This document shows, piece by piece, positions 1-64,000 of a stretch of DNA of 64,000 nt. A model generated the notes under the pieces. It saw only the letters and a program-made list of their open reading frames with translations, had not been told where the DNA came from and did not search any database. A program made the position numbers and the translations under genes. This stretch comes from Leeuwenhoekiella aestuarii. GTDB lineage: Bacteria > Bacteroidota > Bacteroidia > Flavobacteriales > Flavobacteriaceae. The stretch spans positions 868,001 through 932,000 of the forward strand of contig NZ_QOVJ01000001.1 of assembly GCF_004104055.1 (NCBI RefSeq). The letters run 5' to 3'. The number at the start of each line of letters is the position of its first letter. Position 1 is the first letter of the stretch.

Positions 1-251
1 TGCTCCAGAATAAGTTCTGCAAAATCATCTTCACTGAGATTCTCATTATTCAGATCTCGTTCTCTATATAGACGAGCACGTTTATTAAATAAAGCTTCGT
101 AGCTATTGCTTAAATTATAGAGTTGGTCAAGTTGCTCTTCAGTAATAGGGTCTGTTTTAATATCCTGTTTGATAAACGCAGAAGGTAATTCGATCTCATC
201 CATAATTCGTTTACAGGTATCGCAAGTCGACAGGTAATATATTTTCTTCAA
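1..251 (-). CDS. ArsC/Spx-family thioredoxin-fold protein (3' part missing)
   Basis: Leftward gene running off the window start, so only the N-terminal 83 residues or so are visible. The protein opens KKIYYLSTCDTCKRI, with a CxxC pair in the position of the redox loop of the ArsC/Spx/YffB family. It continues into the helical segment with conserved PITEEQLDQL and 'FNKRARLYRE', which matches the LFNxR region of that family. These are small cytosolic thioredoxin-fold proteins; some reduce arsenate and others are regulators, and the two cannot be separated here. The start codon is inferred to be TTG (249-251), since the in-frame sequence upstream reaches a stop without any ATG. A weak -7-like element (TTACTTTGC on the minus strand, about 328-338) lies in the divergent region shared with the DinB gene. 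Confidence 0.7.
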   Translation of the reverse strand, partial: MKKIYYLSTCDTCKRIMDEIELPSAFIKQDIKTDPITEEQLDQLYNLSNSYEALFNKRARLYRERDLNNENLSEDDFAELILE

Positions 252-381
252 AACAACAGATTTTAAAATTTATAATTACTTAAAAAATTCAAGCTGTGTT
301 TTGCTTTTTAGAAACACAGTTTACGGCTGCAAAGTAATTGCTTTTCGTTGTAAAAAGGTATTTTTGACTAAAATTAAACAG

Positions 382-858
382 ATGGCATTCACTTTTGACT
401 ACGCTTTAAAAATCACTTATAAAACTCGGGTAATCTTAAAAAACTACCTCGAGACAATTTCTCTCGAAGATTTAAACAAAATACCACAGGGCTATAACAA
501 CACTATTTTTTGGAATATAGCACACCTTGTGGCTACACAGCAAATACTGGTTTATAAGTTCTCAAATGTGCCGGTATTAGTTTCTGAAGAGATTATTAAT
601 AAATACAGAAAAGGCACAAAGCCTGAAGCAGATGCTTCTCAGGCAGAAGTAGATGAGATAAAAGAATTGTTATTCACTACGCTAGATCAAACTGCAAAAG
701 ATTATGAGGCCGGTGTCTTTAAAACCTACAATACCATTACCACATCAATGGATAGTACGTTGAGTAATGTTGAGGAGGCAATCTCGTATAACAATTTCCA
801 CGAGGGGATTCACTTAGGTTCTGTCTTAGCTTTACGTCACGCTATAGGTTTGGTCTAA
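382..858 (+). CDS. DinB-family (four-helix, metal-binding) protein
   Basis: A 158-residue cytosolic protein of the DinB/YfiT superfamily. The N-terminal helix (FTFDYALKITYKTRVILKNY) precedes the motif FWNIAHLVATQQ, and the C-terminal helix carries NNFHEGIHLGSVLALR. The histidines in these helices are the usual metal ligands of the family. Members include thiol-dependent transferases and many uncharacterised stress proteins, so no specific reaction can be assigned. The ATG at 382 is chosen because it opens directly on the conserved first helix; in-frame codons upstream (from a TTG at 301) encode Lys/Cys-rich sequence without family resemblance. The 3' end overlaps the convergent lipoprotein gene by 17 bases. 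Confidence 0.75.
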   Translation: MAFTFDYALKITYKTRVILKNYLETISLEDLNKIPQGYNNTIFWNIAHLVATQQILVYKFSNVPVLVSEEIINKYRKGTKPEADASQAEVDEIKELLFTTLDQTAKDYEAGVFKTYNTITTSMDSTLSNVEEAISYNNFHEGIHLGSVLALRHAIGLV

Positions 859-1603
859 GGTATTTTTGAACTTCTGTAATAGGGAATTCTAAAATAATCT
901 GACCATCTGCATAGGAGGCAATTTCGTAAGGATTGTAAATAAGTATGATCTTATCGTCTTTAAACCCTATGTTTTCAGGTAAAGAAAAAGTGTCATTTTC
1001 AAAAAAGTAACCGCTGCTGTTGATATTTTCACCTTCAGAAATACCTTTTTGATTTCTAAATTGACCTTCGGTAAATTTTAAAAAACCGCCTTTATCGGAG
1101 AATAAAGCTTCTTTAGAAAGTTGCTCGTGGGTTTCTTTATCAAAATTGATGTAGGTGGTGCTGCCATAACCGTGTGCTCCACCCCAATAGGAATAGTTGT
1201 CAAAAATGATACTCAATACATTTTCACTCTCATAGCTAATTTGAGACTTACTGTTTATTTCATATTCAATAGCAGCTTCGGGAAAATCATTGCGGTAAGC
1301 ACGATAGCTGGTGATGAAGTTTGCTAACGCCTGATCTAATGTTTTGATATTTTGGCTGTCATCTGGTGAAATAGTAAGTGTATTCACAAGCACCTGTTCA
1401 ATGGCTTTATTAATCGTATCAGAAAAATTATCATTACCGGAGGCAGTGAGTTTTTCGATTTTGATCACAGGACACATTCCTTTGTCGCAAGCGTCTAAAT
1501 TTTCAGGATTATAGGTTTTAGTATCAAATACTAACGGAGTTTCTTTTTTTTCACAACTGATAAGTACAACAATAATGGTCAGTATTGAAATGATTTTCTT
1601 CAA
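842..1603 (-). CDS. RsiV-like DUF3298 lipoprotein
   Basis: Predicted lipoprotein of about 253 residues. The signal sequence KKIISILTIIVVLISCEKK has a lipobox ending in Cys (LISC). The mature part resembles the DUF4163/DUF3298 layout of RsiV-type proteins. The diagnostic stretch is YWGGAHGYGSTTYINFD followed by 'LSKEALFSDKGGFLKF', and the C-terminal strand includes LIYNPYEIASYADG. In Bacillus RsiV this fold binds lysozyme and restrains SigV. Here there is no transmembrane anti-sigma segment and no sigma gene nearby, so it is better read as a periplasmic or outer-membrane lipoprotein. The start is probably TTG at 1601-1603, because that gives a clean lipoprotein signal. A longer ORF from a TTG at 1645 would add 14 non-signal residues. 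Confidence 0.7.
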   Translation of the reverse strand: MKKIISILTIIVVLISCEKKETPLVFDTKTYNPENLDACDKGMCPVIKIEKLTASGNDNFSDTINKAIEQVLVNTLTISPDDSQNIKTLDQALANFITSYRAYRNDFPEAAIEYEINSKSQISYESENVLSIIFDNYSYWGGAHGYGSTTYINFDKETHEQLSKEALFSDKGGFLKFTEGQFRNQKGISEGENINSSGYFFENDTFSLPENIGFKDDKIILIYNPYEIASYADGQIILEFPITEVQKYLRPNL

Positions 1604-1650
1604 GGCAAATATGGTTTTGGTGTTAAACAAAGAATAAAGGTACAAGCAAT

Positions 1651-1682
1651 TTTGGGAATAGGTTTCTTGCTTCCTACATTTA
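1651..1682 (+). promoter_or_regulatory. Candidate promoter of the cystathionine synthase/lyase gene
   Basis: TTTG at 1651-1654 and TACATTTA at 1675-1682 are separated by 20 bases. This resembles the Bacteroidota TTTG-N19-TAnnTTTG promoter, with the last base of the -7 element mismatched. It ends 29 bases before the chosen ATG. Confidence 0.45.
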
Positions 1683-1711
1683 CGAATAGATTTAATGAAA
1701 GATTAAGAATT

Positions 1712-2854
1712 ATGAAATTCAATACCAAAACTATTCACGGTGGTCAACACAATACAGACCCTGCATACGGAAGCGTGATGCCTCCTATTTATCAAACGTC
1801 AACTTATGCGCAGTCTACTCCGGGTGGTCATAAAGGTTTTGAATATTCGCGAAGCGGAAATCCTACTCGTAAAGCTCTAGAAGATGCTTTAGCCAGTTTA
1901 GAGCATGGAGCGTTTGGGCTAGCTTTTGGCTCTGGTCTTGCTGCAATTGATGCGGTTTTGAAGATGTTTAAACCAGGAGATGAGATCATATCTACTAATG
2001 ATTTGTATGGGGGGTCTTACCGCTTATTTACTAAGATTTTTGAAGATTTTGGTCTTAAATTTCATTTTGTAAGCATGCAAGATACCGCTGCAATTGAGTC
2101 TGTAATCACAGATAAGACTAAGTTGATTTGGGTAGAGACGCCAACTAATCCAATGATGAATATTATAGATGTCGAAGCGGTTGCTCAAGTTGCTAAAGCG
2201 CACAAAATCCTATTGGCAGTAGACAATACTTTTGCGACGCCTTATTTACAACAGCCGCTAGATCTGGGAGCAGATTTGGTTATGCACAGTGTTACAAAAT
2301 ATTTGGGTGGTCATAGTGATTTGGTAATGGGCGGTCTCATTGTAAGAGATAAAGAGCTTGCAGATAAGTTGTACTTTATTCAAAATGCAAGTGGAGCTGT
2401 TTGTGGTCCCCAAGATAGTTTTTTGGCCCTTCGCGGAATTAAAACGCTACATGTGCGTATGCAACGTCATTGTGAAAATGGAAAAGCAGTTGCTGAGTTT
2501 TTAAAGAATCACCCTAAGGTAGATAAAGTATATTGGCCGGGTTTTGAAGATCATCCTAATCACAATATCGCAAAAAAGCAGATGAAAGATTTTGGAGGAA
2601 TGGTTTCATTTACAACAAAAAAAGATTCGCTTGAAGGCGCTGTTGAGGTTGTTGAAAAATTAAAAGTATTTACGTTGGCCGAAAGTTTAGGCGGTGTAGA
2701 AAGTCTTGCTGGCCATCCTGCGAGTATGACGCACGCCAGTATTCCTAAAGAAGAACGTCAAAAAACAGGAATAAAAGATTCCTTAATACGTTTAAGTGTA
2801 GGTATAGAAGATGCAGAAGACCTTTTAGCAGATTTACAACAAGCTTTAGATTAG
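1712..2854 (+). CDS. Cystathionine gamma-synthase/lyase family PLP enzyme
   Basis: A 380-residue Cys/Met-metabolism PLP-dependent enzyme, full length for the family. Visible hallmarks are the N-terminal substrate region FEYSRSGNPTRKALE, the cofactor stacking segment around NDLYGGSYRLF, the PLP-phosphate/Asp region AVDNTFATPYLQQPL, and the Schiff-base lysine in HSVTKYLGGHSD (about K196). It either joins an acylated homoserine to cysteine to make cystathionine, or cleaves cystathionine to cysteine. Motifs do not separate MetB from MetC/CGL activity, and no other transsulfuration gene is in the window. The ATG at 1712 is preferred over one 20 codons upstream because the family begins at about MKFNTKTIHGG. 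It converges on the outer-membrane protein gene with an 11-base gap. Confidence 0.85.
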   Translation: MKFNTKTIHGGQHNTDPAYGSVMPPIYQTSTYAQSTPGGHKGFEYSRSGNPTRKALEDALASLEHGAFGLAFGSGLAAIDAVLKMFKPGDEIISTNDLYGGSYRLFTKIFEDFGLKFHFVSMQDTAAIESVITDKTKLIWVETPTNPMMNIIDVEAVAQVAKAHKILLAVDNTFATPYLQQPLDLGADLVMHSVTKYLGGHSDLVMGGLIVRDKELADKLYFIQNASGAVCGPQDSFLALRGIKTLHVRMQRHCENGKAVAEFLKNHPKVDKVYWPGFEDHPNHNIAKKQMKDFGGMVSFTTKKDSLEGAVEVVEKLKVFTLAESLGGVESLAGHPASMTHASIPKEERQKTGIKDSLIRLSVGIEDAEDLLADLQQALD

Positions 2855-2865
2855 GCTGTACGTTC

Positions 2866-3675
2866 TTAAAAATTCAGATAATAGATGTAGCCAATGTTTA
2901 GCCATGCGATAGAATCATCGTATTTGTTAGGTGGGTAAAATTCAGGATCAGGGTTTAAGCCGTCTACCCAGTTGGAGTAATATTTGTGATATCTTAATTC
3001 TAAATTGATATCACTTAATGTAGTGAGTTTGTATCGAATGCCCACACTACCGGTTAGCGCCCAAGTCGTTCCTGAATCATCACTAATACCGCCTAATTCG
3101 CCACCATCGCCTATTAAAAAGCGGTCAAAATAGATATCTTCTGGAGAAGCTCCGGGTACATCTTGTACTGATGAATATTTAGGTTTGAAAGAAACAAAGT
3201 GTGCTCCGAGGCTAATATAAGGTGCGATTTTATATCCGCCTGCTTGAAAATCCCGTATGCTTAATGGGAAATACTCAAGCTGCATTCCGAGTTCAAAAAC
3301 GAGAGAACTTCCTTTGTGATCTCTTAAGTCTTGACCTTCTGGAGTATCTTTTTGAGCTTCAACGCCCTCGTGAGTAAAAGGAGTATAATGCAAATCTGCT
3401 TCAGAACGCAGTTTAAAATGATCATTAAAATAGCGATCTCTGGTATAGCAATTACAATCTGCTCGATAAGAGAAGTTGAAGTAATGCACGATACCTACAC
3501 CTAAACCTTGATTATTTATATTAGTATCAAAATTGTTTCTAAGTCCAAAATCAGACTGAAAAAGAAGTGGACCCGCAATTACACCGATTTCGTTAGAAAA
3601 AGCAAGTTGTGCCTTACCGGCGAAAGGTATTGTCAGGCAGAGTGTTAATACCGAAACTAGAATTCTGGTATTCAT
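2866..3675 (-). CDS. Outer-membrane beta-barrel protein (flavobacterial OMP family)
   Basis: About 269 residues with a Sec signal peptide (MNTRILVSVLTLCLTIPFAGKAQ). Alternating hydrophobic/aromatic strands run to a terminal aromatic residue (YIYYLNF), typical of an outer-membrane beta-barrel. Internal pieces such as FNFSYRADCNCYTRDRYFNDHFKLRSE and KIAPYISLGAHFVSF resemble a family of uncharacterised flavobacterial outer-membrane proteins with two nearby cysteines. No function is known to me. ATG at 3675 is chosen because it opens the signal peptide. A good promoter element lies 25-32 bases upstream. Confidence 0.65.
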   Translation of the reverse strand: MNTRILVSVLTLCLTIPFAGKAQLAFSNEIGVIAGPLLFQSDFGLRNNFDTNINNQGLGVGIVHYFNFSYRADCNCYTRDRYFNDHFKLRSEADLHYTPFTHEGVEAQKDTPEGQDLRDHKGSSLVFELGMQLEYFPLSIRDFQAGGYKIAPYISLGAHFVSFKPKYSSVQDVPGASPEDIYFDRFLIGDGGELGGISDDSGTTWALTGSVGIRYKLTTLSDINLELRYHKYYSNWVDGLNPDPEFYPPNKYDDSIAWLNIGYIYYLNF

Positions 3676-3699
3676 TAGGTTTGGGGACTTAAGATGCAA

Positions 3700-3707
3700 C
3701 AAATATA
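3700..3707 (-). promoter_or_regulatory. -7 element for the outer-membrane protein gene
   Basis: On the minus strand the sequence is TATATTTG, a full match to TAnnTTTG. It sits about 25 bases upstream of the ATG at 3675. No convincing TTTG was seen at -33. Confidence 0.5.
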
Positions 3708-3829
3708 GTAAAATTGAAGTTTTAATCTAAAATTGCTCGCGCACTACAACTTTAATGATAGATATAATAAAAACGAAGTGTCAATATTAAGAATTTCTAA
3801 AAATTAGACACTTATTTTTATCAATATCA

Positions 3830-3837
3830 TATATTTG
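3830..3837 (+). promoter_or_regulatory. -7 element of the gdhA promoter
   Basis: TATATTTG is a perfect TAnnTTTG match, 46 bases upstream of the gdhA ATG. It overlaps the start of the longest gdhA reading frame, which argues that the real start is downstream at 3883. Confidence 0.6.
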
Positions 3838-3882
3838 CATCGCCAAAGAGCAATAAAAATTATAAATTCAAAAAATATTATA

Positions 3883-5226
3883 ATGACAGATAGCATTAAA
3901 AACTTTGTTGATTCTGTTGCGAAAGCTAATCCTAACGAGCCTGAGTTCATTCAGGCTGTACAGGAAGTAGCAGAAACTGTTATTCCTTTTATAGAAAAAA
4001 ATCCTAAATATCAGGGTAAAAAGCTTTTAGAGCGTATGGTAGAACCAGAGCGCGCTATTTTGTTTAGAGTGCCTTGGGTAGATGATAAAGGAGAAACTCA
4101 AATCAATAAAGGATATCGTGTTGAATTTAATTCTGCAATAGGCCCTTATAAAGGTGGTTTGCGTTTTCATCCTTCTGTGAACTTAAGTATTCTAAAATTT
4201 TTAGGTTTTGAGCAGGTATTTAAAAACAGCCTTACTTCATTGCCTATGGGTGGTGGTAAAGGTGGTTCTGATTTTAACCCTAGAGGTAAAAGCGATGCTG
4301 AGGTTATGCGTTTTTGCCAGAGTTTTATGACAGAATTATACCGTCACATTGGCCCAAATACAGATGTTCCTGCCGGGGATATTGGTGTAGGTGGTCGGGA
4401 GATTGGCTTTATGTTTGGCCAATATAAACGCATTAAAAATGAATTTACCGGTATTTTAACCGGAAAGGGTCTTTCTTACGGCGGATCTAAAATTCGTCCA
4501 GAAGCTACGGGTTATGGTAACGTGTATTTCACTAAATATATGTTGAATAACATCGGTGAAAAGCTAGCAGGAAAGACAGTTGTAATTTCTGGTTCTGGTA
4601 ACGTGGCGCAGTACGCTGCAGAAAAAGCAACTCAACTTGATGCAAAAGTGGTGACGCTTTCTGATTCTGATGGTTTTATTTATGACGAGGCTGGGATAAG
4701 CAAAGAAAAACTCGCGTATATCATGGAAATCAAAAACGAGCGTCGCGGTCGTATTAAAGAATATTTAGATAAGTATCCTGAAGCAGAGTTTCACGAGGGG
4801 AAAGCGCCTTGGGGAATTAAATGTGATATCGCTTTGCCTTGTGCAACTCAAAACGAACTGGATAAAGAAGATGCAGAACTGCTCGTTAAGAATGGCGTTA
4901 TGGCTGTAGGTGAAGGGGCGAATATGCCTTCTACACCAGAGGCGATTGAAGTTTTCTTAAAAGCGAAGATCTTATTCTCTCCGGGTAAAGCTTCTAACGC
5001 AGGTGGCGTCGCAACATCAGGATTAGAGATGTCACAGAACAGTATTCGCTATAACTGGTCTGCAGAAGAAGTAGATAAAAAATTACACGAGATTATGTAT
5101 GACATTCATAATGCTTGTGTAGAATATGGTAGACAAGAAGATGGATTCGTTGATTATGTAAAAGGTGCGAACGTCGCAGGTTTTGTAAAAGTTGCAGACG
5201 CGATGCTTGCTCAGGGAATTGTATAA
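3883..5226 (+). CDS. gdhA: NADP-type glutamate dehydrogenase
   Basis: A 447-residue hexameric-type glutamate dehydrogenase that interconverts 2-oxoglutarate plus ammonium and glutamate in the cytosol, normally for ammonium assimilation. The substrate domain has PYKGGLRFHPSVNLSILKF, the catalytic-lysine region LPMGGGKGGSDFNP and DVPAGDIGVGGREIG. The Rossmann domain begins at about VVISGSGNVAQYAAEKA. The C-terminus has the conserved SNAGGVATSGLEMSQN. Length and sequence fit the NADP(H) subclass (about 445 residues). The start at ATG 3883 follows an A-rich leader. A longer frame begins with TTG at 3835, but that codon overlaps the -7 promoter element. A hairpin terminator follows, so the gene is probably a single-gene transcription unit. 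Confidence 0.95.
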   Translation: MTDSIKNFVDSVAKANPNEPEFIQAVQEVAETVIPFIEKNPKYQGKKLLERMVEPERAILFRVPWVDDKGETQINKGYRVEFNSAIGPYKGGLRFHPSVNLSILKFLGFEQVFKNSLTSLPMGGGKGGSDFNPRGKSDAEVMRFCQSFMTELYRHIGPNTDVPAGDIGVGGREIGFMFGQYKRIKNEFTGILTGKGLSYGGSKIRPEATGYGNVYFTKYMLNNIGEKLAGKTVVISGSGNVAQYAAEKATQLDAKVVTLSDSDGFIYDEAGISKEKLAYIMEIKNERRGRIKEYLDKYPEAEFHEGKAPWGIKCDIALPCATQNELDKEDAELLVKNGVMAVGEGANMPSTPEAIEVFLKAKILFSPGKASNAGGVATSGLEMSQNSIRYNWSAEEVDKKLHEIMYDIHNACVEYGRQEDGFVDYVKGANVAGFVKVADAMLAQGIV

Positions 5227-5258
5227 TAATTTCATTTTTATATCAAGAATTAACTTAA

Positions 5259-5287
5259 GGCTTCGGTAATTAACGAAGCTTTTTTTA
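5259..5287 (+). terminator. Rho-independent terminator after gdhA
   Basis: Stem GCTTCG (5260-5265) pairs with CGAAGC (5274-5279) around an 8-base loop, followed by a run of T. Confidence 0.75.
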
Positions 5288-5329
5288 TATCATAAATTGT
5301 ACTTTTAACTGCTGTGCTAAATGCATTTT

Positions 5330-7603
5330 ATGAAAAACAGAATCTTAGTTTTACTGTTTTTGATTTTTCATCTTTTTCAGATGAAGGCGCAAGACTTTGG
5401 TCAAAATTGGACAGGTTATTTCTCATACAATACCATAACAGCTGTAGCAAAAGGAGACACAAAAATCTATGCCGCCGCTCAGAATTCAATATTCAGTTAT
5501 GAGCTTGCTACAAACAAAATTGAAACACTTTCTACTATAAACGGGTTAACGGGTTCTGCCATTAGTACCATTCATTTTAGTGAAAGCACAGGTATTCTTT
5601 TTGTGGGTTATGTTTCGGGAGTGATTGATATTGTACGACCAGATAGATCAGTTTCAACCGTTGTTGCTATACGTGATAAACCAGTGATCCTTCCGTCAGA
5701 AAAAATAATCAACAGCTTTACCGAATTTGAAAATACCCTATACATTGCTACAGGTTTTGGGATTTCGCTATTTGACTTAGCGCGTTTAGAGTTTGATGAT
5801 TCCTATTTTATTGGGGATAATGGTACGCGTTTAAACATTATTCAAACAGCAATATATGATGAATATATTTATGCGGCTTCTCCAACGGGAGGTTTGAGAA
5901 GAGCTTTAGCCACTGCACAAAACCTGATCGATTTTAATAATTGGGAAACTGTAAATGCTGGCAGTTGGCTTGGAATTCAAACTTTACAGAATGGTCTTTT
6001 TGGAGTAAAAGGAGATCAAACCTTGCAGCAATATGATGGAAATACCTTTAATACGATTGCAACTTTTGAGTCTGTACCGGCATTGCTAAAAGCATCAGGC
6101 AATTCGTTAGCAATCATTTTTCAAAGTAGAGTTTTGATTTATAATGATACAGGTATTTTGAATACATCAGTTAATACACTTGCAGAATATCCGGACACTT
6201 ACAACACAGCATTGGCAGTGGATGGACAAATTTACTTAGGAACGCAGTCTAATGGGCTTCTGATCACTTCAGAAACTAATACCACTAGCGCTTTGCAGAT
6301 TTTACCAGACGGTCCTTTACGCAACGATCCGTTTAATATTGAAGCGGCACCGGGGCAACTTTGGATGGTTTATGGTGATTATTCTTCTACTTACAATCCG
6401 TATCCTTTAAAGCGCCGCGGAGTGAGTCATTTAACCGAAGAAAACGGATGGTATAATATTCCTTTTGAAGACTTACTCAATACAAACAGCATCACAAATA
6501 TTACTTACAATCCGGCGGATGTTAGTCAGGTTTTTATGAGTTCGTACAACGCCGGACTTCTTGAAATTTCAGAAGAAATACCGGTACAGTTGTATGATGA
6601 AACGAATAGTGGGCTGAGTGATATTTCTATTAATCCTACAGATGTGCGTATCAATGGAGCTGCTTTTGACCGTAATGGCACCCTGTGGATGACAAACAGC
6701 TTAGTAGAAAATGCTTTGGCACGTAAAACCGGAAACCAGATCGCAGGAATATCTGTCGCTGATGTTTTACCAGATTTTGATCAGGTAAATGGATATTCAG
6801 AACTCGTTATAGGGAGGTTAGGAACTATATATTTTGGGTCTTCAAATCGCGGATTGATAGCATACGACCCTAATACAAATAGCTTTCAACTTTTAAATGC
6901 AGAACGTTCAAATCTACCTTCAGATAACGTGCAGACTTTAGCAATTGATGCAAACGGTACGTTATGGATTGGTACGACTTTAGGGCTTCGTATTTTAATC
7001 AATCCGGCGCAAGTTTTTGAGAATGCAGAGTTGCAGACGCAACCGGTGATCATAGAAGAGAACGGTGTTGCTTTAGAATTACTCAACGATCAGGTTATAC
7101 AAACGATTACCGTAGATGGTAACAATAATAAATGGATAGGAACGGTAAACAGTGGTGTGTTTCAGTTCAGCTCTAATGGTAAGGAAACCTTACAACAGTT
7201 TGATCGCTCCAATTCACCGCTTCCTTCTAATACGATACAGGATATTAGTATCGACAATGCATCTGGTGAAGTTTATTTTGCAACTCCATTAGGATTGGTC
7301 TCATTTTCAGGAACTGCGGTAAGTGCACAAGAAACTTTAGAAAATGCACGGGTATTTCCCAATCCCGTTCGCCCTGATTTTAACGGGCAGGTTACTATTG
7401 ATGGCTTAACAGATCGGGCAAATGTAAAGATCACAGATTTGAATGGTAATCTGGTTTATGAAGAAGTTTCGCAGGGTGGAAGCATTCAGTGGGATACTAC
7501 AGCTTTTGGAAGGTACAAGGTAAGGTCTGGTGTTTATTTTATCTTAATTACTGCCGAAGATGCCGTTGAGACTAAAATCGTTAAATTGATGATCATTCGC
7601 TGA
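5330..7603 (+). CDS. porZ: Type IX secretion system protein PorZ
   Basis: About 757 residues, exported (signal MKNRILVLLFLIFHLFQMKAQ). Repeated propeller strands follow (for example TKIYAAAQNSIFSYEL, NTLYIATGFGISLFDL, GTLWIGTTLGLRILI and NKWIGTVNSGVFQF), as in the two seven-bladed propellers of PorZ. The C-terminal domain reads VFPNPVRPDFNGQVTI then SGVYFILITAEDAVETKIVKL, the form of a type IX sorting-type domain that PorZ keeps. In Porphyromonas, PorZ is a surface component of the attachment complex that supplies A-LPS to the sortase PorU. The gene abuts recO with a 1-base TGATG overlap, a pairing common in Bacteroidota. ATG at 5330 is preferred to 5321 because it opens the signal peptide. 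Function is assigned by family and not demonstrated here. Confidence 0.85.
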   Translation: MKNRILVLLFLIFHLFQMKAQDFGQNWTGYFSYNTITAVAKGDTKIYAAAQNSIFSYELATNKIETLSTINGLTGSAISTIHFSESTGILFVGYVSGVIDIVRPDRSVSTVVAIRDKPVILPSEKIINSFTEFENTLYIATGFGISLFDLARLEFDDSYFIGDNGTRLNIIQTAIYDEYIYAASPTGGLRRALATAQNLIDFNNWETVNAGSWLGIQTLQNGLFGVKGDQTLQQYDGNTFNTIATFESVPALLKASGNSLAIIFQSRVLIYNDTGILNTSVNTLAEYPDTYNTALAVDGQIYLGTQSNGLLITSETNTTSALQILPDGPLRNDPFNIEAAPGQLWMVYGDYSSTYNPYPLKRRGVSHLTEENGWYNIPFEDLLNTNSITNITYNPADVSQVFMSSYNAGLLEISEEIPVQLYDETNSGLSDISINPTDVRINGAAFDRNGTLWMTNSLVENALARKTGNQIAGISVADVLPDFDQVNGYSELVIGRLGTIYFGSSNRGLIAYDPNTNSFQLLNAERSNLPSDNVQTLAIDANGTLWIGTTLGLRILINPAQVFENAELQTQPVIIEENGVALELLNDQVIQTITVDGNNNKWIGTVNSGVFQFSSNGKETLQQFDRSNSPLPSNTIQDISIDNASGEVYFATPLGLVSFSGTAVSAQETLENARVFPNPVRPDFNGQVTIDGLTDRANVKITDLNGNLVYEEVSQGGSIQWDTTAFGRYKVRSGVYFILITAEDAVETKIVKLMIIR

Positions 7604-8319
7604 TGTTAGTCAATACTAAAGCCATTGTGATTTCAGCATTAAAATATGGCGAAGCAGACCTTATCGTGCGTTGCTTTACAGAAGAAGCCGGTGTTAAATC
7701 ATACATTTTAAGAGGTATTTTAAAGTCAAAAAAAGGAAAGCTTCGTACTGCCATGTTTCAACCGGCAACCCAGTTAGAGCTTGTTGCGATGCATAAAGAT
7801 AAAGGTACGCTTGAGAGCATCAGAGAGGCAAAAGTTATTCAGCCTTATGTTAGTTTGCATACTGATATTTTAAAGTCGAGTATGGTATTGTTTCTTTCTG
7901 AAATGTTGCGTAACGCAATACAGGAGGAAGAAGAGAACCGGGGGCTTTATGCTTTCTTAGAGCATGCTTTTCTTTGGCTTGACCTGCATCAACAGACGGC
8001 TAATTTTCATTTATTTTTCTTGCTGGAACTCACTAAATATTTAGGGTTTTACCCAGACACTTCTGCGATTGAAAATGCACATTTTAATCTAGAGACCGGC
8101 ACATTTGAGCCTGTTGAGCGTTTTTACAGTATTTCTGAAGAAAATTTACAAACACTAAAAGCCTTATTGGGTATAAATTTTGATGCACTTTCTGATGTAA
8201 AACTCAATCAGAAAAGGCGTGCAGACTTTGTAAATATGCTGTTGGCCTATTATGAATTACATTTACACGGCTTTAAAAAACCTAAATCACTGGCTGTTCT
8301 CAGTTCACTTTTTAACTAA
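7603..8319 (+). CDS. recO: DNA repair protein RecO
   Basis: A 238-residue RecO. The N-terminal OB-fold shows MLVNTKAIVISALKYGEADLIVRCFTEE and the glycine-containing SYILRGILKSKKGKL. The helical C-terminal domain contains LFFLLELTKYLGFYPD. RecO anneals single strands and, with RecR, loads RecA at SSB-coated gaps. The start ATG overlaps the porZ stop (TGATG), indicating translational coupling. The zinc-finger cysteines present in some RecO proteins are absent. Confidence 0.9.
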   Translation: MLVNTKAIVISALKYGEADLIVRCFTEEAGVKSYILRGILKSKKGKLRTAMFQPATQLELVAMHKDKGTLESIREAKVIQPYVSLHTDILKSSMVLFLSEMLRNAIQEEEENRGLYAFLEHAFLWLDLHQQTANFHLFFLLELTKYLGFYPDTSAIENAHFNLETGTFEPVERFYSISEENLQTLKALLGINFDALSDVKLNQKRRADFVNMLLAYYELHLHGFKKPKSLAVLSSLFN

Positions 8320-8328
8320 CTCTAATTA

Positions 8329-10734
8329 ATGAGATTAACTATTGCCTTACTATTTTTTATTTATTCAATAAATTCTTTGCAGGCTCAGGTCATTAAAATT
8401 TTAGATCAGGAAACGCAAGAGCCTATTGAAAATGCTGCATTATATAACACAGAAAAGTCTACCTATGTGGTGAGTGCAACAGATGGTAAAGCGGATATTT
8501 CAGCATTCAGTAAATCTGAAACAATTATAGTAACGCACGTTTCTCATCTCACGCTAAAAACAACAAAAGCTGCGCTCATTGCTAAGGGAAATTTGCTCTA
8601 CTTGTCTGATAATGAAAATGAATTGAATGAGGTGGTACTTTCGGTTTCAAAATTTGAGCAACAAGCGCGGGGTATTTCACAAAAAGTTGTAAGTCTCGAT
8701 GCAGAAGATATTGAGCTTAAAAACCCACAAACGGCAGCAGATTTTTTAGCACAGAGCGGACAAGTATTTGTTCAAAAAAGTCAGTTGGGTGGTGGTAGCC
8801 CAATGATACGGGGATTTTCTACAAACCGCTTACTTTTAACTGTTGACGGGGTGCGCATGAACACCGCTATTTTTCGTTCAGGGAATTTGCAGAATGTGAT
8901 CAATATAGATCCCTTTACCGTAGACCAGACCGAAATTATTTTGGGACCGGGCTCTGTCGTTTACGGCAGCGATGCGGTAGGTGGCGTGATGAATTTTTAC
9001 ACTAAAAAACCTACATTTTCTTTTGAGGATGGCACTTCGGTTTCCGGGATGGCACTTACACGTTATGCTACTGCAAACAAGGAGAAGACCGGTCACGTCG
9101 ATATGACCTTCGGACTAAAAAAATGGGCGTTTTTAACCAGTGTGAGCTATTCTGATTTTGATGATTTACGTATGGGAAGTCACGGCCCGAGCGATTACTT
9201 GCGTCCAGAATATGTTGTCACTCAAAATGGCATAGATACCGTTGTTGAAAATGATGATCCTAATGTGCAAATACCTACCGGTTTTGATTTAGTAAACCTC
9301 ACGCAAAAAGTGCGGTTCATGCCAAATAATATATGGGACTTTAATCTGGGGCTACATTTCAGCACTACTTCAGATTATGCGCGTTACGATCGTTTAACTC
9401 GTAAACGTGGTGATCAATTGCGTTCTGCCGAATGGTATTATGGGCCGCAATTGTGGTTTATGGGTAATTTGCAAATCGATAAAAAGGGTAATGGAGATTT
9501 TTATGACGATGCAAAACTTACTGCTGCCATTCAATATTTTGAAGAAAGTCGAAATGACCGTGATTTTGGAGACCCTATACTTTTTACTACACAAGAGCAG
9601 GTAAATGCCTATTCTTTTGATCTGGATTTTACTAAAAAAATGGGTAATGATCGCCTGTTTTATGGGTTGGAATATGTGTATAACAAAATTGGTTCCTACG
9701 GAAAGCAAACCGATATCAACACCGGCGACCAAGCGGCAACTGCAACCCGATACCCTGATGATTCCAGCTGGCAATCATTGGCAGCCTATTTAAGTGGACA
9801 ATTCAATTTGGCTGAAAGTTTAACCTTGCAAACCGGCCTGCGGTACAATCATATATTGATCGATGCCACTTTTGACGATACTTTTTATGATTTTCCATTT
9901 GAAAAGGCAGATGTAAGTTTCGGAAACTTCACCGGAAATGCCGGTTTGAATTGGCAAACTGCAGAGAATTTCAATTTAAAACTGAATTTAGGTACAGCCT
10001 TTAGAGCACCCAATATTGATGATATCGGGAAGATCTTTGACAGCGAACCCGGTTCGGTTGTAGTGCCCAATCCTGATCTTAAAGCAGAATATGCCTACAA
10101 TGCTGAAATTGGTGCGGGTTTGCGCGTAGGCGAAAAGTTGCGTTTAGATTTTGCGACCTATTATACCAAACTGAATAATGCGCTGGTACGCCGCGATTAT
10201 AGTCTAAATGGCGAAACGACCATTGATTATCAGGGCGAGCCCAGCACCGTGCAGGCCATACAAAACGCCGCGAGTGCTGAAGTGTACGGTCTGGAAGCCG
10301 GCCTCGAATATTTATTTACTAAAAACTTAAAGCTTACCTCGCAAATCACGATTACCGAAGGGAGTCAGGAAGAAGACGATGGTAGCGATGCGCCATTAAG
10401 ACACGCCGCACCACTGTTTGGAAATACGCACCTTATTTACCGTATGAAGCGCTGGAAGTTTGACGCTTCTGCAGAGTATAATGGGCAGTTTGATTATGAC
10501 GAACTCGCCCCTTCGCAGGTAGGTAATGCCTATTTGTATGCACTTGACGCCAATGGGAATCCCTATTCGCCACGTTGGTACACGCTTAATATATACAGCG
10601 AATACCAGATCGCGAAAAACTGGAAAGCCACCGCTGCTCTAGAAAATATCACTGATCAACGCTATCGCCCCTATTCTTCAGGTATTTCAGCGCCCGGAAG
10701 GAATTTGATTCTGGCGTTGAAGTACAGTTTTTAG
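8329..10734 (+). CDS. TonB-dependent haemoglobin/transferrin-type receptor
   Basis: An 801-residue outer-membrane receptor. It has a signal peptide (MRLTIALLFFIYSINSLQAQ), a short carboxypeptidase-like N-terminal domain (about 21-95), then a plug with 'GGGSPMIRGFSTNRLLLTVDGVRMN' around residues 150-175 and 'GPGSVVYGSDAVGGVMNF' near 205. A 22-strand-type barrel follows, ending in LALKYSF with the terminal aromatic. Plug wording matches the TonB-hemoglobin/transferrin/lactoferrin receptor group, so the substrate could be haem, siderophore or another ligand; the sequence does not decide. It lies 9 bases after recO and 34 before the serine hydrolase. From about 9.4 kb on, its codon use becomes more G+C-rich than its neighbours. 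A diverged copy of its last 25 codons occurs at 14.6 kb. Confidence 0.85.
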   Translation: MRLTIALLFFIYSINSLQAQVIKILDQETQEPIENAALYNTEKSTYVVSATDGKADISAFSKSETIIVTHVSHLTLKTTKAALIAKGNLLYLSDNENELNEVVLSVSKFEQQARGISQKVVSLDAEDIELKNPQTAADFLAQSGQVFVQKSQLGGGSPMIRGFSTNRLLLTVDGVRMNTAIFRSGNLQNVINIDPFTVDQTEIILGPGSVVYGSDAVGGVMNFYTKKPTFSFEDGTSVSGMALTRYATANKEKTGHVDMTFGLKKWAFLTSVSYSDFDDLRMGSHGPSDYLRPEYVVTQNGIDTVVENDDPNVQIPTGFDLVNLTQKVRFMPNNIWDFNLGLHFSTTSDYARYDRLTRKRGDQLRSAEWYYGPQLWFMGNLQIDKKGNGDFYDDAKLTAAIQYFEESRNDRDFGDPILFTTQEQVNAYSFDLDFTKKMGNDRLFYGLEYVYNKIGSYGKQTDINTGDQAATATRYPDDSSWQSLAAYLSGQFNLAESLTLQTGLRYNHILIDATFDDTFYDFPFEKADVSFGNFTGNAGLNWQTAENFNLKLNLGTAFRAPNIDDIGKIFDSEPGSVVVPNPDLKAEYAYNAEIGAGLRVGEKLRLDFATYYTKLNNALVRRDYSLNGETTIDYQGEPSTVQAIQNAASAEVYGLEAGLEYLFTKNLKLTSQITITEGSQEEDDGSDAPLRHAAPLFGNTHLIYRMKRWKFDASAEYNGQFDYDELAPSQVGNAYLYALDANGNPYSPRWYTLNIYSEYQIAKNWKATAALENITDQRYRPYSSGISAPGRNLILALKYSF

Positions 10735-10768
10735 AAATACACTAACTTCAGCCTAAACTAAAACCGGG

Positions 10769-12082
10769 ATGAACTTAAAACTACATCACGTTTTCTACTT
10801 AGGTTTTGTACTGTTACAGGTATTTTCTGTGCACGCTCAAAGCTATTCGCCTAATCGTACGTATAACGATACGCTCGATTACCGCCCTGTAAATTCTGAT
10901 TTTATCAATACCAAAGTCGATTCCATAATGACTCTGGGAATTAAAAATCAGGCATTTCCCGGAGCACAAGTGTTGGTGGCCAAAAACGGCAGTATTATTT
11001 TTCACAAAGCTTATGGGTTTCATACCTACGACAGTCTGCGGCCGGTTAAAAACGATGATTTGTATGATCTGGCTTCGGTGACCAAAGTGACGGCAGCTTT
11101 ACCCGCGATTATGAAGCTGGTTGATGCAGGTAAACTCGATCTGGATTCACCTTTTAGCACCTACTGGACCCCCTGGAAACGCCGCCGCGATAAACGCGAT
11201 TTGACCCTTCGGGAAATCCTTGCACATCAGGCCGGTCTCGAACCTTATATTGTTTTTTTAAGCGATGTACTTAAAAAAGACGGAAGCTTTAAGCATCGGT
11301 TTGTACGTGATAAAAAGTCCCGCCGTTTTTCGGTACAGACGTATAACAATCTGTGGTTAAACAAACGTTTTGTGCGTAAAATGTATCGTAAAATCAACCG
11401 CTCTGAAGTTTCCGAAGAGAAGAAATACACCTATTCGGGGCTTTCATTTTTGCTATATCCGCAGATTGTAGAGAGCCTAACCGGTGTGCCGTACGAGCAG
11501 TATCTTCAGGAAAATTTTTACGGTCCGCTAGATGCTAAAACCTTGATGTTTAATCCAAAACAACACGGTTTTCCACAGGAACGTATTATTCCCACCGAAG
11601 CCGATTCTATCTATCGCAAAGCGGAAGTTTTAGGCTGGGTACACGATGAGAATGCGAGTTTGATGGGCGGTGTTTCGGGCAATGCAGGCCTGTTTGCGAC
11701 CGCAGCTGATTTGGCCAAACTGATACAGATGTATATGAATATGGGCATCTATGACGGCAAGCGCTATATTTCAGAAAAAACCATGCGCGAATTCACGCGG
11801 GTTCAATATCCGGATAACGATAATCGTCGCGGTTTGGGTTTTGATAAACCTTATTTAAACAATGCAGAAAAGCCCCTGGCAGAAGCCTATCCCAATCCCG
11901 AGGTGAGCCCTGCAAGCTTTGGGCACAGCGGGTTTACTGGTACTTTTGTGTGGGCAGATTCGGTAAACGAATTGGTTTTTGTCTTTCTATCTAACCGGGT
12001 TTACCCCAGCCGAACCCATACCGCGATTTACGATCTGAATATCAGGCCGGCACTGATGCAGGTTTTTTATCAGGCAGAGTAG
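10769..12082 (+). CDS. Secreted beta-lactamase-fold serine hydrolase
   Basis: 437 residues with a signal peptide (ending VFSVHAQ). The penicillin-binding/class C beta-lactamase fold is marked by the SxxK nucleophile motif in DLASVTKVTAALPA, a Tyr motif in YTYSGLSFLLYP, and an HxG motif in FGHSGFTGTFVW. 'LREILAHQAGLEPY' is the usual conserved loop. Members are carboxypeptidases, esterases or peptidases acting on periplasmic or extracellular substrates; the substrate here is unknown. A basic stretch (WKRRRDKRD) precedes the HQAGL loop. It follows the TonB receptor by 34 bases on the same strand and shares its higher G+C composition, so the two probably form a unit. Confidence 0.8.
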   Translation: MNLKLHHVFYLGFVLLQVFSVHAQSYSPNRTYNDTLDYRPVNSDFINTKVDSIMTLGIKNQAFPGAQVLVAKNGSIIFHKAYGFHTYDSLRPVKNDDLYDLASVTKVTAALPAIMKLVDAGKLDLDSPFSTYWTPWKRRRDKRDLTLREILAHQAGLEPYIVFLSDVLKKDGSFKHRFVRDKKSRRFSVQTYNNLWLNKRFVRKMYRKINRSEVSEEKKYTYSGLSFLLYPQIVESLTGVPYEQYLQENFYGPLDAKTLMFNPKQHGFPQERIIPTEADSIYRKAEVLGWVHDENASLMGGVSGNAGLFATAADLAKLIQMYMNMGIYDGKRYISEKTMREFTRVQYPDNDNRRGLGFDKPYLNNAEKPLAEAYPNPEVSPASFGHSGFTGTFVWADSVNELVFVFLSNRVYPSRTHTAIYDLNIRPALMQVFYQAE

Positions 12083-12290
12083 CTTTAGTATTTCAGGGGT
12101 TTAAAATCATCATAAGAGATATACAAGTCATTCGTGGTCACATTTTATCTCAATGTCGAAGTATGGGTTTTGAGAGTAAATCTCAGTTTCTTAAGAATCT
12201 TCTATGTTAATAAACTGTTGAGATGTAAATTACACCCCCAATTATTGGTTAAGATCATTTAGATTCCTTGTAATAATTTAAATAAATTTT

Positions 12291-14093
12291 ATGAAGTAGT
12301 TTTACGTTTTAATCCGGGTATTAGTAATTGGTATTTTCTCACTCATATTTTTTTCTTGTCAACATGAAGAAGAATTTATATCTCCTGAAACTACAATCGT
12401 TGAGGATAGTTCAGTGAAAAATTCTAAATTTCCGGACCTACAGGATGTTCAGAGTAATTTTAAATCGAAAACATCTGTAAATAAACTTTTTCGTTCTTCT
12501 AAATAGTTCAAAGTCTAGTACAGGTAGTGATTTAAATTTAAGTATTGATTGGGACAATTCTTTCCGTACTGAATTTAATACCGAATTGGATTTAGATGTG
12601 TTATATACGCCTCTTCATTTTAATAGCACGAAGCGATTAAAAAGCTTTATCGCCTCTGCAACAATCAATGACACATTGGTTTCCCAAATTGTTACTTTGG
12701 CCTATGTGGGAACACCAACCTTAGAATATTTTTCAGGGCTACTGTTTACCCATAATTACGAAGGTATTTTGCAAAGTGTATCTTTTTATGAAGAGGGGGT
12801 TTTAATAAAAAGAATCATCAGAAAGGGAAATGGGGATAACAAACAGGGTAAGGCTGGCAACTGTATTAATCCGGCGGAAGGACTTGCTTTTATTTTAGAG
12901 TATGGTATTGACGAGTATGAGGCTTATTTTGTGTATAGTACATGTCTTGAAGAGACAACTATTACTGCCCCATCAAGTGGGGGTGATTTTTCTGGTTCAG
13001 GAGGTGGTGATATACCCTCTGGAGGTCATCAAATACCTGTAGGCAATAGTTATGTTGGTAATACATCAGGTTCGGGTGGCGGTGGTGCAAGTTCCCCGGG
13101 TAATTCAAGCAGCCCTGGCAGCCCATCGTCTATAACGCCAGGCGAGCCTTTTTGGCAGGAAAATGTATCGCCCAGTACCATTTTAATATCTTCATTGTCC
13201 TCCCAGTTGAATTTAAACGTTGCACAGACCAACTGGCTGAATGCTCTTTCCGGTACATCACTTTTGCCTTTTCAGATTAGCTATTTTTTACAACTCAATA
13301 ACAATAGCATTGAAGCCAAAAACTTTGCTAAAGAGGCGATAGGGGTTTTAACAAGATTAGATTTACTTGAGAAGAAGTTTGATGAACAAGGTATAAATCC
13401 TTTAAATACCCCTTGGTTAAATGAGCTAAGGGAGATCGTCAAACATTCAGAGGAGCGGCTAAGTGATGATGCGCCAGAATTTATTAGAAATACAATAAAT
13501 GAGTCTATTGATTTAACTTTACAAACTATGCTTACCGCTACTGCGATAAACCTCTATCAAAATGTGGGCGATGTGGGGAATGATAGCGAAGGGCATAAAC
13601 AAGAGGTTTTCTTAATGATGGACAAAGTGCTGTTGCTATATTACTTTTTGAGTTTGCAAACGGTTTAGGTCCTGAGAACAGAAGTTTTGATTCTACCTAC
13701 GACATCACTCAACAAATGCTTGCAGGGGATGTTGTAAGCAATATTAAAACGGATTTCATGAATGTTTTAAGTGATGAAAATCTAAGCTTTGACAATTTTA
13801 TAATTAATAATCAAAGCCTTCCTGGTAATTATAAATTTAGTCCAGATCATACTTCTTGGAGTGATTCTTTTAATAAGCATATAAATTCTAACTGGGTACA
13901 GTTTTTTATAGGAGGATCTTCTTTAACTTATTATCCCAGTAGTCGTTCAGGTTATGTTACTGTTCAAATGCTAAATCCTACTAGTAGAGCCTCCTTGTTA
14001 CTGCATGCAGGAGAAAAATATGATCGTAGTGATGGCTTTAGGCCGCTTTCAACAATTAATCAAATTTTTTGGTTTGACATTAAGATAGAATGA
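12291..14093 (+). pseudogene. Decayed lipoprotein gene (nonsense codon plus two frameshifts)
   Basis: A single ancestral reading frame of about 600 codons can be followed in pieces. It opens ATG AAG TAG at 12291, where the third codon looks like AAG mutated to TAG. The rest of a lipoprotein signal follows (FYVLIRVLVIGIFSLIFFSC, Cys at 12357). This frame closes at TAG 12504. The sequence continues in the +1 frame between about 12481 and 12503, through LDLDVLYTPLHFN to a Gly/Ser/Pro-rich linker (about 12970-13150), ending at 13666. A second shift between 13599 and 13666 restores the first frame, which runs as AILLFEFANGLGPENRSF to the stop at 14093. I do not recognise the family. The middle part is helical, and the C-terminal part has strands such as SGYVTVQML and ends QIFWFDIKIE. 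Sequencing error is the alternative explanation. Confidence 0.75.
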
Positions 14094-14095
14094 TT

Positions 14096-14581
14096 ATGAA
14101 AAAATATTTTACTTGTATTCTATTATTTATCTTGACTAGTTGCCACCTTATTAATTGCGACTTAGATTCGGATTTAGAACCACTTACCGCTAAGCCTGAT
14201 TCTGAAAGTATCGTCGGAACGTGGTATCCTGATAAACGAACAATGGAAAGCGTTTCAGTATATCGGAAATCTGAAAATCCAGAATTTATAATTTCGAGCA
14301 ACGGCACATTCAAAATGAGTAGAATTCCGGCTAAAACATTCACACTCTTAACTTCAAAAAATCCTTCAGAAAAAAGTGTAGATGCAACAGGAACCTGGAA
14401 ACTTGTTGAAAGTAGAGGGTTTGTTTTTCTTTCGATGGATATTATTTTCGAAAAAAATAATTTTCGTTTGACAAAAATGGGGGTGCCTTGGAAAATTAAT
14501 ATTAAAAATGGAAAAGTTGTTTTATTTAGAATGATTGGAGATCCTGACGAGTGCGAGGCAGTGAGATTAATCAAAAAATAA
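14096..14581 (+). CDS. Small lipoprotein, lipocalin-like repeat-free protein
   Basis: 161 residues with a lipoprotein signal (MKKYFTCILLFILTSC, lipobox LTSC). The mature part contains SIVGTWYPDKRT, then FIISSNGTFKM, and later ATGTWKLVESRGFVFLSM. That GTW...GTW pattern resembles small lipocalin-like lipoproteins of Bacteroidota. Function is unknown. The frame can also start two codons earlier at 14090, where the ATG overlaps the TGA of the preceding decayed gene (ATGA), suggesting the two were once translationally coupled. The gene is intact and AT-rich, unlike the flanking G+C-richer genes. Confidence 0.6.
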   Translation: MKKYFTCILLFILTSCHLINCDLDSDLEPLTAKPDSESIVGTWYPDKRTMESVSVYRKSENPEFIISSNGTFKMSRIPAKTFTLLTSKNPSEKSVDATGTWKLVESRGFVFLSMDIIFEKNNFRLTKMGVPWKINIKNGKVVLFRMIGDPDECEAVRLIKK

Positions 14582-14590
14582 AATACCTTA

Positions 14591-14667
14591 TCTATTACCG
14601 TCCCTATTCTTCGGGTATCTCAGCTCCCGGACGTAATCTGATTATGGCGTTGAAGTATACGTTTTAA
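14591..14667 (+). pseudogene. 3' stub of a second TonB-dependent receptor
   Basis: This stretch encodes YYRPYSSGISAPGRNLIM then ALKYTF and a stop. It is almost the same as the last 23-24 residues of the receptor ending at 10734 (YRPYSSGISAPGRNLIL then ALKYSF), with many synonymous differences at third positions. No receptor sequence precedes it, since the small lipoprotein gene ends at 14581. It is therefore the remaining tail of a paralogous receptor whose body has been lost. Its stop overlaps the stop of the leftward acyltransferase/hydrolase gene. Confidence 0.8.
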
Positions 14668-17267
14668 ACCGGCTTTTGCAACGCCTGTTTGATCACATCG
14701 CTCCAGATGGCGTAGCCTTTTTTGTTGAGGTGCAAGCCGTCTGACATATAGAGTTCGGGATTGGGTTTGTCGTCTAGGGAGATCATTTGTGAGAACACGT
14801 TAATGAATTGCGCATCCAGGCCTGTGATCACATATTCTGAAAGCAATTCGTTAAGCTCCATAAATTGCGGGATGAGATGCGCGCGTTCTACGCTGGGTTT
14901 TAAGCTGATCACCGCCAGCGGAACTTTAGGATATTTTGCTTTTACCGCTTTGATAAGCTCTTTAAAGTCGGCTAAGACTTCAAGCGGTGTGCGGCCTTGG
15001 GTAATGTCGTTTTCTCCGGCATATAAAATAAGCTTCGACGGATTTACATCTTGAAAGATCTCCTCAAAATAGTGCAAACACCAGGCATACGTAGAGCCGC
15101 CAAATCCCAGATTTAAAGTGTGCAAAGGCGCAAGATCCTCTTGCATATGTACCCACAAGCGCACCGAAGAACTTCCGTAGAAAACGTACAAACTCTCTTG
15201 GTTTTTCAGTTTTTCAACACGTCGACGCAGGCGTTTGATCTCGTTGGCCCACATTACCGGAGGTTCTTCTTTCGGCACCGCCGAAAAAGTACTGGTCATC
15301 AAGCTTTTTACTTTTTCGCGAGCTTCGGCCACATAATTCACATACTTTTTTTGATAGTCTTCGACAAAAGCTTTGACCAACTGAGGATCGTTTTTAGCCA
15401 CGCGATCACTCATTTTAAACGGCTTGAGGATCTTGCAGTAGAACAAGGTGTCGTTGATGCGTTTGTCAAAATTCACCAAAACCATAGGAATGATAAGCGG
15501 TTCGGTTTTAAGGTTTAGGGCGAGGTTGAAGGCTCCTGTTTTAAAAGCTCCGGGAGATTCTTCAGAAGTATACGAAGTGCCTTCCGGACTGATGATCATG
15601 TTTTTGTGCTCTTTTAAAAATTCGCTTGCAGCCGTATAAAAAATACTGCGGTTGCTGGTTTTGGCAGCGGCTTCCGGTAGTTCAGATTCTTTGGTGTACA
15701 CGTTGATGTAGCCCAGGTTTTCATAATAATTTTGATGTCCGTATTCCTGCCCTTGCGCAATACGCACCGTGCGTATACCGGGCTCACCGTATTTATCATC
15801 AAGCAAAACGCTGATAAAATGCGAGTCTAAAGTGATCTGAAATTGATTATTCAGCGTGTAAAACGGATGATTCAATAAGTGGTTGTAAATAAAAATATGT
15901 CCGGAGTCCTCAGGCAGATTCTCTAAACCTTCTACATGTACCATAACCGACTTGAGCGCTTCACGTGTGGCTTGCGCACAAGCTTTGCGTTTCTGTTGCG
16001 GGCTGGTTTCGGGATTGTTTTCGGCGACCGCCTCATAAATAGTGCGCAACGCATTTTTAAACTGATGTTCGCGCCGATCGTGTTTTAAAAACTCGAGACT
16101 CAGCGATGCGATATGTCGCTCCAGACTTGTACCCTGCGTTAGTAAATCTTGCAAGGCTTCATAAGCAAACTTTTTAGTGGTTTGATCTTTCAGCAAATGA
16201 AATACCGAATGCAACCTCGAATTCACTGTAAGGCGCGCGCGGTTGTTTTCGATCAATTGATACACGGCATCAATACTATGCTTGCCTAAAAGCGAAGTGT
16301 AGCGAATGAACGCTGCATTGATTTGATTTCCGATAAGCCAAATGAGGCGGTGGTAAAAACGTTTTTTGAGTCGGTCATCTTTCTTCAGAAGTTGATGCAA
16401 ATCCAGATGATTGATATGGTAGACCGCTGTTTTTTCGGTGGTGATGGCATTGCAAATATCAGGAAGGTTGAGCAGGGAAGACCAGCCAAAAATAAATCCC
16501 GAATTGGAGATGCTGCGCTGGCTGATATCAACTTTTCCTTCGATGCGCTTGATGGCTACCTCGCCGTGAATTAAAATGTACAACCCTTCTGAAGGATGAT
16601 CTTGCGCATAAATGATTTCGTTAGGTTCATAGTCGCGCCGGTGCGCAAGTTTGGCGAGTTTGCCTAAATGCAGTTCAGAAAATTGATCAAGAAACGGGGA
16701 GCGCCGCATCAGTTGAATGATCTCAGATTTCTCGATAGACGCATTTATGTAATACTGTTCGTCTTTTGGAATTTGAAAATTACGTGGTTGTAAAAGCGAA
16801 GCTTGCTTGGTCAACGCATTTTTAAGCAGGTGGTAGTTGTTTTGCCCAATCGCAAATAGCAAAGTGTTGACGCCCGGGATATTTGCCTTAAAATCTTTGA
16901 TAGGCACTTTGTAAAAAGTGGCTTGCTCACTGGCAATTTTTGCGCTAAAGGTATAGCGCTCTGGTGCAAAAAAGCCATTCCAACCTATTGTGGTAAAAAC
17001 GGTGTCACTATGTGCGACCTGCACTTCTTGTTCTGCATTTTGATGTTGTGTATAAAAGTCAAGACTGCCTTCAATAAGCCAATAGAGGTGTTTTACTTTT
17101 TTATGAATGGCGCAAAGTGTGGCGCCTTTGTGTTGAGAAATCAACTGACCGGTAGGCAAGAGCTCTTGTAATAATTGAAGCGAAATTTTAGTAGCAGCAC
17201 GTGTTTTCAATAGATAGCAGGTTTTAAGTCCTTTACAAATTATCGCATCGGAAGAAATAAAACACAT
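14664..17267 (-). CDS. Fusion: two cNMP-binding folds + PlsC-like acyltransferase + SGNH hydrolase
   Basis: 867 residues, no signal peptide, so probably cytosolic or at the inner membrane face. Domain order: CRP-like cNMP-binding fold 1 (about 20-150); fold 2 (about 185-315, with EGLYILIHGEVAI then FGWSSLLNLPDICNAITTE); a helical linker; a PlsC/LPLAT-like acyltransferase (about 440-650) with NHLLNHPF near 459 and ISPEGTSYTSEE plus FKTGAFNLAL near 561-580; then an SGNH hydrolase (about 690-867) with block I YGSSSVRLW, GFGGS, GEND and the catalytic DGLHL. The acyltransferase HX4D aspartate seems replaced by Pro (H-LLNH-P). The canonical cAMP arginine in the phosphate cassette is not obvious. 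Inference: ligand-gated phospholipid acyl exchange, with deacylation and reacylation in one chain. The ATG at 17265-17267 gives an odd Cys-rich opening; a TTG at 17210 is a possible alternative start. Confidence 0.8.
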   Translation of the reverse strand: MCFISSDAIICKGLKTCYLLKTRAATKISLQLLQELLPTGQLISQHKGATLCAIHKKVKHLYWLIEGSLDFYTQHQNAEQEVQVAHSDTVFTTIGWNGFFAPERYTFSAKIASEQATFYKVPIKDFKANIPGVNTLLFAIGQNNYHLLKNALTKQASLLQPRNFQIPKDEQYYINASIEKSEIIQLMRRSPFLDQFSELHLGKLAKLAHRRDYEPNEIIYAQDHPSEGLYILIHGEVAIKRIEGKVDISQRSISNSGFIFGWSSLLNLPDICNAITTEKTAVYHINHLDLHQLLKKDDRLKKRFYHRLIWLIGNQINAAFIRYTSLLGKHSIDAVYQLIENNRARLTVNSRLHSVFHLLKDQTTKKFAYEALQDLLTQGTSLERHIASLSLEFLKHDRREHQFKNALRTIYEAVAENNPETSPQQKRKACAQATREALKSVMVHVEGLENLPEDSGHIFIYNHLLNHPFYTLNNQFQITLDSHFISVLLDDKYGEPGIRTVRIAQGQEYGHQNYYENLGYINVYTKESELPEAAAKTSNRSIFYTAASEFLKEHKNMIISPEGTSYTSEESPGAFKTGAFNLALNLKTEPLIIPMVLVNFDKRINDTLFYCKILKPFKMSDRVAKNDPQLVKAFVEDYQKKYVNYVAEAREKVKSLMTSTFSAVPKEEPPVMWANEIKRLRRRVEKLKNQESLYVFYGSSSVRLWVHMQEDLAPLHTLNLGFGGSTYAWCLHYFEEIFQDVNPSKLILYAGENDITQGRTPLEVLADFKELIKAVKAKYPKVPLAVISLKPSVERAHLIPQFMELNELLSEYVITGLDAQFINVFSQMISLDDKPNPELYMSDGLHLNKKGYAIWSDVIKQALQKPV

Positions 17268-17458
17268 GAGGGGAGGCTAACCGATGAATTTTTAGGGATT
17301 TGTAACTTTTGTACGTTTGATTTTTTTGATTCGGCAATATTTAGGGGTTGACTGCTGCAGAGCGGGTTTTTGTGGTACAGTAACCTGAAGCCTTATCTAA
17401 TATTGCTTCAGTCCTGTGTTCAAGTAGTTTTTTCTATAGGGTATGTATACCGTATATA

Positions 17459-17524
17459 CGCCTTTACTACGCCTTTACCACGGGTGAACCTCGGGTAAAG
17501 TACGGGTGAACTATGGGTGAAGCT
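17459..17524. repeat. Six-unit 11-bp tandem array with opposed halves
   Basis: Units in order: CGCCTTTACTA, CGCCTTTACCA, CGGGTGAACCT, CGGGTAAAGTA, CGGGTGAACTA, TGGGTGAAGCT, with no spacer. The first two carry CTTTAC and the fourth carries GTAAAG, so the left part is roughly the inverse of the right part. TTTACC (17474-17479) can pair with GGTAAA (17494-17499). The 11-base period puts each unit on nearly the same face of the helix. Confidence 0.75.
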
Positions 17525-17549
17525 TTGTGTGTTTGGTATCACTTAGGTG

Positions 17550-17687
17550 ATGGACATGGGTGGGGGTAGTTACAAAGTAAAAGAGATAGACTTCAAAGAA
17601 ATTGAGTCGTTTATTGGCACCGCCAAAGGGTTTAATACTCCGAGGCTTAACTCGAAATTGAAAATTCGTTTCCAACACATTTCTTAA
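17550..17687 (+). CDS. Short open frame of doubtful coding status
   Basis: ATG to TAA, 45 codons: it begins MDMGGGSYKVKEIDF and continues KEIESFIGTAKGFNTP then LNSKLKIRFQ. Composition is protein-like (amphipathic, Lys/Glu-rich), but there is no recognised family and no clear promoter, and it sits just after the tandem array. It could be a gene remnant or chance. Confidence 0.2.
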   Translation: MDMGGGSYKVKEIDFKEIESFIGTAKGFNTPRLNSKLKIRFQHIS

Positions 17688-17887
17688 GAGCTTGCTTTGA
17701 GGTAGTTTGCTAATTGATAAAGTACTGATTTATAGTTAGATTGAAGGTTTTGTAAGATACGCTATTTTTAAGCCTTTGTCAACACCTTTGCGAAAATAAA
17801 AGTTGGACTTCTGTTTGATTTTTTCTCAAAGAGCTTATCAGTGTATTAACCCGTAGTTTTATAGGTTTTTTTCTAATCTAAATTCCG

Positions 17888-17895
17888 TAATTTTG
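17888..17895 (+). promoter_or_regulatory. -7 element of the ileS promoter
   Basis: TAATTTTG is a full TAnnTTTG match, 24 bases before the ileS ATG. The -33 region is T-rich (GGTTTTTTT) rather than TTTG. Confidence 0.55.
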
Positions 17896-17919
17896 CACAC
17901 TTATTAGAAAACGCATATC

Positions 17920-20900
17920 ATGAGCACAAAGTTCCCTGAATATAAAGGACTTGACCTACCTAAAGTAGCCGAAGAAATTTTAGCCTATTGGAAGGAAAAC
18001 GACATATTTGAAAAAAGTATTTCTACGCGTGAAGGCAACGAACCTTACATCTTTTTTGAAGGTCCGCCATCTGCAAACGGAATGCCTGGTATTCACCATG
18101 TTATGGCGCGTGCGATCAAGGATATTTTTTGTCGTTTTCAAACTCAAAAAGGAAAGCAGGTTAAACGTAAGGCCGGTTGGGATACTCACGGACTTCCGGT
18201 AGAACTTGGTGTGGAGAAAGAGTTGGGGATTACCAAAGAAGACATCGGGAAGAAAATCAGCGTTTCAGAATACAACGAAGCCTGTAAGAATGCAGTAATG
18301 CGCTACACCGATGTGTGGAATAACCTTACTGAGCAAATGGGGTATTGGGTAGATATGGAAGATCCCTACATCACCTATAAGCCTAAATATATGGAAACAG
18401 TATGGTGGCTGCTCAAAAATATTTATGATAAAGGCCTTATTTACAAAGGATACACCATACAACCGTATTCGCCAAAAGCGGGTACTGGTTTAAGTTCGCA
18501 CGAACTCAACCAACCCGGGACTTATCAAGATGTTACCGATACTACGGTAACTGCACAGTTCAAAGTAGTAGAAGACGAGACGTATAAAGCATCTCCGCTT
18601 GCGGCTTTTGAAGGAACAAAATACTTAATGGCCTGGACGACCACTCCGTGGACCTTGCCATCAAACACAGCATTGACCGTTGGTAAGAAAATCGATTATG
18701 TTTTAGTAAAGACCTTTAACCAATATACGTTTGATCCTATTCAGGTGGTTTGTGCGAAAGCTTTGGTGGGTAAACAGTTCTCTAAGAAATTTTTCGTTGC
18801 CGAAAGTGAGGAAGATTTTACCAATTTCAGCGAAAAAGATAAAAAGATCCCTTATCAAATCGTAGCTGAATGCAAAGGCAGCGAGCTTCTTGAGTTGCGT
18901 TACGAGCCGGTGATAGATTATGTACAGCCGCATGACAATCCGCAGGATGCATTCCGGGTGATTGCCGGGGATTTTGTAACTACAGAAGACGGTACAGGTA
19001 TCGTACATACCTCACCAACTTTTGGTGCAGATGATGCGCTGGTAGCGAAGCAGGCTGAGCCTCAAATTCCACCGATGTTGGTGAAAGATGAGAATGGCAA
19101 TTTGGTTCCCCTTGTTGACTTGCAAGGGCGTTTTCGTCCTGAGCTGAAAGAGTTTGGGGGTAAGTACGTGAAAAACGAGTATTACGACGACGGTGAAGCT
19201 CCCGAAAAGAGTGTTGACGTTGAGATCGCCATTAAACTAAAAGAAGAAAATAAAGCCTTTAAGGTTGAGAAATACGTGCACAGTTATCCAAACTGCTGGC
19301 GTACCGATAAGCCTATATTATATTATCCATTAGATTCCTGGTTCATCAAGGTAACCGATGTGCGTGACCGTATGCACGAGTTGAATTTGGGCATCAACTG
19401 GAAACCAAAAGCCACCGGAGAAGGTCGTTTTGGGAATTGGCTGGCTAATGCTAACGACTGGAACTTATCGCGCTCGCGTTATTGGGGAATTCCGTTGCCA
19501 ATCTGGAGAACCGAAGATGGTAAAGAGGAAATCATCATTGGTTCGGTTGCCGAACTAAAAGAAAAAATTACAGAGGCAGTAAAGGCTGGAGTGATGGATG
19601 CCGATCCGTTTGCAGATTTTGTGACGGGCGATATGAGTGAAACAAACTATGACCTGATCGACCTGCATAAAAATGTAGTAGATGAGATTAAGTTGATTTC
19701 ACCAAGCGGAAAACCAATGCGTCGCGAAGCAGATTTGATTGATGTGTGGTTTGATAGCGGAAGTATGCCGTATGCACAATGGCACTATCCTTTTGAGAAT
19801 AAAGAGAAGGTTGAAGATACCTGGCGCAAGGCAGATTTTATTGCAGAAGGTGTTGATCAAACTCGTGGATGGTTTTACACCTTACACGCGATTGCTACAA
19901 TGACTTTTGACGATGTGGCGTATAAAAATGTAGTTTCAAACGGACTTGTACTCGACAAGAACGGACAAAAAATGTCTAAGCGTTTAGGTAACGCTGCAGA
20001 TCCTTTTGAAACATTAAACACTTACGGTCCTGATGCAACGCGTTGGTATATGATAAGCAACGCGAATCCTTGGGACAATTTGAAATTTGATCTTGACGGA
20101 ATTACCGAAATACAGCGCAAGTTCTTTGGTACACTATACAACACCTATTCGTTCTTCTCGTTGTATGCCAATCTAGATAATTTTAAGTATGCAGAAGCAG
20201 ATATCGATTGGAAAGAAAGGCCTGAGATTGATCGCTGGATTCTTTCAGAATTACACACGTTGATTGCTCAGGTAGATAAATTTTATGCAGAGTACGAGCC
20301 TACTAAAGCGACCCGTGCGATTTCAGATTTTGTACAGGAGAATTTGAGTAACTGGTTTGTGCGTTTAAGCCGGCGCCGTTACTGGAAAGGTGAATATGCA
20401 CATGATAAGATTTCAGCATATCAAACACTTTATCAGTGTCTAGTGACTGTTGCAAAATTAGGAGCTCCGGTAGCACCATTTTTTATGGATCGCTTGTATA
20501 AAGATCTTAATGGTCTAACGCAGCAAGAAGATTCAGAAAGTGTGCATCTGGCAGATTTTCCGGTGAGTAATGCAGCATTTATAGATACGACTTTAGAGCA
20601 TAAAATGCAGAAAGCACAGACGATATCATCATTAACGCTTTCTCTTCGCGCTAAAGAAAAGATAAAAGTGCGTCAACCTTTGCAGCGCATTATGATACCA
20701 GTTCTTGATGAAGCGCAACGTGCAGAAATAGAAGCCGTGCAAGATTTAATAAAATCTGAAGTTAATGTTAAGCAAATAGAGTTAATTGATGATGCTTCGG
20801 GTATCTTAGTTAAGAATATTAAGCCTAATTTTAAAGTGTTGGGACCACGCTTTGGTAGAGATATGAAAGTGGTTGCAAATGCTATTAACGCGATGACTGC

Positions 20901-21330
20901 TACAGATATCGTAACTATTGAAAATCAGGGGCAAATCAATGTGGACATTAATGGAAAAAGTGTTACTTTGACGCCCGAAGATGTAGAAATAACTTCCCAA
21001 GATATTGAGGGATGGTTAGTTGCAAGTAGTGGCTCGTTGACAGTAGCTCTAGACGTTACTTTAGATGATGAATTGCGAAATGAAGGAATTGCCAGAGAGT
21101 TGGTAAATCGTATTCAAAACTTGAGAAAGGATTCTGGTTTTGAAGTGACTGATAAAATAGAAGTACAATTACAACGTGACGGTAAGGTCGAGCAAGCCGT
21201 TAACGAGAATTTAGAGTATATTAAAACGGAGACGCTCACCGCAAAACTCGAAGTTGCAGAGCAAGTTACTAACGGTATAGCCATTGCATTTGACGACGTA
21301 CAAACAAAGCTGGCTATAAAAAAACAGTAA
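17920..21330 (+). CDS. ileS: Isoleucyl-tRNA synthetase
   Basis: A 1136-residue class I synthetase charging tRNA-Ile. The HIGH-type signature is GPPSANGMPGIHH (about 48-60), a CP1 editing domain contains MAWTTTPWTLPSN, and KMSKRLGN lies at about residue 683. The C-terminal anticodon-binding domain follows (WILSELHTLIAQVDKFYAEY onward), with a tail of about 200 residues. Length and the SANGMPGIHH form match the long, eukaryote-like IleS type (often mupirocin-tolerant in other bacteria) rather than the E. coli type of about 940 residues. It has its own promoter and is followed after 7 bases by the DksA-like gene, so they form an operon. Confidence 0.95.
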   Translation: MSTKFPEYKGLDLPKVAEEILAYWKENDIFEKSISTREGNEPYIFFEGPPSANGMPGIHHVMARAIKDIFCRFQTQKGKQVKRKAGWDTHGLPVELGVEKELGITKEDIGKKISVSEYNEACKNAVMRYTDVWNNLTEQMGYWVDMEDPYITYKPKYMETVWWLLKNIYDKGLIYKGYTIQPYSPKAGTGLSSHELNQPGTYQDVTDTTVTAQFKVVEDETYKASPLAAFEGTKYLMAWTTTPWTLPSNTALTVGKKIDYVLVKTFNQYTFDPIQVVCAKALVGKQFSKKFFVAESEEDFTNFSEKDKKIPYQIVAECKGSELLELRYEPVIDYVQPHDNPQDAFRVIAGDFVTTEDGTGIVHTSPTFGADDALVAKQAEPQIPPMLVKDENGNLVPLVDLQGRFRPELKEFGGKYVKNEYYDDGEAPEKSVDVEIAIKLKEENKAFKVEKYVHSYPNCWRTDKPILYYPLDSWFIKVTDVRDRMHELNLGINWKPKATGEGRFGNWLANANDWNLSRSRYWGIPLPIWRTEDGKEEIIIGSVAELKEKITEAVKAGVMDADPFADFVTGDMSETNYDLIDLHKNVVDEIKLISPSGKPMRREADLIDVWFDSGSMPYAQWHYPFENKEKVEDTWRKADFIAEGVDQTRGWFYTLHAIATMTFDDVAYKNVVSNGLVLDKNGQKMSKRLGNAADPFETLNTYGPDATRWYMISNANPWDNLKFDLDGITEIQRKFFGTLYNTYSFFSLYANLDNFKYAEADIDWKERPEIDRWILSELHTLIAQVDKFYAEYEPTKATRAISDFVQENLSNWFVRLSRRRYWKGEYAHDKISAYQTLYQCLVTVAKLGAPVAPFFMDRLYKDLNGLTQQEDSESVHLADFPVSNAAFIDTTLEHKMQKAQTISSLTLSLRAKEKIKVRQPLQRIMIPVLDEAQRAEIEAVQDLIKSEVNVKQIELIDDASGILVKNIKPNFKVLGPRFGRDMKVVANAINAMTATDIVTIENQGQINVDINGKSVTLTPEDVEITSQDIEGWLVASSGSLTVALDVTLDDELRNEGIARELVNRIQNLRKDSGFEVTDKIEVQLQRDGKVEQAVNENLEYIKTETLTAKLEVAEQVTNGIAIAFDDVQTKLAIKKQ

Positions 21331-21337
21331 ATAGAAT

Positions 21338-21721
21338 ATGGCGGCAGACATCAAAGAACGTTATAGCGACGCAGAATTAGAAGAATTTCGCGTCCTCATT
21401 CAGCAGAAAATAGATAAGGCCCAGAAAGATTTGGATCTTATTAAAAGTGCTTATATGAATGACGGTAACAACGGTACCGATGACACTTCACCTACATTTA
21501 AAGCTTTTGAAGAGGGCAGTGAGACAATGAGTAAGGAGGCTAACTCTGCGCTTGCAATCCGTCAGGAAAAGTTTATACGTGACCTAAAAAACGCTTTAAA
21601 CCGTATACAAAACAAAACATACGGTATTTGTAGAGTTACAGGTAAGCTTATTAATAAAGAGCGTTTAAAATTAGTACCTCACGCTACATTGAGTATTGAG
21701 GCTAAAAATATGCAGAAATAA
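21338..21721 (+). CDS. DksA/TraR-family protein lacking the zinc cysteine set
   Basis: 127 residues with a coiled-coil N-terminal half (SDAELEEFRVLIQQKIDKAQ onward) and a C-terminal globular part YGICRVTGKLINKERLKLVP then HATLSIEAKN. DksA binds RNA polymerase through the secondary channel and, with ppGpp, adjusts rRNA and stress promoters. The normal four-cysteine zinc finger is reduced to one Cys: CxxC reads C-RV-T, and the second pair is replaced by HAT-L. This form is usual in Bacteroidota as far as I know, so loss of zinc does not imply loss of function. It follows ileS by 7 bases and ends in a strong terminator. Confidence 0.85.
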   Translation: MAADIKERYSDAELEEFRVLIQQKIDKAQKDLDLIKSAYMNDGNNGTDDTSPTFKAFEEGSETMSKEANSALAIRQEKFIRDLKNALNRIQNKTYGICRVTGKLINKERLKLVPHATLSIEAKNMQK

Positions 21722-21743
21722 GATACATTATTATATTTTTTCA

Positions 21744-21773
21744 AACGCTTCAGGATTTTCTGGAGCGTTTTTT
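21744..21773 (+). terminator. Terminator after the ileS-dksA operon
   Basis: A 10-bp stem AACGCTTCAG/CTGGAGCGTT (one G-T pair) with a GATTTT loop, followed by a T-run. Confidence 0.85.
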
Positions 21774-21787
21774 GTTTCAAGAATTTT

Positions 21788-22420
21788 ATGTTTAAACCCC
21801 ATTTCCTTCTTTGTTTAGGTTTTTTATTTGCTGTGCTCAATTCAGTTTACAGTCAGAAGCAAATTTTATACACGCAGCCTGCAACTGATCTAGAAGGAGT
21901 TTTTGTAAATTCTGATGAGGTTTTTCAAATTCATGTTACAAGTACGAATACAAATGCTATTGAGTTGAAAGCCGAAATAGAGGGTGAAACTTTTGAAACC
22001 GTCTTACTGGATGCACATGTAGAAAACAGATTGTGGATTATAAATATCAAACGTGCTCCTGGTTTTCAAAAAATTGATGATAAACTAGCCGCACATAAAG
22101 TGTTGTCAGTCGTTCTAAAAATTAAAATGCCACAGAACAAAGAGTTCTGGGTAGATTCTTCTTTAGCTTCTGTTGAGCTAACCGGTGTTTTTAAGTTTAT
22201 AAACCTCAATCTTTCTAGTGGTGATTGCAAGTTGAAAGCTTTTCGTGGTAGCGGAACCATAAATACCTTGCGGGGTGATATCGAGGTGGAAACGGAAAAT
22301 AATCAGATAGAAGCAATCACCAGACACGGAAAGCTTCATGTGGAGAATAATGCTTACGGAAGTCAACATTTAAATCTCAAAAGTGTAGATGGGGATATAA
22401 GAGTAACCCAGTCTGAATAA
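21788..22420 (+). CDS. Exported protein with adhesin-like beta repeats (DUF4097-like)
   Basis: 210 residues with a signal peptide (MFKPHFLLCLGFLFAVLNSVYSQ). The C-terminal half is a run of short strands: INLNLSSGDCKLKAFRGSGT, INTLRGDIEVETENNQIEAI and LHVENNAYGSQHLNLKSVDG. This is the look of the right-handed beta-helix found in DUF4097/DUF2807 'putative auto-transporter adhesin' proteins. No catalytic residues are recognisable. It lies between dksA and lspA, where flavobacteria often carry such a gene. It is 14 bases past the dksA terminator, so it must have its own promoter or be read through. Confidence 0.6.
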   Translation: MFKPHFLLCLGFLFAVLNSVYSQKQILYTQPATDLEGVFVNSDEVFQIHVTSTNTNAIELKAEIEGETFETVLLDAHVENRLWIINIKRAPGFQKIDDKLAAHKVLSVVLKIKMPQNKEFWVDSSLASVELTGVFKFINLNLSSGDCKLKAFRGSGTINTLRGDIEVETENNQIEAITRHGKLHVENNAYGSQHLNLKSVDGDIRVTQSE

Positions 22421-22531
22421 ATTAATTATTTTTACGCGATAGTCGAACAGAGTTGCTTTAAGCTCGTCTTAGAGTTAAACTGTTTTTTCGATAAATACTT
22501 TGAGGGCTTTACCTCAATTAATAAAAAGCAC

Positions 22532-23134
22532 ATGTCATTAAAAAAGGCCGTAGGCATTATAGTTCTTATTTTACTTATTGATCAGATCAGTAAAATTTAT
22601 ATTAAAACACATTTCGTCTTACAGGATCAGGTAGTCGTTTTTGACTGGTTTAGAATACTATTTGTAGAAAACGAAGGAATGGCCTGGGGGGCCAAAATAC
22701 CCGGTAATTATGGTAAAATTATTCTTACTTTATTTAGAATAGGTATTTTACCATTAATAGGCTACTGGCTTTATGATAGCGTCAAGAAAAATGCTTCAAA
22801 GATTCTTATTGTAGGAATCTCATTAATTTTTGCAGGTGCCTTTGGAAACATTATAGACTCTATTTTCTACGGAGTTATTTTTAATAGTAGTGCAGGGCAA
22901 GTAGCGACCTTTATGCCAGAAGATGGTGGTTATGCCGGCTTGTTTTACGGAAGGGTCGTAGATATGCTATATTTTCCTATGTGGGAAGGTTATTTACCAG
23001 AATGGTTGCCTATTTGGGGCGGTGATTATTTTACATTCTTTAATGCGGTATTCAATATTGCAGATATGGCGATAAGCACCGGAGTAGGACTTTTACTAGT
23101 ATTCAATAAAAGAGCTTTTGCAAAAGAAAAGTAA
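22532..23134 (+). CDS. lspA: Lipoprotein signal peptidase (signal peptidase II)
   Basis: 200 residues, four predicted membrane helices, an inner-membrane aspartyl protease that removes the signal peptide from prolipoproteins. Conserved blocks are DQISKIYIK, the VENEGMAWG box (N-x-GxAWG), FGNIIDSIFYG with the first catalytic Asp, and FNIADMAISTG with the second. Extra loops (residues about 120-160, around FMPEDGGYAGLFYGRVVDML) make it longer than the E. coli enzyme, as is typical of Bacteroidota. The many lipobox-bearing proteins in this window are its expected substrates. It ends 10 bases from the convergent histidine kinase. Confidence 0.93.
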   Translation: MSLKKAVGIIVLILLIDQISKIYIKTHFVLQDQVVVFDWFRILFVENEGMAWGAKIPGNYGKIILTLFRIGILPLIGYWLYDSVKKNASKILIVGISLIFAGAFGNIIDSIFYGVIFNSSAGQVATFMPEDGGYAGLFYGRVVDMLYFPMWEGYLPEWLPIWGGDYFTFFNAVFNIADMAISTGVGLLLVFNKRAFAKEK

Positions 23135-23144
23135 TTATAATTGC

Positions 23145-24284
23145 TTATAAGGTAATTATAAACTTTGTGCCATAACCTAGTTTGCTGGTTACATCTATTT
23201 TTCCACCTAGAGCCTCTACTTCGTTTTTAACGATAAACAGACCTACAGACTGACTATTCTCATTATTGTCTGAACTACGTGTCATATGAAAAACTTGATC
23301 GGTTTTTCCCTCTATATCATAACCTTTACCGTTATCCTCTATAATGAGTGACAGTTTTTTGTTATTCTCCAGACAATAAGCCTTAATCTCGGGTTTGCGA
23401 TCTGGACTCTTATTAATTATACCATTCTTGATTAGTGTATAAAGAATATTGTTTAAAAAATCAGGATTATATTCAATAGTAGGTATCTCAGAAAAATCAG
23501 AATAGAGATAGGCTTCTTCTTGCTCAATTAAAGGCCGTAGTTTAGTTTTTACCCGTTCAAAAGCATCTTCAAGATGAATAGCTTTTAAAGGTTCTGATGC
23601 TTTATTTTGAATCGAAACCACTTCATTAAGTCTTGCTACGGTACCATTTAAACTGGCAGCGATTTGCTTAAAATTATTAAAGAGCTCTTTTTGATCTTGT
23701 GGTAGTTTATTAACATCAACAAGTTCACTGGTAAGCTCTAAATTATTCACGTGTGACTTAATATTGTGTGAAACGTAGTTTGCAAATGTAAAGAGCCGCG
23801 AGTTGTTTGCCTCAACCGTTTCAATTGCTTTCTCAAGCATAAGTTCGCGTTCTTTTTCTTGATCAACGTTTACGATAACACCTTTTAGACCAATTATTTT
23901 ACCATTCTTATCTAGGTCAGGTTTGCTAATTGCGTGTGCCCAAAACGTTTGATTGGTATAGGTGACCATCTTTATAACTTCATCAAAAATGCGCTTTCCC
24001 GAAGCAAGTTCTGAAAAGCTTTTAAGTACCATTTCATGATAATCCATGTCAAAAAAATGAAGCGCGTGCTTAAGAGAAGGTCTGTAATTTTCCGGAGTTT
24101 CAAGAATAGCCTTCATTTGCTTGTCAAAATAACTCTTCTTGTTGATAAAATCTATACGCCAACCACCGGCACCAACCATTGAGGCAACCTGCTCATAATA
24201 AAAGCTTTCCTCCAAATTTTGATCCTTTGATGCAGGCGTTTTTTTCAAAAATGAAAAAAAGCCACTTTGAGGTTTATTCGACAT
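23145..24284 (-). CDS. PAS-domain sensor histidine kinase (soluble, orphan)
   Basis: 379 residues without transmembrane segments. A PAS_3-type domain (about 30-145; GGWRIDFINKKSYFDKQMK, ending LKGVIVNVDQEKERE) leads into a dimerisation helix with the phospho-acceptor SHNIKSHVNNL. The HATPase domain carries an N-box (NNILYTLIKNGIINKS), G1 EDNGKGYD and G2 SVGLFIVKNEVEALGG. It probably senses an intracellular signal. The H-box NYVSHNIK is the form found in flavobacterial soluble PAS kinases. No response regulator is adjacent, so its partner is unknown. It lies 56 bases downstream of the cyclo-ligase gene on the same strand. Confidence 0.85.
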   Translation of the reverse strand: MSNKPQSGFFSFLKKTPASKDQNLEESFYYEQVASMVGAGGWRIDFINKKSYFDKQMKAILETPENYRPSLKHALHFFDMDYHEMVLKSFSELASGKRIFDEVIKMVTYTNQTFWAHAISKPDLDKNGKIIGLKGVIVNVDQEKERELMLEKAIETVEANNSRLFTFANYVSHNIKSHVNNLELTSELVDVNKLPQDQKELFNNFKQIAASLNGTVARLNEVVSIQNKASEPLKAIHLEDAFERVKTKLRPLIEQEEAYLYSDFSEIPTIEYNPDFLNNILYTLIKNGIINKSPDRKPEIKAYCLENNKKLSLIIEDNGKGYDIEGKTDQVFHMTRSSDNNENSQSVGLFIVKNEVEALGGKIDVTSKLGYGTKFIITL

Positions 24285-24340
24285 ATCTATTTATGCTTTT
24301 GAAATGGGAGGTTGAATATAGCAAAAAAATCGCTGTCGTG

Positions 24341-24907
24341 TTAAAACGTGTATGTTTTATTAGGTGTAACACAGTGTGTTAACTTAATATCATTGTTGTT
24401 AGTTGGGAGCTCGTTTTCGGGTTCAAAAAATGAAAGTCCTATTTTTAAACAATCAGGCTTGCAAGACGATAGAAACCTGTCGTAGAACCCTTTACCGTAA
24501 CCCAGCCTATTGCCTTCTATGTCATAAGCAAGTAGTGGTACCAATACAACATCAAGTTGTGAAGGGTCTATTTCAATACCACCTTGAGGTTCTGGAATGC
24601 CCCAACAATTAACTTTAATCAAGGTATTATCTGTAAGTAAAAAGTGACGCATTGTTGAATTTGTAAAATCACTTTGTGCAATAGCCGTATTTTTATCTTT
24701 GCCATTGAGAATATTGAGTATATACTCGGTGTTGATCTCCTTAAGTTTTTCAATAGTCAGAAAAATGTGATAGAATTCTAGATTCCAAATGGGTAGTTTC
24801 AGGAGTTGATTTGCAATATCAATACTCTTATTATCACAGGTTTCTAAGCTTAAATTTTCACGTAAGCTTTTATATTTTTTTCTAAAAAATGGTTTATCCA
24901 TTTGCAT
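24341..24907 (-). CDS. 5-formyltetrahydrofolate cyclo-ligase
   Basis: About 188 residues, ATP-dependent conversion of 5-formyl-THF to 5,10-methenyl-THF. N-terminal FFRKKYKSLRENLS supplies the basic substrate/ATP region. The family signature is 'LDVVLVPLLAYDIEGNRLGYGKGFYDRFL', with the Mg/ATP-binding GYGKGFYDR. The start is ATG at 24905-24907 (MQMDKPF) or 24899-24901 (MDKPF). Both overlap the end of the upstream deacylase gene, indicating translational coupling. Folate metabolism has no obvious link to the RimK genes before it, so the overlap may only reflect operon compaction. The ATP-binding signature makes the call firm. Confidence 0.88.
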   Translation of the reverse strand: MQMDKPFFRKKYKSLRENLSLETCDNKSIDIANQLLKLPIWNLEFYHIFLTIEKLKEINTEYILNILNGKDKNTAIAQSDFTNSTMRHFLLTDNTLIKVNCWGIPEPQGGIEIDPSQLDVVLVPLLAYDIEGNRLGYGKGFYDRFLSSCKPDCLKIGLSFFEPENELPTNNNDIKLTHCVTPNKTYTF

Positions 24908-25877
24908 TATTAGCTGTTGAAATATGAAAAATAGCATCGCCTTGATAAACCAGTGAAGCTTCGTTTGTATTTATGATATAACCATCATTTGATGCCTTAA
25001 CCTTATGTCTGAAAAATCCATAAGGGTCTGTAATTGTTGCTATGATTTCATTTTTTTCTACAAAGTCCCCGCAGGTGGTTTTAAGATGCAACAAGCCGCT
25101 GTATTTTGCTCTAATCCACGTACTGCTTTCAATTGTGATAGTTTTATTATTGAATTCTGGAGGAGTGAAATCTTTAGAAAGCATATTAAGATGTTCTAAT
25201 ATGCGCATCGCACCATGCACCCCTTCTCTGGCGATATCTTTATCGCTAATTTGAGATTTTCCACCTTCAAAAAGCAAAACAGGAATATTCATTCTTGCGC
25301 AGGTAGAACGATATGATTTTTGGATATTTTTTGAATACACAATAAAGGGTGCGCCAAAAATCTTAGCCAATTCCATCAGTTCAGAATCGCTGGGATCTAC
25401 GCGTATTTGAGCAACATTAAAACGACTCCCGCCACCAGTATGGAAATCGAGACAATAATTAGCGACCGGTAAAATTTTTGTTGAAAACTGATGCGCAAAT
25501 CTACTCGCTAGTGACCCGTTTCGAGTCCCTGGAAAGACTCTGTTAAGATCCCGCCCATCTGGAAATGCACGTTCCATATTGAGAAAGCCAAACACATTTA
25601 TTACCGGAATACAAATGATAGTACCGCGTGCCGGTTTGTTTATTTTTTTTGAAATGACCTGTCGTACAATCTCTACCCCATTAATCTCATCACCGTGAAT
25701 CCCTGCGGTTAGCAAAACACAAGGTCCAGGCTTTTTAGAGCGATTAATTATGATAGGCACTTCTACTGAAGTGGTTGTGTAGAGTTTTGCCAGATTAAAA
25801 TTGAGCGTACGTTTTTCACCGGGTTTGATCTTTTCGCCCAGAATGTGTAACACATTTTTATCATCAAATCCTGTCAT
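24894..25877 (-). CDS. Succinylglutamate desuccinylase/aspartoacylase-family metallo-enzyme
   Basis: 327 residues of the M14-like AstE/AspA group. Zinc ligands are visible in TAGIHGDEINGVEIVRQV (His, Glu) and NYCLDFHTGGGSRFN (His). The carboxylate-binding region includes 'FPDGRDLNRVFPGTRNGSLASRFA'. The C-terminal part (about 245-320) is a barrel-sandwich-like domain. These enzymes cleave acyl-amino acid or peptide amide bonds. In this operon, directly after rimK (3-base gap), the likely substrate is a glutamate-tailed or acylated product of RimK, but that is inference. The gene downstream overlaps its last codons. It is not astE proper, since no arginine succinyltransferase pathway is present here. 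Confidence 0.8.
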   Translation of the reverse strand: MTGFDDKNVLHILGEKIKPGEKRTLNFNLAKLYTTTSVEVPIIINRSKKPGPCVLLTAGIHGDEINGVEIVRQVISKKINKPARGTIICIPVINVFGFLNMERAFPDGRDLNRVFPGTRNGSLASRFAHQFSTKILPVANYCLDFHTGGGSRFNVAQIRVDPSDSELMELAKIFGAPFIVYSKNIQKSYRSTCARMNIPVLLFEGGKSQISDKDIAREGVHGAMRILEHLNMLSKDFTPPEFNNKTITIESSTWIRAKYSGLLHLKTTCGDFVEKNEIIATITDPYGFFRHKVKASNDGYIINTNEASLVYQGDAIFHISTANNANG

Positions 25878-25880
25878 AAA

Positions 25881-26753
25881 TTAAATTCCGCGTTCTATAT
25901 AACGTATTACGCTTTTTGCAATATCCTTTCCAGTAGCTTTCTCGATACCTTCAAGACCCGGTGAAGAATTTACTTCAAGAATAAGCGGTCCGCGAGCACT
26001 TTGTAACATGTCAACACCTGCAACTCCCAGGCCCATTGCTTTAGCAGCTTTTATCGCCGCATTTTCTTCTTCATCAGAAAGTGTAATAACTTCTGCAGTA
26101 CCGCCGCGGTGAAGATTAGATCTAAACTCGCCTTCTTTTCCCTGTCGTTTCATAGCTCCCACAACCTGACCATCTATAATAAATGCTCTAATGTCTGCAC
26201 CTTTAGCTTCTTTGATAAATTCTTGCACAATAACACGTGCTTGAAGGCCATTAAAAGCTTCAATAACAGACTCTGCCGCGTTTTTAGTTTCTGCTAAAAC
26301 CACACCAAGACCTTGTGTACCTTCTAGTAGTTTTATAATTAAAGGAGCACCACCTACGTGATCTATGATTTCTTCTACATCTCTGCTGTAATTAGTAAAA
26401 ACAGTTTTTGGTAAACCTAAACGTGCTCTCGATAAGATTTGCAAACTTCTCAGTTTATCACGGCTGCGTACGAGCGCTTGAGATTCGGTTGTAGTAAAAC
26501 AGCCCATCATCTCAAACTGGCGCACAACTGCGGTGCCATAATAGGTTATAGAAGCACCAATTCTAGGAATTATCGCATCGGTTTCAGAAAGGTATCTTCC
26601 TTTGTAATAAACCGATGGTTTCTTCTTTTCTATAATTAAATCACACTTAAGCGGATCTATAACTTCTACATTGTGCTTGCGTTTTTTTGCTGCTTCAACA
26701 AGTCTCGCAGTTGAGTATAAGTTTCCGTTTCGGGATAATATTTTTATGTTCAT
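25881..26753 (-). CDS. rimK: RimK-family ATP-grasp glutamate ligase
   Basis: 290 residues, ATP-grasp. The N-terminal RimK preATP part is [20 protein letters not shown] with '[20 protein letters not shown]'. The nucleotide site includes [20 protein letters not shown]-terminal metal-binding residues sit in [20 protein letters not shown] then LEGIEKATG. RimK adds glutamates to the C-terminus of ribosomal protein S6 in enterobacteria and pseudomonads; related ligases make other poly-glutamate or F420/tetrahydromethanopterin tails. The ATG overlaps the stop of the RimB-like gene (ATGA), so they are coupled. Confidence 0.88.
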
Positions 26754-27175
26754 AAGGCTTTCTGAGCGTGAGAGACATCGGTTAATTCGGTGTCTACAAT
26801 AAATTTTTTAGTAAGGAATTTGCGACCTATTAATACCGGAAATCGCATATCTTCCCGAGAACTTAACGTCAGGGATATTTTAAAGAGTTTATCAAAAAGC
26901 CTGATGTTGCTTTGCACTACATACCGGTATTGTATCTCACCATTACTACTTTTTACAGCTGTAATATCATATGATTCAAAACGCATTTCTTTACCGTTAT
27001 ATTCCGGGTGTTTAGGGTCTAAAAATGTACAAAGTAAAATATTGTCTTCTTCGCGAATGTGGTTGCAGTGAATTGAAGAGGTGTAGGCGCCTGTATCAAT
27101 TTTAATGTCGATATCATTTAAGCCAAGTGCAGGAAAATCTGCCCGGTCTGTGCGTCCTATTACTATCTTCTCCAT
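26750..27175 (-). CDS. RimB-like retropepsin-type protease (ATP-dependent zinc protease family)
   Basis: 141 residues of the family annotated 'ATP-dependent zinc protease', which includes RimB. The fold is retropepsin-like, with the catalytic Asp in [17 protein letters not shown] (DTGA) and the second conserved block [17 protein letters not shown]. RimB is reported to act with RimK in pseudomonads by trimming the poly-glutamate tail. It is the first gene of the leftward operon and overlaps rimK by four bases. ATG at 27173-27175 is preferred to a TTG three codons earlier because it opens the conserved [15 protein letters not shown]. The name 'zinc protease' is probably wrong, since the motif is aspartyl. 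Confidence 0.8.
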
Positions 27176-27354
27176 GTGTTGCAATTTACTAAAAGCATAT
27201 TTCTTTTTGAGTTGGGGATATTTAAAACTAGGTTAAACAATTTTAAAGGTAGTTGTAAAGTCTTACAATTACGGTGTAAATATAATACCATAACTCGTTA
27301 GCAATTTAATCTGATGCCTTGGAGTTTATAATTTTTTAAGCGCGTAAGAAGGCG

Positions 27355-27362
27355 TAAATTTG
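27355..27362 (+). promoter_or_regulatory. -7 element immediately before uvrC
   Basis: TAAATTTG fully matches TAnnTTTG. Only six bases separate it from the uvrC ATG at 27369, so the transcript would have almost no leader. Confidence 0.55.
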
Positions 27363-27368
27363 GTTTGC

Positions 27369-29165
27369 ATGAAAACCCCTGATTTAGAAATACAATTAAA
27401 AACCCTGCCTAAAAGTCCCGGCGTCTATCAATATTATGATAAAAAGGGAAAGTTGCTGTATGTCGGGAAAGCTAAGAACTTAAAAAAACGGGTTTCTTCT
27501 TACTTCAACAAGAAGCATGATAATGCCCGAACTCACCTGTTGGTAAAAAAGATTGCAAACATTAAACATATTGTGGTAAACAGTGAGACCGATGCGCTCT
27601 TGCTGGAGAACAATATGATCAAAAATTACCAGCCACGATATAATGTGATGCTCAAGGATGATAAGAGTTATCCGTGGATTTGCATTAAAAATGAGCGATT
27701 TCCCAGAGTTTTCCCTACACGTAGATTAATTAAAGATGGGAGTGAATATTACGGTCCGTATACCAGCATGAAGACGGTGCATATTTTGCTTGATTTGATC
27801 AAAGGACTTTATCCTTTGCGTACCTGCAACTACGATTTGTCTAAAGAAAAGATAGAATCGGGTAAGTATAAAGTTTGTTTAGAATATCATCTAGGCAACT
27901 GTCTGGGGCCTTGCGAGGATAAAATCTCTGCGGAAACCTACCACGATAATATTGATGCAATACGTGATATTGTAAAAGGGAACTTTAAAGATTCGCTGCA
28001 CCGTTTTCGATCTCAAATGAAGGCACACGCTGAAGCTATGGAATTTGAAGATGCCCAGCGTATCAAAGAAAAAATAGACATTTTAGAAGGCTATCAGGCA
28101 AAGAGTACAGTTGTTAATCCTTCGATAAATAATGTAGATGTTTTTAGTATCGTTTCTGATGAAGGTTACGGCTATGTCAATTTTTTACAGCTTTCTCACG
28201 GAGCGATTATTCGCTCACACACGCTAGAACTTAAAAAGAAACTTGACGAGTCTGATGAAGAATTGCTGGCAATAGGTGTCATAGAAATCAGACAGCGTTT
28301 TAACTCGCAATCTTCAGAAATTTATGTTCCGTTTACGTTAGATCTAGGAGACGGCATACGGGTTACAGTGCCCAAACTTGGAGACAAAAAACGTATTGTA
28401 GAGTTGTCTGAACGCAATGCAAAATATTTCAGGATGGAGCGTTTTAAGCAAACCAAAATCATAGATCCTGATCGTCATGTAAATCGACTTATGGCTCAGA
28501 TGAAGTCTGATTTAAGACTTTCGGTAGAGCCCAGACATATAGAATGTTTTGATAATTCAAACATACAGGGAACAAACCCAGTAGCAGCTTGTGTCGTATT
28601 TAAAGACGGAAAACCCAGTAAGAAAGATTATCGTAAATTTAATATCAAGACTGTAACGGGACCCGATGATTTTGCGTCTATGGAAGAGGTGGTTTTTAGA
28701 AGGTACAGACGTTTACTTAATGAAGATGAACCCTTACCGCAGCTTATTATTGTTGATGGGGGAAAAGGTCAACTTTCTTCTGGTGTCAAAGCATTAGAAG
28801 CTTTAGGATTGAGAGGTAAAATAGCCATTATAGGTATAGCAAAAAGATTGGAAGAATTATTTTATCCGGGAGATTCTATTCCGTTGTATCTTGATAAAAA
28901 AAGTGAGACGCTTAAAGTGATACAGCAATTGCGGAATGAGGCGCACCGCTTTGGGATAACCTTCCATAGAAATAAAAGAAGTAGTGCCGCCATCACCACA
29001 GAGCTAGAGACGATAAGCGGGATTGGAGAAAAAACCGTGGTTGACCTGTTACGACATTTTAGATCAGTAAGTAAAGTAAAAGCTGCTACAGAGAAAGCTT
29101 TGGCAGAAGTTATAGGTCCGGCAAAGGCAAAAATTATTTTTACGCATTATCATCAGGAAGAATGA
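27369..29165 (+). CDS. uvrC: Excinuclease ABC subunit C
   Basis: 598 residues, the nuclease of nucleotide excision repair that makes both incisions. The N-terminal GIY-YIG domain reads SPGVYQYYDKKGKLLYVGKAKNLKKR. A UVR motif (FEDAQRIKEKIDILEGYQ) binds UvrB. The RNase H-like domain includes the conserved LIIVDGGKGQLSSGVKALEA, and the end carries helix-hairpin-helix 'ISGIGEKTVVDLLRHFRSVS'. Length is normal for the family. ATG 27369 is used instead of TTG 27360, which overlaps the -7 element. The stop overlaps the patatin start (ATGA), so the two are coupled. Confidence 0.95.
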   Translation: MKTPDLEIQLKTLPKSPGVYQYYDKKGKLLYVGKAKNLKKRVSSYFNKKHDNARTHLLVKKIANIKHIVVNSETDALLLENNMIKNYQPRYNVMLKDDKSYPWICIKNERFPRVFPTRRLIKDGSEYYGPYTSMKTVHILLDLIKGLYPLRTCNYDLSKEKIESGKYKVCLEYHLGNCLGPCEDKISAETYHDNIDAIRDIVKGNFKDSLHRFRSQMKAHAEAMEFEDAQRIKEKIDILEGYQAKSTVVNPSINNVDVFSIVSDEGYGYVNFLQLSHGAIIRSHTLELKKKLDESDEELLAIGVIEIRQRFNSQSSEIYVPFTLDLGDGIRVTVPKLGDKKRIVELSERNAKYFRMERFKQTKIIDPDRHVNRLMAQMKSDLRLSVEPRHIECFDNSNIQGTNPVAACVVFKDGKPSKKDYRKFNIKTVTGPDDFASMEEVVFRRYRRLLNEDEPLPQLIIVDGGKGQLSSGVKALEALGLRGKIAIIGIAKRLEELFYPGDSIPLYLDKKSETLKVIQQLRNEAHRFGITFHRNKRSSAAITTELETISGIGEKTVVDLLRHFRSVSKVKAATEKALAEVIGPAKAKIIFTHYHQEE

Positions 29166-31426
29166 AAATATATCAGAGTCTACTCGTTTTAGTATTATTA
29201 AACTGGGCAACTTATGCTCAAGACACGACAACAGTAGATTTTAGCAAGTTTCCAAAAGGTGATAATCTTAAAGTAGGTTTAGTTTTAAGTGGCGGCGGAG
29301 CTAAAGGTCTTGCGCATATAGGTGTACTTAAAGAGATCGAAGCTGCCGGGATCAAAATAGATTATATAGGAGGTACGAGTATGGGGGCTATTATTGGTGG
29401 CTTGTATGCTTCGGGATATAATGCACATCAATTAGACTCTATTTTTGAAGCGGTAAATTTTGACAAGCTCATACAAGATGATTTACCCCGGAGTGCGCGG
29501 TCTTTTTATGAGCGTGCAGATGCTGAAAAATATGCTATTAGCTTACCTTTTGATAACTTTAAGATCTCCTTTCCTTCAGCGTTGTCTAAAGGGCAAAACA
29601 TTTATAACCTCTTTACCGAATTAACCCATCACGTTCAGGAAGTTGATGATTTCTCAAAATTAGATATTCCGTTTTTCTGCGTAGCAACAGATGCTGAAAA
29701 AGGTCAGGCTATCGTTTTAGATAAGGGGTGCCTTCCGGAAGCTATCACGGCTAGCGGAGCTCTTCCTTCCTTATTCAGTCCCGTGATTTTAGATGATAAA
29801 ATTTTAATAGATGGGGGCGTTGTCAACAATTATCCTGTTGAGGAATTGCGTAGAAGAGGTGCCAATTTTATCATAGGGGTTGATGTACAAGATGATTTAA
29901 GAGGTAAGAATGAGCTAAAAAGCGCACCAGAAATGCTTATTCAGATCAACAATTACCGTACGATTGAAGCGATGAAAGATAAAGTAGCTCAAACAGATAT
30001 TTATATCAAGCCCAATATCGCAGGGTATAGTGTTGTTGATTTTGATAAAGGAGCAGCAATAATAGAAGGCGGAGAAGAAAAAGCCAAAGAGTATAAGTCT
30101 GATTTTAAAAAGCTTGCAGATCTACAACATAAAGAATTTATAAAGCCTCCTTTAGAAATAAGTGATCAAGATACCCTGATGATCAGAAGTGTAAGTATTA
30201 ATGGCAACAAGTATTATACGCGCTCGTACATTTTAGGGAAGCTCAAGATCAAAACTCCGATAGAAACAACATACGGGGCTTTGTTTGATGGAATCAATAA
30301 TCTGGCAGCTTCAAATAACTTTCAACGGATTAATCATAAATTAGAGCGTTATGATGATGGGCAGTATCACTTAATTATCAACCTGAGCGAAAGCGAAGCG
30401 ACCACCTATATTAAGGCCGGTATTCACTACGATGATATTTACAAAAGTGCTGCTTTAGTAAACCTTACGAAGAAGCGAGTTTTGTTTAAAAATGATATTG
30501 CCTCATTTGATCTGGCTTTGGGAGATAACATTCGTTATAATTTTGATTATTACAGCGATAATGGTTTTTACATTGGTTTTGGTATGCGCTCACGATATAA
30601 CAGTTTTGAGCGTAAAGTAGATGCACGTTTTGTAGAACAGGTGAGTGATTTACCTCTGGAGAGTTTTAATACCATTACAATAGATTATACAGATCTTACT
30701 AATCAAGTGTATTTGCAAACGTTGTTTCAAAAGCAGTTCTCTTTAAATTTGGGATTAGAACACAAATTTCTAAAGATTGATACAGAAAGTGTGCGCTTAA
30801 TGGATGATCCAGATAGTAAAGTATATTTTGAAAACAGTCATTATTACAGTACTTACGGTAATTTGTTATTAGACACATTTGATAACAAATACTTTCCTAC
30901 TTCAGGATGGTATTTTAATGGGGATTTTCATCTTTATTTATTTTCATCAGATTACAACGCCAATTTTGAAGAATTTTCTATAGCTCAGGCACATATCAAA
31001 TATGCAAAGAAGCTCTTTCCAAAATTTTCTATGGTTCTCGATGCTGAAGGAGGTTTTAAAATAGGTGCAGCGACAAATTCAACGCTTAACTTTGTGTTGG
31101 GTGGTTGGGGAAATGATTTTATCAATAACCTGGTTTCTTTTTATGGTTACGATTTAATAAGTGTTTCCGGTGATGGTATGGTAAAATCTCAAATCAGTTT
31201 TGATTATAATTTCTACCGAAAAAATCATCTCAATTTTGGTGCGAATATTGCCAATCTTGAAAACGATCTTTTTACCTCAGGTAACTGGCTTTCTGCTCCA
31301 GATTATACCGGATATTATTTAGGTTATGGACTGGAGACTTTGGTTGGACCTTTGCAAACAAAACTCTCCTATTCTCCCGAAATCGATAAGGTATTTTGGA
31401 ACTTCAGTCTGGGTTTTTGGTTTTAA
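29162..31426 (+). CDS. Patatin-like phospholipase with Omp85-type barrel (PlpD/type Vd)
   Basis: 754 residues. Signal peptide (ending WATYAQ), then a patatin domain (about 35-240) with the oxyanion loop SGGGAKGLAHIG, the nucleophile GGTSMGA (S73) and the catalytic Asp in LIDGGVVNNYPVEEL. A POTRA-like region follows (about 345-415, 'IRSVSINGNKYYTRSYILGK'), then a C-terminal beta-barrel ending FWNFSLGFWF. This order (patatin-POTRA-barrel) is that of PlpD of Pseudomonas, a type Vd autotransporter lipase, and is common in Bacteroidota. It likely presents a phospholipase A at the outer membrane. It is coupled to uvrC by a four-base overlap. Confidence 0.85.
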   Translation: MKIYQSLLVLVLLNWATYAQDTTTVDFSKFPKGDNLKVGLVLSGGGAKGLAHIGVLKEIEAAGIKIDYIGGTSMGAIIGGLYASGYNAHQLDSIFEAVNFDKLIQDDLPRSARSFYERADAEKYAISLPFDNFKISFPSALSKGQNIYNLFTELTHHVQEVDDFSKLDIPFFCVATDAEKGQAIVLDKGCLPEAITASGALPSLFSPVILDDKILIDGGVVNNYPVEELRRRGANFIIGVDVQDDLRGKNELKSAPEMLIQINNYRTIEAMKDKVAQTDIYIKPNIAGYSVVDFDKGAAIIEGGEEKAKEYKSDFKKLADLQHKEFIKPPLEISDQDTLMIRSVSINGNKYYTRSYILGKLKIKTPIETTYGALFDGINNLAASNNFQRINHKLERYDDGQYHLIINLSESEATTYIKAGIHYDDIYKSAALVNLTKKRVLFKNDIASFDLALGDNIRYNFDYYSDNGFYIGFGMRSRYNSFERKVDARFVEQVSDLPLESFNTITIDYTDLTNQVYLQTLFQKQFSLNLGLEHKFLKIDTESVRLMDDPDSKVYFENSHYYSTYGNLLLDTFDNKYFPTSGWYFNGDFHLYLFSSDYNANFEEFSIAQAHIKYAKKLFPKFSMVLDAEGGFKIGAATNSTLNFVLGGWGNDFINNLVSFYGYDLISVSGDGMVKSQISFDYNFYRKNHLNFGANIANLENDLFTSGNWLSAPDYTGYYLGYGLETLVGPLQTKLSYSPEIDKVFWNFSLGFWF

Positions 31427-31474
31427 GAAAATATTAGCCCAAAACGCTTTCGATTTTACGATATTTGTAAACAA

Positions 31475-31488
31475 CGATAACGTTTTCG
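31475..31488. promoter_or_regulatory. Palindromic operator-like site in the hmgA leader
   Basis: CGATAACGTTTTCG is a 14-base palindrome around a central AACGTT with one mismatched pair. It lies between a near-consensus -7 element (GATATTTG, 31460-31467) and the hmgA ATG. The shape resembles LacI-family operators. No regulator gene is nearby. Confidence 0.35.
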
Positions 31489-31504
31489 AAGAAAAATATA
31501 AATT

Positions 31505-32665
31505 ATGCCTTTTTATCATAAACTCGGTAAGATCCCGCATAAGCGGCATACCCAATTTAGAAAGCCTGACGGCAATCTGTATTATGAGCAGCTTTTTGGC
31601 ACCATTGGCTTTGATGGGATGTACTGCAATATGTACCACGAGCAGCGTCCCACGCAGGTTAAGGAAATTAAGGGAAGTAAAAACATAAAGCCTAAGATCG
31701 CTAAGGCAAATCACATTCAATCGTATCGCTTCAGAGGTTTTGAGATCAAACCCGAAGGTGATTATCTCGAAAGTCGCAAACCGGTACTAACCAACAGCGA
31801 CTGCACCATAATTTTGGCAGCGCCGCAAAATAAAACTCAGGATTATTTTTATAAAAATAGCGATGCAGACGAACTCATTTTCGTACATCGCGGGAGTGGA
31901 AAATTTCGCAGTCATTTAGGAAATCTCGATTTCAAATACGGCGATTATATCGTAGTGCCACGCGGCACAATCTATAAAATGGACTTTGACGACAGCGACA
32001 ACCGTCTGTTTATTGTAGAATCACGACATCCTATTTATACACCCAAGCGCTACCGCAACTGGTTTGGTCAATTGCTGGAGCATTCTCCTTTTTGTGAACG
32101 GGATTTACGCAGACCGTATGAATTGGAAACCAACAATAAGACCGGGGATTTCCTGATGAAAATCAAAAAGCAGAACGATTTGTTTGAGATGATTTATGCT
32201 ACACACCCGTTTGATGTGGTGGGCTATGATGGTTACAATTATCCATATGCGTTTTCCATTCACGATTTTGAGCCTATTACCGGGCGCATTCACCAGCCGC
32301 CACCGGTGCACCAGACTTTTGAGACCAGCGCTTTTGTAGTGTGCAGTTTTTGTCCGCGTAAATACGATTACCACCCTAAAAGTATTCCGGCACCTTACAA
32401 TCACAGTAATATTGACAGCGATGAGGTGCTGTATTATGTAGATGGTGATTTTATGAGCCGCAATGATATTGAAGCCGGGCACATTTCGCTGCATCCTGCA
32501 GGTATTCCGCACGGGCCGCATCCTGGAGCAACTGAGCGTAGCATTGGCAAAACCGAAACCGAAGAATTGGCGGTAATGGTAGATACCTTCAAACCCTTGC
32601 AAATTTGCGAAGATGCGATGCCTATAGCAGATGAGAGCTATTATAAATCATGGTTGCCTCACTAG
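31505..32665 (+). CDS. hmgA: Homogentisate 1,2-dioxygenase
   Basis: 386 residues of the cupin-type iron dioxygenase that opens homogentisate to maleylacetoacetate in tyrosine and phenylalanine breakdown. Recognisable blocks are 'EQLFGTIGFDGMYCNMYHEQRPTQV', 'DADELIFVHRGSGKFRSHLG', YNHSNIDSDEVLYYVDGDFM with the iron-ligand Glu, and HPAGIPHGPHPGATE with ligand histidines. It is slightly shorter than mammalian or Pseudomonas enzymes (about 430-445), which is typical of the bacteroidal form. It is followed, across a repeat-bearing gap of 257 bases, by hppD, which makes its substrate. Maleylacetoacetate isomerase and fumarylacetoacetase are not in the window. Confidence 0.92.
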   Translation: MPFYHKLGKIPHKRHTQFRKPDGNLYYEQLFGTIGFDGMYCNMYHEQRPTQVKEIKGSKNIKPKIAKANHIQSYRFRGFEIKPEGDYLESRKPVLTNSDCTIILAAPQNKTQDYFYKNSDADELIFVHRGSGKFRSHLGNLDFKYGDYIVVPRGTIYKMDFDDSDNRLFIVESRHPIYTPKRYRNWFGQLLEHSPFCERDLRRPYELETNNKTGDFLMKIKKQNDLFEMIYATHPFDVVGYDGYNYPYAFSIHDFEPITGRIHQPPPVHQTFETSAFVVCSFCPRKYDYHPKSIPAPYNHSNIDSDEVLYYVDGDFMSRNDIEAGHISLHPAGIPHGPHPGATERSIGKTETEELAVMVDTFKPLQICEDAMPIADESYYKSWLPH

Positions 32666-32785
32666 ATTTTTCAGGAGCTGATACCTGCTTTCCGCTATAT
32701 CTTTTTCTCGGTGCTTCGATATAATTTGCCGCCAGCAAATCACTCAGCAACCGGTAAAAAGGATGCCGCTGCAATCAGGGCTAGG
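32666..32785. repeat. Structured intergenic element between hmgA and hppD
   Basis: Two characteristic blocks, GGAGCTGATACCTGCTTTCC (from about 32673) leading into CGCTATATCTTTTT, and AAAAAGGATGCCGCTGCAAT (from 32756) leading into CAGGGCTAGG. They flank about 50 bases, and ATCTTTTT can pair with AAAAAGGAT. The blocks resemble a dispersed hairpin element I associate with flavobacterial genomes. Copy number cannot be checked from this window. Confidence 0.45.
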
Positions 32786-32922
32786 TTAATCAGCGAATTA
32801 TGGAATAAACGAATAGTACTTGAAATAAGAAATATGAAAGTGGAAATACGAAGTTTTAAAACGATTAAACAGATCCACGATTCAACAAATAATAAACAAG
32901 AAATTAGAAATACCGAATAACT

Positions 32923-34083
32923 ATGGGTAAGGAACTAAAATCCGTTGACTACGGACTCGAAAAAATATTTGAAGGAGCACAGGATTTTCTCCCGCTTCTG
33001 GGTACCGACTATGTAGAATTTTATGTAGGTAATGCCAAGCAGGCGGCACATTTCTATAAAACCGCTTTTGGCTTTCAATCCTTCGCATATAGCGGTCTGG
33101 AAACCGGTCAAAAAGATCGGGTGAGTTATGTCTTAAAACAGGATAAAATACGTCTGGTGCTTACTTCACCGCTTAACAGCGATTCGCCGATTAATGATCA
33201 TATCGTAAAACACGGCGACGGCGTAAAAGTGGTTGCCCTTTGGGTAGAAGATGCGCGAAGCGCTTTTGAAGAAACCACAAAACGCGGTGCAAAACCCTTT
33301 ATGGAGCCCAAAGTTGAAACTGATGAGCAAGGCGAAGTCGTGCGTTCCGGGGTTTACACCTATGGAGAGACGGTGCATATGTTTGTTGAGCGTAAAAACT
33401 ATAATGGACATTTTATGCCCGGCTACAGAAAATGGGAGTCTGATTACAGCCCGGAGCCTACCGGCTTAAAATACATTGACCATATGGTGGGTAATGTAGG
33501 CTGGGGCGAGATGAATACCTGGGTAAAATGGTATGAAGAGGTAATGGGATTTGTAAACTTCCTGACTTTTGATGATAAGCAAATCACCACCGAATATTCG
33601 GCTTTGATGAGTAAAGTAATGAGTAACGGCAATGGACGCATTAAGTTTCCAATCAATGAACCGGCAGAAGGCATAAAAAAATCACAGATCGAAGAGTATT
33701 TGGATTTTTACGAAGGTCCAGGGGTACAGCATCTTGCCGTGGCGACAGATGATATAGTGCAGACGGTTTCGGCATTAAAAGCCAGAGGTGTGGAATTTCT
33801 GCCACCGCCCCCACAAGCCTATTATGATGATATTCCACGCAGATTGGGTGCACATATGGATACTATGAAAGAGGATCTTAACAAATTGCAGGAACTTTCA
33901 ATACTGGTAGACGCCGATGAAGAAGGCTATTTACTACAGATTTTTACCAAGCCGCTTCAGGACCGACCTACTTTGTTTTTTGAAATCATTCAGCGCATGG
34001 GGGCTAAAGGTTTTGGCGCGGGTAATTTTAAAGCACTTTTTGAATCTATTGAGCGTGAGCAGGCTCAGCGGGGAACGCTTTAA
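32923..34083 (+). CDS. hppD: 4-hydroxyphenylpyruvate dioxygenase
   Basis: 386 residues, two vicinal-oxygen-chelate domains, converting 4-hydroxyphenylpyruvate to homogentisate. N-terminal domain: FVEFYVGNAKQAAHFYKTAF-like sequence (here YVEFYVGNAKQAAHFYKTAF) and 'ALWVEDARSAFEETTKRGAKP'. C-terminal iron ligands are in YIDHMVGNVGWGEM (His), GVQHLAVATDDIVQT (His) and PTLFFEIIQRMG (Glu). Length fits the family. It lies downstream of hmgA on the same strand and ends in a strong hairpin. Codon use is richer in G+C than that of the DUF3108 gene next to it. Confidence 0.93.
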   Translation: MGKELKSVDYGLEKIFEGAQDFLPLLGTDYVEFYVGNAKQAAHFYKTAFGFQSFAYSGLETGQKDRVSYVLKQDKIRLVLTSPLNSDSPINDHIVKHGDGVKVVALWVEDARSAFEETTKRGAKPFMEPKVETDEQGEVVRSGVYTYGETVHMFVERKNYNGHFMPGYRKWESDYSPEPTGLKYIDHMVGNVGWGEMNTWVKWYEEVMGFVNFLTFDDKQITTEYSALMSKVMSNGNGRIKFPINEPAEGIKKSQIEEYLDFYEGPGVQHLAVATDDIVQTVSALKARGVEFLPPPPQAYYDDIPRRLGAHMDTMKEDLNKLQELSILVDADEEGYLLQIFTKPLQDRPTLFFEIIQRMGAKGFGAGNFKALFESIEREQAQRGTL

Positions 34084-34108
34084 TTTAAGTATGTAATAAT
34101 AAAATTTT

Positions 34109-34140
34109 AAAATCCCTGTTTGTATTCAAGCAGGGATTTT
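34109..34140 (+). terminator. Terminator after hppD
   Basis: Perfect 10-bp stem AAAATCCCTG/CAGGGATTTT with a 12-base loop, followed by T-containing sequence. It closes the hmgA-hppD unit. Confidence 0.8.
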
Positions 34141-34218
34141 TAGCTTTTGGCTACTTTTGGAATAACTCTTGTAAAAGCATAAGTTACAACAGTGTTGTTG
34201 TGCTTAAATCAGATCGCT

Positions 34219-34995
34219 ATGAAAAAATATTATGTTTTATTTCTTACGCTTTTAGTATTGGTTTCTGCCAGTGCACAGGAGCCTGCTTTTGAAGATGGAG
34301 AGTGGTTCAAATTCCGTATAAGTTATAGTGGCTGGTGGAAAGCAGGTGAGGCAACTCTTTCGGTTACAAACGATACTTATAATAGCAAGCCGGTATATTA
34401 TATAAAAGGAAAAGGTGTGACGACGGGTATGACCAAGCTATTTTTTGGTGTTGAAGACTATTATGAAACTTATATTGATAAACAATCCACTTTACCGTAC
34501 CGTTTTATTCGTAAAATAGATGAAGGAGGACATACAAAAGATAAGGTAATTGACTTTGATCAGAAAGCTCAAGTGGCTACGGTAAATGATAAAAAGCATA
34601 ATGAAATCAATACCTATAAAACAGAGCCTTCCATTCACGATATGGTATCCAGTTTTTACTACCTGCGTAATTCGATCGATACGAAAAACCTGAAAGAAGG
34701 TGATGAGACAGTAATCAATATGTTTTTTGATCAGGAAAACTTTAAGTTTAAACTCAAGTTTTTAGGACGTGAAGTGATTAAGACCAAATTCGGAAAGGTA
34801 AACAGCTTGATTTTTAGACCGTATGTTCAGGCAGGACGTGTTTTTAAAGAAAAAGAAAGTCTTACGGTTTGGATTAGTGATGATCAAAATAAAATACCTT
34901 TGCAAATCAAAGCAGATTTAGCGGTAGGCTCTTTAAAAGCAGAGATTGAAGCATATAAAGGCCTTAAACATCCATTCTATATTATACAAGATTAA
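34219..34995 (+). CDS. DUF3108 exported protein
   Basis: 258 residues with a signal peptide (MKKYYVLFLTLLVLVSASAQ). Family features include 'EWFKFRISYSGWWKAGEATL', 'YYETYIDKQSTLPYRFIRKI' and 'SIHDMVSSFYYLRNSID', followed by KSLTVWISDD-like strands (KESLTVWISDDQNKIPLQIK). DUF3108 proteins are predicted periplasmic beta-rich proteins; some are thought to handle lipid or lipoprotein material, but none is assigned a firm role to my knowledge. ATG 34219 is chosen for the signal peptide; a TTG nine codons upstream is unlikely. Its stop overlaps the tryptophan dioxygenase start by one base (TAATG). Confidence 0.75.
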   Translation: MKKYYVLFLTLLVLVSASAQEPAFEDGEWFKFRISYSGWWKAGEATLSVTNDTYNSKPVYYIKGKGVTTGMTKLFFGVEDYYETYIDKQSTLPYRFIRKIDEGGHTKDKVIDFDQKAQVATVNDKKHNEINTYKTEPSIHDMVSSFYYLRNSIDTKNLKEGDETVINMFFDQENFKFKLKFLGREVIKTKFGKVNSLIFRPYVQAGRVFKEKESLTVWISDDQNKIPLQIKADLAVGSLKAEIEAYKGLKHPFYIIQD

Positions 34996-35948
34996 TGACG
35001 CATAAAAGCAGTCTGGAGACAGATCAACAATTAGAAGCGCTTAGAGAAAAATTTGATGCAATGGGTCAAAACCTGAATCATCAATTAGAAGGATTCGCAC
35101 ATAGTAAGCCCATAAATTATTGGGATTATATTCAGGTTGATTCCTTATTAAGTCTTCAAAACCAGCGTACTCTTCTTCCTGATGAAATGGTTTTTATTAT
35201 GTATCATCAGATCAACGAACTGCTTTTTAAAATGATTTTATGGGAAATTGAGCAGGTCGCTTATGAGAAAGACTTGAATGTGGTTTTCTTTTCAGAAAAG
35301 TTAAATCGCATCAGCAGATACTTTGATATGCTTACTTCTTCTTTTAATATTATGCGAGAAGGGATGAATATGGAGCAGTATCTCAAATTCAGAAGAACCT
35401 TAAGTCCTGCAAGTGGTTTTCAAAGTGCGCAGTATCGCTTTGTAGAGTTTGGTTCTACTGAACTCATAAATCTTATAGATGCACGTTTCCGCGAAAGCTT
35501 CAAAAATGAAGAAGTTACAGATGAGAGCTACTACGATAAAGTCTTTGAGCATTTATATTGGCAAGCAGCCGGCAAAGATTATGAGACCGGCGATAAAACG
35601 TATACGTTAAAAGCATTTGAATTAAAATATAAGGAAGCCTTCATTCGTTTTCTAAAACAATACAAAACCCTAAATTTGTGGGCCAGATTTAAAACCTTGC
35701 CACTTTCTGATCAAAAGGATGCAACATTGCTTGAAGCGATGCGTCACTATGATTACACAGTAAATATCAAGTGGGTTATGTCGCACTACCATACTGCCCT
35801 TCATTATTTAAGTCAAGGTAAAGAGCCGTTAGAGGCAACAGGCGGTAGTGATTGGGTAAAATATATGCATCCCAAATATCAGAAACGCATATTTTTCCCT
35901 GATTTGTGGTCTGAAGAAGAACGCGCAAACTGGGGACAGAATATCTAA
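34995..35948 (+). CDS. Tryptophan 2,3-dioxygenase
   Basis: 317 residues, a helical haem dioxygenase that opens the indole ring of tryptophan to N-formylkynurenine. Diagnostic regions are INYWDYIQVDSLLSLQNQ, FIMYHQINELLFKMILWEIE with a substrate/haem-pocket His, 'PASGFQSAQYRFVEFGS', 'HYDYTVNIKWVMSHYHTALHYL' with the proximal haem His region, and 'EATGGSDWVKYM' near the end. It is coupled to DUF3108 (1-base overlap). No kynureninase or formamidase is in the window, so the fate of the kynurenine cannot be stated. Confidence 0.88.
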   Translation: MTHKSSLETDQQLEALREKFDAMGQNLNHQLEGFAHSKPINYWDYIQVDSLLSLQNQRTLLPDEMVFIMYHQINELLFKMILWEIEQVAYEKDLNVVFFSEKLNRISRYFDMLTSSFNIMREGMNMEQYLKFRRTLSPASGFQSAQYRFVEFGSTELINLIDARFRESFKNEEVTDESYYDKVFEHLYWQAAGKDYETGDKTYTLKAFELKYKEAFIRFLKQYKTLNLWARFKTLPLSDQKDATLLEAMRHYDYTVNIKWVMSHYHTALHYLSQGKEPLEATGGSDWVKYMHPKYQKRIFFPDLWSEEERANWGQNI

Positions 35949-35979
35949 ATAAAAACATTAAAATTTCAAATACCCTAAA

Positions 35980-37221
35980 TTGAAAAAAATTAGTCTCGTA
36001 TTGCTGGCTGTACTCACTTTAATGAGTTGTGCTGATGATAAAAAAATAGAAAAAAAACCGGAAGTACAAGAAGTAAAGAAGCCTGTTAATAAAAGGTTTG
36101 GTTATGTGCTAGATGATTATGAGGTGATATCAGATACCGTGCAGTCTGGGGATAGTTTTGGTCAGATTTTGTTTGAAAATGGTATTGATTACGGGACTAT
36201 TCAACAAATTACAGACACCGTACAGTCTACTTTTGATACACGTAAAATTCTTGTAGGTAAGCCATATACCTTACTTAAAAGTAAGGATTCTGCAAATCAG
36301 GCAAAAGTTTTTATATATGAGGAAAACAAGATAGATTATGTCGTGCTTGATTTTGCTGATGAGGTTGTAAAAGCTGCCGCTAAAAAAAGACCAGTTACGG
36401 TTAAGGAACGTGTGGTAAGCGGTGTTATAAATAGTAACCTTTCTTCTACTTTTGATGATCTTGGTGTGAATATTTTAGTGGCTTATAAAATGGCAGATAT
36501 TTATGCCTGGACTATTGATTTCTTCCGTCTTCAAGAAGGGGATAGATTTAAAGTAATTTATACTGAGAAGTTTATCAATGATACCATTCCGGCAGGATTT
36601 GGAGAAATAAAAGCAAGTTGGTTTGAGCACAAAGGCAAACCTGTTTATGCTTTTGCGTATCAGAATGATTCGGTTAATGATGGTAACAGAGACTTTTATG
36701 ATCAGCATGCAGATAATTTAAGAAGAGCTTTTTTAAAAAGTCCGCTTAAATTCGGGCGTATTTCGTCTCGCTATAACTTAAAGCGCAGAATCGCGTATTA
36801 TGGTAATCGTATTCGTCCACATAAGGGAACCGATTTTGCTGCTCCTGTAGGAACTCCGATTATGGCGACTTCAGACGGTACGGTAATCGCTTCAGAATAC
36901 AGAGGTGGTAATGGAAATTATGTGAAAGTTAGGCACAATAAAACCTATGATACGCAGTATTTACACATGAGTAAACGTGCAGTTAGCAGAGGTGATTATG
37001 TGCGACAAGGAGAAGTAATAGGTTATATAGGTATGACTGGTAATACCAGTGGACCTCACGTTTGCTATCGTTTTTGGAAAAACGGTAAGCAAGTTAATCC
37101 ATTTGCTATAGATTTACCTACTTCAGAGCCTTTAGCAGAAGAACTACAACCTCAATATTTTGAATTTATAGCTCCTTTGAGAGCGCAATTAGATGCAATA
37201 ACCTTCCAAAAATCAACATAA
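35980..37221 (+). CDS. M23-family (LytM-type) lipoprotein peptidase
   Basis: 413 residues. The start is TTG at 35980, since only this gives the lipoprotein signal [19 protein letters not shown] (lipobox LMSC). A LysM-like/OapA-type region precedes the catalytic domain, which has [21 protein letters not shown] (HxxxD) and [11 protein letters not shown]. The usual closing HxH is altered: [17 protein letters not shown] has Cys where the zinc-ligand His normally stands. Such enzymes cut peptidoglycan cross-bridges or, when inactive, activate amidases. Cys can replace His as a zinc ligand, so activity is uncertain. It is 31 bases from the tryptophan dioxygenase and one base before pgi, suggesting cotranscription. 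Confidence 0.83.
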
Positions 37222-37222
37222 A

Positions 37223-38866
37223 ATGCAAAAAGTAAATCCTACTAAGACAAAAGCCTGGAAAGCACTTCAGGCACATTTTGAAGACATTAAAGATGTCGAA
37301 ATGAAGAAACTCTTTGAAGATCAATCAAGGGCAGCAGCTTTTACTTTGAAGTGGGAAGACTTTTATGTGGATTACAGTAAAAACAGGATCACTGAAGAGA
37401 CAAAATCTTTATTGCTGGATCTAGCTAAAGAAATGAATCTTGAGGAAGCTAAGGCAGCTTATTTTGGCGGAGCCGAAATAAATGAGACTGAAGGTCGTGC
37501 AGTAATGCATACGGCTCTTCGTCAGCCCAGTACAGCAAATGTAAAGATTGATGGAGCAGATGTAATTCCTGAAGTAAACGAAGTAAAAGCAAAAATTAAG
37601 GGTTTTTGCGACACTGTTATTAGTGGTGAACATAAAGGATATACTGGTAAAGCAATTACCGATGTGGTGAATATAGGTATTGGAGGTTCTGATCTTGGTC
37701 CTGTTATGGTTGCTGAAGCTTTAGCATATTACCATAACCATTTAAAAGTTCATTTCATATCTAATGTAGATGGCGATCACGTTCACGAATCTCTAAAAGC
37801 TTTAAATCCGGAAACAACCTTGTTTGTGATCGTATCTAAAACCTTTACAACTCAAGAAACACTTTCTAATGCTAATACTGCACGTAAATGGTTTTTAGGT
37901 AAAGTTTCTGGTGCTGTAGCAGACGGTGAGGCTGTCGCAAAACACTTTGTTGCCGTTTCTACAAATGAGACTGCCGTTAAAGATTTTGGCATAGACCCTA
38001 ATAATGTTTTCACAATGTGGGACTGGGTTGGTGGTCGTTTCTCATTATGGAGTTCGGTAGGGCTTTCTATTGCTTTGGCGGTGGGCTACAACAATTTTGA
38101 GAGTATGCTTGCTGGCGCTCATAAAGCTGATGAGCATTTCAAAAACACACCACTTGATGAGAATATTTCAGTAATACTGGCGCTTGTAACAGTATGGTAC
38201 AACAATTTCTTTGGTGCAGAAAGTGAAGCGATTATTCCTTATACACAATATTTACACCGTTTCCCTGCTTACCTTCAACAGGCAATTATGGAAAGTAACG
38301 GTAAAAGTGTGGACCGTAATGGAAAGCACGTAGATTATCAAACGGGGCAAATAGTTTGGGGAGAACCGGGAACCAATTCACAACATGCATTTTTTCAGTT
38401 GATACATCAGGGAACTAAAATTATTCCTACTCATTTTATTGGCTATAAACATTCATTACATGGTGATGTAGATCACCATAATAAGTTGATGGCTAACTTT
38501 TTTGCGCAAACTGAAGCTTTAATGAATGGTAAAACAGAAGCTGAAGCTAGGGCAGAATTAGAAGCTTCTGATATGGATGCTAATGCGATTCAGAAATTGG
38601 TTCCATTTAAGGTTTTTGATGGTAATAAACCTACTACAACAATCCTTATTGATAAGCTAACTCCAGAAAGTTTAGGTGCGTTGATAGCGTTATATGAGCA
38701 TAAGATCTTTACCGAAGGTATTTTATGGAACATATTTAGCTATGACCAGTGGGGTGTTGAGTTAGGAAAACAGTTGGCAAAAAATGTTTTAACTGATTTA
38801 AATTCAGAGACTATAGCTTCCCATGATTCCTCAACAACAGCTTTAATTAAAGCATTTAAAGAGTAA
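37223..38866 (+). CDS. pgi: Glucose-6-phosphate isomerase
   Basis: 547 residues, interconverting glucose-6-phosphate and fructose-6-phosphate. Signature blocks are [39 protein letters not shown] (phosphate site), '[20 protein letters not shown]', and '[20 protein letters not shown]' then [20 protein letters not shown], which holds the active-site Glu/His region. C-terminal [15 protein letters not shown] is the second PROSITE-type signature. Length equals the E. coli enzyme. The start ATG lies one base past the M23 stop, so it is part of that operon. Confidence 0.96.
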
Positions 38867-39034
38867 ATTTTACGCTTATTTGGATTTAGATTTTTAACTG
38901 TTAAATATTAATTTAAAATATTTAGGGGTTAAAATAGCACATACGCTGTTGAGATGTTATTCTTAACATTGCGTTAATATTTAATTAGGTCTTTATTAAG
39001 ACTTTTGCGCAAAATCTAAATTTAAACAAGCACA

Positions 39035-41587
39035 ATGAAAAAAATTACAAGTTCACTAACACTTGTGTTTCTTCTGTTTACAGCCTTTATGCAAGCACAA
39101 GGAACAATTCGTGGTACTGTAGTAGACGGTGAAAATGGTACGCCGCTACCTGGAGTAAACGTAGTTGTTGAAGGAACAACTAACGGAGTATCAACTGATT
39201 TTGACGGAGTTTTCGAAATTCAGGTTGTTGATAATGCAGGTTCTTTACGTGTCTCTTACGTAGGGTTTAAGCCTTCTACTATTGCTTTTGATTTGTCTGG
39301 TAAAAAAGTAATAGATCTTGGGACGGTCCAGTTGGAAATGGATTCTGATGCCCTTGATGAGGTAATTGTCAAAGCGTATTCTCTAGCAATTGATCGTAAA
39401 ACACCGGTTGCAGTTTCTACAATTAAAGCTGAGACCATTCAGAATGAATTGGGTAGTCAGGAATTTCCTGAAATCCTAAAAACAACTCCTGGTGTTTATG
39501 TAACCCGAGGTGGTGGTGGTTTTGGAGATGCAGAACTGCGTGTACGTGGTTTTAACTCTGAAAACGTTGCGGTAATGATAAACGGTATTCCGGTAAACGA
39601 TATGGAAAATGGTCGTGTATATTGGAGTAACTGGGCAGGTCTATCTGATGTAACTAGTTCTATGCAGGTACAAAGAGGTCTTGGTGCGGCAATGATAGGT
39701 CTTCCTTCTATTGGAGGTACTGTAAACATTGTTACAAAAGCTACTGACATCAATAAAGGTGGAAATGTAATGATGACCACAGGTAATGATGGTTATACAA
39801 AATATGGCTTTACACTTTCTACAGGGATGTTAGAAAATGATTGGGCGGCTACGGTAAGTCTTTCTAGAACTACTGGAGAGCAGTTTGTAGATGCTACTAC
39901 AATTGATGCTTATTCTTACTTTTTAAACCTAGCAAAAAAAATCGGTGATAATCACGAATTGTCGTTTACTGCTTTTGGAGCGCCACAACGTCACGGCCAG
40001 CGTCAAAATCGATTGTTAATAGACGATTATAGAAGAAGTGATCGTGGTATACGTACCAATACAGATTATGGTTATAAAAATGGTCAGCTGGTAAATATTG
40101 AAGACAACTTCTACCATAAGCCACAGATGTCGTTAAACCATTATTGGACAATTAATGATATTTCATCATTAACTACTTCAGTTTACTATTCTATAGGTAC
40201 TGGAGGTGGCGGAGGTACTGCGGGTACTAATAAATTCGGGAAATACGATACAAACTATCGTGATCAAGAATTTGGACCTGTAAATCTTGATAAGATCGTT
40301 GCAGAAAATAAGGCTTTAGGTCAGGCAACAAGTGCTGAAACTTTCTTGAGAGCTTCAAGAAACAACCACCAGTGGTATGGTGCTTTGTCAACATACAATA
40401 CAGAACTTTCTGAATATATAGATTTAACTGCAGGTGTAGATTTGCGTTTTTACAGAGGGGATCACTATACAGAATTAACTGATCTTTTAGGAGCTGCTTT
40501 TTATTTAGATAATAGTGATGTAAATAATCCTAACAGAGTTGTTAGAGAAGGGGATAAGTATAACTATAATGACACCGGTTATACTAACTGGCAAGGGTTA
40601 TTTGCTCAGGCAGAATATAACAAAGATGCTATTTCTGCTGTGATTTCTGTTGCAGGTAACAACACTTCTTACAAAAGAGAAGATTATTATAAGTATACAC
40701 CAGACGATCCGTTAAGAGAAACAGATTGGATAAACTTTACAGCTTTTAGTACTAAAGGAGGTATTAATTATCGTCTGGATGATGTAAATAATGTATTTGC
40801 AAATGTAGGGTATTTTGAACGAGCTCCATTTAATGAAGCGGTTTTTATAAACAATCGAAATGTTGTAAATGAGGATGCCGAAAACCAAAAGATATTTAGT
40901 GCAGAACTAGGTTATGGCTTAAGAACAGATAATTTTAGAGCTGACTTGAATGTATATCGTACTAAATGGATGGATAGATCATATACTATAACAAGAACAG
41001 CCAACACTATTCAATACACCGCAAATATTTTAGGGGTAGACGCACTACACCAGGGTGTTGAATTAGAATTGCAATACCGTCCTATAGAGACTTTAACCTT
41101 GACTGGTATGGCATCTTTGGGAGACTGGCAATGGGATAATAATGTAACTAATGTTCAGGTTTTTGACGATCAACAAAATCCTATTGGAGACCCAATTGAT
41201 ATCTTTTTAGAGGGTGTGAAAGTGGGTAACTCAGCACAAACTACCTTTGCATTAGGTGCAGATTATGCTGTGCTTGCTTCAACAACTGTAAGAGCTTCAT
41301 TTAACTATGCAGGTAATTACTATGCCGATTATGACGTAACTGGTCGTAGCGTAGAAGGTTTGCCACAAACTTGGGAGATGCCAGATTACGGAGTATTTGA
41401 CTTGGGCTTAACACACAGATTTAATTTTGGTGGATTTAATGCACAAATAAATGCTAACGTGTTCAATGTATTAGGTACTGAGTATATTTCTGACGCGCAA
41501 GATGGTGATGGTTCTGTTGCTGAAACAGCATTAGTTTACTACGGTCCTGGTAGAACATACACTGTAGGAGCAAAAATTAATTTTTAA
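39035..41587 (+). CDS. TonB-dependent receptor with carboxypeptidase-like N-domain
   Basis: 850 residues. Signal peptide (ending FTAFMQAQ), then a CarboxypepD_reg-like domain (GTIRGTVVDGENGTPLPGVN then VSTDFDGVFEIQV), a plug with VTRGGGGFGDAELRVRGFNS and 'GLPSIGGTVNIVTKA', then a barrel ending PGRTYTVGAKINF. This is a SusC-like/TonB receptor of Bacteroidota; the plug is closer to the general iron/vitamin receptor type than to SusC proper. It is followed 12 bases later by a repeat lipoprotein that may be its surface partner, and by an endonuclease lipoprotein. The 168-base upstream gap is AT-rich; I see no strong -7 element in it. The substrate is unknown. Confidence 0.85.
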   Translation: MKKITSSLTLVFLLFTAFMQAQGTIRGTVVDGENGTPLPGVNVVVEGTTNGVSTDFDGVFEIQVVDNAGSLRVSYVGFKPSTIAFDLSGKKVIDLGTVQLEMDSDALDEVIVKAYSLAIDRKTPVAVSTIKAETIQNELGSQEFPEILKTTPGVYVTRGGGGFGDAELRVRGFNSENVAVMINGIPVNDMENGRVYWSNWAGLSDVTSSMQVQRGLGAAMIGLPSIGGTVNIVTKATDINKGGNVMMTTGNDGYTKYGFTLSTGMLENDWAATVSLSRTTGEQFVDATTIDAYSYFLNLAKKIGDNHELSFTAFGAPQRHGQRQNRLLIDDYRRSDRGIRTNTDYGYKNGQLVNIEDNFYHKPQMSLNHYWTINDISSLTTSVYYSIGTGGGGGTAGTNKFGKYDTNYRDQEFGPVNLDKIVAENKALGQATSAETFLRASRNNHQWYGALSTYNTELSEYIDLTAGVDLRFYRGDHYTELTDLLGAAFYLDNSDVNNPNRVVREGDKYNYNDTGYTNWQGLFAQAEYNKDAISAVISVAGNNTSYKREDYYKYTPDDPLRETDWINFTAFSTKGGINYRLDDVNNVFANVGYFERAPFNEAVFINNRNVVNEDAENQKIFSAELGYGLRTDNFRADLNVYRTKWMDRSYTITRTANTIQYTANILGVDALHQGVELELQYRPIETLTLTGMASLGDWQWDNNVTNVQVFDDQQNPIGDPIDIFLEGVKVGNSAQTTFALGADYAVLASTTVRASFNYAGNYYADYDVTGRSVEGLPQTWEMPDYGVFDLGLTHRFNFGGFNAQINANVFNVLGTEYISDAQDGDGSVAETALVYYGPGRTYTVGAKINF

Positions 41588-41599
41588 TAAAAAATTGAA

Positions 41600-43300
41600 A
41601 TGAAAAAATTTAACTATTTAATCGTTGTAATTACCATAGGCGTTATGTCTGTGGGTTGCGATCCTGTAGAGGATATAAATGATAGCCTGGCTGCAAATGA
41701 GCCTGGTATCAGCACTGTATTGGATTATACGTTAACTGATGATGACTACGAAGATTTAGAGCTTTCATTTGGTAACTTTAGTAGCCTTGACGATGCTAAG
41801 GCTTTAATACCTCAGGTGCTTAAAAATAACTTTCCGGTACTAGGAGCTGGTTCATTGGCCAATGTTAGCTTTAATATTTATGATCCTATACGTGTTCAGG
41901 ATTATGCTGTGAATGCGGCAGATTATGAAGAAGCTGGTCTTTCAGAGGCTTATTTTTCTGGTTTAGATGATGTTCAGGATTTTCTGGATCTTAAATACCC
42001 ACAAGCTGAAAATGGAGATTATGTAAATCTTACGTATCAGGTATTAGCTGACGAAATCGCTTATACACTTGATGCAGATGATTTTGACTTGATAGGTGAT
42101 GAATTGGCTGATGCTTATCCTGATCCTGCATCAAGTGCAGCTCAATACAGCAATTTTGAAAAGAGAGATGGAAGTGATTCTTTCTGGTCTGATGATATGA
42201 TCCTTGAGGCTATCAATATTGTATTAGCTGATAATTTTGACAATGTTTCAGGTCAAAAGTACAGTGTTTCTTATGCAATTTATGATGGAAGCGCTGGTGC
42301 TGAAAGTATGACTGTTCAGTTTGATGGTAACGCTTATGTTGCAGTTGGCGGTGTAGCTTACGAATTTGTTGATTCAGATTATGAATTGGCAGCTACACAG
42401 TTAGCTACAGCATATCCGGGACCTGCAGCTAATGCTGGTCAATTTGGTAGCTTTGATGTTCGTGAAACTAGCGACAACTATTGGAGTCCTGCAATGTTGC
42501 TTGAAGCATTTAATATTGTTCTAGATGCTCAATATCCTGATTCTGCAGAAGGGAATAAATTTGAATTGACTTATGCGATTTATAACGGTGCAGTTTCAAC
42601 CCAAGTTTCTTCTGTAATTAAAGAAGGAGATACTTTTGTAATAGATGAGACTGCTTCAGTTTCTACTATTGAGGCAACTGCAGTTTATGCATATGCAAAC
42701 AATACCTGGAATAAGCCCTTTACTTTAGAGTCTGAAGATTACACAGAGATGGAGCAAAGATTCCCTAATTTTGATGATGAGGACGAGGCTATCTATAAGC
42801 TACAAATTTTCTTAGGTAGAGAGTTTCCTTACGCAGAAGAGGGCGATTTTGTAGCTGTTGCTTACGCTTTTTATGATGGTTCTACATCAACAGAATATGC
42901 AAACTTTGTATTTAAAAATGGATCTTTTGTGAATATTCCTAGTGTGGTAGAGTCTTCTTTACAGTTTGGTAATGATGGTTCAACTTGGGTGCCAGATAAT
43001 ACTATCGCTTATTCACTTGCAGGTGCAGATTACATATTAATAGCAGATGCTCTTGCTGCAGAATATCCTGCTCAAACAGCAAGTATGGCGCAATATGGAA
43101 ACTTAGATCGTCGTAGTGGTAATGCTGCTTATTGGAGTGATGATATGATCGTAGAGGGAATGAATGTTCTTCTTGATGAGATTGCCCCTTCAGCTGCAGA
43201 AGGTCAGAAATATGCGGTTACATTTGACATTTACAACGGTTCTAATACTACTGAAACTTTCTATCTGATCAAAACAGATGGGGCGTGGGTATTACAGTAA
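41600..43300 (+). CDS. Lipoprotein built of six related modules
   Basis: 566 residues. Lipoprotein signal MKKFNYLIVVITIGVMSVGC (C20). The rest is an internal repeat of 55-95 residues: each module starts like Y(T/S)L-DDY-- and ends with a strand such as YSVSYAIYDGSAGAES. Three modules (second half and last) are long and share an inserted motif like FEKRDGSDSFWSDDMILEAI or LDRRSGNAAYWSDDMIVEGM; three are short. The protein is acidic and rich in Tyr/Asp/Ala. I do not recognise a named family. Position between a TonB receptor and an endonuclease lipoprotein suggests a surface-exposed substrate-binding partner. A strong hairpin follows the stop. Confidence 0.7.
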   Translation: MKKFNYLIVVITIGVMSVGCDPVEDINDSLAANEPGISTVLDYTLTDDDYEDLELSFGNFSSLDDAKALIPQVLKNNFPVLGAGSLANVSFNIYDPIRVQDYAVNAADYEEAGLSEAYFSGLDDVQDFLDLKYPQAENGDYVNLTYQVLADEIAYTLDADDFDLIGDELADAYPDPASSAAQYSNFEKRDGSDSFWSDDMILEAINIVLADNFDNVSGQKYSVSYAIYDGSAGAESMTVQFDGNAYVAVGGVAYEFVDSDYELAATQLATAYPGPAANAGQFGSFDVRETSDNYWSPAMLLEAFNIVLDAQYPDSAEGNKFELTYAIYNGAVSTQVSSVIKEGDTFVIDETASVSTIEATAVYAYANNTWNKPFTLESEDYTEMEQRFPNFDDEDEAIYKLQIFLGREFPYAEEGDFVAVAYAFYDGSTSTEYANFVFKNGSFVNIPSVVESSLQFGNDGSTWVPDNTIAYSLAGADYILIADALAAEYPAQTASMAQYGNLDRRSGNAAYWSDDMIVEGMNVLLDEIAPSAAEGQKYAVTFDIYNGSNTTETFYLIKTDGAWVLQ

Positions 43301-43319
43301 TATATAAATTACTTTAAGT

Positions 43320-43354
43320 AAAACCTCCTACACTACTGTAGGAGGTTTTCTTTT
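43320..43354 (+). terminator. Terminator after the repeat lipoprotein
   Basis: 12-bp stem AAAACCTCCTAC/GTAGGAGGTTTT with an ACTACT loop, then T-rich sequence. Confidence 0.88.
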
Positions 43355-43386
43355 CTATAGCTATATTGAAAACCAATATTTTATTT

Positions 43387-45042
43387 ATGAAAAAGATAAA
43401 CCTTAAAAGAAATGCGATCCGCTTTTTTAATACCGCTTTTGTGCTTTTACTTTTAAGCTGTAGTGGCGGTGATGATTCTCCGGAAACTCCAGATCCAGAA
43501 ACTGAAGTTGATAAACCCGTGGCACAGGCTGATTCTTATACGACAGGTGAAAATGAATCAATTACTTTTGATGACTTACTAGATAATGATACCATCTTTG
43601 ATTTTGGAAGAGTTTCTGAAATCGATAAAGAGTCTTCAAAAGGTGGAACTATTTTGGATAACAGAGACGGTTCTTTTACTTATACGCCACCTAGTAATTT
43701 TACAGGTGAGGATACTTTTGAATATACTTTGTGTGATGCACTGACTCCGGTAAATTGCTCTTCTACTACCGTTACTGTTACTGTAACAGGTTCAGATCCT
43801 ATTGCCGTAGCTGATAGCTATGAAGTAAAGGAAAATAGCGTTTTTAAAATAAATAACTACCTTCAAAATGATGAACTGCTGGATAATGCAATAGTAACAG
43901 AGTTGGATTTAACATGCACTAATGGTTCTGCAGTTTTAAATGAGGATGGTTCGATCTCGTATACTGCGTCTAATGGATATGCAGGTGAAGATACATTTAC
44001 ATATACCATTTGCGATGATGATGAAACTCCGGTTTGCTCTACAGCCACTATTACCATCACGGTTATAGACGAAGGTACTCCTGTCGCTGTTGATGACGAG
44101 TTTGTGTTTAGACAAGAAAATCAGACGTTAACCTTAGAGGGTTTTACTGATAATGATGATTTGATTGACGATGCTGTTGTGACTGAGATCAGTTACTCGG
44201 GATCTGGATCTGCAACGCTTAATGAAGATGGTACGATCACCTATACTTCTTCAAATGATTTTATAGGGGAAGAAACCATTGTTTATACGTTGTGTGATGA
44301 TGATGAGGCACCGTCTTGTGTAACTGCCACAATAACTATTAAGCTTGTAGATGGTCTTGATGTTAATATTCCAGCGGTACTTGAATACTATTACGGAGAT
44401 TTAGCGCTTACTACAGATGAAGATCTAAATTTCACTGTGCTCCGCACGCTTACACAGGAGATGCATACTACGATTCTTACGTATTTTGAGCGTCACGAAT
44501 ATTTATACGATGCAGATGCAGATTTAGATAATCCTGCAAATGTTATACTGATGTATACCGGTGAAAGCAGAGATCGTAGAGAGTATACCTCAGGGAGTAA
44601 TTCCTACTCACCTCAAACTTTTAATACCGAACATATTTTTCCGCAGTCGCGTTTAGCAACTGCAAACGCAGTTACAGATTTACATCATTTACGCTCTACA
44701 GATGACGCGATCAACTCTCTTCGTCTTAATTACCCGTATACAGATGGAAGTGGAGAATATGCGTTGGTCAACGGCAATTCTTGGTTTCCAGGAGATGAAT
44801 GGAAAGGTGATGTGGCGCGTATGGTACTTTATTTAAATATACGCTACGGAGAAGACTATACTAAAATAGGAACACTAGATTTATTCTTAAAGTGGAATCG
44901 TGAAGACCCGGTTTCAGATTTTGAACGTCAGCGAAACGGAGTAATTGAAGGTGCACAGGGAGTTCGTAATCCATTTATTGACAACCCGTATTTAGCAACT
45001 TTAATTTGGGGAGGAACCGCAGCTGAGAATACTTGGGAGTAG
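43387..45042 (+). CDS. Secreted lipoprotein: Ig/cadherin-like repeats + endonuclease I
   Basis: 551 residues. The signal ends LLLLSCSGGDD (lipobox). Three cadherin/Ig-like repeats (about 30-330), each with the form 'DGSFTYTPPSNFTGEDTFEYTLCD', bear conserved Cys pairs. The C-terminal third is an endonuclease I (EndA/NucM) domain: MYTGESRDRREY, then the His-Me finger FNTEHIFPQSRL, DLHHLRSTDDAINSLRLNYP, and the closing RNPFIDNPYLATLIWGG. Such nucleases cut extracellular DNA or RNA non-specifically. ATG 43387 is chosen because MKKINLKRNAIRFFNTAF opens the signal; a start seven codons earlier is possible. It lies 86 bases past a terminator, so it may be separately transcribed. Confidence 0.85.
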   Translation: MKKINLKRNAIRFFNTAFVLLLLSCSGGDDSPETPDPETEVDKPVAQADSYTTGENESITFDDLLDNDTIFDFGRVSEIDKESSKGGTILDNRDGSFTYTPPSNFTGEDTFEYTLCDALTPVNCSSTTVTVTVTGSDPIAVADSYEVKENSVFKINNYLQNDELLDNAIVTELDLTCTNGSAVLNEDGSISYTASNGYAGEDTFTYTICDDDETPVCSTATITITVIDEGTPVAVDDEFVFRQENQTLTLEGFTDNDDLIDDAVVTEISYSGSGSATLNEDGTITYTSSNDFIGEETIVYTLCDDDEAPSCVTATITIKLVDGLDVNIPAVLEYYYGDLALTTDEDLNFTVLRTLTQEMHTTILTYFERHEYLYDADADLDNPANVILMYTGESRDRREYTSGSNSYSPQTFNTEHIFPQSRLATANAVTDLHHLRSTDDAINSLRLNYPYTDGSGEYALVNGNSWFPGDEWKGDVARMVLYLNIRYGEDYTKIGTLDLFLKWNREDPVSDFERQRNGVIEGAQGVRNPFIDNPYLATLIWGGTAAENTWE

Positions 45043-45065
45043 TTAGCTTTTATGTTATGATTTAT

Positions 45066-45094
45066 AAAACCCTTTCATTTAGAAAGGGTTTTTT
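45066..45094 (+). terminator. Terminator after the endonuclease gene
   Basis: 11-bp stem AAAACCCTTTC/GAAAGGGTTTT with an ATTTA loop, followed by T. Confidence 0.88.
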
Positions 45095-45117
45095 GCTATC
45101 TGTTCTTTACTTTTCGG

Positions 45118-45145
45118 TTGTTTTCAAGCCAAAAAGTTATCTTTG
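45118..45145 (+). promoter_or_regulatory. Promoter of the small membrane protein gene
   Basis: TTG (45118-45120) and a perfect -7 element TATCTTTG (45138-45145) are separated by 17 bases, 18 bases upstream of the ATG. Confidence 0.6.
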
Positions 45146-45163
45146 AATTTCAAAAATCAGACT

Positions 45164-45604
45164 ATGTATAACACCATTCAATTTGTACACTCGTATTGGG
45201 CTTATTTGGTCCTCATTGTACTTACTATAACCGTAATCAATTCACTGGTTTCTTATTTTGGAAATAAAGAATTTGGAGCTCGGGATTTTAGATTAGCATT
45301 ATTTACGTTGATCGTTACACACATCCAATTATTAATCGGGATCGTGCTTTATTTTGTTTCTCCACTTGGAGCAAAAGCCATAGCTTCTGAAGGCATGAGC
45401 GCAGCGATGAGCGATCCTAATTTACGCTTGTATGTGGTGGAGCATCCAATAGGAATGATACTTGCCGTAATATTTATTACGGTTGGCTATAGTAAGCATA
45501 AGAAGAAATTGACTTCTAAGCCTAAATTTAAACTTTTGGCGATTTTCTATACACTTGCACTTGCTTGTGTATTATATATGATTCCTTGGTCTAACTGGTT
45601 TTAA
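45164..45604 (+). CDS. Small four-helix membrane protein
   Basis: 146 residues with four hydrophobic segments: SYWAYLVLIVLTITVINSLV, LALFTLIVTHIQLLIGIVLY, HPIGMILAVIFITVGYS and LLAIFYTLALACVLYMIPW. Histidines lie in or near the helices (VHSYW, VTHIQ, VEHPIGM), a pattern seen in small cytochrome-like proteins, but there is no clear haem motif. Flavobacteria carry close relatives of unknown role. Own promoter and own terminator on both sides, so it is a monocistronic unit. ATG 45164 is chosen over one seven codons earlier because the promoter -7 element overlaps the latter. Confidence 0.65.
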   Translation: MYNTIQFVHSYWAYLVLIVLTITVINSLVSYFGNKEFGARDFRLALFTLIVTHIQLLIGIVLYFVSPLGAKAIASEGMSAAMSDPNLRLYVVEHPIGMILAVIFITVGYSKHKKKLTSKPKFKLLAIFYTLALACVLYMIPWSNWF

Positions 45605-45640
45605 TAATAGACTTGAGTTCAGAGACATAAGTATTTAGAT

Positions 45641-45682
45641 AAAAAACCCTTCGATTAGCTTGCCAATCGAAGGGTTTTTTTT
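45641..45682. terminator. Bidirectional terminator between convergent genes
   Basis: 16-bp stem AAAAAACCCTTCGATT/AATCGAAGGGTTTTTT around an 8-base loop, with A-run and T-run, so it can serve both the membrane protein gene and the leftward aminopeptidase gene. Confidence 0.9.
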
Positions 45683-45684
45683 GT

Positions 45685-46977
45685 CTAACGATTCATCCAG
45701 TCTTCAATCTCTTCCACTTCAAGTGGTATGTTTCGCATCAGATTAAACGGCTCTCCGTTTTCTTGAATTACTACATCATCTTCCAATCGAATCCCGAAAC
45801 CTTCCTCAGGAATGTAAATTCCCGGTTCAACGGTAAATACATTGTTTACGTGCATCGGTTCGTGAAGTAGTCCATAATCATGGGTGTCCAGACCTATATG
45901 GTGTGATGTACCGTGCATAAAGTATTTTTTATAAGCCGGCCAATCTTTGTTTTCGTTTTGAACATCGGCTTTGTCCAGTAGGCCAAGACCCAACAATTCT
46001 GAAGTCATTAGTTTGCCTACTTCTTCATGATAAGGACCCCATAAGTTTCCTGGAGTGAGCATTTTTGTAGCTTCTTTCTTTACGCGTAAAACAGCATTAT
46101 AAACGTCCTTTTGACGATCGGTAAACCTACCGGATACCGGAATCGTACGGGTCATATCGCTGCTGTAATTTGCATATTCAGCACCAATGTCTAACAGAAT
46201 TAAATCTCCGGCTTTACATTCAGAATTATTCACAACATAATGCAATACATTGGCATTGTTGCCTGAGGCTACAATAGGTGTGTACGCAAAGCCTTTAGAG
46301 CGGTTACGCAAAAACTCGTGCATAAATTCGGCTTCTATTTCATACTCCATCACACCGGGTTTAGTGAACTGTAAAACGCGTTTAAAACCTTTTTCGGTGA
46401 TATTGCAAGCTTGTTGCATAATGTCAAGTTCAATTGGGTCTTTTACAGAACGTAAACGCTGCAGGATAGGATTGCTCTTAGCTACACTATGAGCAGGATA
46501 TTGTTCTTTAATCGCTTTGTTGAAACGAGCCTCTCGAGTTTCGGTCTCTACATTTGCACGGTAATGTTCGTTGGTATTGATGTAAATGGTTTCGGCCTGT
46601 GTCATCAATTCATAAAAAATCTTATCCCATTCCTGTAACCAATATACAGTTTCAACACCGCTAACTTCTAGTGCTTTTTCTTTAGTGAGTTTTTCGCCTT
46701 CCCATACAGCGATGTGCTCATTGGTTTCCTTTAAAAATAAAATTTCGCGATGCTTCGCTTTAGGACAATCAGGAAAAAGAACTAAGATACTTTCTTCCTG
46801 ATCTACTCCGCTTAAAAAGAATAAATCGCGGTTTTGCTGAAAAGGCATGGTGCTGTCTGCACCTATAGGATAAATGTCGTTACTGTTGAAAACAGCAAGG
46901 CTATTTGGCTTCATTGCAGCCATAAAATCCTTGCGATTTTTTATAAAAAGATTACGGTCTATTAAGTCGTATTTCAT
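45685..46977 (-). CDS. pepP: Xaa-Pro aminopeptidase (aminopeptidase P)
   Basis: 430 residues, M24B metallopeptidase that removes an N-terminal residue preceding proline. The N-terminal creatinase-like domain (about 1-150, SNDIYPIGADSTMPFQQNRD) precedes the pita-bread catalytic domain. Metal ligands are visible in LDIGAEYANYSSDMTRTIPV (two Asp), HGTSHHIGLDTHDYG (His), FTVEPGIYIPEEGFGIRLED (Glu, Glu). The size fits PepP/PepQ-class enzymes. The protein has no signal sequence and is cytosolic. It ends against the bidirectional terminator, and its gene is divergent from the propeller protein. Confidence 0.92.
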   Translation of the reverse strand: MKYDLIDRNLFIKNRKDFMAAMKPNSLAVFNSNDIYPIGADSTMPFQQNRDLFFLSGVDQEESILVLFPDCPKAKHREILFLKETNEHIAVWEGEKLTKEKALEVSGVETVYWLQEWDKIFYELMTQAETIYINTNEHYRANVETETREARFNKAIKEQYPAHSVAKSNPILQRLRSVKDPIELDIMQQACNITEKGFKRVLQFTKPGVMEYEIEAEFMHEFLRNRSKGFAYTPIVASGNNANVLHYVVNNSECKAGDLILLDIGAEYANYSSDMTRTIPVSGRFTDRQKDVYNAVLRVKKEATKMLTPGNLWGPYHEEVGKLMTSELLGLGLLDKADVQNENKDWPAYKKYFMHGTSHHIGLDTHDYGLLHEPMHVNNVFTVEPGIYIPEEGFGIRLEDDVVIQENGEPFNLMRNIPLEVEEIEDWMNR

Positions 46978-47165
46978 AGTTGTAATTTGAATTTTTTCAA
47001 AGGTAAAGGAAATTAAAGCGATGCTGAAATAAAGTGACGAGCCTCCCTTTTTAATAGAAGGTTTTTCTTTCGCTCATTAAAGGGGATATTTGTATTTAAA
47101 AACATGGTCATAACTAGGTCTTTGTTGTGCAAATCACTATTTTTAGAAGCATAAAACTCTTCTCT

Positions 47166-50081
47166 ATGCGATCAAGATTTCTACCAATTATCTTACTTTT
47201 TAGTTTTCTGCTAAATGTTCAAGCGCAACAATCGGCTACTTCGGAAAATGCTTTACAGGAAACACTGACTTTAAAAGAGCAAATGCTCGAAAATTCTCTA
47301 GTAAAAAATATTCCTTTTAAAAATATAGGACCTACTATAATGAGTGGTCGTGTGGTTGATATAGAGGTTAATCCTGAAAACAGTACAGAATTTTATGTCG
47401 CGTATGCGACAGGAGGTATCTGGCACACCGTGAATAACGGAAATACCTTTGAATCAGTTTTTGATAGTGCACCTACTCAAAATGTAGGTGATATTGCAGT
47501 AAACTGGACAGATGGTATAATGTGGGCGGGAACCGGAGAGACGATTTCATCGCGTTCTTCTTATGCCGGAATCGGTATTTTAAAAAGTACGGATAATGGC
47601 AAAACATGGGAACAAAAAGGACTTTTAGATGCCCATCACATCAGCGATATTGTTCTTGATGCATCGAATCCTGATGTTGCGGTTGTGGGTGCTTTGGGTC
47701 ATTTGTATTCACCTAACGAGCAGCGCGGTATTTTTAAAACAACAGATGGCGGTGACACTTGGGATAAAAAATTATATATAGGTGATGAAACAGGAATTAT
47801 ATGTCTTGCTGAAGCCCCAGATAATCCCGATGTAATGTATGCTACCGCCTGGGACCGGGAGCGCATGGCTTGGGATTTTAGAGGGTCTGGTGAGAATTCC
47901 GGGATTTACAAATCTACAGATGCAGGAGATAGTTGGGAGTTAGTGACTACCGGTAATGGATTTCCGCAGGGAGAAGGGGTTGGTCGAATTGGTGTGGCGG
48001 TTGTTGATGAGAATACCATATATGCGATTCACGATAGTCAGTTTATAAGAGAGGAATCAAAAGAAAAAAATGAAGAGAAGGGAGACGAGTCTTTAGAACC
48101 TGAAGTTTTTAAGACGATGACTAAAGCCACTTTTTTAGCTTTGGATGAGGAGTCGTTGAGTGATTATTTACGTAATAATCGCTTTCCGAGGCAGTATGAT
48201 GCTAAAAAGGTTTATAAGATGATAAAAAGCGATGAGCTGAAACCGGCTGATCTGTTCTTATACACTTATGATAAAAATGCTTCTGAATCTAAAGGAGAAG
48301 TAGTAGGCGCCGAAATTTACCTTTCTGAAGATGGTGGAGCTACTTGGAGTAAAACTCACGAAGGCTATATTGATGATTTTTTCTATTCTTATGGTTACGT
48401 TTTTGCAGAGATGGATGTAAACCCTCAGGATAAAAATGAAATTTACTTAGTTGGTGTTCCACTTATAAAATCTACAGATGGCGGGAAAACGTTTACCTAT
48501 ATCAATGAGCCCAATGTACACGTTGATCATCATGTGATTTGGGTTGACCCTAAAATGCCAGACCATTTGATTAATGGTAATGATGGTGGACTCAATATGT
48601 CTTACGACGCCGGAAAGAGTTGGTCAAAATTAAACTCGATGCCACTGGCGCAATTTTATGCGATAAATGTAGATTATGAAAAGCCCTATAATGTGTATGG
48701 GGGTTTACAGGATAATGGTACGTGGAAGGGGCCACATACCTATTCTTACTCTAAAGATTATGAGGCTGATGGTCAATACCCCTATAAATCCATAGGTGGT
48801 GGTGATGGTATGCAAGTGCAAATTGATCGTCGCAACAGCAATATAGTTTATGCAGGTTCACAGTTTGGGTATTATAATCGCGTGAATCTGGAAACAGGAG
48901 AGCGTCAATTTATAAAACCCAGTCATGATGTAGGTGAAGCTCCGTATCGATTCAATTGGGAAACCCCTATTCTGCTTTCTTCTCACAATCAGGATATCTT
49001 ATACATGGGCGGAAATAAGCTGATGCGTTCTATGAATCAGGGTGATGATTGGACGGCGATTTCTCCAGATCTCACAGCTGGCGGAAAAAAAGGAAATGTA
49101 CCCTACGGGACCTTGACAACAATTAGTGAATCTCCTTTTCAATTCGGTTTAATTTATACGGGTAGTGATGATGGTTTGATTCAGGTGACACAAGATGCCG
49201 GAGGAAGCTGGAGCGTTATTTCAAAAACGCTTCCTCAGGACTTATGGGTGAGTAAGGTTACAGCTTCGGCACATAAAAAATCTAGAGTTTATGCTACGCT
49301 AAACGGATATCGCTACGACGATTTTGCGCCTTATGTTTATGTAAGTGAGGATTATGGAAAAAGCTGGAAAGACATCAGCGGAAATTTACCCCTGTCTCCT
49401 ATTAATGTAATTATTGAAGATCCAGTAAAAAAAGATATTTTTTATTTAGGTACAGACGATGCAAGTTATGTGAGTTTAAATAAAGGAAACACCTGGCAAT
49501 TATTAGACGGAAGTATGCCTAATGTAGCGGTTCACGATATGGTTGTTCAAACCGAAGCAAACGATCTGGTTGTGGGTACTCACGGAAGATCAATTTACAT
49601 TACTAATCTTAATGATATTCAAAATTTTGATTCTCAAAAAGCTGAAAATTTACAAGTTTTTAAAGTTGACCCAGTAAATTATTCAACAAATTGGGGGCGT
49701 TCTTGGAGTGCGTGGAGTTCAGCAAATACTCCTGAGATCACTTTCGGTTTTTATACACCACAAAGTGGAAATGCCACAATAACTCTTAAGAGCACAGGGG
49801 GTAAAACCTTAAAGACTTGGCAGGTTGATGTGAGTAAAGGCTTTAATTATAGTTCTTACGATTTGAGTATTTCAGAATCAGGTAAGAAATATTTAGAAAA
49901 AGAAATTAAAGATTTACAAATTGAAAAGGCTCAAAATGGAATTTTTTATCTTCCGCCCGGCTCTTATGAAGTTGAGATTAAAGCGGCAGGAAATACAGAA
50001 ACTACAGCTCTAAAAGTAGAAGAGGGAAGTCGTCGCAGAGATCGTGCTGAGGCAGCTGCAAATGCACCAGAAGAAGATTAA
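47166..50081 (+). CDS. Sortilin/VPS10-like beta-propeller protein
   Basis: 971 residues with a signal peptide (ending LLNVQAQ). Many Asp-box blades: LKSTDNGKTWEQKG, FKTTDGGDTWDKKL, YKSTDAGDSWELVT, SEDGGATWSKTHE and STDGGKTFTYINE, as in the 'glycosyl hydrolase BNR/VPS10' family. A charged insertion of about 85 residues (REESKEKNEEKGDESLEPEV through 'DELKPADLFLYTYDKNAS') interrupts the propeller. A C-terminal Ig-like domain (FGFYTPQSGNATITLKSTGG) precedes a low-complexity basic/acidic tail. There is no type IX sorting signal. The substrate is not assignable; relatives include exo-xyloglucanase-like and protein-binding propellers. A DUF2721 gene begins 5 bases after it. Confidence 0.78.
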   Translation: MRSRFLPIILLFSFLLNVQAQQSATSENALQETLTLKEQMLENSLVKNIPFKNIGPTIMSGRVVDIEVNPENSTEFYVAYATGGIWHTVNNGNTFESVFDSAPTQNVGDIAVNWTDGIMWAGTGETISSRSSYAGIGILKSTDNGKTWEQKGLLDAHHISDIVLDASNPDVAVVGALGHLYSPNEQRGIFKTTDGGDTWDKKLYIGDETGIICLAEAPDNPDVMYATAWDRERMAWDFRGSGENSGIYKSTDAGDSWELVTTGNGFPQGEGVGRIGVAVVDENTIYAIHDSQFIREESKEKNEEKGDESLEPEVFKTMTKATFLALDEESLSDYLRNNRFPRQYDAKKVYKMIKSDELKPADLFLYTYDKNASESKGEVVGAEIYLSEDGGATWSKTHEGYIDDFFYSYGYVFAEMDVNPQDKNEIYLVGVPLIKSTDGGKTFTYINEPNVHVDHHVIWVDPKMPDHLINGNDGGLNMSYDAGKSWSKLNSMPLAQFYAINVDYEKPYNVYGGLQDNGTWKGPHTYSYSKDYEADGQYPYKSIGGGDGMQVQIDRRNSNIVYAGSQFGYYNRVNLETGERQFIKPSHDVGEAPYRFNWETPILLSSHNQDILYMGGNKLMRSMNQGDDWTAISPDLTAGGKKGNVPYGTLTTISESPFQFGLIYTGSDDGLIQVTQDAGGSWSVISKTLPQDLWVSKVTASAHKKSRVYATLNGYRYDDFAPYVYVSEDYGKSWKDISGNLPLSPINVIIEDPVKKDIFYLGTDDASYVSLNKGNTWQLLDGSMPNVAVHDMVVQTEANDLVVGTHGRSIYITNLNDIQNFDSQKAENLQVFKVDPVNYSTNWGRSWSAWSSANTPEITFGFYTPQSGNATITLKSTGGKTLKTWQVDVSKGFNYSSYDLSISESGKKYLEKEIKDLQIEKAQNGIFYLPPGSYEVEIKAAGNTETTALKVEEGSRRRDRAEAAANAPEED

Positions 50082-50086
50082 ATAGG

Positions 50087-50476
50087 ATGGAGCTGAACTT
50101 AAGTATACCGGCATTGCTGTTTCCGGCAATATCACTAACTATGCTAGCTTATAATGCCAGGTATTTAGCAATAGCAGCATTAATTAGAGAGTTGCACAAG
50201 CGGTATCAGAACCAGTCATCGAGTCCCGTAAAAAAGCAAATCAAACAATTGCGCAAACGTCTGGGCATTATAAAAGCTATGCAGGCGATGGCGATCGTGA
50301 GCTTTCTTCTGGCCGTAATCACGATGTTTCTAATCTACATTGAAAAGTCAATTTGGGCTAATATTTTCTTCGGGATCAGTTTGATAGCGCTTATTGTTTC
50401 TTTGACATTGTCTTTTATAGAAGTGCAATTAAGTACTCAGGCACTTGAAATTCAGTTGAATGACATGGATGATTGA
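50087..50476 (+). CDS. DUF2721 membrane protein
   Basis: 129 residues with three hydrophobic segments: LSIPALLFPAISLTMLAYNA, AMAIVSFLLAVITMFLIYIE and IFFGISLIALIVSLTLSFIE. A basic cytosolic loop lies between the first two (ELHKRYQNQSSSPVKKQIKQ). The pattern (N-terminal 'PALLFPAISLTMLAYNARY', C-terminal SLSFIEVQLS-type helix) is that of DUF2721. Function is unknown. It is 5 bases after the propeller gene, probably in the same transcript, and the next gene has a separate promoter. Confidence 0.65.
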   Translation: MELNLSIPALLFPAISLTMLAYNARYLAIAALIRELHKRYQNQSSSPVKKQIKQLRKRLGIIKAMQAMAIVSFLLAVITMFLIYIEKSIWANIFFGISLIALIVSLTLSFIEVQLSTQALEIQLNDMDD

Positions 50477-50679
50477 ATGGGTTTACAAATCAGTTTAACT
50501 TGAATTTAATCGACTGGTTAGTTATTTATTTTTCTGGTTCAGAAAGCGTTTAGGTTTTATCAATAGCACACTTGATTCCAATTCTTTGTTTAAGGGAACT
50601 CTTATATTTCAAAGGTTTTCGTGTGAACTCTTAAACATTTTCGGCTTTATTTAAAACCATTCCAAAAGGGGGGGTAAAG

Positions 50680-50711
50680 TTTGTGAAACAACCTGCTGAG
50701 CCGTATTTTTG
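50680..50711 (+). promoter_or_regulatory. Promoter of the sdhCAB operon
   Basis: TTTG (50680-50683) and TATTTTTG (50704-50711) separated by 20 bases, both consensus for Bacteroidota. The ATG of sdhC is 27 bases downstream. The G-run (GGGGGGG, about 50668-50674) just upstream is unusual for this AT-rich DNA. Confidence 0.7.
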
Positions 50712-50737
50712 TGCCACTAAATAAAAAACGTAATTAA

Positions 50738-51394
50738 ATGGGAATCATTTCCTCTTCTATCGCCCGAAAAGTTGCCATGGCACTTTCAGGTTTGTTCCTT
50801 GTATTGTTTTTAGGTCAGCATTTTACAATTAACCTCACGTCGACCTTCAGTCCTGAAACATTTAATGAGTTTTCTCATTTTATGGGAACCAATTTTCTGG
50901 TACAGGCAATTCTTCAACCCGTGCTAATTTTTGGGGTTATTTTTCACTTTGTGATGGGTTTTATTCTTGAAATACGTAACCGTTCTGCTCGTCAGATCAG
51001 TTATGTGAGCTATAAGGGTAGTGCAAACTCTAGTTGGGTAAGTCGTAATATGATTTATTCAGGTATAGTAATTTTAGCCTTTTTAGGGCTTCACTTTTAT
51101 GACTTTTGGTTTCCGGAAATCGCTTACAAATATATTGAAGGTAACCCGGCTGATGCTACCCGTTATTATGGGGAGTTGGTTGAAAAATTCCACAGTCCTG
51201 TAAGAACAGGTTTGTATGTGCTTTCGTTCATATTCTTAGCGCTTCACCTGTATCACGGTTTTGCGTCTTCGTTTCAATCAGTTGGCTTCAATAACAAATA
51301 CGCGACAGCTTTAAAGAAATTCGCAAAGGTTTATGCTATAGTTATTCCTGCAGGATTTATTTTCATCGCGTTGTTTCACCATTTTAATCACTAG
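50738..51394 (+). CDS. sdhC: Succinate dehydrogenase cytochrome b subunit
   Basis: 218 residues with five predicted helices, the single-polypeptide di-haem cytochrome b558 anchor of the Bacillus/Bacteroidota-type complex. Histidines suited to haem ligation sit in GLFLVLFLGQHFTINL, FGVIFHFVMGFILE, ILAFLGLHFYDFW and FLALHLYHGFASSFQ. It passes electrons between the FeS subunit and menaquinone. The gene opens a three-gene operon (sdhA follows 3 bases later), and no sdhD is present, as expected for this type. Confidence 0.92.
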   Translation: MGIISSSIARKVAMALSGLFLVLFLGQHFTINLTSTFSPETFNEFSHFMGTNFLVQAILQPVLIFGVIFHFVMGFILEIRNRSARQISYVSYKGSANSSWVSRNMIYSGIVILAFLGLHFYDFWFPEIAYKYIEGNPADATRYYGELVEKFHSPVRTGLYVLSFIFLALHLYHGFASSFQSVGFNNKYATALKKFAKVYAIVIPAGFIFIALFHHFNH

Positions 51395-51397
51395 ACG

Positions 51398-53401
51398 ATG
51401 TCAGAATTAAAATCAAATATACCAGAAGGACCACTTGCAGATAAGTGGACTCAACATAAAAACGATATCAATCTCGTTAACCCGGCTAACAAACGTAATA
51501 TAGATGTTATCGTTGTGGGTACCGGTTTAGCAGGTGGTAGTGCAGCTGCAACTTTAGCAGAATTGGGCTACAATGTAAAGACTTTTTGCTATCAGGATTC
51601 TCCGCGTAGAGCACACTCTATTGCTGCTCAGGGAGGTATCAACGCGGCAAAGAATTATCAGGGAGATGGGGATTCTAACTACCGTTTATTTTACGATACT
51701 GTAAAAGGTGGTGACTACCGTTCTCGTGAAGCAAACGTTTACCGTCTTGCGGAAGTTTCAGGTAACATTATTGACCAGTGTGTTGCACAAGGTGTGCCTT
51801 TTGCACGAGAGTATGGGGGGTTATTAGATAACCGTTCTTTTGGTGGAGTTTTGGTTTCCAGAACATTTTATGCTAAAGGACAAACCGGTCAGCAGTTGCT
51901 TTTAGGAGCATATTCTGCGATGAACCGTCAGATCAACCGTGGTAAGATAAAATCATTCAACCGTCACGAGATGTTAGATCTTGTTTTGGTTGATGGTAAA
52001 GCGAGAGGTATTATAGCTCGTGACTTAGTTACCGGTGAGATAGAAAGACATGCTGCTCACGCAGTTGTTTTAGCTAGTGGAGGTTATGGTAATGTGTTCT
52101 TCCTTTCTACTAACGCAATGGGAAGTAATGTAATGGCAGCGTGGAGAGCGCACCGTCGTGGAGCATATTTCGCAAACCCTTGCTATACGCAGATTCACCC
52201 AACGTGTATTCCGGTTTCTGGAGATCATCAGTCAAAATTGACGTTGATGTCAGAATCTTTGCGTAATGATGGTCGTATCTGGGTTCCTAAGAAGAAAGAA
52301 GATGCGATTGCAATTAGAGAAGGTAAAAAGAAACCTACTGATCTTTCTGAAGACGAAAGAGATTATTATTTAGAGCGTCGTTATCCTGCTTTTGGTAACC
52401 TGGTTCCTCGTGATGTAGCTTCAAGAGCTGCAAAAGAACGTTGTGATGCCGGTTTTGGCGTTAACAAAACAGGAGAAGCAGTTTACTTAGATTTCTCAAG
52501 TGCGATTGAGCGCTACGGAAAAGAAAAAGCATTTACTTCAGGGCATAAAAATCCTTCTAAAGAAGAAGTGATTAAGCTTGGTAAAGAAGTGGTAGAGGCT
52601 AAGTATGGTAACTTATTTCAGATGTATGAGAAAATCGTAGATCAGAATCCATATGAAACTCCAATGATGATTTATCCTGCAGTTCACTATACAATGGGTG
52701 GTCTTTGGGTAGACTATAACTTACAAACCACAATACCGGGTTGTTATGCAGCAGGAGAAGCAAATTTCTCTGATCATGGCGCTAACCGCCTTGGAGCTTC
52801 AGCATTGATGCAAGGTCTTGCAGATGGATATTTTGTACTGCCATACACAATAGGAGACTACCTTTCTAAAGATATTAGAACAGGAAAAATTCCAACAGAT
52901 TCTCCAGAATTTGATCAGGCAGAAAAAGATGTACGCGACCGTATGCAAAAGCTTATGAATGGTAGCGGACAGCATTCTGTAGATTATTACCATAAGAAAT
53001 TAGGTAAGATCATGTGGAATAAATGTGGAATGGCTCGTAATGCAAAAGAGCTTCAGGAAGCAATGGATGAAATCGCTGAATTACGTGCAGATTTCTGGGC
53101 AAACGTAAAAGTGCCAGGAACGTTAGATTCTAAAAATGCGGAGCTTGAAAAAGCCGGAAGAGTAGCAGATTTCTTAGAACTAGGTGAGCTTTTTGCTAAA
53201 GATGCATTCACTAGAAATGAATCTTGCGGAGGTCACTTTAGAGAAGAGTATCAAACTCCAGAAGGTGAAGCTTTACGTGACGATGAGAATTTTAGTTTTG
53301 TATCTGCTTGGGAATATAACGAGAATCCACGCGAAGCAAAACTGCATAAAGAACAGTTGACCTTTGAGAATATCGAGGTTAAAACACGTTCATATAAATA
53401 A
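51398..53401 (+). CDS. sdhA: Succinate dehydrogenase/fumarate reductase flavoprotein subunit
   Basis: 667 residues. FAD-binding Rossmann fingerprint [20 protein letters not shown], covalent-FAD His region [20 protein letters not shown], substrate/active-site segments MLEALLVDGK-like region ([18 protein letters not shown]), '[20 protein letters not shown]', '[16 protein letters not shown]' and '[19 protein letters not shown]'. Size (about 665) matches the Bacteroidota/Bacillus-type SdhA. Oxidises succinate to fumarate in the citric acid cycle, on the cytosolic face. It is separated from sdhB by 22 bases. Confidence 0.95.
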
Positions 53402-53423
53402 TAATTAAAAGATAACTTTTACT

Positions 53424-54170
53424 ATGAAGTTAACACTGAAAATATGGCGTCAGGAAAACGCTAAGGCAAAAGGAGCGATGAAGACCTATCAGATAGATGG
53501 GATTGAGGGCGATATGTCTTTTCTTGAAATGCTTGATGTTCTTAACGAAGAGCTTATAAATAAAGGAGAAGTTCCTGTAGAGTTTGATCACGATTGCCGC
53601 GAAGGTATTTGCGGAAGTTGTTCTTTGCAGATTAACGGTGAGCCTCACGGGCCAGACCGTTTAGTAACTACCTGCCAGTTGCACATGCGTAAATTTAATG
53701 ATGGAGATACCATCGTTATTGAGCCGTTTAGAGCAACTGCATTTCCGGTAGTAACAGACCTTATTGTAGATCGTACTGCTTTTGATCGTATTCAACACGC
53801 AGGTGGTTATATCTCTGTGAACACTTCAGGTAATACTATTGATGCAAACAGTATTCCGGTAAATAAGCACGATGCAGACGACTCGTTCAACGCAGCTACA
53901 TGTATAGGTTGTGGCGCTTGTGTTGCTGCTTGTAAAAATGCAAGTGCGATGTTATTTACTTCGGCTAAAGTTTCTCAATATGCATTGTTGCCACAAGGTC
54001 AGGTTGAGGCTGTAGAACGTGTAGAAAATATGGTACGCCAGATGGATTTGGAAGGTTTCGGAAATTGTACAAATACCGGGGCTTGTGAGATAGAGTGCCC
54101 TAAAGGAATTTCTTTAGAAAACATCGCTCGTATGAATCGTGAGTACTTAAGCGCTACCTCAAAAGGATAA
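53424..54170 (+). CDS. sdhB: Succinate dehydrogenase iron-sulfur subunit
   Basis: 248 residues. The [2Fe-2S] cluster ligands lie in [20 protein letters not shown] with a later Cys in TTCQLH. The two further clusters use [17 protein letters not shown] and [17 protein letters not shown]. It carries electrons from the flavin to the SdhC haems. It ends the operon, followed by a long perfect terminator. The C-terminus lacks extra domains. Confidence 0.94.
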
Positions 54171-54194
54171 AAATTTCGCAAAGCGGAAATCATA

Positions 54195-54233
54195 AAAAAC
54201 CCCTGATAGTTTTTAAAACTATCGGGGGTTTTT
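54195..54233. terminator. Bidirectional terminator between sdhB and radA
   Basis: 16-bp stem AAAAACCCCTGATAGT/ACTATCGGGGGTTTTT (one G-T pair) with a 7-base loop. Positioned between convergent sdhB and radA. Confidence 0.9.
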
Positions 54234-54278
54234 AGTTTTATTAGTCTTCAAATTATGAGAAATCCGGTTAGTTATGTT

Positions 54279-55640
54279 TTATCCAAACAACCACTCCACC
54301 ACATCATTCATCTTAGCGACGCGTATGATAGTAATACCATAATTATTCTTAGGAACTTTGCAGTATTTTGAAATCATTATCGTGCCAAAGCCAAGCTTTT
54401 CAGCTTCTAGAATGCGTTGTTCTACACGAGTTACCGGTCTTATTTCGCCAGCTAGACCCACTTCCGCTGCAAAGCATATATCTTTTGCTACCGAAATATC
54501 TTCATTACTTGATAATATAGCGGCAACTACAGCGAGGTCAATCGCAGTATCATCTACTGAAATTCCACCGGTTATATTTAAAAACACATCTTTAGCCCCA
54601 AGTCTGAATCCCGCACGTTTTTCAAGCACTGCCAAAATCATATTGAGACGCTTAGCATTGTAGCCCGTAGCACTGCGCTGTGGGGTGCCGTAAACTGCGG
54701 TACTTACCAAAGCTTGTATTTCTATCATTAGTGGACGCATGCCTTCTAAAGTTGCAGCAATGGCCGTTCCGCTTAAGTCCTCGTCATTTTTAGAAATTAG
54801 AATCTCAGATGGATTGGAAACCTCTCGGAGTCCACTTCCTTGCATTTCGTAAATACCCAACTCATTTGTTGAGCCAAAACGGTTTTTGTGTGCTCTCAGA
54901 ATTCGATAAACATGGTTGCGGTCACCTTCAAACTGTAGAACAGTGTCTACCATATGCTCCAGGATTTTAGGCCCGGCAATGTTTCCGTCTTTAGTGATAT
55001 GACCAATTAAAATTACCGGCGTAGCGGTTTCCTTGGCAAATTTAATGAGCTCTGTGGTAGTTTCTCGTATTTGTGATATGCTTCCTGCTCCGCTTTCTAT
55101 GTAGTCGCTGTGAAGCGTTTGAATAGAGTCTATGATTACGATATCAGGTTCTACCTCTTCAACTTGCTTAAAAATGTTTTGAGTTTTGGTTTCCGTTAGA
55201 ATGAGGCAGTTATCAGCATTTGGATTTATACGTTCTGCGCGCATTTTAATTTGTTGTGCACTTTCTTCTCCAGAAACATAAAGGGTTTTATAAGGAAGGG
55301 TCAATGCAATTTGTAGCATTAGCGTACTTTTCCCGATACCGGGTTCGCCTCCTAGAAGCGTCAAAGAGCCGGGAACCAAACCACCACCTAAAACCCGATT
55401 CAATTCTTTGTTTAGCGTGTTTAATCTGGCATCTTTAGTGGTGTCAATCTCCCGAATGCGTTGGGGTTTTGCCACACGTTTTGAAGTGGGCACTTCGGTT
55501 TTCCAGCTTGATTTTTCTGCTTTTTGTATAACTTCTTCTGCGATGGTATTCCATTCTTTGCAGGAGGTACACTGCCCTTGCCATTTTGCAAATTGTGCAC
55601 CGCAATTTTGACAGAAAAAAGTGGTTTTAGTTTTTGCCAT
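54279..55640 (-). CDS. radA: DNA repair protein RadA
   Basis: 453 residues. A C4 zinc finger opens the protein (FFCQNCGAQFAKWQGQCTSC), followed by the RecA-like ATPase with Walker A GGEPGIGKSTLMLQI and Walker B 'PDIVIIDSIQTL', the RadA KNRFG motif (RILRAHKNRFGSTNELGIYE), and a C-terminal Lon-protease-like domain (LNITGGISVDDTAIDLAVVA). RadA processes branched recombination intermediates alongside RecA. Its ATG touches the stop of the upstream pseudo-esterase gene by one base, so the two are coupled. Confidence 0.95.
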   Translation of the reverse strand: MAKTKTTFFCQNCGAQFAKWQGQCTSCKEWNTIAEEVIQKAEKSSWKTEVPTSKRVAKPQRIREIDTTKDARLNTLNKELNRVLGGGLVPGSLTLLGGEPGIGKSTLMLQIALTLPYKTLYVSGEESAQQIKMRAERINPNADNCLILTETKTQNIFKQVEEVEPDIVIIDSIQTLHSDYIESGAGSISQIRETTTELIKFAKETATPVILIGHITKDGNIAGPKILEHMVDTVLQFEGDRNHVYRILRAHKNRFGSTNELGIYEMQGSGLREVSNPSEILISKNDEDLSGTAIAATLEGMRPLMIEIQALVSTAVYGTPQRSATGYNAKRLNMILAVLEKRAGFRLGAKDVFLNITGGISVDDTAIDLAVVAAILSSNEDISVAKDICFAAEVGLAGEIRPVTRVEQRILEAEKLGFGTIMISKYCKVPKNNYGITIIRVAKMNDVVEWLFG

Positions 55641-56776
55641 TAATATCCAAAATCATCTTTAATTTGCTGCGCTCGGGCAACAAGTATATCTTTATTAATA
55701 TCTCCAATTTCTTTAAGAACTAGCGCTCCTTCATACGTACGCAATGCTTTTTTAGGTTCCCCGTTTCCTTCGTAAGATCTTCCTAAGTAGTAAGCTCCCA
55801 GAATCGTTTCGGGGTATTCTTTACGGGCTAGTTTGCCTAAATTTTCAAAGCCATCCCAATCTGATTTTTGCTCTAGAGCAGCAGCTACAGCAATAAAGTC
55901 ATTAATGCGGATCTGATCTTTTAAACCGAAAAGATTTTCGATAATCGCATATTTTTCAATCAGATAATTATACGGAGAATCAGATTTGAGTATAACATCT
56001 GTAAACTCTTTTTTAGTAACCGGTCTGTATACTGAAAATACCTTTCCTAGGGCATTCGGGATCGCACGGCCAACTAAAGAATAATGCGTAGCGTCGTCAA
56101 AATCGTCAAAATAATAGTGAAACTTATCATTTTCTATGGCTTTTAGAGACTGGTCTAATGCGAGCACATCTTCCCGTAGCGATTGAATGTCTTCACTTGC
56201 GGTGGCTTGATAGTAAAAAATTTGTTGTTCGATGCGGCTCAAAACATTAGTAAGGCGCTCTGCCATTTGAGGTGCTAAATCTGGACTTAACGAAATATAC
56301 GCATTAAACAGTGGTGGATTTTTCATCAAATAATAGTTGGCAAAACCTGCTGTAGCATCGTGCCCAACGATTACATTAAAAGGAGCAAGCCGGTATTGTT
56401 TATTCAGCCAAGGAAATAATTCCATTCCTATAAATTCAAAAAAATCGGCACTCTGGTTTGTAGGTAAAAAATTAGTCTCGTCGTACACTGAATCATCCAT
56501 TCGGTTAGGTTGCATAATACCTACAACTATAGCTTGAGGCATATCTTCCCAATAGCTGTAGTAATCTGCACTACCGGCAACCGGTTCAAAAAGATAATCG
56601 CCATCTAAAGTGATGATTACGGGGTAACTTTTGTCTTTGTTTGCTTCGTAATTTCGCGGCAGCTGAATCTTTACATTTCTCGGTTCATTAAATTTAACCG
56701 AAGGCACAGATTCATAAATTACTTGTGCCTGGAGGCTGCTGTAAAAAAGCAGGAATAGAAGTAGTGTTTTTTTCAT
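55640..56776 (-). CDS. Esterase-fold protein with altered nucleophile, TPR-like tail
   Basis: About 378 residues with a signal peptide (MKKTLLLFLLFYSSLQAQ). The alpha/beta-hydrolase (esterase D/Fes-like) domain covers 20-260 with YPVIITLDGDYLFEPV and QAIVVGIMQPNRMDD. The nucleophile elbow, normally GHSxGG, reads VIVGHDATAGFANYY: Asp replaces Ser. A candidate catalytic His is in DDATHYSLVGRA. The C-terminal part (about 295-375, 'ILGAYYLGRSYEGNGEPKKALRTYEGAL' and related) is helical and TPR-like. It is probably a non-catalytic binding protein, or one whose nucleophile differs. It is cotranscribed with radA. ATG at 56774-56776 is preferred to the one 11 codons earlier for the signal peptide. Confidence 0.7.
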   Translation of the reverse strand: MKKTLLLFLLFYSSLQAQVIYESVPSVKFNEPRNVKIQLPRNYEANKDKSYPVIITLDGDYLFEPVAGSADYYSYWEDMPQAIVVGIMQPNRMDDSVYDETNFLPTNQSADFFEFIGMELFPWLNKQYRLAPFNVIVGHDATAGFANYYLMKNPPLFNAYISLSPDLAPQMAERLTNVLSRIEQQIFYYQATASEDIQSLREDVLALDQSLKAIENDKFHYYFDDFDDATHYSLVGRAIPNALGKVFSVYRPVTKKEFTDVILKSDSPYNYLIEKYAIIENLFGLKDQIRINDFIAVAAALEQKSDWDGFENLGKLARKEYPETILGAYYLGRSYEGNGEPKKALRTYEGALVLKEIGDINKDILVARAQQIKDDFGY

Positions 56777-56864
56777 GGAGAATAAATTTGGGAACGTGAA
56801 TTTAGTCATTATGCTTAAGTATTCCTTAAGCTTTAACGTGCCGGATTCAATTATGCTGTAAAAG

Positions 56865-57860
56865 CTATTTTTTCTGATTGTAAAGAGGAAGGAGGAGAAA
56901 AGACAGAGCTCCTAGAATAAGAACTAAAAGGGTTTGTGAACCCCAGACGATCCAGCCAAAAGCTTCGCCGCCCTGTTTGCTGTAACCGAAGAAAATAAAG
57001 AGAGCACCAATGGCGATGGGGTAAACGCCTATCCCACCATTGGTAACCGAAATGGAAAATGAGCCTATAACAAACGCAGCAAGAATTACTCCTGTTGAAG
57101 CATCAGCGATCTCAGGAATGGTAAACTTTATGACCCAAAACATCAAAACATACATCACCCAGATAAATAAGGTGTGGGCAATAAAAGCCAGTTTATGTTT
57201 CATGTTAAGAATGCTGCGCATACCTTCAACTAGGCCGGTCATAAATTGCTGAATCTTGTGTAAAAATCCACTTTTAGCATTTTTTACAATTTTGAAACCG
57301 ACCAAGATTCCGCCGACGGCGAGGGCTAAAAAAGCTACCGTGTAAAGCGGATTGATGTTTTGATCGTTAAGGTATTCAAGCAAGGTGTCTGTTTGCAGAA
57401 GAATAGCGATAGCAACAACAAGCAAAAGCATTAAAAAATCTGCAATACGTTCTGAAATTATGGTGCCAAAGGCTTTTTCAAAAGGTACCTCTTCGTAAGT
57501 TGTGAGTAAAGCACCACGCAGCAATTCGCCACTTCTGGGAATTCCTAAATTGGCTAAATATGCCGCCATGACCGCCATAAATCGATTGGCGAGTTTAGGC
57601 TTGTAACCCATAGGTTCTAGTAAAAATTGCCAGCGCCAAGCTCTTGATAGGTGACTTAAAATCCCAAAGAGTAAAGATACTGCGATGTAAAATGGGTTAG
57701 CTTGCTTTATATTTTTCCAAAGAATTGCGCGTTCTTCTTCGGTGGCAGAACTCAACGAGTAATAGATGAGAACAATCCCAATTCCTAAAGGGATTATGAC
57801 TTTAAGAAGCTTTATGAGTGTTTTTTTGCTCAACTTAATTGAGCAAATTGGTTTCTTCAT
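56865..57860 (-). CDS. Lysylphosphatidylglycerol-synthase/flippase-type membrane protein
   Basis: 331 residues with about eight hydrophobic segments, of the LPG_synthase_TM (UPF0104) family. Family blocks are [20 protein letters not shown], '[41 protein letters not shown]' in pieces, [20 protein letters not shown], and [20 protein letters not shown]. Related domains act as lipid flippases or aminoacyl-lipid translocases; there is no lysyl-transferase domain here. It overlaps the end of panD by 26 bases if the ATG is used. A TTG at 57831-57833 immediately after the panD stop is a plausible alternative start. Transcribed with panC-panD. Confidence 0.78.
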
Positions 57861-58185
57861 TAGGGAAAACTAATGAAGGTTTAAAAGCTTTTGCTTCATC
57901 AACTTCCATAAAAGCGTAGGTGATTAAGATCAAGGTATCACCTTTAGCAACTTTACGGGCTGCAGCACCGTTAAGTGTGACTTCGCCGCTATTGCGCGGT
58001 CCGGGAATCGCATAGGTCTCTAAGCGCTCTCCATTTGTTACATTTACGATCTGAACGCGTTCACCTTCAATGATCCCGGCTGCATCCATAAGATCTTCAT
58101 CTATGGTGATGCTGCCAATGTAGTGCAGTTCTGCTCCGGTAACTTTTACGCGGTGTATTTTAGATTTTACAACGTTAACTAACAT
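57835..58185 (-). CDS. panD: Aspartate 1-decarboxylase (pyruvoyl-dependent)
   Basis: 116 residues. The self-cleavage site that makes the pyruvoyl group is visible in [20 protein letters not shown] (Gly-Ser). The rest of the small beta-barrel ([40 protein letters not shown]) fits the family. It converts aspartate to beta-alanine for pantothenate. It is 18 bases downstream of panC, whose product uses the beta-alanine. Confidence 0.94.
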
Positions 58186-58203
58186 GGTGTAAAAATAGGG
58201 TTT

Positions 58204-59052
58204 TTAATTTAGGGCAATATTGTCAATAAGTCTTACTTCTCCTGCAAATACGGCTATAAAAGCTCTGTATTTTTCGCTTTCTTTCTTTGTACTCGCATGA
58301 GTAAGGGTTGATGCGTTTGCGATTTCAAAATACTCCAACTCGAGATGCATATTATCTTTAAACTGATGCACTACAAATTTCTGAACTTCATCAACTGTTT
58401 GGTCGTTAAAAAGCTCTTTTGCTTGCATTAAGGTTTTGTAAATAAATGGAGAAGCATCGCGCTGATCTTTTGTAAGCCTTTTGTTTCTTGAACTTTCTGC
58501 GAGACCATCTTTGTGGCGACTTATAGGGCACCCAATTATTTTTACTGAAAGCGCTTCGATCGCTACTAACTTGTTTATGATTTGTAACTGCTGGTAATCT
58601 TTCTCTCCAAAAAATGCAAAATCAGGATTTACAATTTCAAATAAATGTTTGAGAACGGTGGCGACTCCTTCAAAATGGCCTGGTCTAAAAGCTCCTTCCA
58701 TGACTTGATTAAGTCCGTCAAAACTATAATTAATAGATTCAACCTTAGAGCCATAAATCGTTGTAGTGCTAGGAGCAAAAACAAGTAATTCGGGGTTTGT
58801 AGATTCTAAAAACTCAAGATCTCCTTGCAAATCGCGTGGATACGTTTCTAAATCTTTGGGATTATTAAATTGTGTAGGGTTGACAAATACGCTTACCACA
58901 ACAATATCGCAATTTTTCGAAGCAAAGTTAAATAGGCTTGCATGCCCGCGATGCAGGGCGCCCATGGTAGGTACGAAACCTATTTTTGAGCCATTTTTTT
59001 TGTGTTTTGCAACAGCAGCAGAAATTTCTGGTCTATTGGTATATACGTGCAT
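58204..59052 (-). CDS. panC: Pantothenate synthetase
   Basis: 282 residues, ATP-dependent condensation of pantoate and beta-alanine. HIGH-type nucleotide site in VPTMGALHRGHASLFNFASK. FVNPTQFNNPKDLETYPRDL, FFGEKDYQQLQIINKLV and 'ISRHKDGLAESSRNKRLT' carry the other conserved residues (KMSKS-like SSRN). First gene of the panC-panD-flippase unit, with its own -7 element, divergent from the glycogen-synthase-like gene. Confidence 0.94.
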   Translation of the reverse strand: MHVYTNRPEISAAVAKHKKNGSKIGFVPTMGALHRGHASLFNFASKNCDIVVVSVFVNPTQFNNPKDLETYPRDLQGDLEFLESTNPELLVFAPSTTTIYGSKVESINYSFDGLNQVMEGAFRPGHFEGVATVLKHLFEIVNPDFAFFGEKDYQQLQIINKLVAIEALSVKIIGCPISRHKDGLAESSRNKRLTKDQRDASPFIYKTLMQAKELFNDQTVDEVQKFVVHQFKDNMHLELEYFEIANASTLTHASTKKESEKYRAFIAVFAGEVRLIDNIALN

Positions 59053-59073
59053 CAGGATTTATTTAACAGGCGG

Positions 59074-59081
59074 CAAAATTA
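59074..59081 (-). promoter_or_regulatory. -7 element of the panC operon
   Basis: On the minus strand TAATTTTG matches TAnnTTTG exactly, 22 bases upstream of the panC ATG. Confidence 0.5.
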
Positions 59082-59112
59082 CTATATTACTGGCAATCTG
59101 CATAAAATTTCG

Positions 59113-59120
59113 TAATTTTG
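59113..59120 (+). promoter_or_regulatory. -7 element of the glycogen-synthase-like operon
   Basis: TAATTTTG (with following CG), 40 bases before the ATG at 59160. It is the mirror partner of the panC -7 element 32 bases away, giving a compact divergent promoter pair. Confidence 0.5.
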
Positions 59121-59159
59121 CGTGTTTTTTAGCCTTAACAGAAACTTAGAAGCACATTT

Positions 59160-59969
59160 ATGAAAAATAAGAGGATATTGTACGTATCATCTGAAGTTAT
59201 TCCATATCTACCTGAGACAGAGATTGCATCAATGTCTTTTGAAGTACCGCAAATGGTCAATAGCAAAGGAGGTCAAATTAGAATTTTTATGCCTAGATAC
59301 GGCAATATCAATGAAAGACGTCATCAGCTTCATGAAGTGATACGACTTTCAGGTATGAATTTGGTCATAAATGATTTTGACATGCCGCTTATTATTAAAG
59401 TAGCCTCTATACCTAAAGAGCGTATTCAGGTTTATTTTATAGATAACGAAGAGTATTTTAAACGTAAAGCAACTTTTACTGATGAAGAAGGAAAGCTTTT
59501 TGCAGATAATGACGAGCGAGCTATATTCTTTGCAAAAGGTGTTGTTGAAACGGTGAAAAAATTGAATTGGGCGCCAGATATCATTCACGTCCATGGTTGG
59601 TTGGCGTCTTTATTGCCTTTGTATTTAAAACAATATTATGCTAGTGAGCCTTTATTTAAACAAAGTAAAATTGTGACTTCTGTTTACAATACAGGTTATG
59701 AAGGTGCGTTAAATGAGCAAATGATAGACAAGATTGCTTTTGATGGTATTGATAAAGAAGCTATTTCAGAATTAGAAACTCCTTCTTATGATAACCTTAT
59801 GAAGGTTGCTATTAAAAATTCTGATGCAGCGATTATAGGTTCGTCTGATTTAAGGGAGGAGCTTACTGCATATTTAAATGCAACCAAAATTCCTGTACTG
59901 CCTTACAAGAAAAAAGAAGAGTTTGCTCAGGCTTATGAAGAGTTTTATACCACAAAGGTATTAGACTAA
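59160..59969 (+). CDS. Half-length glycogen/starch synthase-like protein
   Basis: 269 residues, matching only the N-terminal Glyco_transf_5 half of GlgA. MKNKRILYVSSEVIPYLPET aligns with the family start. The ADP-glucose motif KTGGLADV is degenerate (TEIASMSFEVPQMVNSKGGQ). A conserved block NWAPDIIHVHGWLASLLPLY remains. The C-terminal GT-B domain with its nucleotide-sugar site is absent, although the ORF is intact and ends with a normal stop. Such short forms next to panC and DUF4270 are common in flavobacteria to my knowledge, so it is probably a family with its own role rather than a truncated enzyme. I would not call it catalytic. Confidence 0.75.
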   Translation: MKNKRILYVSSEVIPYLPETEIASMSFEVPQMVNSKGGQIRIFMPRYGNINERRHQLHEVIRLSGMNLVINDFDMPLIIKVASIPKERIQVYFIDNEEYFKRKATFTDEEGKLFADNDERAIFFAKGVVETVKKLNWAPDIIHVHGWLASLLPLYLKQYYASEPLFKQSKIVTSVYNTGYEGALNEQMIDKIAFDGIDKEAISELETPSYDNLMKVAIKNSDAAIIGSSDLREELTAYLNATKIPVLPYKKKEEFAQAYEEFYTTKVLD

Positions 59970-59987
59970 AAAACAAATAAAAAAAGA

Positions 59988-61589
59988 ATGAAATTGAATA
60001 CGGTGTTGACGAGAACATTAGGAGTACTAATGCTTCTTTTTATCTTCTTTTCTTGTGAAGATGATATACAAGGAATAGGTAGTGGACTGGTGGATGAAAG
60101 TAATTTTACTTCTGGTAGTGAGACTTATCCTGTGGTCGCTTATAGCGAGCGTTTTTTTGATTCAGTTGGAGTTCAAACCAATGGGTTTAGTGCGGGAGCT
60201 CTAGGATATTATCAAGATTCTATTTATGGTTCCACTAGGGCTTCTACGTTGAGTCAGGTGGAGTTAAGCGTCTATAATTCTACATACGGTACTAATCCGG
60301 TTATTGACTCTGTTGTTTTTGAAATGCCTTATTTCAGTACAGAGAGTATTAATAGTGATAATGAGAATGTATACACGCTGGATTCGGTTTATGGTTCTGA
60401 CCCTATTAAATTAACAGCTTTTAGATCTAACTATTTTTTAAATAGTAATAGTGCTCCTGACTTAGAGAATGGAGCAGTTTATTATTCTGATGATATAGCT
60501 GAGTTTAATGGTGTAGAGGGTGATACAATTTTTAGCGAAACCTTTACGCCTTCAAATAGCCCTTTTGTTACCGTTGTGCCGGCTGATTCTGAAGATGAAG
60601 ATGATACCAGAACAACGCTTTCTCCAAGATTGCGCCTAAGATTAGATCAAAATTCTTATGGTGAGACCTATTGGCAAACAAACATTTTAGATAAGGGTGG
60701 TGATGATGAATTGTTCAACCCAAATGCTTTTAGAAACTATTTTAGAGGAATTTATCTAAAAGCAGAGCCTGTATCTAATAAAGGAAGCTATTTTCTTTTT
60801 GATAAATCAAATACTAATATTATAATATATTATAAAAACGGAGCAGAAGGTTCGCGTAGATCTGCAAGTCTTACCATGTCGTTTAGAGGAGGGTCTGTTA
60901 TAGGATATGATAATGACTTTAACGCTTCGATTAAAGCTGAACTTTCTGGCCTAGATAAGGAAAATGGCGAAGAAAACCTTTATTTAAAGGGAGGTCAGGG
61001 TAGTATGGCGGTTATAGAACTGTTTGGCCCTGATGATAATAATGATGGTATTCCTGATGATTTAGCTTTTATGCGTACTGAGCAACGTTTGATTAGAGAA
61101 GCTAATTTAGAATTTTTTGTAGATCAGGATAAGATTAATTCTTTTGCAGGGAGTTCTGTTTCAGAACCAGAACGTATTTATATCTATAATTTAGAAACGA
61201 ATCAACCTTTACGAGATTTTTCTGTAGATGCGACCGCTAGTTCTAATGGGGCAATTACAGCAGTTGGAACTACACATTTAGGTCCTTTAACAAGAACTGA
61301 AACTGGCGAAGGAATCAGTTATAAAATAAGAATTACTGAATATTTGAAAAGATTGTTAGATGAAGATAATGATAATCCGGCAACAAAACTTGGTGTTGTG
61401 GTGAGTCAAAATTTACTTTCAACAGCTACAGGAAGTATAGAAGGAAAAACATCTTCAGATATTCCTAGCCGAGTACCTTATTCTTCGATTATTTCTAATA
61501 GAGGTACAATTCTTTATGGAAGTTCTGAAAGTGTTCCCGAAGCCAAACGACTTAAACTGAAAGTTTTTTATTCGGAAGCATCTAACTAG
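59988..61589 (+). CDS. DUF4270 lipoprotein
   Basis: 533 residues with a lipoprotein signal (TLGVLMLLFIFFSCEDD). The mature part is beta-rich and acidic, with 'YPVVAYSERFFDSVGVQTNG', 'ALGYYQDSIYGSTRASTLSQ', 'DSVVFEMPYFSTES' and a C-terminal 'ISYKIRITEYLKRLLDED', features of the Bacteroidota-specific DUF4270 family. Role unknown; the protein is likely held at the cell surface. It is 18 bases after the half-length GlgA and 5 bases before glmS. The three genes are a conserved-looking set, and a link to cell-envelope carbohydrate is possible, but inferred. Confidence 0.78.
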   Translation: MKLNTVLTRTLGVLMLLFIFFSCEDDIQGIGSGLVDESNFTSGSETYPVVAYSERFFDSVGVQTNGFSAGALGYYQDSIYGSTRASTLSQVELSVYNSTYGTNPVIDSVVFEMPYFSTESINSDNENVYTLDSVYGSDPIKLTAFRSNYFLNSNSAPDLENGAVYYSDDIAEFNGVEGDTIFSETFTPSNSPFVTVVPADSEDEDDTRTTLSPRLRLRLDQNSYGETYWQTNILDKGGDDELFNPNAFRNYFRGIYLKAEPVSNKGSYFLFDKSNTNIIIYYKNGAEGSRRSASLTMSFRGGSVIGYDNDFNASIKAELSGLDKENGEENLYLKGGQGSMAVIELFGPDDNNDGIPDDLAFMRTEQRLIREANLEFFVDQDKINSFAGSSVSEPERIYIYNLETNQPLRDFSVDATASSNGAITAVGTTHLGPLTRTETGEGISYKIRITEYLKRLLDEDNDNPATKLGVVVSQNLLSTATGSIEGKTSSDIPSRVPYSSIISNRGTILYGSSESVPEAKRLKLKVFYSEASN

Positions 61590-61594
61590 ATTTT

Positions 61595-63445
61595 ATGTGT
61601 GGAATTGTAGGTTACATAGGTCATAGACAAGCATACCCAATTGTAATAAAAGGGTTGCAGCGACTGGAGTATCGCGGTTACGACAGTGCCGGGGTGGCGG
61701 TTTATGATGGAGAGAACATTCAACTCTGCAAAACGAAAGGTAAAGTAGATGATCTAAAAACTAAAGTTGAAACTTCAATAAAGACGGAGGGAACTTTAGG
61801 AATAGGTCATACGCGCTGGGCGACTCACGGCGTTCCTAACGATCTGAATTCACACCCGCATTATTCAAATTCTGGAGACCTTGTAATCATTCACAACGGT
61901 ATCATTGAGAATTACGATGCAATAAAACAAGAGCTTACTAAACGGGGTTACACTTTTCAATCAGATACTGATACCGAGGTCTTGGTAAATCTTATAGAAG
62001 ATGTGCAGATCAAACAAGGTGTAAAATTGGGTAAGGCGGTTCAAATCGCTTTAAATGAAACTGTTGGCGCGTATGCAATTGCAGTTTTTGATAAGAAAAA
62101 GCCTAATGAAATTGTGGTTGCTCGTTTGGGTAGTCCGCTAGCAATAGGTATCGGCGAAGATGAATTTTTTATCGCTTCAGATGCTTCCCCTTTTATAGAA
62201 TATACAAATAATGCACTTTACCTTGAAGATGGTGAGATGGCTGTTGTGCGTAGAGGTAAAGAGATCAAAGTCTTTAATATTAAAGATGATGCGATTGTAA
62301 GTCAGCCTTACATTCAAGAATTAAAATTAAATCTTGAGCAAATTGAGAAAGGCGGTTATCCGCATTTTATGCTCAAAGAAATATATGAGCAACCTCAGGC
62401 TATTCGTGACACCTTTAGAGGTAGGATGCGTGAAAATAAGGGCATCGTAAAAATGGCTGGCGTAGATGATCATATAGATAAATTCATCAATGCCAAGCGA
62501 CTGGTTATTTTAGCTTGTGGAACTTCCTGGCATGCAGGCTTGGTTGCAGAATATATTATCGAAGAACTGGTTCGCGTTCCTGTGGAGGTTGAATATGCTT
62601 CTGAATTTCGGTATCGTAATCCAGTTATTGAAAAAGATGATGTTGTAATTGCGATTTCTCAAAGTGGAGAAACAGCAGATACAATGGCGGCTATGAAGCT
62701 TGCTAAAGAAAAAGGAGCTTTTGTTTTTGGTGTGTGTAATGTTGTGGGTTCATCCATATCCAGAGAAGCGCAGGCCGGGGCATATACTCATGCGGGTCCT
62801 GAGATAGGTGTAGCTTCAACTAAAGCATTTACAACACAGATTACAGTTCTTACGTTACTGGGCTTAAAAGTAGCTAAAGCTAAAGGTCGAATTTCTACCT
62901 CAGACTTTCATATGCACTTAGAAGAATTGCGTTTGATTCCTGAAAAAGTAGAGGAAGCTTTAAAGAGCAATGACCACGTCAGAGAGATAGCAGCAGTTTA
63001 TAAAAATGCTTCTAATTGCCTGTACTTAGGTCGCGGATTTAACTTTCCTGTAGCTTTAGAAGGAGCATTGAAGCTTAAAGAGATCTCTTATATACATGCT
63101 GAAGGTTATCCGGCTGCAGAGATGAAGCATGGTCCTATAGCTTTGATTGATGAGCAAATGCCGGTTGTGGTTATTGCTACCCGTCGCGGACATTACGATA
63201 AAGTAGTGAGCAATATTCAAGAGATCAAAAGCCGAAAAGGTAAAATTATAGCAATTGTAACCAAAGGTGATGTCACAGTAAAAGAACTCGCAGATCACGT
63301 GATTGAAGTACCTGAGGTGATGGATTCTATGTCTCCGTTGTTAACTACTATTCCGCTTCAGCTTTTATCGTATCACATTGCGGTGATGCTGGGTAAAAAC
63401 GTAGATCAACCTCGTAATCTGGCGAAATCTGTCACAGTTGAGTAA
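61595..63445 (+). CDS. glmS: Glutamine-fructose-6-phosphate aminotransferase (isomerising)
   Basis: 616 residues. The N-terminal glutaminase domain starts MCGIVGYIGHRQAYPIVIKG with the nucleophile Cys after Met processing, and has GHTRWATHGVPN plus HNGIIENYDAIK. Two SIS domains follow (LACGTSWHAGLVAEYIIEEL with SQSGETADTMAAMKLAKEKG, and LGRGFNFPVALEGALKLKEI), ending PRNLAKSVTVE, the usual C-terminus. It makes glucosamine-6-phosphate for peptidoglycan and LPS. It is 5 bases after the DUF4270 gene. No glmS ribozyme is expected or visible, as the leader is only 5 bases. Confidence 0.95.
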   Translation: MCGIVGYIGHRQAYPIVIKGLQRLEYRGYDSAGVAVYDGENIQLCKTKGKVDDLKTKVETSIKTEGTLGIGHTRWATHGVPNDLNSHPHYSNSGDLVIIHNGIIENYDAIKQELTKRGYTFQSDTDTEVLVNLIEDVQIKQGVKLGKAVQIALNETVGAYAIAVFDKKKPNEIVVARLGSPLAIGIGEDEFFIASDASPFIEYTNNALYLEDGEMAVVRRGKEIKVFNIKDDAIVSQPYIQELKLNLEQIEKGGYPHFMLKEIYEQPQAIRDTFRGRMRENKGIVKMAGVDDHIDKFINAKRLVILACGTSWHAGLVAEYIIEELVRVPVEVEYASEFRYRNPVIEKDDVVIAISQSGETADTMAAMKLAKEKGAFVFGVCNVVGSSISREAQAGAYTHAGPEIGVASTKAFTTQITVLTLLGLKVAKAKGRISTSDFHMHLEELRLIPEKVEEALKSNDHVREIAAVYKNASNCLYLGRGFNFPVALEGALKLKEISYIHAEGYPAAEMKHGPIALIDEQMPVVVIATRRGHYDKVVSNIQEIKSRKGKIIAIVTKGDVTVKELADHVIEVPEVMDSMSPLLTTIPLQLLSYHIAVMLGKNVDQPRNLAKSVTVE

Positions 63446-63595
63446 TTCCCTATAAGTTAATATTTTCAAGAATTTATTTGTTTTTTAGTTTCCTGAGCAT
63501 CTGTTGTTTATAAAGGTGATGTGGTTGATTTGCTGTGTTTTTTCAGAACCAAATAAATTCAATAAAAGTCTTTTAGGTTTTTAAATATTAAAAAC

Positions 63596-63603
63596 TATCT
63601 TTG
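63596..63603 (+). promoter_or_regulatory. -7 element of the atpD promoter
   Basis: TATCTTTG matches TAnnTTTG; the transcript would have a leader of about 75-80 bases before the ATG at 63685. Confidence 0.55.
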
Positions 63604-63684
63604 CACGACGAAAAAAACGAGGGGTATTTATGTTCAATTTATTTTTTTCGACTACATATTTTGCTAAACATTAAATAGTTAAGA

Positions 63685-64000
63685 ATGTCAAAAGTTACAG
63701 GTAAAGTTGCCCAGATTATCGGCCCTGTTGTAGATGTTGAATTTGCAAACAATGCAGATCTTCCTAAAATTTATGATTCGCTAGAAATTACTAAAGCAGA
63801 CGGAAGCCTTTTAGTACTAGAGGTGCAATCGCACGTCGGTGAAAACACCGTTAGAACTATCGCGATGGATTCTGCTGATGGTTTGAGCAGAGGTACAGAA
63901 GTAGTTGCTACTGGTGCTCCTATTCAAATGCCAATAGGTGAAGATGTTTACGGGCGATTATTTAATGTTATTGGCGATGCTATTGACGGTATTGGAAACC
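63685..64000 (+). CDS. atpD: F-type ATP synthase beta subunit (5' part)
   Basis: The first 105 codons are visible: SKVTGKVAQIIGPVVDVEFA, then 'VLEVQSHVGENTVRTIAMDS' and EDVYGRLFNVIGDAIDGIGN. This is the N-terminal crown domain and start of the nucleotide-binding domain of the catalytic beta subunit. The Walker A region lies beyond the window. In many Bacteroidota atpD and atpC form an operon apart from the other atp genes, and the separate promoter here fits. Confidence 0.95.
   Translation, partial: MSKVTGKVAQIIGPVVDVEFANNADLPKIYDSLEITKADGSLLVLEVQSHVGENTVRTIAMDSADGLSRGTEVVATGAPIQMPIGEDVYGRLFNVIGDAIDGIGN

Follow-up and report, generated by a model that had tools for sequence, protein, structure and literature searches.

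The minus strand of the window, a 64,000-nucleotide stretch of the genome of the marine flavobacterium Leeuwenhoekiella aestuarii, encodes at positions 14664–17267 a single chain made up of two CRP-like domains, a helical linker, a PlsC-fold acyltransferase domain and an SGNH/GDSL hydrolase domain. We interpret this protein, with a probability of about 0.45, as an acyl enzyme centred on its SGNH domain, with a non-canonical PlsC-fold partner, gated by the pair of CRP folds, soluble and probably facing the membrane. The observations on which this reading is built are the domain composition, the conserved coupling of the domains, the invariant residues and purifying selection.

Overall architecture of the fusion protein

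The reading frame is open for 867 codons, counted from the first ATG, and contains no internal stop; read on the plus strand, the same interval is interrupted by stops along its whole length. Translation probably starts at the TTG codon at positions 17210–17208 (residue 20), which would yield a protein of 848 amino acids. This start is preferred because the homologues of L. blandensis and L. palythoae lack the upstream ATG, and because homologues in other genera begin near the matching position.

All four domains of the original prediction were matched by hmmscan above the Pfam cut-offs: two stretches of cNMP_binding (1.5e-18, the best at residues 211–297), Acyltransferase PF01553 at residues 443–597 (1.1e-7, 32.1 bits versus a cut-off of 23) and Lipase_GDSL_2 (PF13472) at residues 700–854 (5.3e-14). 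When relatives from two other genera and a split pair of proteins from Persicobacter were searched, all of these domains were recovered. The first CRP-like domain (residues ~27–165, positions 16773–17189; all features are on the minus strand) corresponds to the second Pfam cNMP_binding stretch. It is followed by the second CRP-like domain (residues ~185–310, positions 16338–16715), which contains the cassette FGWSSLL..DICNAIT, and by a helical linker (residues ~311–440, positions 15948–16337) that is matched by no Pfam family and is 30% identical to that of Persicobacter and ~55% to those of other genera. The PlsC-fold acyltransferase domain comprises residues ~441–655 (positions 15303–15947), and the chain ends in the SGNH/GDSL hydrolase domain (residues ~691–867, positions 14667–15197).

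Three members were checked for a hydrophobic segment of transmembrane grade, and none was present, the best mean hydropathy over 19 residues being 1.3; a cytosolic or peripheral location is therefore probable. AlphaFold models of the full protein and of the acyltransferase domain alone, for which three near-identical sequences were the input, had pLDDT values of 33 and 37. Conservation as one protein in relatives, named beforehand as a sign of support, is borne out by 26 full-length fused homologues from three genera of the Flavobacteriaceae. Full-text literature searches for these domains in combination, with most subscription papers outside their scope, turned up no description, and the domain combination is apparently undescribed to date. 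The claim of a new architecture stands, since the four domains are kept as one protein and the literature searched does not describe it.

A 650-bp gap (positions 17268–17919), with no obvious gene, separates the fusion gene from ileS. It contains short GGGTGAA/GGGTAAAG-like repeats, and an Rfam search of the gap gave no match. Downstream of the stop codon of the fusion gene lie three ORFs (360, 125 and 163 amino acids; positions 12586–14581), none of which matched Pfam; the last one is lipoprotein-like. In L. blandensis and L. palythoae, other small ORFs take the place of these three.

Sensor domains

In the phosphate-binding cassette of the CRP/PKA type, a Glu and an Arg contact cAMP. Compared with the cAMP-binding consensus of CRP and PKA, domain 2 has W262 in place of the cassette Glu and C272/N273 in place of the Arg, as read from the alignment. 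Across the 26 fused members, this cassette reads FGWS(S/C)LL...D.C.AIT, non-canonical yet conserved. Domain 1 lacks the cassette Glu and keeps one invariant Arg; it is divergent, with 19% identity to Persicobacter and 41–45% to other genera. The two cNMP_binding stretches are CRP-like folds by profile, without the Glu/Arg pair that contacts cAMP.

A profile search for class III cyclases (PF00211), a profile that does not catch other cyclase classes or CD-NTases, found none in the carriers G000, G153, G885 and G067; class III cyclases are present in other carriers. The domain 2 cassette and these four assemblies lend support to the earlier suspicion that the ligand may not be cAMP. Judging from the cassette residues, cAMP bound in the classical manner is probably not the ligand, while some binding of a nucleotide may take place, given the invariant Arg of domain 1. 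A role in defence was considered and rejected: the PADLOC match, to PycTIR, is weak and spans only 46 residues of a CRP fold.

Acyltransferase domain

The acyltransferase domain exceeds the profile cut-off of PF01553 and has the PEGT sequence of block III; an HX4D or HX5D motif is absent. The altered motif, N462-H463-L-L-N466-H-P468 (positions 15864–15884), has Pro at +5 from His463 in the window protein, as the original prediction had noticed. Among 28 sequences, position +5 is occupied by P, A, T, Q or S, never by D, the Pro itself not being conserved, and position +6 by H, Y, F or Q, which leaves no Asp or Glu at either place. In the same genome, all six other PF01553 proteins keep an Asp at +5 or +6.

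Residues H463, N466, D481, H483, E508, H511 and E562 are invariant. D481 and H483 lie in the family-specific motif FQITLDSHF (residues 476–484, positions 15816–15842), which is invariant even when Persicobacter and the flavobacterium G067 are included. Block III, SPEGTS in the window protein (residues 560–565, positions 15573–15590), is SPEG(T/N)S in all members. The invariant D481, H483, E508 and H511 could be substitutes for the HX4D aspartate. The domain profile-matches the PlsC proteins of its own genome, and its sole relevant match in the PDB is the PlsC of T. maritima (PDB entry 5KYM); in this marginal alignment, H463 falls on the NH motif of that enzyme.

It had been suggested that this half of the protein may be a pseudo-enzyme. 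The part of that suggestion which holds is the loss of the HX4D aspartate, seen in all members; on the other side, the His and ~60 other positions are invariant and dN/dS is ~0.05, and because of this conservation the domain is taken as functional, perhaps with different chemistry.

SGNH domain

The SGNH/GDSL hallmarks are all present: the Ser of block I, the Gly of block II, the Asn of block III and the Asp-x-x-His of block V. In the alignment of family members the catalytic set S700, G721/G723, N753, D843 and H846 is invariant. The presumed catalytic serine, S700 (positions 15168–15170), is located in the block I sequence YGSSSVR, and the Asp-His block V is D843-G-L-H846 (positions 14730–14741). 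PDB matches of the domain are PAF-acetylhydrolase and lysophospholipase L1-like proteins. In a tree of SGNH domains, those of the fused proteins, of Persicobacter and of G067 cluster apart from ordinary flavobacterial SGNH proteins, with moderate support and with long branches for Persicobacter and G067. One stand-alone leaderless SGNH protein (L005) falls inside this cluster; at its locus (L005:1501-2893, genome G002), a PF00756 esterase follows directly. Two other long SGNH or cNMP frames from the family, both read from the sequence by eye, proved to be unrelated fusions: an 870-residue fusion of a glycosidase-like part (GH20-type) with a carboxy-terminal SGNH domain (L128:2629-5241, genome G115) and a cNMP-sigma54 activator (L129).

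Distribution, arrangements and selection

The closest homologues are those of L. blandensis (92% identity) and L. palythoae (91%). Counting one genome per species, the gene is present in 3 of 13 Leeuwenhoekiella species, in 5 of 9 species of a second genus of Flavobacteriaceae and in 19 of 36 species of a third, where one copy, in a low-quality assembly, is frameshifted (L122, genome G1237); with this copy excluded, 26 full-length fused proteins were aligned. The same domain order, which was to be looked for in other Flavobacteriaceae, thus occurs in two further genera. Sampling at the level of the order, the class and the phylum, with ~395 genomes each, brought up no further close relative beyond genus g2, and viral contigs contained no relatives. 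The presence of the gene is patchy, so it has evidently been gained or lost frequently.

At all three Leeuwenhoekiella loci, ileS and a TonB-receptor-like gene are near the fusion gene (in L. palythoae, as judged by ORF lengths and order). The flanking genes vary from genus to genus, and a neighbouring beta-lactamase-like gene is not common to different genera. Since the fusion gene sits at unrelated genomic places across genera, no operon points to a substrate.

Two further arrangements were found. On a megaplasmid of Persicobacter (Cytophagales), the protein is split into two ORFs with 1 base between the stop of one and the start of the next: a 655-residue protein with two cNMP_binding domains and the acyltransferase domain, and a 209-residue SGNH protein. 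The flavobacterium G067 has a 459-residue protein that contains the acyltransferase and SGNH domains alone, with no sensors. The acyltransferase half of this protein shares 37% identity with that of the window protein and stays below the PF01553 cut-off (E 0.02); the GDSL domain scores well. At this locus (L051:11922-15889), the gene begins 3 bp after a fused OtsA-OtsB-type trehalose-phosphate synthase/phosphatase gene; it overlaps a cupin gene, and a circularly permuted ATP-grasp gene is nearby. A relic of the sensorless form is present in G020 (L020:1380-2260); it has an in-frame stop immediately past NHLxNHP, and its acyltransferase and SGNH halves are joined across an internal deletion. 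Because the two enzyme domains stay paired in the fused, split and sensorless arrangements, the acyltransferase-SGNH pair looks like a stable core to which the sensor is a separable add-on; as the G067 relative has no sensor, sensing is dispensable for this core.

In the two genera with the better sampling, median pairwise dN/dS values of the five regions are all within 0.018–0.063 (0.045 and 0.052 for the acyltransferase domain), and strong purifying selection acts on every domain. A decaying fusion is ruled out by these low values, and the occurrence of the full-length fusion in 26 homologues from three genera contradicts a chance event.

Possible mechanisms

In the mechanism that we favour, S700, with N753 and D843/H846, would most likely carry out the acyl-ester chemistry. 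The PlsC-fold domain, in which the His is kept and the HX4D Asp lost, would present or hand on a lipid acyl group, its role being that of a non-canonical transferase or of a partner that binds acyl chains or lysolipids. The CRP-fold pair would gate this core upon contact with a small molecule or partner, classically bound cAMP being an unlikely one. SGNH catalysis, cooperation of both domains, gating and a lipid substrate are what we infer here; the same invariant SGNH residues would be expected if the SGNH domain acted alone as a hydrolase and its neighbours were inert.

A regulated hydrolase of the latter kind, with all catalysis in the SGNH domain and with a PlsC-fold domain that is a dead scaffold binding substrate or membrane, would resemble NTE/PNPLA6. 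The lost HX4D aspartate and the fully retained SGNH residues fit such a protein, and NTE, with its three putative CNBDs and no shown cAMP binding, is a precedent (PMC6995513). We nevertheless consider it rather unlikely, as H463, N466, the PEG sequence of block III and the charged set specific to the family stay unchanged down to 37–44% identity, which seems beyond the needs of a simple scaffold. If, on the other hand, both halves were active in opposite directions, the protein would perform a ligand-gated deacylation and reacylation of phospholipids of the Lands type, close to the lipid-remodelling enzyme that had been proposed. Both enzyme domains are under purifying selection, PlsC relatives acylate lysophospholipids, and lysophospholipase L1-like and PAF-acetylhydrolase proteins are among the relatives of the SGNH domain. 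The HX4D Asp is gone in 28 of 28 sequences, compared to its retention at +5 or +6 in six of six paralogues of the same genome, and nothing points to a phospholipid substrate, all of which makes this cycle unlikely. Furthermore, a deacylase plus an acyltransferase is one reading among others, because the SGNH domain of acyltransferase-SGNH fusions is thought to be a transferase (PMC9558356).

A cytosolic transferase working as an acyl relay, like the AT3-SGNH and MBOAT-SGNH enzymes, would take an acyl group from a donor with its PlsC-fold domain and pass it, via the SGNH serine, to a small acceptor, for example a sugar; in G067 this acceptor could be related to trehalose. The persistent pairing of the two domains is in agreement with this, as are the final acyl transfer thought to be performed by the SGNH domain of AT3-SGNH fusions (PMC9558356) and the trehalose-phosphate synthase/phosphatase gene next to the G067 gene. 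The acyltransferase fold is different, however, and a transmembrane part is absent; the trehalose link is seen in one genome only, comparable sugar genes not being observed directly beside the fused members examined, and we judge this transferase very improbable. A regulated relay in which the non-HX4D PlsC-fold domain gives acyl groups to, or takes them from, the cytosolic SGNH serine, with the tandem CRP folds reading a ligand other than cAMP, also appears doubtful.

Comparison with known systems

NTE/PNPLA6 has a single (lyso)phospholipase domain that follows CNB-like domains. It shares with the fusion protein the tandem CRP/CNB-like folds ahead of an enzyme that acts on lipid acyl groups; classical cAMP binding is unproven in NTE and unlikely in the fusion (PMC6995513). 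The catalytic parts differ: that of NTE is a patatin domain, that of the fusion a PlsC-fold plus an SGNH domain, and hmmscan gave no Pfam match to a patatin domain in the fusion protein. NTE also has a transmembrane helix. The AT3-SGNH and MBOAT-SGNH systems (OafB, OatA, PatA/PatB) likewise combine an acyltransferase with an SGNH domain, fused or separate depending on the organism (PMC9558356). In contrast to the fusion protein, their acyltransferase is a multi-pass membrane domain of another fold, their SGNH domain is extracytoplasmic and they have no sensors; neither PF01757 nor MBOAT was matched in the fusion protein by hmmscan.

With PlsC/LPLAT proteins (PF01553; T. maritima PlsC, 5KYM), the acyltransferase domain has in common the block around the His, the PEGT of block III and block IV. 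The fusion family differs by lacking the HX4D Asp, by the additional invariant FQITLDSHF and by the attached SGNH domain. All catalytic blocks are shared with the flavobacterial SGNH or lysophospholipase L1-like hydrolases (PF13472), and identity to stand-alone proteins is ~29–36%; the SGNH domain of the fusion, however, is part of a leaderless protein and branches as a separate group of the tree, together with the leaderless L005 of G002.

If the core is indeed a coupled pair, the protein would be a soluble, sensor-gated counterpart of the membrane-bound acyltransferase-SGNH enzymes. Being a naturally occurring PlsC-fold family that lacks the HX4D Asp, it would offer a probe of the residues that this fold requires, and its split, fused and sensorless forms provide a practical way to test whether the sensor and the core need each other.
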